23,902 bases of DNA from the IMG/VR virus record IMGVR_UViG_3300008952_000303, positions 1-23,902 of that record; one strand, written 5' to 3'. Position numbers and translations under genes: made by a program. The first letter of the stretch is position 1. Each line of letters opens with the position of its first letter. The notes under the pieces are model-generated. The model worked only from the letters and a program-made list of their open reading frames with translations. It did not search any database and had not been told where the DNA came from. This DNA comes from a virus. Shown here in pieces: positions 1 through 23,902 of the stretch.

Positions 1-2
1 AA

Positions 3-158
3 GAGGATCTGGATGCCGCTCGCAAGTTGAAGTGGGATCTGGTGAGAAAGATTTCACTTCTGGAAAACAATGCAGCTTTTGAGTGCCTTGAGAGTGGCGA
101 GAAGCTGTCCCTTCATGACAAGATAGAACACATTAAATCCAATGCATTTTTGTCTTGA
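3..158 (+). CDS. 3' end of an unidentified protein (5' truncated by window)
   Basis: An open frame enters from the left edge and runs 51 codons to a TGA at 156-158. The visible part is charged and looks helical (DLVRKISLLENNAAF), and ends KSNAFLS. I do not recognise it. It is the only frame open from the window edge to here. Its stop codon lies inside the -35 hexamer of the next promoter, which fits tightly packed phage genes. The upstream part and start lie outside the window, so no function is offered. Confidence 0.6.
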   Translation, partial: EDLDAARKLKWDLVRKISLLENNAAFECLESGEKLSLHDKIEHIKSNAFLS

Positions 159-183
159 CATCTTGAGGGAAATGACATACAAT
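155..183 (+). promoter_or_regulatory. sigma70-type promoter P1 (TTGACA-17-TACAAT)
   Basis: A perfect -35 TTGACA (155-160) is followed after 17 nt by TACAAT (178-183). Transcription would start near 190 and serve the genes from 243 onward. The TATAAT at 183-188 would give a 22-nt spacer, so the overlapping TACAAT is preferred. The -35 overlaps the stop codon of the preceding gene. This is host-type recognition, as expected for early phage transcription. Confidence 0.75.
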
Positions 184-197
184 ATAATTAGAAACTG

Positions 198-219
198 AGA
201 GAGGATATTCCTCTCTTTT
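198..219 (+). promoter_or_regulatory. leader hairpin with U-tract (attenuator-like)
   Basis: Just after the P1 start site, AGAGAGGA (198-205) pairs perfectly with TCCTCTCT (209-216) around a 3-nt loop, and T216-T219 follows. This is an 8-bp stem plus a short U-tract in a 5' leader. A related structure follows the promoter at 3543. It could be an intrinsic attenuator, an mRNA-stabilising 5' hairpin, or a way of masking the purine-rich AGAGAGGA. The stem is seen directly; the role is inferred. Confidence 0.45.
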
Positions 220-242
220 AACCCTCCTACCGAAAGGAACTA

Positions 243-437
243 ATGGGAGAAGTAAACACCACAACAGTTACCGCAAAGGTCAAAAAGACTTTTGAGGGTC
301 ATGATGGAAGTAACAGATTCTTTGAGTCTGGTGAGTCAATGTTTGACTCTGGTCGTTCAGTTGAACGTAATAAGATGAGGGTTGTCAAGACCATCATCTT
401 GAATGGTAAAACCTTTAACGTAGTTGATTTCAGTTAA
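243..437 (+). CDS. small hypothetical phage protein, 64 aa
   Basis: The start ATG at 243 has an AAAGGA ribosome site at 233-238. The product is 64 residues with no membrane segment or cysteine. A basic central stretch (SVERNKMRVVKTIIL) precedes a short C-terminal beta-like part (GKTFNVVDFS). I do not recognise the family. It is the first gene behind promoter P1 and is followed at once by a terminator-like hairpin, so it is probably the most abundant product of its unit. An early host-interaction role is possible but rests only on promoter type and position. Confidence 0.7.
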   Translation: MGEVNTTTVTAKVKKTFEGHDGSNRFFESGESMFDSGRSVERNKMRVVKTIILNGKTFNVVDFS

Positions 438-446
438 ACACACTAA

Positions 447-474
447 GGGGGTCAACAAGACCCCCAGAATTTTT
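447..474 (+). terminator. intrinsic terminator after the 64-aa gene
   Basis: GGGGGTC (447-453), loop AACAA, GACCCCC (459-465), then AGAATTTTT to 474. The 7-bp GC-rich stem is strong. The U-tract is offset by four bases, so termination may be partial and let some transcription reach the genes at 501 and 624, which have no clear promoter of their own. The AACAA loop recurs in the terminator at 2100-2120. Confidence 0.65.
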
Positions 475-486
475 GGAGAACTTTTC

Positions 487-504
487 ATGGGACAGTTGAT
501 ATGA
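487..504 (+). other. possible 5-codon minicistron coupled to the 501 gene
   Basis: A good ribosome site GGAGAA (475-480) is 6 nt before an ATG at 487, which opens only five codons (MGQLI) and stops at TGA 502-504. The stop overlaps the ATG at 501 as ATGA. The ribosome site is better placed for 487 than for 501, so ribosomes may translate the pentapeptide and restart at 501. This is inferred from spacing. The start at 487 could be incidental. Confidence 0.3.
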
Positions 505-614
505 GAATACCTAAGAGATGTGCTGGTTACTTGAGTGTAGCTGAAGGTTTGGTTTGTTGGACATTTGCTCTTGCACTTGTCTATGTTAATTTTGTAATTG
601 CTTTTTCTTTATAG
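501..614 (+). CDS. 37-aa single-pass membrane protein
   Basis: This short frame has the ATG at 501 and TAG at 612-614. A basic N-terminus (MRIPKRCAGY) precedes one hydrophobic stretch of about 22 residues at 15-37, including VCWTFALALVYVNFVIAF. That fits a single membrane helix with the positive end inside. It lies between the terminator at 447 and the gene at 624, with only 9 nt to the next start, so it is probably cotranscribed with 624. Initiation may depend on the overlapping five-codon frame at 487. I do not recognise a family. Tiny membrane proteins are common in phage early regions, often with unknown or host-envelope roles. Confidence 0.5.
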   Translation: MRIPKRCAGYLSVAEGLVCWTFALALVYVNFVIAFSL

Positions 615-623
615 GAGATTGTT

Positions 624-1010
624 ATGAGTGTATATGGTGAAAGAGTTGAAGCTCTAGTAGAAGGTTTGGATGCAATGTTGGATGCCATGAGAGATGACTA
701 TAAAAGATGGTCTGGTGGTTCCAATGCACGAAATCCTGAGAGGGTTCGTGATGAGAATGGTGAGACTGTTTCAGATCGAATGTGTCGAGAGTATTGTGCA
801 TCTCTTGAGTACTCGATGGGTAAGAAGTATGTCAAGGTCACTGATGGTACTAGTGTCAAGGCTTTTGTCGTTGCAGTTGATGATGACAAGAAGTTTGAGT
901 TCGGTGACATTCTAATGCCCGCTGGTTGGAAGACTCCTGCAAGGAACTTCCGTAGAGGGAATGTTCTGGATAGGTCTTTTGATCGTGTCCGTTGGACAGG
1001 TGCTTTGTAA
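624..1010 (+). CDS. conserved hypothetical phage protein, 128 aa
   Basis: ATG 624 follows an AGGAG site at 613-617. The first 60 residues are charged and helical. The C-terminal half (about 65-128) looks like a small beta fold: a KYVKVTDGTSVKAFVV strand pair, then FGDILMPAGWKTPARNF and RGNV with a final VRWTGAL. From memory, this C-terminal pattern (GDIL, W-x-PA-NF, RGNV, RVRWTG) recurs in uncharacterised proteins of tailed phages, so I treat it as a real conserved family; this is recall, not a search. No catalytic motif is evident. An unusual nested inverted repeat starts 8 nt after its stop. Confidence 0.75.
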   Translation: MSVYGERVEALVEGLDAMLDAMRDDYKRWSGGSNARNPERVRDENGETVSDRMCREYCASLEYSMGKKYVKVTDGTSVKAFVVAVDDDKKFEFGDILMPAGWKTPARNFRRGNVLDRSFDRVRWTGAL

Positions 1011-1018
1011 TGACCACA

Positions 1019-1067
1019 TATCCGTCATTTATCCGTCATGTCAATAGTGACGGAAAAGTGACGGATA
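1019..1067 (+). repeat. nested inverted repeat of four TCCGTCA/TGACGGA boxes
   Basis: Arms 1019-1038 and 1048-1067 pair over 20 positions with one G-U and one A-A mismatch, around a 9-nt loop. Each arm holds two copies of the same box: TATCCGTCA at 1019 and 1030, then TGACGGA at 1048 and TGACGGATA at 1059. A run of nine A (1067-1075) follows and leads into the -35 of promoter P2. There is no U-tract on the + strand, so it is not a standard intrinsic terminator. An operator for a dimeric or tetrameric regulator, or an RNA hairpin guarding the upstream mRNA 3' end, would fit. Confidence 0.7.
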
Positions 1068-1078
1068 AAAAAAAAGAC

Positions 1079-1106
1079 TTGACAATTTACCTCTATTTGG
1101 TATAAT
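1079..1106 (+). promoter_or_regulatory. sigma70-type promoter P2 (TTGACA-16-TATAAT)
   Basis: A consensus -35 TTGACA (1079-1084) and consensus -10 TATAAT (1101-1106) are separated by 16 nt. TGG before the -10 makes it an extended -10. The A-tract at 1067-1075 sits where an UP element would. Expected start is near 1113; the first gene begins at 1146. It shares AAAAAAGACTTGACAA with the promoters at 2723 and 3543. Confidence 0.85.
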
Positions 1107-1145
1107 ATAAACTGATGATTGAGAGAAACCTTTTCGGAGAATGAA

Positions 1146-1442
1146 ATGAGTGATGTTGCTAATGAAATTTACAGGACACTAGGTGGTAATCGCTTTCGTG
1201 TCATGACAGGTGCCAAAATGATGGTGTCAACTGAGAATGGGATTCGTATGAGAATTGGTCGAAACAAGACCAATGCGAATTTCATGGAAGTCAGTCTGAA
1301 TGGTCTTGATCTTTATGATGTCACTTTCGCCAAGGTAACTAAGATGGGTGAAATGAAGTCAGTCAGGACATACGACAATGTTTATAATGATATGCTGGTG
1401 AGTCTCTTTGAGTCTCATACAGGAATGTACACTACTCTCTAA
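1146..1442 (+). CDS. conserved hypothetical phage protein, 98 aa
   Basis: I chose ATG 1146 because GGAGA (1136-1140) lies 5 nt upstream. An in-frame TTG at 1119 is so close to the predicted start site that it would lack a ribosome site. The product has a LGGNRFRVMTGAK motif at about 12-24, IRMRIGRN at about 33-40, a central VSLNGLDLYDVTF strand region, and a C-terminus ending SHTGMYTTL. From memory, LGGN-F-MTGAK plus a TGLYTSL-like tail marks a widespread family of small uncharacterised phage proteins. No activity is known to me. It is the first gene of the P2 unit, followed by the 58-aa gene 10 nt later. Confidence 0.8.
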   Translation: MSDVANEIYRTLGGNRFRVMTGAKMMVSTENGIRMRIGRNKTNANFMEVSLNGLDLYDVTFAKVTKMGEMKSVRTYDNVYNDMLVSLFESHTGMYTTL

Positions 1443-1452
1443 TAGGAGAATT

Positions 1453-1629
1453 ATGGAAAGTTTGGAAATCGCAGAAAGTATCGCAAGAGATTTTGCAATT
1501 GAAAGACGAGCTCGTTTGGATGCTCGGATTGCAGAAATTGCTGAGGAGCATGAGATGGATTCCTTGGACATTGCTCGGCTTCGTGCTAGGGCTATTGAAG
1601 CAATGGATCGGGGTGAGTTGGTTTTATAA
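1453..1629 (+). CDS. small charged helical protein, 58 aa
   Basis: ATG 1453 follows TAGGAGAA (1443-1450), giving 58 residues. Extending to an in-frame TTG at 1408 would overlap the previous gene and ignore this ribosome site. The sequence is almost wholly helix-forming and highly charged, with alternating Arg/Glu/Ala/Ile runs (IARDFAIERRARLDARIAEI). A short amphipathic coiled coil is plausible. I do not recognise it. It is the second gene of the P2 unit, and the next promoter begins 9 nt after its stop. Confidence 0.65.
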   Translation: MESLEIAESIARDFAIERRARLDARIAEIAEEHEMDSLDIARLRARAIEAMDRGELVL

Positions 1630-1638
1630 AACCAGGCC

Positions 1639-1667
1639 TTGACAAATTGTCTCAAGTGTGATATTAT
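1639..1667 (+). promoter_or_regulatory. sigma70-type promoter, extended -10 (TTGACA-17-TATTAT)
   Basis: TTGACA (1639-1644) and TATTAT (1662-1667) are 17 nt apart, and TGA directly before the -10 makes an extended -10 element. It starts right after the 58-aa gene and serves the gene at 1709. It lacks the A-tract and GAC prefix seen in the promoters at 1079, 2723 and 3543, but has the same CTTGACAA core. Confidence 0.8.
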
Positions 1668-1708
1668 ATAATTGTTGAGTTAATTGATAACCTCTTTCGG
1701 AGATCGAA

Positions 1709-2092
1709 ATGAGTAAAAGTACAGAACGAGAGCTTTACGAAAAAGCTCATCTCGCAGGGATGCGTGCCGGAAACGGCGAAAAAGTAACCCCAATGATCGT
1801 TGGGACTCCTTCAACCCCTTTTGGAAGTGACATTGATCACTCCAAGCCCACCTACTTTGTTGAGGGTGGTGCGTGTGGTTTCGCTGGTGTGGTAATTAAG
1901 CCCGCCCGTGGTAAGTTCGTTTCACTTCTCAAGAAGTATGGTCTTGGTTGGAAGCACTATTATGGTGGTTTCTACATGACTTGCCGAGAGTTCGGACAGT
2001 CTCTTGCTCGTAAAGAGGCGTATTGTGAAGCCTTCGCCAGAGTTCTTGGTGAAGAAGGTATCCGATGTTATGTTGACAGTCGGATGGATTGA
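1709..2092 (+). CDS. conserved hypothetical phage protein, 127 aa
   Basis: ATG 1709 follows CGGAG (1698-1702). Visible blocks are AHLAGMRAGN near residue 13, a central ACGFAGVVIKPARGKFV (about 55-71), YYGGFYMTC near 84-92, and a C-terminal SLARKEAYCEAFARVL followed by GI-CYVDSRMD. From memory, GFAWVNIKP, YYGG, QSMTRKEAYA and a terminal SRMD are hallmarks of a widely distributed uncharacterised phage family that this matches end to end, so the length looks complete. No active site is recognised. It is the only gene between its own extended -10 promoter and a strong terminator (2100-2120), a layout suited to a highly expressed early protein. Confidence 0.85.
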   Translation: MSKSTERELYEKAHLAGMRAGNGEKVTPMIVGTPSTPFGSDIDHSKPTYFVEGGACGFAGVVIKPARGKFVSLLKKYGLGWKHYYGGFYMTCREFGQSLARKEAYCEAFARVLGEEGIRCYVDSRMD

Positions 2093-2099
2093 TAACCTT

Positions 2100-2120
2100 G
2101 GGGGCAACAAGCCCCCTTTT
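2100..2120 (+). terminator. intrinsic terminator after the 127-aa gene
   Basis: GGGGGC (2100-2105), loop AACAA, GCCCCC (2111-2116), then TTTT (2117-2120). This is a compact all-GC 6-bp stem with an immediate U-tract, 7 nt after the stop codon. The loop matches that of the terminator at 447-474. The next gene at 2134 has no visible promoter, so read-through or a weak promoter must feed it. Confidence 0.85.
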
Positions 2121-2133
2121 CTATAGGATGAAT

Positions 2134-2421
2134 ATGGGTAGAACAAAAAAGAATACATATTGGGAACTGATTCGTAGGTTTCGAGAATCTGAATATGAAC
2201 CGATTCGTGAAGAGTCTCTTGGATTGTATTGCTCGAAAGAGACTGCAATGAACGAGAGGGAGATCTATTTGGAGACAGAACTTCATGAGGTTCACAATGA
2301 AGAGACAGTTGAATTAAAGATCCGAAAATACAAGGAGACTATTGAAGAGGTCGAACTGATCTCTATGGATGAACTTAATGCTCTCGCTGACTCTTTTGAA
2401 AGTGAGACATACTATGGTTGA
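2134..2421 (+). CDS. hypothetical acidic protein, 95 aa
   Basis: The start is placed at ATG 2134, which has AGGA (2125-2128) 5 nt upstream. An ATG at 2128 overlaps that site, and an in-frame TTG at 2089 would read through the terminator, so both are unlikely. The product is very rich in Glu and Arg, mostly helical (YWELIRRFRESEYEPIREES, later LETELHEVHNEETVELKIRK), and ends SFESETYYG. No domain is recognised. Its last codons overlap the start of a tiny membrane-protein gene at 2414. It probably forms one unit with the 2414 and 2488 genes. Confidence 0.65.
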   Translation: MGRTKKNTYWELIRRFRESEYEPIREESLGLYCSKETAMNEREIYLETELHEVHNEETVELKIRKYKETIEEVELISMDELNALADSFESETYYG

Positions 2422-2506
2422 TTTATTTCTACTACTCAGTTTTGCCTCGGTGGGGCTGGGTATTTTACTTCTAATGAAAGGTATAGAATGTCTGATAAAA
2501 AAGTAA
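2414..2506 (+). CDS. 30-aa single-pass membrane protein, overlapping both neighbours
   Basis: ATG 2414 lies inside the end of the previous gene (8-nt overlap) and the frame closes at TAA 2504-2506, 19 nt into the next gene. The product is one continuous hydrophobic helix, DLFLLLSFASVGLGILLLM at about 3-21, with a basic tail (KGIECLIKK). It lacks a strong ribosome site, but the overlap allows translational coupling. It fills what would otherwise be a 66-nt gap. No family is recognised. It resembles the 37-aa gene at 501 in architecture, not in sequence. Confidence 0.5.
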   Translation: MVDLFLLLSFASVGLGILLLMKGIECLIKK

Positions 2507-2733
2507 TGGGTGCAATGTCACCACAACGTGAGTGGATTCGTGAGAACATGAAACCAAAAACAAGTCCCAAGACCCTAGAGTTACAAGCTGCTAAACAAGT
2601 GGCTAGTAAAGCCTTTTTGTTCTGGGATACCTCTAAAGGTGAGTATCGTAACGGAGAGAATCGTAAGGAATACAAGAGGCTTCGTCTTGCAGAAAAAAAG
2701 ATGAATGCAAGGAAAAAAAGACTTGACAAATGA
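2488..2733 (+). CDS. small basic hypothetical protein, 81 aa
   Basis: ATG 2488 follows AAAGG about 6 nt upstream. The product is strongly basic with a helical, Lys/Arg-rich C-terminal third (EYKRLRLAEKKMNARKKRLD). The middle has a short aromatic stretch (AFLFWDTSKGEYRNG). No zinc-binding cysteines or recognised domain are present. The composition would suit nucleic-acid binding, but that is inference. The last codons overlap the -35 region of the next promoter (2723-2728), so its coding sequence also carries promoter information. Confidence 0.65.
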   Translation: MSDKKVMGAMSPQREWIRENMKPKTSPKTLELQAAKQVASKAFLFWDTSKGEYRNGENRKEYKRLRLAEKKMNARKKRLDK

Positions 2734-2751
2734 TTGTCCTTTTGATATACT
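2723..2751 (+). promoter_or_regulatory. sigma70-type promoter P3 (TTGACA-17-TATACT, extended -10)
   Basis: TTGACA (2723-2728) and TATACT (2746-2751) are 17 nt apart with TGA before the -10. An A-tract and GAC precede the -35, as at 1079 and 3543. It lies partly inside the 81-aa gene. The downstream box GATGAGAGAGGAA (2762-2774) doubles as the ribosome site of the gene at 2777. Confidence 0.85.
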
Positions 2752-2776
2752 GTAAGTGAAAGATGAGAGAGGAATT

Positions 2777-2905
2777 ATGAAAACACTATCTGAAATCAAA
2801 AAAATCGATGCCGTGCTTCGCATGACTCGTTTCTCAACCAAACGGAAAGGTTGTGACAAGAAACGCCTTTCCAAATCCCTTTGCCGTAAGAAAGTGAGGT
2901 TCTAA
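2777..2905 (+). CDS. 42-aa highly basic peptide
   Basis: ATG 2777 follows GAGAGGA with ideal spacing, right behind promoter P3, and the frame closes at TAA 2903-2905. The stop shares one base with the next start (TAATG). The peptide has 16 Lys/Arg in 42 residues and two cysteines (26 and 36), separated by KKRLSKSLC-type sequence. The strong promoter, ribosome site and coupled stop-start make it a convincing gene despite its size. RNA or DNA binding, or inhibition of a host factor, would suit the charge, but no homolog is recognised. Confidence 0.65.
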   Translation: MKTLSEIKKIDAVLRMTRFSTKRKGCDKKRLSKSLCRKKVRF

Positions 2906-3255
2906 TGAAATTCTTTGCTGGTGATATTATTAAGATGTCTGGTAAGACCAGACATGGTAAGAATCGTATTCGTGAGAATGGCGATTTGTGGAAGGTCATC
3001 AATACTGATGGTCAAGACTCCTCTGTTCTTTCTACTAAGATTTGTGTGATTCCTGTAGATTTGGAACGTAGAGAGAATTGGAGATGGATTGACATTCCAG
3101 AGGATGAACACATGGAAATTGTTGATACCGATCTTGAGGAGCCAGAACACGTTGTTGTGGAACGCAAGGTCGATGAAGCAATAGAAAGAATGCATCGCTC
3201 GGAAGCGATTGATATGTTCAATGATCCAGACATGAATTGGTCTGGACTAAGGTAG
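2905..3255 (+). CDS. hypothetical protein, 116 aa
   Basis: ATG 2905 overlaps the stop of the 42-aa gene by one base, so translation is probably coupled. The N-terminal half looks like a small beta barrel (MKFFAGDIIKMSG, then DLWKVINTDG and VLSTKICVIPVDL), a pattern seen in SH3-like or KOW-like folds. The C-terminal half is acidic and helical (VVVERKVDEAIERMHRSEAI). No specific family is recognised. It ends at 3255, where a structured gap without convincing genes begins. It is the last gene of the P3 unit. Confidence 0.7.
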   Translation: MKFFAGDIIKMSGKTRHGKNRIRENGDLWKVINTDGQDSSVLSTKICVIPVDLERRENWRWIDIPEDEHMEIVDTDLEEPEHVVVERKVDEAIERMHRSEAIDMFNDPDMNWSGLR

Positions 3256-3259
3256 CCTA

Positions 3260-3365
3260 AGTCAACCGAGGTAAGCGAGGTGGATGAGGTTCCAAGACGC
3301 TATAGTGAGATAACATCTCTGATGCGTGGGTAGTTCCCCTAGTTGTGCTTGGAGGTAGGTTGATT
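3260..3365 (+). ncRNA. candidate structured RNA, multibranch fold
   Basis: No plausible reading frame lies here, but nested complementary segments do. AGTCAACC (3260-3267) pairs with GGTTGATT (3358-3365) with one G-U. TTCCAAG (3290-3296) pairs with CTTGGAG (3348-3354) with one T-G. ACGC (3297-3300) pairs with GCGT (3324-3327), enclosing GAGAT-AAC-ATCTC (3307-3319). The region is less AT-rich than its surroundings. It may be the structured 3' UTR of the P3 transcript, ending at the terminator immediately downstream. It matches no RNA family I know. Short stems can arise by chance, so confidence is low. Confidence 0.35.
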
Positions 3366-3366
3366 A

Positions 3367-3417
3367 TGTGGTCCCTGTTTGTCAGTGTTCAGTAACGGAA
3401 CAGGGGCCATGGTTTTT
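3367..3417 (+). terminator. strong intrinsic terminator of the P3 unit
   Basis: GGTCCCTGTT (3370-3379) pairs with AACAGGGGCC (3399-3408) with one wobble. T3369-A3409 extends the stem, with wobble pairs beyond, and T3413-T3417 follow. The 19-nt loop is long. The wobble is a G-U pair on the + strand and would be A-C on the - strand, which supports + strand function. It ends the transcript that carries the 42-aa and 116-aa genes. Confidence 0.75.
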
Positions 3418-3419
3418 CA

Positions 3420-3535
3420 TTTAACTTTTTTGACAAGGGGTCTAACAATTCTGCCCGTTCTCATGGTGGTGAGACAAAGGGATGTGAAGGACGGCAGGCC
3501 GGAAGTCCCAATGACCCTTTGTTAAAAAAGTTAAA
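3420..3535 (+). ncRNA. candidate 116-nt hairpin RNA with 23-bp closing stem
   Basis: Arms 3420-3442 and 3513-3535 are complementary over all 23 positions, with only two wobbles (G3432-T3523 and G3437-T3518). Both are G-U on the + strand but C-A on the - strand, so the structure is better as + strand RNA. The 70-nt interior can form CTGCC-C-GTTC (3451-3460) with GGACGGCAG (3489-3497), or alternatively GGGA (3479-3482) with TCCC (3506-3509). These two cross and so suggest a pseudoknot or switch. The 3' arm abuts the A-tract of the next promoter. No promoter of its own is visible. I do not recognise a family. Confidence 0.45.
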
Positions 3536-3542
3536 AAAAGAC

Positions 3543-3571
3543 TTGACAATGGTTAGATCGTTTGATATAAT
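3543..3571 (+). promoter_or_regulatory. sigma70-type promoter P4 (TTGACA-17-TATAAT, extended -10)
   Basis: Both hexamers are perfect: TTGACA (3543-3548) and TATAAT (3566-3571), 17 nt apart, with TGA directly before the -10. An A-rich tract with GAC precedes it. This is the best promoter in the window. It drives the 182-aa gene at 3639 after a leader of about 60 nt that holds a hairpin. Confidence 0.9.
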
Positions 3572-3586
3572 ACTAATGTAACGATG

Positions 3587-3617
3587 AGAGAGGAAATAAA
3601 TCCTTTCTTTCTTTTTT
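3587..3617 (+). promoter_or_regulatory. leader hairpin with U-rich tract (attenuator-like)
   Basis: AGAGAGGA (3587-3594) pairs with TCCTTTCT (3601-3608) with one wobble around a 6-nt loop, followed by a U-rich tract ending TTTTTT (3612-3617). The same 5' arm sequence forms the leader hairpin at 198-219. The position between promoter and gene suits an attenuator. A second small stem downstream, CTCC (3620-3623) with GGAG (3628-3631), would cover the ribosome site of the gene at 3639. Confidence 0.45.
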
Positions 3618-3638
3618 AACTCCCTTTGGAGATTTGAT

Positions 3639-4187
3639 ATGAGTACAAATTCAGTTGTTGCCTATCTGAGAAGTGATGGGTCAGTTGTTAGTTCGTATGT
3701 CCATTACGATGGATATGAAACTGGTGTCGGAATGACACTTCTGGAACATTATAGTTCTGAAGAATCGGCAGAGAGGGTTTCCTCTGCTGGGTATTTCAGT
3801 TCCCTGTCAGAAGACATGGAAGTTTCCCTTTCAGAGTCAGTTCATACAGAAGAAGCTGAGATCTTTGAGTCAAGGTCTGAGTTTGAAGAATATCTGAGAG
3901 AAAACAGTCACCTTGAGTTTGGGTATCTCTGGACTGAAGGAAGATGGATTGTTTCTACTTGGTCTACTACTGTTTCAGGAATCGGAAGGTTCGCTGAATA
4001 CAGTTCAACTTGGAATGGGTTTTCAGATCTGGTCATTTCCTTTGTTCGTGAAGGACGAAGGACTGTTTCTCGACTGAGATCTTACGGAGATGAATACGCC
4101 GAGTATTCTGAAATCCTTGAAGAAGTGGTTGATAGATACCACAGTTCATCTATGAAAGAAATTGCGAGAGAAGCTATGTCTGCGTAG
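3639..4187 (+). CDS. conserved hypothetical phage protein, 182 aa
   Basis: ATG 3639 lies 7 nt after GGAG (3628-3631). The N-terminus has TNSVVAYL, YVHYDGYETGVGMTLLEHYS (about 21-40) and GYFSSLSEDM (about 51-60). From memory, a family of uncharacterised phage proteins carries a similar sequence (HWDGYPEGVG-LLEHY followed by GDISSL), and this is probably a member. The rest is unusually rich in Ser and Glu, with aromatic residues in the middle (EFGYLWTEGRWIVSTW). No catalytic site is recognised. It stands alone between the strongest promoter in the window and a strong terminator, so it should be highly expressed early in infection. Confidence 0.85.
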   Translation: MSTNSVVAYLRSDGSVVSSYVHYDGYETGVGMTLLEHYSSEESAERVSSAGYFSSLSEDMEVSLSESVHTEEAEIFESRSEFEEYLRENSHLEFGYLWTEGRWIVSTWSTTVSGIGRFAEYSSTWNGFSDLVISFVREGRRTVSRLRSYGDEYAEYSEILEEVVDRYHSSSMKEIAREAMSA

Positions 4188-4221
4188 TTTCATACATACT
4201 TGGATTTACTTTCATTTTTGA

Positions 4222-4253
4222 GGGGAACACTTTCGGGTGTTCCCCCTTTTTTT
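4222..4253 (+). terminator. strong intrinsic terminator at the early/late boundary
   Basis: GGGGAACAC (4222-4230), loop TTTCGG, GTGTTCCCC (4237-4245), then C and seven T (4247-4253). A perfect 9-bp stem with a full U-tract makes this the clearest terminator in the window. It separates the sigma70-promoter units upstream from the late structural genes downstream. Confidence 0.9.
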
Positions 4254-4268
4254 AGGCCCACTTATTAG

Positions 4269-4276
4269 AATAAATA
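4269..4276 (+). promoter_or_regulatory. T4-type late promoter box, one mismatch (AATAAATA)
   Basis: AATAAATA differs from the T4 late consensus TATAAATA only in its first base. It lies just past the boundary terminator and ahead of the gp5-like gene. In T4 the box spans about -13 to -6, which would place +1 at about 4282, the first base of the gp5-like start codon. Exact matches occur at 7581 and 13311. Confidence 0.5.
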
Positions 4277-4281
4277 TTCTT

Positions 4282-5631
4282 ATGGAAAATGCATCTTATT
4301 TTATGGGTAAAGATGGTTTCAATTGGTTCGTTGGAGTAGTTGAAGATCGTCAAGATCCAGAACATTGTAGTAGAGTTCGTGTTAGGGCTTTAGGGTATCA
4401 TACTGAGAATACCTCTAAAATTCCTACATCCGATTTACCTTGGGCCCATGTAATGATGCCAGTCACAGCTGGTGGTAATTCTGGTATTGGTGTTTCACCT
4501 CATTTTCTTCTGGAAGGTACTTGGGTTCTGGGATTCTTTAGAGATCCTGCAATGCAGGAACCTATTATTTTAGGTACATTGCCAGGAAAGAATACAGGAA
4601 GTCCGTCAGAATTTACAGAAATAGCCTCAAGTGAAGCTGGTGGATTTTCTAAAGGGGGTGGATTTAAAGATCCTAATAGTAAATACCCAACATCATCTTA
4701 TGTGAATATGGCAGATACCAATCTGCTTGCACAAAATGATCCTAGTGATACTTCGAGTGGTTGGGACTTTTCCAAGTTTACTCAAGCTCATGCTTCTTAT
4801 GCCATTAAGGGCGGTTCTGACAAAAATGATAAAGTTCATACTAAATGGAAATATCTTGTTGGAAAATCCTTAAAAGAAACAGAATTACAACAAGAACCAT
4901 CTACTCAGGAAAAATCTGCCTATCCTTTCAATCATGTATTTGAATCAGAGAGTGGACATTATGTAGAGTTTGATGATACAGAAGGAAATGAAAGAATCCA
5001 AATTTTCCATAGATTAGGTACATTTTTTGAAATTGATAAGGGTGGTAATGTTGTCCTCAAGACTCCCGATCATGTTAATATGACTACTATTATTGGAGGA
5101 AATCAAGATACTTATATTAAAGGAAATTATTCTTTGACTGTTGATGGAAATATGAATATACATTGTACAGGAGAAGAAACTAGGGATGGGGCTAAATCTT
5201 CAATTGGGTCTGATCCTCTAGGAACAGTTTCTTATGTCATATCCAAAGGAAATTTGTATGAAACTATCACAGAAGGAAATAGAGAAACTACGATAACTGC
5301 TGGAACGGAAACAGTAACCATTGAGGGGGCTGTTATACACACTTACAATAATACTCTTACCGAAACAATTACTGGAGCGGTTGCCCAGACATATTCAGAT
5401 ACATGGACACAAGATGTATCTAAAGCTGTTTCTCAAACCTTTAGTGATACATGGACTATTGATGTATCTAAAGCCGTTACACAAACTTTTGGAGCCGCTC
5501 TCAAAACAGAAATTACTGGTGCAACAAATATTGAAAGTACTGGTGCATTAACAATTAAGACCTCTGCGGCGTTGACAGCCGAAGCATCTGCTGCTACAAC
5601 GATCAAAGGTGCAACAGTGAGTTTTAACTAA
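4282..5631 (+). CDS. 5: gp5-like baseplate central spike/hub protein, lysozyme domain absent
   Basis: A 449-aa homolog of T4 gp5, the trimeric spike at the baseplate centre. Residues 10-110 form the OB-fold domain, with NWFVGVVEDR (14-23) identical to T4 gp5 as I recall it, followed by RVRV-, LPW and SGIG landmarks. Residues 130-150 match the T4 linker (GFKDPNSKYP, DTNLL). The C-terminal part restarts at about 228 with FNHVFESESGHYVEFDDTEG, like T4's ETESGH-EFDDTPG. It continues as a triple beta-helix of V/I-x-G repeats. The T4 lysozyme domain between these parts is missing, which explains the length (T4: 575 aa); I recall the same in cyanophages. The ATG at 4282 was chosen because a GTG at 4237 lies within the terminator. 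No ribosome site is visible; ATG 4303 is an alternative. Confidence 0.92.
   Translation: MENASYFMGKDGFNWFVGVVEDRQDPEHCSRVRVRALGYHTENTSKIPTSDLPWAHVMMPVTAGGNSGIGVSPHFLLEGTWVLGFFRDPAMQEPIILGTLPGKNTGSPSEFTEIASSEAGGFSKGGGFKDPNSKYPTSSYVNMADTNLLAQNDPSDTSSGWDFSKFTQAHASYAIKGGSDKNDKVHTKWKYLVGKSLKETELQQEPSTQEKSAYPFNHVFESESGHYVEFDDTEGNERIQIFHRLGTFFEIDKGGNVVLKTPDHVNMTTIIGGNQDTYIKGNYSLTVDGNMNIHCTGEETRDGAKSSIGSDPLGTVSYVISKGNLYETITEGNRETTITAGTETVTIEGAVIHTYNNTLTETITGAVAQTYSDTWTQDVSKAVSQTFSDTWTIDVSKAVTQTFGAALKTEITGATNIESTGALTIKTSAALTAEASAATTIKGATVSFN
5338..5529 (+). repeat. 16-residue beta-helix repeats in the gp5-like protein
   Basis: Residues 353-416 are four consecutive 16-residue units: HTYNNTLTETITGAVA, QTYSDTWTQDVSKAVS, QTFSDTWTIDVSKAVT, QTFGAALKTEITGATN. 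The middle pair (DNA 5386-5433 and 5434-5481) is nearly identical in protein and clearly related in DNA, suggesting recent duplication. Sixteen residues equal two of the octapeptide steps of the T4 gp5 spike beta-helix, so copy number would change needle length. Confidence 0.75.
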
Positions 5632-6392
5632 TGCCCGCCAGACCTCAATATATGACGATGCACACTGTTACTGTAGTAGGAGATGATGGTGGGGATGTCC
5701 TTGATGCATCAATAACCCCACCTACTCCTATAACCGAGCCACCACTTAATAATAAAACATCTTTTACAATGACTACTCCGGCAGTAATGTCGGTAACAGA
5801 AGCTATAAATTTACCCTTTACTGCTCCACCAGCTGGTGGTCCAGGCACTCCATTAGATGGTTTAGAAGAACTTGCAGGCCCTATAATAACTTTAAATTCT
5901 GTTTCAATGCCCAGTTCATATTTGGGAGATTCTTTAAGTGGACTCAATCATCCATCAACATTACCAACTACTGCAACTGGTACTTTTGATATATTCCCAG
6001 ATATTAAAATAAAGATAGAAAATGATGGTGTCGTTGCTGTAGCAGGAGTTGGTACTTCAGTTACAACTGCAACGATTGAGGGAGATATTTTAGAATTAAA
6101 TGATTGGGTTGTGCCTTGGACTCCTGAAGCATATATTCCAAAATTTAATGGATCGGATTATGCAAAAGTTAAAAGTGAAGGGTATGGTAGAGATAATGGA
6201 GAATTTATTATAACTTTTGAGTTAGGTTTTGGGTTAAAACCACCACTTGCAGCTCATGCTAGTTCTACTACTGCAACTTTTACTATAAAAATCCTAAATA
6301 ACTTTAGTACAGATAGGGATCGGTATAAACAAGATTATGAAAATGCATATAAGAGTTTAGATGCAGTTCCCGATCCTAGCACATGGCAATAA
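5631..6392 (+). CDS. unrecognised spike-cluster protein, 253 aa
   Basis: The ATG at 5631 shares its A with the stop of the gp5-like gene (TAATG), so translation is coupled. The first 90 residues are rich in Pro, Thr and Gly (ITPPTPITEPP, LPFTAPPAGGPGTP) and look disordered. From about 115 a beta-rich domain follows (GTFDIFPDIKIKIENDGVV, then FIITFELGFGL and TATFTIKIL). It ends in a charged helix (DRDRYKQDYENAYKSL). I do not recognise it. Lying between the spike protein and the PAAR tip protein suggests a structural or assembly role at the baseplate hub, but this rests on position only. Confidence 0.75.
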   Translation: MPARPQYMTMHTVTVVGDDGGDVLDASITPPTPITEPPLNNKTSFTMTTPAVMSVTEAINLPFTAPPAGGPGTPLDGLEELAGPIITLNSVSMPSSYLGDSLSGLNHPSTLPTTATGTFDIFPDIKIKIENDGVVAVAGVGTSVTTATIEGDILELNDWVVPWTPEAYIPKFNGSDYAKVKSEGYGRDNGEFIITFELGFGLKPPLAAHASSTTATFTIKILNNFSTDRDRYKQDYENAYKSLDAVPDPSTWQ

Positions 6393-6404
6393 TAAGGAGA
6401 TAAT

Positions 6405-6710
6405 ATGGCCGGATCAATGGCAAGAGTAGGTGATCAAACTTCTGGACATGGACCATACCCACCAAATGTACTTGGTGGTCCAGGCGCCCCTAGTGTTATG
6501 TTAAATGGAGCTGCGGCCGCAGTAGTGGGTGATGGAACAGTATCACCTTGTGTGGCACCAAATTCACCAGTTCTCAATGGCACTATAACTCAAGGTTCTC
6601 CTACTGCAACCGCTGAAGGTAAAAAGATTGCGAGAATAGGTGATATGCTTTCATGTGGTTGTATGATTGTAGGTGGTGGATCTACTGTAGGTGCAGGAAG
6701 TGGTGCATAA
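6405..6710 (+). CDS. 5.4: PAAR-repeat spike tip protein (T4 gp5.4-like)
   Basis: ATG 6405 follows AAGGAG (6394-6399). The 101-residue product has the PAAR pattern: SMARVGDQTSGHG at 4-16, VMLNGAAAAVVGDG (31-44), TITQGSPTATAEGKKIARIGD (60-80), then SCGC at 83-86. H15, C49, C84 and C86 are candidate metal ligands; PAAR tips usually bind one metal with His/Cys near the apex. The family forms a small cone on the end of VgrG/gp5 spikes and pierces the outer membrane. Its place two genes after the gp5-like spike agrees. The length is typical for a bare PAAR tip without a toxin extension. Confidence 0.9.
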   Translation: MAGSMARVGDQTSGHGPYPPNVLGGPGAPSVMLNGAAAAVVGDGTVSPCVAPNSPVLNGTITQGSPTATAEGKKIARIGDMLSCGCMIVGGGSTVGAGSGA

Positions 6711-6844
6711 TGGCTAAGGCAAAGTCATTAGTTAAAATTAAAACATCACCTAAGAAAACTTCTATAGGTAAGAGTCGGAGATCTAGACCTTTGAATAAAC
6801 ACAAAAGACGAAACTGGAAGCGATATCGTGGACAGGGCCGCTAG
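6710..6844 (+). CDS. 44-aa extremely basic peptide
   Basis: The ATG at 6710 shares its A with the PAAR stop (TAATG), and the frame ends at TAG 6842-6844, overlapping the next gene by 17 nt. The product has 18 Lys/Arg and no Asp or Glu in 44 residues (for example RRSRPLNKHKRRNWKRYRGQ). Tight coupling on both sides argues for a real gene. It could bind nucleic acid, act as a disordered linker in the hub, or be a peptide cargo. It resembles histone-like or ribosomal-type basic tails only in composition. No homolog is recognised. Confidence 0.55.
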   Translation: MAKAKSLVKIKTSPKKTSIGKSRRSRPLNKHKRRNWKRYRGQGR

Positions 6845-7247
6845 GGACGAACTGAGAACTGGGTTTGAACTTCAGATTCGTCATATGTTTTATAGAAAAC
6901 CAGAGTTCCCATTTCTCCCATCAATGGGGTGTCATCATGTATTCTTTCCAGTAAAGAATGAGGAACATGATTTTGGGTATTTGATATTAGAATGGGAATG
7001 TCTTCCAGGCCAAATGTGGAATTGGGTAGGAACATGGGTAGATACAGAAGAGGAGTTAAAGAATTATAAGTATAAGAGAGAAGGTATTGAGTCTATAGTG
7101 GATATGCCTAAAATGATTAGGATATTTGCAGAACACATGGCTCAAGTTCATCATAGAGAGATGATGAGGAGAAAGGAGTTAGAAAAAGACGATTGGAAGG
7201 ATTGGGTAGAGCTTCAAAAGTCAACTCCTAAACCCTATTTGAATTGA
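6828..7247 (+). CDS. unrecognised protein in the hub cluster, 139 aa
   Basis: The GTG at 6828 is chosen because GGAAG (6816-6820) lies 7 nt upstream. The first in-frame ATG, at 6885, has no such site and would drop 19 residues. The protein is rich in aromatic residues and histidine (MFYRKPEFPFLP, GCHHVFFPV, GQMWNWVGTWV). The C-terminal half is helical and charged (FAEHMAQVHHREMMRRKELE). It has no membrane segment. I do not recognise it and it does not resemble T4 gp53. Its place among baseplate genes suggests a late structural or assembly role, unproven. Confidence 0.7.
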   Translation: MDRAARDELRTGFELQIRHMFYRKPEFPFLPSMGCHHVFFPVKNEEHDFGYLILEWECLPGQMWNWVGTWVDTEEELKNYKYKREGIESIVDMPKMIRIFAEHMAQVHHREMMRRKELEKDDWKDWVELQKSTPKPYLN

Positions 7248-7252
7248 ATGAC

Positions 7253-7564
7253 ATGGAATTTAATAATCAAACTGAAATGGCAAAAGAACAACCTAAAGGA
7301 AATGGCGACAAACATGAGCCGATTGAAAAACGAAAAAAGTGGAATTTTGTAGCACGATTTATTATAAGTGGTATTGTATTTTCTATTTTCTTTATATTGA
7401 TATACGTTCTGTTTTTTGAGACAGTTAATGATACATATCGAGATCTCATCAATATTTTGATTGGTACTTATGTAGCCGTATTAACCAAGACAGCTGACTA
7501 TTGGTTCAAGGAGAAAGACGATCCTGAGCATAAGGAATCGCAAACTCTCCATGATAAAGAATAA
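7253..7564 (+). CDS. two-helix membrane protein, holin-like
   Basis: ATG 7253 gives 103 residues. In-frame alternatives are TTG 7244, which overlaps the previous stop, and ATG 7277. After a hydrophilic N-terminus ending EKRKKW there is a hydrophobic helix (FVARFIISGIVFSIFFILIY, about 32-51, running on for a few residues). A short DTYRDL turn follows, then a second helix (LINILIGTYVAVLTKTADYW) and a charged tail. The second segment recalls small phage holin-type membrane proteins with an L-x-x-LIG-x-aromatic pattern before a charged tail. A lysis role is possible but equally the protein may be a membrane factor of unknown job. It closes the spike cluster, with a late promoter 16 nt beyond. Confidence 0.7.
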   Translation: MEFNNQTEMAKEQPKGNGDKHEPIEKRKKWNFVARFIISGIVFSIFFILIYVLFFETVNDTYRDLINILIGTYVAVLTKTADYWFKEKDDPEHKESQTLHDKE

Positions 7565-7580
7565 GAGGTAGGTGATCTCC

Positions 7581-7588
7581 TATAAATA
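7581..7588 (+). promoter_or_regulatory. T4-type late promoter (TATAAATA)
   Basis: An exact TATAAATA, the T4 late (gp55) consensus, in the short gap ahead of gp25. Expected start is about 7594, leaving a 13-nt leader that contains AGGGG before the ATG at 7607. It likely drives gp25, gp6 and the following gene. Confidence 0.75.
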
Positions 7589-7606
7589 ATAACATAGGGG
7601 AATACT

Positions 7607-8029
7607 ATGCCTTGGGATGCAAGTCAACAAAACGAAAAAAGATCAAGTCGGATCTATAGAGATCTGAACTTAAATTTTAATGCCCATCCAATTACTGGTG
7701 ATGTAGCATCAATTACGGATGTGAATGCAATTAAGCGTTCTATTCGTAATCTTTTACTCACTAATCACTACGATAGGCCGTTCCATCCTGAGATCGGTTC
7801 TAATATTTCCCAATTACTATTTGAAAATTTTGGTATTATTACTGGTACTATGCTATCCAAAGAGATAGAAGATATGATTACCAATTATGAGCCTAGAGCT
7901 ATGGTGGAAACAGTAGAAACTTTTCCTGTACCAGATACTAATACCTACGATGTTCGGATCTATTTTTATGTGGAAAATATGCCTGCCGAACTACAAGAAA
8001 TGCAAACATTTTTAGAAGCGGTACGATAA
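7607..8029 (+). CDS. 25: gp25-like baseplate wedge protein
   Basis: A 140-aa protein, close to T4 gp25 (132 aa). Landmarks of the gpW/gp25 family are the NAHPITGDVASITDVNAIKR strand-helix start (about 25-44), the HYDRPFHPEIGSNISQLLFE core (about 54-73), a YEPRAMVE block near 99-106, and a terminal YDVRIYFYVE strand. gp25 is a small wedge subunit that clamps gp6 and helps nucleate the sheath; homologs are found in other contractile systems. It has its own late promoter and a good AGGGG site, and its stop is one base from the gp6 start (TAATATG). Confidence 0.92.
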   Translation: MPWDASQQNEKRSSRIYRDLNLNFNAHPITGDVASITDVNAIKRSIRNLLLTNHYDRPFHPEIGSNISQLLFENFGIITGTMLSKEIEDMITNYEPRAMVETVETFPVPDTNTYDVRIYFYVENMPAELQEMQTFLEAVR

Positions 8030-8030
8030 T

Positions 8031-9911
8031 ATGGCTATCAATTCAAAGGGAAAAATAGAAATTACTGATCTGGATTTTGATGCAGTCAAAAATAATTTCA
8101 AGACTTTCTTATCACAACAAACTCAATTTTCAGACTATAATTTTGAAGGATCTGGAATGGCAGTTCTCATGGATCTTCTTGCATATAATACTCATTACCA
8201 AGCATTCCATGCAAATATGCTTGCAAATGAAATGTTCTTGGATTCTTCATTACTTAGAGCTAGTGCAGTATCTCATGCAAAGTCTTTGGGGTATCTTCCA
8301 GCCTCCATGAGAGCATCAACCGCAACTATTTCAGTTACAGTTAAAGGTGTTCCTATTACACAGACTTCTCTTACATTGTCATCGGGTGCGGTTTTCACAA
8401 CTACTTTAGATTCAGTTAATTATCAATTTGTAACAACTACAGATCATACTGCCACATCTGATACAGGGACTTTCCAATTTGATGAGGTTAAAGTTTACGA
8501 GGGAACATGGTCCTCTTTTAATTATACAGTAAACTCTTCTAATTTAGAACAACAATTTATTATCCCATCGGCCCGAGCTGATACTAATACACTTAGAGTT
8601 CGGGTGCAGACTTCATCTTCAGATACTACTACAGAAACCTATACTCTGAATACAGATTATACAACTTTAACTTCTACTTCAAAGGTATATTTTTTGCAAG
8701 AGGTTGAGAATGGTAGATTTGAGGTATACTTTGGCGATGGAGTTTTTGGATATAAACCTATAGATGGTAATATTGTTATATTGGATTATGTGGTTACGAA
8801 TGGAGATCTTGCTGATGGAGCATCTGCATTTACTTCAGCTTCAACAGTAGGTGGATATTCCAATGTGACTGCATTAACAACATCATCAGCTTCAGGTGGA
8901 GGTATAGGTGAAACAGTAGACTCAATTAAGTTTAATGCACCTTTAAAATATGCATCACAAGGAAGAGCTGTCACACCAGATGATTATAAGTCTATTCTTC
9001 CAAGTGTATATTCAAATATAAAATCAGTACAGGTTTGGGGTGGTGAAGATAATGATCCTGCAATTTACGGAAGGGTTTATATTTCTATCAGACCAAAAAC
9101 TGGATCTTCATTGACTACCACAACCAAGAATCAGATCATAACAAGTTTGAAAAATTACAATGTGGCCTCAATAACTCCTGTTATTGTTGATCCAGAGATA
9201 CTTCAACTCGTTCTATCTACTACAGTGAAATATAATTCAACTCTTACTACCAAGACCAATTCAGATTTAAAGGCATTGGCAGAAACAACAATTTCTACAT
9301 TCAATACAAATAATCTTGAGAAATTTGATGCAGTATTCAGGCATTCAAATCTACTTAAAGAACTCGATGCAACTGATGTATCAATATTGTCAAGTACAGT
9401 TGCAGTAAAATTAAAAAGATCTATTTCTTTGACACTAGGAACATCTACCAAGTATACAATAAATTTCAATAATACAGCATATCACCCAGCAGCTGGATGG
9501 ACACAGACTGTAGTGGAATCTGGTGGATTCTATTTGTCTGGAAATACAAATGTTCAGTATATAGATGATGATGGAAATGGTAATATTAGAACTTTCTATC
9601 TGTTAGGTGGTACTACAAAGACAATCACTAATGCAGCTGCAGGAACTATTAATTATACCACAGGACAAATAGTTCTCACTTCATTTAATATTACAGCGGT
9701 AGTTTCATCTTCTGGAAAATTGGATATTACAATCAAACCAGATTCAAATGATGTTATACCTGTCAGAAATCAAGTTGTTGAAATTGATACTGTATCGAGT
9801 ACAGTTACGGCTGAGATTGATACGTTTGCAACAGGTGAATCAATTGCCGGTGTAGGTTACACCACAAAAAGTTCGACAGCCGCAGTAGGAAGCGCATACA
9901 CAACTTCATAA
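8031..9911 (+). CDS. 6: gp6-like baseplate wedge protein
   Basis: A 626-aa protein, near T4 gp6 (660 aa), the wedge subunit that dimerises to join neighbouring wedges into a ring. The N-terminus has the family signature: FEGSGMAVLMDLLAYNTHYQ (about 41-60), then ANEMFLDSSLLRASAV and SLGYLP. A central Baseplate_J-type block includes YFGDGVFGYKPIDGN (about 234-248) and YASQGRAVTPDDYKSILP (about 306-323). The C-terminus is Ser/Thr/Val-rich beta sequence. It begins one base after gp25 and ends one base before the next gene, with no clear ribosome site, so translation is probably coupled. Identity is supported by both motifs and order. Confidence 0.92.
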   Translation: MAINSKGKIEITDLDFDAVKNNFKTFLSQQTQFSDYNFEGSGMAVLMDLLAYNTHYQAFHANMLANEMFLDSSLLRASAVSHAKSLGYLPASMRASTATISVTVKGVPITQTSLTLSSGAVFTTTLDSVNYQFVTTTDHTATSDTGTFQFDEVKVYEGTWSSFNYTVNSSNLEQQFIIPSARADTNTLRVRVQTSSSDTTTETYTLNTDYTTLTSTSKVYFLQEVENGRFEVYFGDGVFGYKPIDGNIVILDYVVTNGDLADGASAFTSASTVGGYSNVTALTTSSASGGGIGETVDSIKFNAPLKYASQGRAVTPDDYKSILPSVYSNIKSVQVWGGEDNDPAIYGRVYISIRPKTGSSLTTTTKNQIITSLKNYNVASITPVIVDPEILQLVLSTTVKYNSTLTTKTNSDLKALAETTISTFNTNNLEKFDAVFRHSNLLKELDATDVSILSSTVAVKLKRSISLTLGTSTKYTINFNNTAYHPAAGWTQTVVESGGFYLSGNTNVQYIDDDGNGNIRTFYLLGGTTKTITNAAAGTINYTTGQIVLTSFNITAVVSSSGKLDITIKPDSNDVIPVRNQVVEIDTVSSTVTAEIDTFATGESIAGVGYTTKSSTAAVGSAYTTS

Positions 9912-9912
9912 T

Positions 9913-12900
9913 ATGGCAACTACACTTTTAGATGAGAAAATTTCATCTTTTATAGAAGATAAATTTCCAGAGTTTGTCAGGAACGATCATCCTGTCTTTG
10001 TAGAGTTTCTAAGACTGTATTATCAGTTCATGGAATCTGCAAAGATTACTATGACAAATGTTCAAAATTATGATACTATTCTTTTAGAGAATTTACTTAC
10101 TGATAATTATCTTCTACTGGAAGATGACACTAAGGTAGTTGGAGAGGATTCTGTTTTTGGGGCATTCCTTAAAGAAGAAACTGTTACAGGTCTTACTTCT
10201 GGCGCTGTTGCCTCTATTTTAGCTGAAGATAATTCAAATTCTGTCCTTTATGTTGAACATAATAGATTTCTTCAAGTCGGTGAAGTTATTGAAGGGTCTA
10301 CGAGTAAAGCTCGTGGAACCATATTCAAGTATCAAGGAAATCCAGTTCAGAATATTCAACAGTTGTTGGAATATGCAAATATTGACACAACTCTTACCGA
10401 TTTTCTTGATCAGTTTAGGGATACATATCTTACTGCTGTTCCTAATACTGTAGCCCCAGGCGTTTCCAAACGTAATCTTGTAAAGAGTGTTCGAGATCTT
10501 TATCGTGCAAAGGGTACGAAAGAAGGTCATAATGCGTTTTTTAGAATGATGTTTGGGGAAACTCCTGAGATTTTTTATCCTACGGACAATCTTCTTAAAG
10601 TATCTGCTGGTGAATGGACTAGTAATACTGTTATTAGAGTTGTTGCAACAGCAAACAATCCTGCAAATTTAGTCGGACAAGTAATTACCCAAAAGGTTGA
10701 CGAAACGATTGGAGCTAAAACTGCATCTGCTACAGTGGAAGGTACACTTCAGATGCAAGAGGGTGAGACTACTGTTTATGAATTGATTCTCAAGCTTGAT
10801 TCTATAGTGGGATCATTTGTACAGGGTGCAGTGATTTCTGGTATTGATAATTCAGATGTTGATGTTGCTATCTCTGGTACAATTCAGGCAATTATTTCTG
10901 GTTCAGAAGTAACAACGCCAGGATCTTTTTACACAACTGGAGATGCAATTACAGTAACTAGTGTAGAAGGTAAAGAAGCTTCTATTGAAATTGTAGATGT
11001 AGGATCTGGAGAAGTCGAAGAAATTATTATCGATTCGCCTGGTATTAATTATGCAATAGGTCAAGACTTATATTTTGATAATCAGAATACAGAGGGATCT
11101 GGGGCAACTGCAAAGATTATAAATGTCGGTGGAGCAATCGGTCCAGAAATTGGAGATTATGATAGACAGGTTTCAGGTAATACAGTACAAGGTGAATATC
11201 GTACTGATATTTCTGAAGTGGATCATATTATATACGAAGATGCAACTGAAAAAAATGATGCATATACTGGAGCTCAGATACAATTAGAAACAGCAACATT
11301 TGCAGATCTGAGTGTTCCAGATGAGTCTACAGAGGTTGTTCATGTTCTTATGAGCAATAGAGGATCTGGTTATGAATCACCACCATCCGTGGTATCTACT
11401 ACTGCAACTATTAGATGGACTCAGGGAGCTATAACTGGATCTGCAATTCAATTGGTTGCCGGAGAGACTATTACAAATTCTGGTGGGGCATCGGCAACTA
11501 TTGCATCTAAAGGATCTGGATATATTACAATTACAGGACTCTCAGGTTCCTTTAGTGCAGGAGAAAAAATTACAGGTTCTACAAGTACCGCTTATGTTAT
11601 AATTACACAATATACTGCACATGGAACAGGTGCAACATTCCTTCCTTGGTCACAATCTGGTATTGGGGGAGTTAAGGGTGTAGAGGTTAAAAAGTTTGGT
11701 ACAGGATTTACTACAGCTCCTACTATTTCGTTACCTACTAAAATTCTTGTCACTAGAAATATAAAAGTAGGTTCTCCACCAGATATCACTTTAGCGACTT
11801 CCTTTTCTGTAGGGGATTCCATTTCAGGTCAGAGTAGTTTAGCCACAGGTATTATTACTGCATGGGATCATACACGACAATTTCTTACTGTCCAAATGAC
11901 TTCTGGAACCTTTGCGATAAATGAGGTTATTAAAAGAGGATCAACAACGGATTATGCAATAGTCACCAAACAATCTCAAGCGGTTGTTACTGCACAGATA
12001 GGAACAACTGGAACTACGGCAGGAGCTTACGAAAATGATAAAGGTAAAGTGAGTGAATCTCTGATGAAGCTTCAAGACTCATTTTATTATCAAGATTTCT
12101 CTTATGTTGTCAGAGTTGGAGCTGCAATTGCAGATTGGAGGGGTGAGATTAAAAAGGCAGTTCATCCTGCTGGGTTTGCTGTCTTTGGTGAGGTCAGTCT
12201 TACAAATAAAGTCGAAACGAAACTGACGATACCAGTTACAGGTATCTCTACTTATACACCAGAACTTGCAAGCCTCTTTGAAGCTGTTCTTAATACTCAT
12301 ATTCGTAGAAAACTTGGTACTGTAGATGATGGAACAACATTACGATCCAGATTGGATAGTCAAAAGGCTCATAAGATTGGACTCACTCATGATATAGAAG
12401 CGATCACTAGATCTGGTTCTACCGCAACTATTGAGACTACAGGGCCACATGGATATGATGTTAATGATGAAGTGGAGGTTAGTGGTGTAACTTCCACAGG
12501 ATACAATGGATTCTATAATGTTATTGCAGTCACTGATGATACTCTTAATATAACTGTATCTGGTACACCTACAACTCCTGCCGTGTTTGCGGCTGGTACT
12601 GCAAAGATATCTTCATCATCACCATTTGATAATGCAACTAGAGATCTTACATTAAGCACACATTGGGATATTCCAATACAAGTTGAGGTTCTTAGTGGGT
12701 TTGCAAGTCTTCAAAAGAATAGGTATGGATTGGGTGCAACCAAAAAGACCGCAACCAGATATTTGTGGGCTCAAAATGCATCTTCAGATTCATCTCCTGT
12801 TCAGAATGATTTATCTTATGCATATCCAGGCATAACAAGAAGACAAACTCCTCATTCAGCAGAAGATAATGTAACTGCTGGATCGGCTGGGGTTTATAAT

Positions 12901-13302
12901 ACAACTATGGGGTATACCAATATTCAGATTAGGGAACATGACATTGGAATACACATGACTTTGGATCAATTTGCAGATGTAAGGATAGATGAGATTGTTA
13001 GATCTACCAGAGTTCAGGTCGAATTGGCCACAGGGGCTTTTGGAATATCAGATGGTGATGATATTGAGTATATTATGATGGAAGATGGGAGTTATTATGC
13101 TTATGAGGAAGATACTCCTATTAATACTCATGTAATACCAAAGGAAGCAGATAAAATTTGGAATGTGCCTCCACCATCTTATATCAGAGGAATCAAATAT
13201 GCCGGAACGGCATACTACAATACATGGGATGATAATACGAAACCGCCATCCTTTGACGATAATACTATCCCACCATCTTTCGATGCCGAGAGTGGGACAT
13301 AG
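9913..13302 (+). CDS. putative gp7-position baseplate wedge protein, 1129 aa
   Basis: Lies between gp6 and gp8, where T4 has gene 7 (1032 aa), and has similar size. The N-terminus carries FPEFVRNDHPVFVEFLRLYY (about 18-37). At about 150-225 there is a DTTLTDFLDQFRD helix followed by YRAKGTKEGHNAFFRMMFGE and a FYPTDNLLKVS block. I recall both blocks from large structural proteins of marine T4-like phages. The middle holds repeated beta modules of the form GE-I-GS-S-A (near 122, 516, 545 and 636). An FCCH-like module lies at about 828-900 and Pro/Asp repeats at the C-terminus. Direct similarity to T4 gp7 is not evident by eye, so the assignment rests on order and size. Its start has no clear ribosome site. 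Confidence 0.65.
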   Translation: MATTLLDEKISSFIEDKFPEFVRNDHPVFVEFLRLYYQFMESAKITMTNVQNYDTILLENLLTDNYLLLEDDTKVVGEDSVFGAFLKEETVTGLTSGAVASILAEDNSNSVLYVEHNRFLQVGEVIEGSTSKARGTIFKYQGNPVQNIQQLLEYANIDTTLTDFLDQFRDTYLTAVPNTVAPGVSKRNLVKSVRDLYRAKGTKEGHNAFFRMMFGETPEIFYPTDNLLKVSAGEWTSNTVIRVVATANNPANLVGQVITQKVDETIGAKTASATVEGTLQMQEGETTVYELILKLDSIVGSFVQGAVISGIDNSDVDVAISGTIQAIISGSEVTTPGSFYTTGDAITVTSVEGKEASIEIVDVGSGEVEEIIIDSPGINYAIGQDLYFDNQNTEGSGATAKIINVGGAIGPEIGDYDRQVSGNTVQGEYRTDISEVDHIIYEDATEKNDAYTGAQIQLETATFADLSVPDESTEVVHVLMSNRGSGYESPPSVVSTTATIRWTQGAITGSAIQLVAGETITNSGGASATIASKGSGYITITGLSGSFSAGEKITGSTSTAYVIITQYTAHGTGATFLPWSQSGIGGVKGVEVKKFGTGFTTAPTISLPTKILVTRNIKVGSPPDITLATSFSVGDSISGQSSLATGIITAWDHTRQFLTVQMTSGTFAINEVIKRGSTTDYAIVTKQSQAVVTAQIGTTGTTAGAYENDKGKVSESLMKLQDSFYYQDFSYVVRVGAAIADWRGEIKKAVHPAGFAVFGEVSLTNKVETKLTIPVTGISTYTPELASLFEAVLNTHIRRKLGTVDDGTTLRSRLDSQKAHKIGLTHDIEAITRSGSTATIETTGPHGYDVNDEVEVSGVTSTGYNGFYNVIAVTDDTLNITVSGTPTTPAVFAAGTAKISSSSPFDNATRDLTLSTHWDIPIQVEVLSGFASLQKNRYGLGATKKTATRYLWAQNASSDSSPVQNDLSYAYPGITRRQTPHSAEDNVTAGSAGVYNTTMGYTNIQIREHDIGIHMTLDQFADVRIDEIVRSTRVQVELATGAFGISDGDDIEYIMMEDGSYYAYEEDTPINTHVIPKEADKIWNVPPPSYIRGIKYAGTAYYNTWDDNTKPPSFDDNTIPPSFDAESGT
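13228..13281 (+). repeat. tandem 9-residue repeat at the C-terminus of the gp7-position protein
   Basis: Two copies of D-D-N-T-x-P-P-S-F (13228-13254 and 13255-13281) close to the C-terminus. The residues differ only at the fifth position (K/I), while the DNA has several silent changes, so selection rather than very recent copying may maintain it. Confidence 0.65.
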
Positions 13303-13310
13303 GTAACTCT

Positions 13311-13318
13311 TATAAATA
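13311..13318 (+). promoter_or_regulatory. T4-type late promoter (TATAAATA)
   Basis: An exact TATAAATA in the 40-nt gap ahead of the gp8-like gene. The expected start, about 13324, leaves a 19-nt leader with an AAAGGA ribosome site at 13331. Nothing else is seen in the gap. Confidence 0.75.
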
Positions 13319-13342
13319 ATTTAACAAGGTAAAGGATACAAA

Positions 13343-15091
13343 ATGCCTGCGATAATTACTTCAAAATTTAGATTTCATAACGCTGAACAATTCAAGGAAT
13401 CGTTCTCAGAAGCTGTACCTACCAATTATTTTCTTTATATTGGTAGACCATCTGCTTTTGCTACTGGAACGACAGGAGGGACAGATTCAGCACCACCTAC
13501 ACCAGTAGATGCCAGAAAGACAGAAGCATATCATTGGGATGATATGTTAGCTGCGAAAAAGATTGATGCAACTGGTGTTACACACGCAATTCCCAGAAGG
13601 GATTTAGATATTTCTGGTTCTACAACATACGATATGTATAGACCAGATTATTCTGCAAATAAAGTTGCAACTTCTGGAGCAACAAATCTTTTTGATTCCA
13701 GTTTTTACTTTATGACCTCTGCATACAGAGTTTACAAAGTTCTGGACAATGCAGTAAATGGAACAGTGGCCGCTTGGAGTGGAACAGAAGGAACTCCAAC
13801 ATCAACTTCAGCTGCTCCAATAACAACAGGAAATTATACGATTAAGTATATGTTTACTTTGTCCACAACTCAGGTTCAAAATTTTCTTACTCCTGACTTT
13901 ATTGCGGCCCCAACTGCCGCTGAGTCGGGGATTGCACTTGCCGCTGGACGAATAGATGTAGTCAAGATTACAAATGATGGTGCATCTTCTGGTGTTACTC
14001 AGAATGCTGATATTACAGTTTATAATGTTCCAATTCGTGGTGATGGTTCTGGAGCTCTTTGTAGTGTAGTTATTGGTGGAGTCACGGATTCTGCAAATAC
14101 AGGTGAGATTAAATCAGTTTCAATTACTGCAAATGGTTCGGGGTATACTCATGCAACTATTTTGGCAGCTGATATTAAAGAACAATTTGATTTACAGGCG
14201 AGCTCTAGTCAAGTAATAACTTGGACAACTAATCCTGTTTTTGAAGTGATCATTCCTGCTGATGGTGGACATGGTTCTAATCCTGCAAAGGAATTAGGGG
14301 GTCATTTTGCAATGATGGATGTTAAATTACAACAAACAGAAACTTATGACTTTAGTGTAGTTAATGATTTTCGTCAGATTGGAATTTTAAGAAATCCATA
14401 TTCTTATGGTACAACAAGTGCATATACAAGTACTTCTGCAAGACAAACTTATGCAATTAAACTCGCAAGTAATTCTGGAAATTTTACAGTCGATGAAAAG
14501 ATATCTCAAGCTCTTGCAACTCCAACTGTAAGTGGGATTACTGTAAGTGGTAGTACATTAACAGTAACTACTTCAGCTGCACATGGATTTGCCACTGGTC
14601 AGTTGGTAACTATAGGTGCAGGAACTTTTGGAGGAGGTGCAACAACTGGTCATCGTGGAACTCACTATATCACAGTAACTTCTACAACTCAATTCACTTA
14701 TGTAGTAGGAACACAGAGAACTCCAACTGGATCTATGACAGGAACCGCTACTTGTGTTCCACACTCTCCACAAGGAACAGTAGTGGAATTTGATGCATCT
14801 AATAATATTTTATTTTATATCCAAACCCCTTATACAGATCAAGGGACCAATTCAACTGGAGAAAAACTTCCATTCAGTGGAACTGCTACAATCACAGGTG
14901 CTGATTCAACGGCAACTGGTGTACCAGACACATCTTATGGTTCTTCATTGAATAATACTTCATTTACAGCTGGATATTCAAATCCTGAAATGCAACCAGA
15001 TTCAGGAGATATCATCTATATGGAAAATCGAAAACCCATCAGTCGAGCCAGTGACCAAACAGAAGATATTAAATTGATAGTAGAGTTCTAA
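13343..15091 (+). CDS. 8: gp8-like baseplate wedge protein with an inserted beta module
   Basis: Ends match T4 gp8 as I recall it. The N-terminal ITSKFRFHNAEQF is like IVTSKFRTEKM in T4, with IPRRDLD (about 84-90) against IPRRDWG. The C-terminal SGDIIYMENRKPISRASDQT matches T4 SGEMIYMENRPPI and DQTEE. gp8 is a dimeric wedge protein binding gp7 and gp10. Here it is 582 aa against 334 in T4. Much of the excess lies before the C-terminal block and includes an FCCH-like beta module at about 393-473 (SGSTLTVTTSAAHGF to TQFTYVVG). A late promoter and an AAAGGA site precede it, and the next gene follows after one base. Confidence 0.92.
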   Translation: MPAIITSKFRFHNAEQFKESFSEAVPTNYFLYIGRPSAFATGTTGGTDSAPPTPVDARKTEAYHWDDMLAAKKIDATGVTHAIPRRDLDISGSTTYDMYRPDYSANKVATSGATNLFDSSFYFMTSAYRVYKVLDNAVNGTVAAWSGTEGTPTSTSAAPITTGNYTIKYMFTLSTTQVQNFLTPDFIAAPTAAESGIALAAGRIDVVKITNDGASSGVTQNADITVYNVPIRGDGSGALCSVVIGGVTDSANTGEIKSVSITANGSGYTHATILAADIKEQFDLQASSSQVITWTTNPVFEVIIPADGGHGSNPAKELGGHFAMMDVKLQQTETYDFSVVNDFRQIGILRNPYSYGTTSAYTSTSARQTYAIKLASNSGNFTVDEKISQALATPTVSGITVSGSTLTVTTSAAHGFATGQLVTIGAGTFGGGATTGHRGTHYITVTSTTQFTYVVGTQRTPTGSMTGTATCVPHSPQGTVVEFDASNNILFYIQTPYTDQGTNSTGEKLPFSGTATITGADSTATGVPDTSYGSSLNNTSFTAGYSNPEMQPDSGDIIYMENRKPISRASDQTEDIKLIVEF

Positions 15092-15092
15092 T

Positions 15093-18000
15093 ATGCAAAA
15101 AACCGATCTAAATGTTTCTCCTTATTATGATGATTATGTAGAAACTAGTAATTTTCACAGGGTATTATTCCGTCCTGCCTTTTCGGTTCAGGCTCGGGAA
15201 CTTACTCAGATGCAGTCAATTCTTCAAAATCAAATTGAAAGACTAGGTTCTCATTTTTTTAAAGAGGGTGCAGTTGTTATTCCCGGCCAGGTCGGGTTTG
15301 ATATTACATATTCTTATGTCAAACTTCAAGCAACATTTGTTGATGGTTCTACTACTCATACTATAGAGAATTTCAGAACATCTCTTGTAGGTAAAAAACT
15401 TACTGGAATGACTTCTGGAGTTATTGCAAAGGTTGTTGGGAGTGTCGCAGCTGATACTAGTGATGATCTTACATTATTCGTTAAATATGAATCTTCTAAT
15501 ACTCCAGCAGCTACTTCAACTGCTACCGCAGATCAAGGAACCTCAAAAGTCAAATTTGATAATGGTGAGGGACTGAAGGTCGATACCGCCTTTTCTTATA
15601 CTCCATCGGGGGGATCTTCACAAACATTTACTGCTAATTCTCAAGTATGTACAACATTAGCTTCTTCAGCGTGTGGAACAGGATCTTCTGCAAGTGTTCA
15701 GAAGGGGGTCTTTTATATTCGGGGGTCTTTTGTTCAATGTGATGCTCAAACAATTATACTGGACAAGTATACTAACTCTCCTTCTTATCGTGTAGGGTTT
15801 CAGGTATCGGAATCACTATCAACACCAGAGGAGGATTCTACACTTTTAGATAATGCAACTGGATCTACAAACTATGCTGCTAAAGGAGCACATAGACTCA
15901 AGTTTGATCTTACATTAACAAAGAAATCTCTTGGAACGGCTGATGATGCAGACTTTATTGAACTTCTTTCAGTTAGAAATGGTTCAATACAATCAGCAGT
16001 TCGGAGTACAGATTATTCAGTTCTAGAAGAAACTTTAGCACGAAGAACTTTTGATGAGTCTGGTGATTATGTTGTGAGGGGATTCAATCTGGATCTTAGA
16101 GAACACTTGGATGATGGACTCAATAACGGAGTATATACTGCCGCTGAGGGTGGTGATTCAACCAAATTAGCAATCGGACTTTCGCCTGGTAAAGCCTATG
16201 TTCGTGGTTTTGAAATTGAGACAATTGGTCAGACTTTTGTTCCTTTATCTAAACCAAGGACTACAACTTTTACTCAAAATTATCCAACAACATTTAGTGC
16301 AGGGAACTATCTTCAGGTTGAAAATACAGTCAATACACCAGACATAGATTCACAAACAGGTATTGATCCTTTCAAGGAAGTTCAACTTAGAAAACATAGA
16401 ATGCCTCGTACAACTTTGAGGACAGCAGCCGGTACTGGTACTGGAGCTATAGGTGTACATGATACTTCACAATTACCTATTTCTGGTGGGTTTACTGTTC
16501 TTGTTGGGGATGAATTAATGACTTGTAGTGGTTTTGGAGGCACTCATCATTCTAATGCAACAATAACTGTTACTGCTCGTTCTGTATTAGGAAGTGGTGT
16601 CGCAACTAATCATGCTATTGGAACTACAGTTTATGTCTGGAAACAGGATGAAGGTAGAATTGGATATCCAAATACCAAGAATTATGTTTTGGGTCTTGCA
16701 CGAACTAGAGCATTTGAACATAATACAGGAACAAATAGTGCCACTTATATAAATGGTGCATTCAAACCTACTACAGCTCGTCATCAACATTATCTATTTG
16801 ATGTTCGGATGTTGTGCAAACTTACTTGTGGAACACCATTCACTGCTACTAAATGGTTGACTAATGGTGCCCGAATCAAAGGATCAGTTTCAGGTGCAAC
16901 TGGTATTGTATACATCCCGCCACAAGATGAAACTTTTGAAACACCCGATCATGTTAATCATCCTGGCAGTTCTGCTGGGGGTACAACAGCGGAATTGAGT
17001 ACAGGAGGTACAGCAAATGCAACTGTTACTATATCTGGAGGTCTTGGTGGATATGAGCCAGGTCAAGGAATTGTAGATCATGAGAGTAATAATTTTGATA
17101 TTATTGATGAAGATTCTTATATTGTTTCTATAGATAGTGCAACTAATGTAACATTGAGTAAACCAACTCTACAAGCTAATAAGTATGTTAGTATTAGAGT
17201 GGGTAACACTACTGGATCGGGAGAAGGTGCAAAGTATGTCAGGGGCACAACTTTTCATGTGATTCAGACTACAGGAACTTTTGTTTCAACTGATGTTATT
17301 ACAAGTAATGTTACAGGGGATCTAGCAGGAGGGATTTCTTTAGGTGCAGCTGCAATTTATTATAATATGGGTGATGTTCATCAGTTATATTCAAAACAGA
17401 GTACTACTGATAAATCATATTGGGCTAATGTTTATCCTACTGATGTTAAGACTCTTAAAGGAACAATATCAACACCAACTAGTGTCACTCCACCAACTAA
17501 TATAATTAAAGGAACTAATACAGGATTTACATCAGACCTAAAAGTAGGGGATTTATTTGAATGTCAAGATACATCTGGTATTGTCCATCGAATGGAAGTT
17601 AAGTCTATTACGAATGATACAGAGTTAAAAACAGTTGAACAATTTCCTGTTTCAGTTACTAGTTCTACAATTCTCAGAGTTCGTTCCAAACTAGAGGAAC
17701 AAGAAGAATTGGTAATGGTTACTAAGTTACCTAAACAAGCCGTTAAAACTCTCAAATCAGCTTCATTGAATAGTTTGAGTGATACTACACTCAAGGTTCG
17801 TAGACAGACAACATTGGATTTTTCAAGTTCTACAACTGCTGTAATTTCACTTGCTGAAGGAGAGATTTTCTCATCCTTTTCTACTGATGATTATCAACTT
17901 TCGGTTGTGGGTGGATCTAATGCATCATATCCAATAGGAACAGTATTAGCCCCAGAGGAATCTGGGTCTGGATGTGTATTGTCATTTAATTCTTCCAGAA

Positions 18001-21000
18001 CAGGTCTTACAATTACATTACCATCATCACAAGCAATTCTCAAGGTGACATATACAGTAGCTGTGGCTGTTGCGAAGGAAAAAACTAAAACCTTGCAACC
18101 AATGAAGACACTAACATTAACTAATGCTACTGGTGGAATTTGGGGAACTAATTTTCAAGATGATGAAATTTGTCTTGGAACCGCAGACATTTTTAAGGTC
18201 CGAGCAATATATGAAGGGGCCGATGCAAGTACTGCCCCTGTCCTTCCAAAAATAACTTATGGTCCAACTGGTGGAGGTACAGTTCAAGCTTCAGACTTAT
18301 TTCAGCCAGGACAAAAGATAACAACTACTACTGCTGGTTCGGGCGCTGTTGCGAGAGTTATTGATGGTGGTTCAGTTGGATCAACAAATCAAATTACACT
18401 TTCATATCTTACAGATATCCAATTTGTTGTGGGTGATGTATTATCTACAACTCAAAGTTCACCAGCTTCTCAAACTGTTTCTGCCGTAGTTGCAGGAGAT
18501 TCTAATATTTTAAGTAATTTTACAGTTGATGATGGTATGAGAGATACCTTCTATGATTTGGGTAGAATTGCTCGCAAGCCTGGACTTGCACCACCAGATG
18601 GACAAATTACAATTGTATATGAATATTTTACTCATGGTGCAGGAGATTTCTTTAGTGTGGATTCATATCCAACTGGATCTGGTATTTCTGATATTGATTA
18701 TGGAGAAATTCCATTATATTCTGCACAAAGGGTAGATCCAGATACTATATCACCTAGTGGTGAATATGATTTAAGAGATGCTGTAGATTTTAGACCAAGA
18801 GTTGGGGATTATGATTTTTCAACGTATTCCTCTGCAAATTCTGTAATTCATGCTTCAGGGACAGATTGGAAAGGTGTTGCACTAGCTTGTTCACATTGTA
18901 CTGTAGGAACAGGTAAATCTACTTCTCCTTATTCATTTGCATATAGAAATTTTGGATTAGCTTCTTCTTCTTTAACTGATGTACCAAAATCAGATGACAC
19001 GTTCTTATCATCGTTTGATTATTATCTACCTCAGAATGGTGCATTATTCTTAGATTCAGAAGGAAACTTTAAGACAGTTCTTGGAGGTGCAGCTGAGAAT
19101 CCAGAGAAACCTTCCCCTATACAGGATGCAATGCATCTTGCTGATTTCAGGTTACCACAATATACCTTCTCACCTTCTGATATTGGTGTTCTCAAAAAGA
19201 AGAATCGCCGATTTACAATGAAGGACATTGGTAGTATTGCAGATCGTGTAGAGAATTTGGAATATTATACTCAGTTGAATATGTTGGAAAAGACAACTGA
19301 GAGTTTCCAGATGCAGGATGCAGATGGCCTTGATCGATTTAAGAACGGATTTATTGTAGATAATTTCACAGGACATAAGGTCGGGAATGGAATGCATCTT
19401 GATTATCAATGTTCAATGGACTTTGCTCAGGGAGTTCTCAGACCAGAATTTAAGCATCGTGTTATAGAAATGGAAGAATCTGTTTCAACGGACACTCTTA
19501 GGACTACTGCTGGATATCAGAAAACAGGGGCCCTTCTTACACTTCCATACACTGAAACAACCTTTATTAATCAACCTTATGCTTCCAGAATTGAAAACGT
19601 AAATCCATTTAATGTGATTGCGTGGATAGGAACTTTGGATCTTGATCCTGCATCTGATATTTGGAAAGACACAAATAGAATGCCTAACCTTATTATTAAT
19701 AGGGAAGGTAATTACGATACTTTTGTTGCAAGAGCAGGAGGAAGTGCAATTAATACTGTTTGGAATGAGTGGGAGACATTCTGGACAGGTGAAGATGTAA
19801 ACGTAACTCAATGGAGGGATACTACTTGGGCAACTGCTCGAGCTCAGGTTCCTTTCCGTAGGGTTATGGAGACTACAGTAAATACTACTACAGAAAAACT
19901 ATCAAGAACTGGGGTACGAACAGAGATTACTCCAAGGATTGATTATGAGTCCAAGGGAGATCGTTTAGTAAGTACTGATATTCTACCTTACTGCCGTGCA
20001 AAGGATGTTAAGTTTAATGGTTCTGTATTTAAGCCTGGAACAAGACTATATTCATTTTTTGACAATATAAACGTATCAAAATATATTACGCCTGATGTTC
20101 CTTATGTGAATTATTATTCAACCACCTCAGAAATATCAACAGCAAATAATACAACTATTACAGTAACATCTACAGTAGCGTTTTCTTCTACTGGTACTCT
20201 TTCTATTAATGGAGAAACTATTACTTATAGTGGTAAGTCTAGTACAACATTTACAGGTTGTTCTACTCATGCTGAAATTGCAGCTAACACTTATGTCTAT
20301 AAACTTCCAGAAATGGGTGATCCTTTAATTACAGGAGTAACTGGAAGACATTCAGGAACATTTTCTATTCCAGATCCCAATGTATCTGGAAATCCTGCAT
20401 TTAAGGTAGGAGAGAGAATTCTCAGAATGACTTCAGACCAAGAAAATGGAATTCTTTCAGGTGATACTCAAACTGCTGGAGAGGCTACATATTATGCAAA
20501 AGGACTTCTGGATAATATTCAAGAAACCATTATTGCAACAAGAAATGCAGATGTTAATCGTGTTACTCTGAACCAAGAACGAACAGTTACAAGTACAAGG
20601 TCTTCAGATAGACAAGTTGGATGGTGGGACCCTGTAGCACAATCATTCTTGATTGACGAAAAGGGAGGAGCTTTCATAACATCAGTTGATGTATATTTCC
20701 AAAACAAATCAGAAACAGTTCCAGCACAATGTCAGATTCGTACTATGAAGGGTGGATATCCAACAACAACCATTCTTCCTTTTGGACAAGCTGCTGTGGA
20801 ACCATCAGAAGTTCAGGTATCAGAAGATGCATCACTTGCTACTAATTTTAAGTTTCCATCACCTGTATATCTACAACAGGACATAGAATATTGTTTTGTC
20901 ATCATGGCAAACACTCAGGATTATTTGATTTGGTTGTCCCACATGGGAGATACTGAGGTTGGGGGAACTCGTACAATTTCAGATCAACCTTATGCCGGTG

Positions 21001-22271
21001 TATTATTTAAGTCTCAAAATGCATCAACATGGGCAGCTGCACAAATGGAGGATTTAAAATTTAAAGTCAATCGTGCAAGTTTTAGTACAACTTCAGGAAC
21101 AGTTACATTGCAAAATCAAGCATTGTCTTCAACAACATTGCCTTCTGCACCTATAACTACAATTCCAGGCACTAAGAAAATTAGAGTGTCCCATCCAAAT
21201 CATGGAATGTATGCATCAACTACAAACAATGTTACAATGAGTGCATTGGTTGGTTCAGCTCCAATTGGAACAGGTAGTGATACTTATGACTTGGCTACTC
21301 TTGGATCGTTTACTAAGAATAATTTATCAGAGGTTGGGTTGGATCATTATATTATAGATACAACTGGTCTTTCTAATGCACCAACTGCCAATTTCAAAGC
21401 TGCCAATGCAAAGGTGACAGGGGGTTCGGGAGTTCAAGCTACTGAAAATTATATGATGGATACAGGGAAATTGATTGTTCAGTTGATGGAAGTTTCTGGA
21501 ACAGATATTACTACAAAAGTTAGAACGACTACAGGAACAAGTGCTTCTGCCACAGCTGGTTCGGGATCTTATTCTGGAACATCTGGTGGGTCTGAAACAT
21601 CTTTTAATTTGGATGCATGGACAAATGCAAAGGAAATAACACCAAACGAAAATATTTACTTTGAAGATCCTGTAATGATTGCTTCAACTATAAATGAGTC
21701 TTTGGAGATGTCCAATAATAAATCTCTCCAAGCCCAACTTACATTAAGTACAGATGTAGAGAATCTTTCACCAGTAATTGATACTCAGAGAATGGGTATG
21801 ATTGCAGTACAGAATCGCATTAACAATATCAAGAGAGATCAAGATTTATATTCAACAGCTGTATTAAATTCATCTTCTACATTTTCAGATGCATATAATC
21901 CATCAACCGCAGCTACAGGTGATGCAAATAAGGCAGTTTATATTACAAGAAAAATCACTCTTGCAAATGCATCAACCGCATTGAAAGTGATATTTGATGC
22001 AGTTCGTTTTAATACTGCAAGTATTGATGTGTATTATAAGATATTGCGTGCTGACGATACTTCAACATTTGATGATATTGAGTGGGTATCTATGACTGCT
22101 GATAAAACAATTTCAGATTCAAAGAGTGTATTAGATTATAGAGAGTATACTTATGAGTCTTCAGGGTTAGATAGTTTCATTGCATTTGCTATAAAATTGG
22201 TGATGCGTGGAACCAAGTCTACAGAACAACCCATGATTAAGGACTTTAGAGCGATTGCACTTGCAATATGA
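15093..22271 (+). CDS. giant DUF4815 virion structural protein, 2392 aa
   Basis: The N-terminus (DYVETSNFHRVLFRP, QARELTQMQSILQNQIERLG at 28-47, FFKEGAVVIPG) is the DUF4815 signature of T4-like marine phage structural proteins. A second conserved part at about 1375-1660 has MKDIGSIADRVENLEYYTQL, VPFRRVMETTVNTTTEKLSR and FKPGTRLYSFFD. A third at about 1846-1990 has DPVAQSFLIDEKGGAFITSV and SPVYLQQDIEYCFVI. Between them are beta modules, including two that repeat each other's plan (about 440-515 and 1685-1735: DELMTCSGF and GETITYSG). A Gly/Ser linker (GSGSYSGTSGGS) precedes the C-terminal domain. It probably forms a large peripheral baseplate or fibre-attachment structure. Starts one base after gp8 and overlaps the next gene by four. 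Confidence 0.85.
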   Translation: MQKTDLNVSPYYDDYVETSNFHRVLFRPAFSVQARELTQMQSILQNQIERLGSHFFKEGAVVIPGQVGFDITYSYVKLQATFVDGSTTHTIENFRTSLVGKKLTGMTSGVIAKVVGSVAADTSDDLTLFVKYESSNTPAATSTATADQGTSKVKFDNGEGLKVDTAFSYTPSGGSSQTFTANSQVCTTLASSACGTGSSASVQKGVFYIRGSFVQCDAQTIILDKYTNSPSYRVGFQVSESLSTPEEDSTLLDNATGSTNYAAKGAHRLKFDLTLTKKSLGTADDADFIELLSVRNGSIQSAVRSTDYSVLEETLARRTFDESGDYVVRGFNLDLREHLDDGLNNGVYTAAEGGDSTKLAIGLSPGKAYVRGFEIETIGQTFVPLSKPRTTTFTQNYPTTFSAGNYLQVENTVNTPDIDSQTGIDPFKEVQLRKHRMPRTTLRTAAGTGTGAIGVHDTSQLPISGGFTVLVGDELMTCSGFGGTHHSNATITVTARSVLGSGVATNHAIGTTVYVWKQDEGRIGYPNTKNYVLGLARTRAFEHNTGTNSATYINGAFKPTTARHQHYLFDVRMLCKLTCGTPFTATKWLTNGARIKGSVSGATGIVYIPPQDETFETPDHVNHPGSSAGGTTAELSTGGTANATVTISGGLGGYEPGQGIVDHESNNFDIIDEDSYIVSIDSATNVTLSKPTLQANKYVSIRVGNTTGSGEGAKYVRGTTFHVIQTTGTFVSTDVITSNVTGDLAGGISLGAAAIYYNMGDVHQLYSKQSTTDKSYWANVYPTDVKTLKGTISTPTSVTPPTNIIKGTNTGFTSDLKVGDLFECQDTSGIVHRMEVKSITNDTELKTVEQFPVSVTSSTILRVRSKLEEQEELVMVTKLPKQAVKTLKSASLNSLSDTTLKVRRQTTLDFSSSTTAVISLAEGEIFSSFSTDDYQLSVVGGSNASYPIGTVLAPEESGSGCVLSFNSSRTGLTITLPSSQAILKVTYTVAVAVAKEKTKTLQPMKTLTLTNATGGIWGTNFQDDEICLGTADIFKVRAIYEGADASTAPVLPKITYGPTGGGTVQASDLFQPGQKITTTTAGSGAVARVIDGGSVGSTNQITLSYLTDIQFVVGDVLSTTQSSPASQTVSAVVAGDSNILSNFTVDDGMRDTFYDLGRIARKPGLAPPDGQITIVYEYFTHGAGDFFSVDSYPTGSGISDIDYGEIPLYSAQRVDPDTISPSGEYDLRDAVDFRPRVGDYDFSTYSSANSVIHASGTDWKGVALACSHCTVGTGKSTSPYSFAYRNFGLASSSLTDVPKSDDTFLSSFDYYLPQNGALFLDSEGNFKTVLGGAAENPEKPSPIQDAMHLADFRLPQYTFSPSDIGVLKKKNRRFTMKDIGSIADRVENLEYYTQLNMLEKTTESFQMQDADGLDRFKNGFIVDNFTGHKVGNGMHLDYQCSMDFAQGVLRPEFKHRVIEMEESVSTDTLRTTAGYQKTGALLTLPYTETTFINQPYASRIENVNPFNVIAWIGTLDLDPASDIWKDTNRMPNLIINREGNYDTFVARAGGSAINTVWNEWETFWTGEDVNVTQWRDTTWATARAQVPFRRVMETTVNTTTEKLSRTGVRTEITPRIDYESKGDRLVSTDILPYCRAKDVKFNGSVFKPGTRLYSFFDNINVSKYITPDVPYVNYYSTTSEISTANNTTITVTSTVAFSSTGTLSINGETITYSGKSSTTFTGCSTHAEIAANTYVYKLPEMGDPLITGVTGRHSGTFSIPDPNVSGNPAFKVGERILRMTSDQENGILSGDTQTAGEATYYAKGLLDNIQETIIATRNADVNRVTLNQERTVTSTRSSDRQVGWWDPVAQSFLIDEKGGAFITSVDVYFQNKSETVPAQCQIRTMKGGYPTTTILPFGQAAVEPSEVQVSEDASLATNFKFPSPVYLQQDIEYCFVIMANTQDYLIWLSHMGDTEVGGTRTISDQPYAGVLFKSQNASTWAAAQMEDLKFKVNRASFSTTSGTVTLQNQALSSTTLPSAPITTIPGTKKIRVSHPNHGMYASTTNNVTMSALVGSAPIGTGSDTYDLATLGSFTKNNLSEVGLDHYIIDTTGLSNAPTANFKAANAKVTGGSGVQATENYMMDTGKLIVQLMEVSGTDITTKVRTTTGTSASATAGSGSYSGTSGGSETSFNLDAWTNAKEITPNENIYFEDPVMIASTINESLEMSNNKSLQAQLTLSTDVENLSPVIDTQRMGMIAVQNRINNIKRDQDLYSTAVLNSSSTFSDAYNPSTAATGDANKAVYITRKITLANASTALKVIFDAVRFNTASIDVYYKILRADDTSTFDDIEWVSMTADKTISDSKSVLDYREYTYESSGLDSFIAFAIKLVMRGTKSTEQPMIKDFRAIALAI

Positions 22272-22543
22272 GTAGAGATAACTGGAGTGTAAAAAGATTA
22301 AAACCAGATCATGATTTTGAGATAGTTCAAGAGCAACCTCACCTAAAGAGGGATACTTATAGTAAAGCTATTCTCAATAATGATTCTAAAGCGTATGATA
22401 TCTATATGAATGCAGCTCTCAAGAGAAAAGAGAGACATTCCCGATTAGATAAACAAGAACGAGAAATAAATAATATTAAGGAAGAAATGTCTGAGATGAA
22501 AGATATGCTTGGACAAATTTTAAACAAAGTCAATGGCAACTAG
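22268..22543 (+). CDS. small coiled-coil structural or assembly protein, 91 aa
   Basis: The ATG overlaps the TGA of the DUF4815 gene (ATGA), indicating coupling. The N-terminal half is charged (MSRDNWSVKRLKPDHDFEIV). A helical heptad-like segment spans about 54-88 (KERHSRLDKQEREINNIKEE, then MSEMKDMLGQILNKV) and should form a coiled coil. Small coiled-coil genes in this position, between a large structural gene and fibre genes, also occur in cyanophage-type genomes from memory. It could be a trimerisation adaptor or chaperone for the fibre. The function is inferred. Confidence 0.7.
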   Translation: MSRDNWSVKRLKPDHDFEIVQEQPHLKRDTYSKAILNNDSKAYDIYMNAALKRKERHSRLDKQEREINNIKEEMSEMKDMLGQILNKVNGN

Positions 22544-23054
22544 AACTACCGAAGCAAGTAATACCCTAGAAACCTTTCGGGTTAATTTCAATGGGATAGT
22601 AGATGACATTGGAAACGTAACTGTTACCAATGCAGGAGATCAACTTAATACTACTGCATCTACAGTTGTAGGAGCCATTAATGAAATTTTCGCTGGGATG
22701 AAACTCTCGGCACAGATAAACAGTCATGGTTCAACATCGTATTTATCATCATCGAATGCTGAAACCTTGACCCTACAAGGTGGTACTGGAATTTACAATG
22801 GTGCTACCACAACCAATATTGTCACAGATACAACAGCAGATGATACTATGTCATTCTTTTTGAATGATAATATAACAAGTCTAGTTAGTGTTCAGTCAAC
22901 TAAAATACACCCTACGAGTGGAACATGGGTGCAGTTTTCAAACGCAGATGATTCCACAACTTACTCAGTAAAGTTTGTAAGTCCAGGCGACACTAATTTA
23001 GATTTTGGATCAACTCAAGGATTCGCTGCGGCGATGGCGGTTGCATTAGGATGA
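22533..23054 (+). CDS. probable tail/fibre structural protein, 173 aa
   Basis: The ATG at 22533 overlaps the preceding gene by 11 nt in another frame. The N-terminus SNTLETFRVNFNGIVDDIGN (about 9-28), followed by TASTVVGAINEIF, resembles the start of tail-fibre and virion proteins of marine T4-like phages, where N-terminal helices attach the fibre to the baseplate. The rest is Ser/Thr/Asn-rich beta sequence without cysteine (LSSSNAETLTLQGGTGIYN). It is short for a complete fibre and may be a connector or short fibre segment. No enzymatic motif is seen. Confidence 0.65.
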   Translation: MATRTTEASNTLETFRVNFNGIVDDIGNVTVTNAGDQLNTTASTVVGAINEIFAGMKLSAQINSHGSTSYLSSSNAETLTLQGGTGIYNGATTTNIVTDTTADDTMSFFLNDNITSLVSVQSTKIHPTSGTWVQFSNADDSTTYSVKFVSPGDTNLDFGSTQGFAAAMAVALG

Positions 23055-23060
23055 TAAATA
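23053..23060 (+). promoter_or_regulatory. T4-type late promoter box, one mismatch (GATAAATA)
   Basis: GATAAATA differs from TATAAATA in the first base and overlaps the stop codon of the preceding gene. The expected start is about 23066, leaving an 18-nt leader with TGGAG (23071-23075) before the ATG at 23084, the same layout as at 7581 and 13311. Confidence 0.5.
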
Positions 23061-23083
23061 TAATAGAACTTGGAGATTAACCA

Positions 23084-23770
23084 ATGGCCAATAATTTTAA
23101 AAATGCTGTCATAAGAAATGTATCTGCTGACAGTATATTACCAACTGTAATATATAAGGTTCCAGACTCAAAGAAGTCAATCGCAATTGAATTGGATGTT
23201 GCAAATGTAGGTTCTGCTGGTATTAATGTTACAGTGTTAATAGAGGATGAAAGTAAAAATGAAACTAAGGATCAGGCAGGAACAATTACATCATCAAATG
23301 CTCATGTTATTAGTGCAGTAGCAACAGATGCAACTGGAGTACTTACTACAACTTCTAGTGCAGCTCATAACTTGAGTGTAAATGATAGAGTATTATTCAA
23401 TTTTTCTGGAGCTCCTAGTTTCACAAATGCAAGCTTGCCTCCAAGTGGAGATGCAGCTGTCAGTGCAAGTAAATTTTATTATGTACAGTCTATACCTTCT
23501 GCATCAACATTTACGATTGCAGAAACAAAAAGTGCAACTTCTCCACAAAGTTTTGATGGCGCCGGGTCAGGTGTAGAGTTTGCAAAAGTTCATCTTGCTC
23601 ATGTAGTTAAAGATGCACCAGTTCCAGTTGGAGGTACACTAAAGGTTATCTCAGGTCAGAAATTGGTATTAGAATCAACAGCTGCAAATTCAAATGATAA
23701 AATATATGCATATTGTACAGCTGCAAATAGTATAGACTGTATTGCATCAGTATTAGAAGATGTATCATAA
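23084..23770 (+). CDS. probable virion structural protein with FCCH-like module, 228 aa
   Basis: ATG 23084 has TGGAG upstream. The first 70 residues and the last 60 (VPVGGTLKVISGQKLVLEST) form one beta-rich pattern with a repeated preference for Ala, Val and Ser. Between them (about 74-168) sits a module starting ISAVATDATGVLTTTSSAAH and running through NDRVLFNFSG, KFYYVQSIPSASTFTIAE and TSPQSF. This has the plan of the beta modules in the gp7-position and gp8 proteins. The outer parts look like one domain split by an insertion. A head-to-fibre or baseplate decoration role is likely for the region, but the exact part is unknown. Confidence 0.65.
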   Translation: MANNFKNAVIRNVSADSILPTVIYKVPDSKKSIAIELDVANVGSAGINVTVLIEDESKNETKDQAGTITSSNAHVISAVATDATGVLTTTSSAAHNLSVNDRVLFNFSGAPSFTNASLPPSGDAAVSASKFYYVQSIPSASTFTIAETKSATSPQSFDGAGSGVEFAKVHLAHVVKDAPVPVGGTLKVISGQKLVLESTAANSNDKIYAYCTAANSIDCIASVLEDVS

Positions 23771-23780
23771 GGAAAAATAA

Positions 23781-23902
23781 ATGTCGTATATTGGAGTACA
23801 AACTCAGAATATCGTAAGTCCTCAGTTTCAACGAGAAGTTGTTACAGGGACAGGTACGGATGTATATACTTTGGTTCAAGATGTTCCTGGCTTTAATGCA
23901 GA
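23781..23902 (+). CDS. start of a fibre-type structural gene (3' truncated by window)
   Basis: ATG 23781 follows AAGGA (23769-23773) and stays open to the window edge (40 codons). The opening MSYIGVQTQNIVSPQFQREV and VYTLVQDVPGF resembles the first residues of tail-fibre and structural proteins in marine T4-like phages, which often begin with M-x-YIG and a short beta repeat, from memory. Only the attachment end can be seen, so length and receptor-binding part are unknown. Confidence 0.6.
   Translation, partial: MSYIGVQTQNIVSPQFQREVVTGTGTDVYTLVQDVPGFNA

Follow-up and report, generated by a model that had tools for sequence, protein, structure and literature searches.

RNase III processing sites occur in phage early regions, those of the T7 early region being an example. 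The 116-nt hairpin analysed here resembles them in that its long double-stranded stem is intergenic, is on the coding strand and stands at a gene boundary in an early-type region. Unlike T7-type sites, however, it comes after a terminator and immediately ahead of a promoter, and it carries a 70-nt loop.

Intrinsic terminators are also stable hairpins that end a transcription unit. In contrast to them, the stem studied here has no U-run on either strand (there is an A-tract on the + strand), and a separate canonical terminator is located upstream. The hairpin was considered as an intrinsic terminator in its own right and rejected: the stem is followed by AAAAGAC on the + strand and by TGAAAAACC, with no T-run, on the − strand, and the hairpin is absent from the terminator-like sites.

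A third comparison is with prokaryotic MITEs and REP-like palindromes, which have been reviewed (PMC10969869). They are short non-coding palindromes that are present in some close relatives and absent from others, as is the case here. In contrast to them, the hairpin is single-copy and shows neither a visible target duplication nor a linked transposase.

We read the element as a lineage-specific junction hairpin in which only the stem appears constrained and which, if functional, would serve read-through RNA as a double-stranded site of processing or insulation. We give this reading a probability of about 0.38.

Setting and stem of the hairpin

The hairpin lies in a 23,902-base IMG/VR virus contig, referred to below as the window, which carries T4-like baseplate and tail genes (Table 1). 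Among the isolates listed, Pelagibacter phage Mosig gave the best E-value for the hub protein (40% identity over 72%). The relatives of the window are IMG/VR contigs from T4-like phages, and the host of the window phage is likely marine. Small genes fill the first 4 kb of the window, several of them with a sigma-70-type promoter of their own. In window 1-4200 and in the relatives L014, L020 and L013, cassettes of small genes have been shuffled between phages, and several of these cassettes carry a promoter of their own.

Table 1. Features of the hairpin locus and of the loci compared with it. Positions refer to the window unless a contig is named.
Feature	Position	Strand	Remarks
TCCGTCA palindrome	1018..1069	+	50 bp, two-storey; RNA fold z -9.31
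Conserved structured RNA, separate from the hairpin	3256..3374	+	directly after the stop of ORF 2905-3255; R1 model 131 bits
Terminator-like hairpin with U-run, ending the upstream conserved RNA	3368..3417	+	z -3.26; alignment A1
5' arm of the 23-bp stem	3420..3442	+	outer half T-rich, inner half G-rich
Interior loop, 70 nt	3443..3512	+	structure at chance level
3' arm of the 23-bp stem	3513..3535	+	A-tract in UP-element position of the downstream promoter
Sigma-70-type promoter, TTGACA-17-TATAAT	3543..3571	+	12/12; TG before -10; 7 nt after the hairpin
gp5-like hub	4237-5631		PHROG 430, E 1.5e-87
PAAR-like gene	6405-6710
G009 hairpin	L256:19669-19780	-	112 nt, 16-bp stem, T5/A5 ends, one G-U on +, 80-nt loop, z -5.3

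A preliminary description of the locus had placed the hairpin between a strong terminator and the strongest promoter. The setting stands, with a terminator-like hairpin on one side and a promoter matching the consensus at 12/12 positions on the other, but this promoter is not the only one of its strength, as the one at 1079-1106 also scores 12/12.

The two arms do pair at all 23 positions, as had been claimed, and the only wobbles (3432-3523 and 3437-3518) are both G-U on the + strand. The + strand hairpin has an MFE of -45.2 kcal/mol (z -5.18), a value that none of the 200 shuffles reached, while the − strand gives -33.5 (z -2.79). The longer stretch that the preliminary description suggested folding, 3256-3640, likewise folds better than its shuffles (z -3.43). 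The stem is the longest in the window by 10 bp, the runner-up being 13 bp, and the next best in 353 kb of related-phage loci has 16–17 bp. As an outlier against the window, the related-phage loci and the shuffles, the inverted repeat is not due to chance.

The interior, on the other hand, folds no better than its shuffles on either strand (z +0.22 on + and z +0.98 on −). A stem far beyond chance around an interior at chance fits a function that requires the stem only. Two classes of element have a form that this stem shares. With its two G-U pairs, the 23-bp duplex on the transcribed strand is (near-)perfect and roughly two turns long, as RNase III sites are. It is equally an inverted repeat without coding content (tblastn of the interior frame returned nothing), as are the terminal repeats of MITEs.

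According to our main reading, a palindrome would have arisen, by insertion or by gradual growth, where the terminator of the upstream RNA unit meets the A-tract of the promoter that follows. A polymerase passing the terminator would then produce RNA with a 23-bp double strand, which could be extended by pairing between the terminator U-run and the promoter A-tract. An RNase III-type enzyme might cut this duplex, or the duplex might block exonucleases, and either event would detach the read-through RNA from the message that is strongly expressed downstream. We infer all three of the elements involved, namely the read-through transcription of the hairpin, its cutting and its importance.

A function that requires a long stem alone, is placed where two transcription units meet and makes no demand on the sequence would best fit double-strand processing of read-through RNA or the blocking of exonucleases on it. 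Against this stands the location of the hairpin behind a terminator, so that little RNA may arrive.

Distribution among relatives and origin

Three other contigs, near-identical to the window and bearing different metagenome identifiers, carry the hairpin unchanged, with 5–9 substitutions elsewhere over 7.8–17.3 kb aligned. The hairpin is thus not an assembly slip of one contig. The relatives L009, L012 and L013 keep all its neighbours, from the upstream ORF through the conserved RNA, the terminator and the promoter to the downstream gene (70–73% protein identity), but have no hairpin; the hairpin-free junction of L013 reads ...GGGGCCATGGTTTTTTTGAAAAAAGTGAAAAAAAGACTTGAC.... Because relatives with the same flanks lack the element, its insertion in the window lineage is likely, a gain being the parsimonious reading. 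The relatives evidently manage without it, which argues that the hairpin is not needed at the 3543 promoter.

Parts of the arms have counterparts in hairpin-free relatives. The outer letters of the 5' arm, TTTTTCATTTAA, resemble the 3' flank of the terminator, TTTTTCAYYTAAT, in L014 and L141, both of which have no hairpin, and the outer letters of the 3' arm, AAAAAAGTTAAAAAAAGAC, match AAAAAAGTGAAAAAAAGAC before the promoter in the hairpin-free L013. What is new in the window lineage is the inner part, CAAGGGGTC...GACCCTTTGTT. Compared with the empty site of L013, the T/A-rich flanks make a target-site duplication hard to call.

Exact-pattern scans of viral contigs with pieces of the arm and of the interior returned only the near-identical contigs or, as far as the matches were examined, chance matches. 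The collections gave only identical copies, and the syntenic relatives lack the element; no orthologue with compensatory arm changes was found among them, and selection at the RNA level is therefore unproven.

These observations bear directly on the idea that a mobile or selfish element, a palindrome of MITE- or REP-like kind, has settled at the terminator/promoter junction and is of no use to the phage. Such an origin would account for its absence from three syntenic relatives and for the unstructured interior, and it has a parallel in the TCCGTCA family described below, which is demonstrably dispersed over non-orthologous sites (window, L020, G010/G017). However, the hairpin is single in its own contigs, with no copy in nine other related records and no match in phage or plasmid records, and it has no clear target duplication, while its outer arm letters are common to the flanks of hairpin-free relatives. 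We consider a purely selfish insertion doubtful, though to be taken seriously. Taken on its own, the statement that the element is a recently inserted junction hairpin and not a folded regulatory RNA is probably correct.

Other hairpins beside strong promoters

The window contains a second palindrome next to a strong promoter. This TCCGTCA palindrome is located between a stop codon (1010) and the perfect promoter at 1079, and copies 86–92% identical to it are found at L020:7975-8029, G010:C1:18928-18985 and G017:C1:20032-20089. It carries four TCCGTCA/TGACGGA heptamers, with a spacing of about 11 bp in each arm, and occurs in both orientations and at non-orthologous sites. In the window, G010 and G017 it precedes a promoter; in L020 it lies behind the terminator of the conserved RNA, and no recognisable promoter was found behind it there. 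It thus shares with the window hairpin, in 3/4 places, the slot adjoining the A-tract and the -35 of a strong promoter, but it differs in being unrelated in sequence, 50 bp long and dispersed in several phages.

A further case, the G009 hairpin, came from a scan of related contigs for long stems. Its overall size, stem and loop are comparable to those of the window hairpin (Table 1), and it ends 3 nt before the -35 TTGACA. It starts at the stop codon of the gene before it, which it overlaps, and so lies in the 3' end of an upstream message. Here the two differ, as the G009 hairpin sits directly in a gene end with no intervening terminator, and there is no significant sequence similarity between them. 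Relatives of its downstream gene occur in L014, G001 and G010, where different sequence and no such hairpin stands in front. In the window hairpin and the G009 hairpin alike, the + strand fold is favoured over the − strand fold by 10–12 kcal/mol, and every non-Watson-Crick pair in either stem, three in total, is G-U on the transcribed strand.

A homology of the two interiors, for which CATGGNGGT...ATGTG..GGA seemed to be common ground, was considered and rejected, since the local score was reached by 1087/3000 shuffles and the global score by 335/3000.

Two smaller intergenic hairpins were also noted. One is in G010 (L259, reverse strand near 6333-6378), with 10 bp and a loop of 26 nt, ending 6 nt short of a promoter; the other is in G007 (L251, reverse strand 9410-9480), with 14 bp and a 43-nt loop, before a gene start.

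Among 53 strong promoters in kin contigs, 3 had a stem with a score of at least 10 ending at most 10 nt from the -35, compared with 0.47 expected from random positions, a post hoc comparison with a small count from which the G009 hairpin was left out, having missed the A-tract filter. The score of the window hairpin was reached by 0/12,000 random positions. A single hairpin of this kind is ordinary; that several unrelated ones occupy one slot lends it some interest. Unrelated long hairpins at most 10 nt from the -35 of strong promoters might form a convergent class of phage insulators, which would guard against incoming transcription or split off read-through RNA; we regard such a class as unlikely. 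If the slot is functional, these marine T4-like phages would insulate gene cassettes by bare hairpins instead of terminators.

The same slot could also be understood at the level of DNA, with a palindrome beside an A-tract in UP position binding a phage or host regulator, or extruding a cruciform, and so tuning the promoter. In several cases the palindromes are only 3–9 nt from the -35 region. Both 12/12 promoters of the window (1079 and 3543) have an adjoining palindrome and the 11/12 promoters at 155, 1639 and 2723 have none, and the TCCGTCA family offers four heptamer half-sites and both orientations. On the other side, the hairpins are unrelated in sequence and thus ill-suited to one binding protein, the L020 copy has no recognisable promoter behind it, and the same promoter is found in relatives without any palindrome. 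We would not expect a DNA-level element to be the correct explanation of the window hairpin.

For the TCCGTCA family, sequence points to an action at the DNA level, as the mismatch favours either strand: the single mismatch of the outer arm is G-U on + in the window and C-A on + in G010. This example also weakens the argument, made in the preliminary description, that wobbles confined to one strand set the hairpin apart from chance or DNA-level palindromes. Two transition mismatches agree on one named strand with a probability of 1/4.

The preliminary description further proposed a discrete small RNA or a two-state regulatory RNA, a notion to which the strong + strand fold and the similar size of the architectures in two phages (116 and 112 nt) lend some weight. 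Against it, the interior shows no structure beyond chance on either strand, the interiors of the window and G009 hairpins are not significantly alike, and the crossing helices are commonplace. The base pairs of the two helices do exist, but 13% of the interior's dinucleotide shuffles also contained a helix of 9 bp or more that a 4-bp Watson-Crick helix crosses, so that neither a pseudoknot nor a switch is indicated.

Nor did the search for an RNA gene give positive results. The Rfam comparison suggested earlier yielded 0 matches for the window hairpin at the gathering score, and a permissive scan of it produced only chance miRNA/sRNA scores, far below gathering. A scan for sigma-70-type sites found no promoter-like site pointing into 3420-3535. 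We therefore hold a structured small RNA to be quite unlikely, whereas a processing site or a transcription-related element, also among the uses first suggested, is still the most plausible.

Two other candidates within the hairpin were discarded. A small ORF at 3430-3525 (or from 3463) has no Shine-Dalgarno and no relatives by tblastn, and a twister-like reading of the interior CUAACA..CUGCC, suggested by resemblance only, found no support in the permissive Rfam scan.

Chance or an assembly artefact is highly improbable: long palindromes are a known type of chimera, but an artefact is refuted by the identical hairpin in three contigs of different metagenome identifiers, unless all come from one sample, and chance by the shuffles.

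The conserved RNA upstream

Comparative evidence gives good support to the conclusion that the segment 3256-3374, missed in the first reading, is a new conserved structured RNA. Reached by way of the hairpin, it is the firmer discovery of the two, given its strong covariation and the absence of an Rfam family. It has six helices, and its terminator hairpin extends to 3417. Homologues were found in 13 other distinct phage sequences, namely in L009, L012, L013, L014, L141, L015, L019, L020, L105 and L107 and in remote ones (E ~1e-7) at L038:380-496, L039:362-476 and L040:1814-1928.

In the alignment of 14 distinct sequences, pairing is kept in 99.3% of cells and both sides have changed in 22 of the 30 pairs; this alignment was fitted to the model, and an unfitted one still gives 11 covarying pairs. 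Neither the 500 shuffles nor any slid version approached the observed covariation.

The homologues begin at or just after the stop codons of different genes. The RNA follows other genes in L014, L015, L019 and L020 than it does in the window, L009, L012 and L013. Rfam gave no family for it in the window or in those relatives that were scanned, and a scan of genome contigs returned one unrelated match only. A brief search of the literature turned up no account of this RNA, which is no proof of its novelty.

Several minor observations concern the surroundings of the RNA. The loop of its terminator, CAGUGUUCAGUAACGG (approximately 3383-3397; window and L009-L020), is nearly invariant though the stem varies. 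The remote homologues in L038, L039 and L040 are each followed downstream by a tmRNA of the permuted type (Rfam RF04321), and GUUCAGUAAC is found in the tmRNA region of these contigs, too. For the tmRNAs of L038 and L040, ARAGORN gives the tag ADNNDYIPVGYVAVAA.
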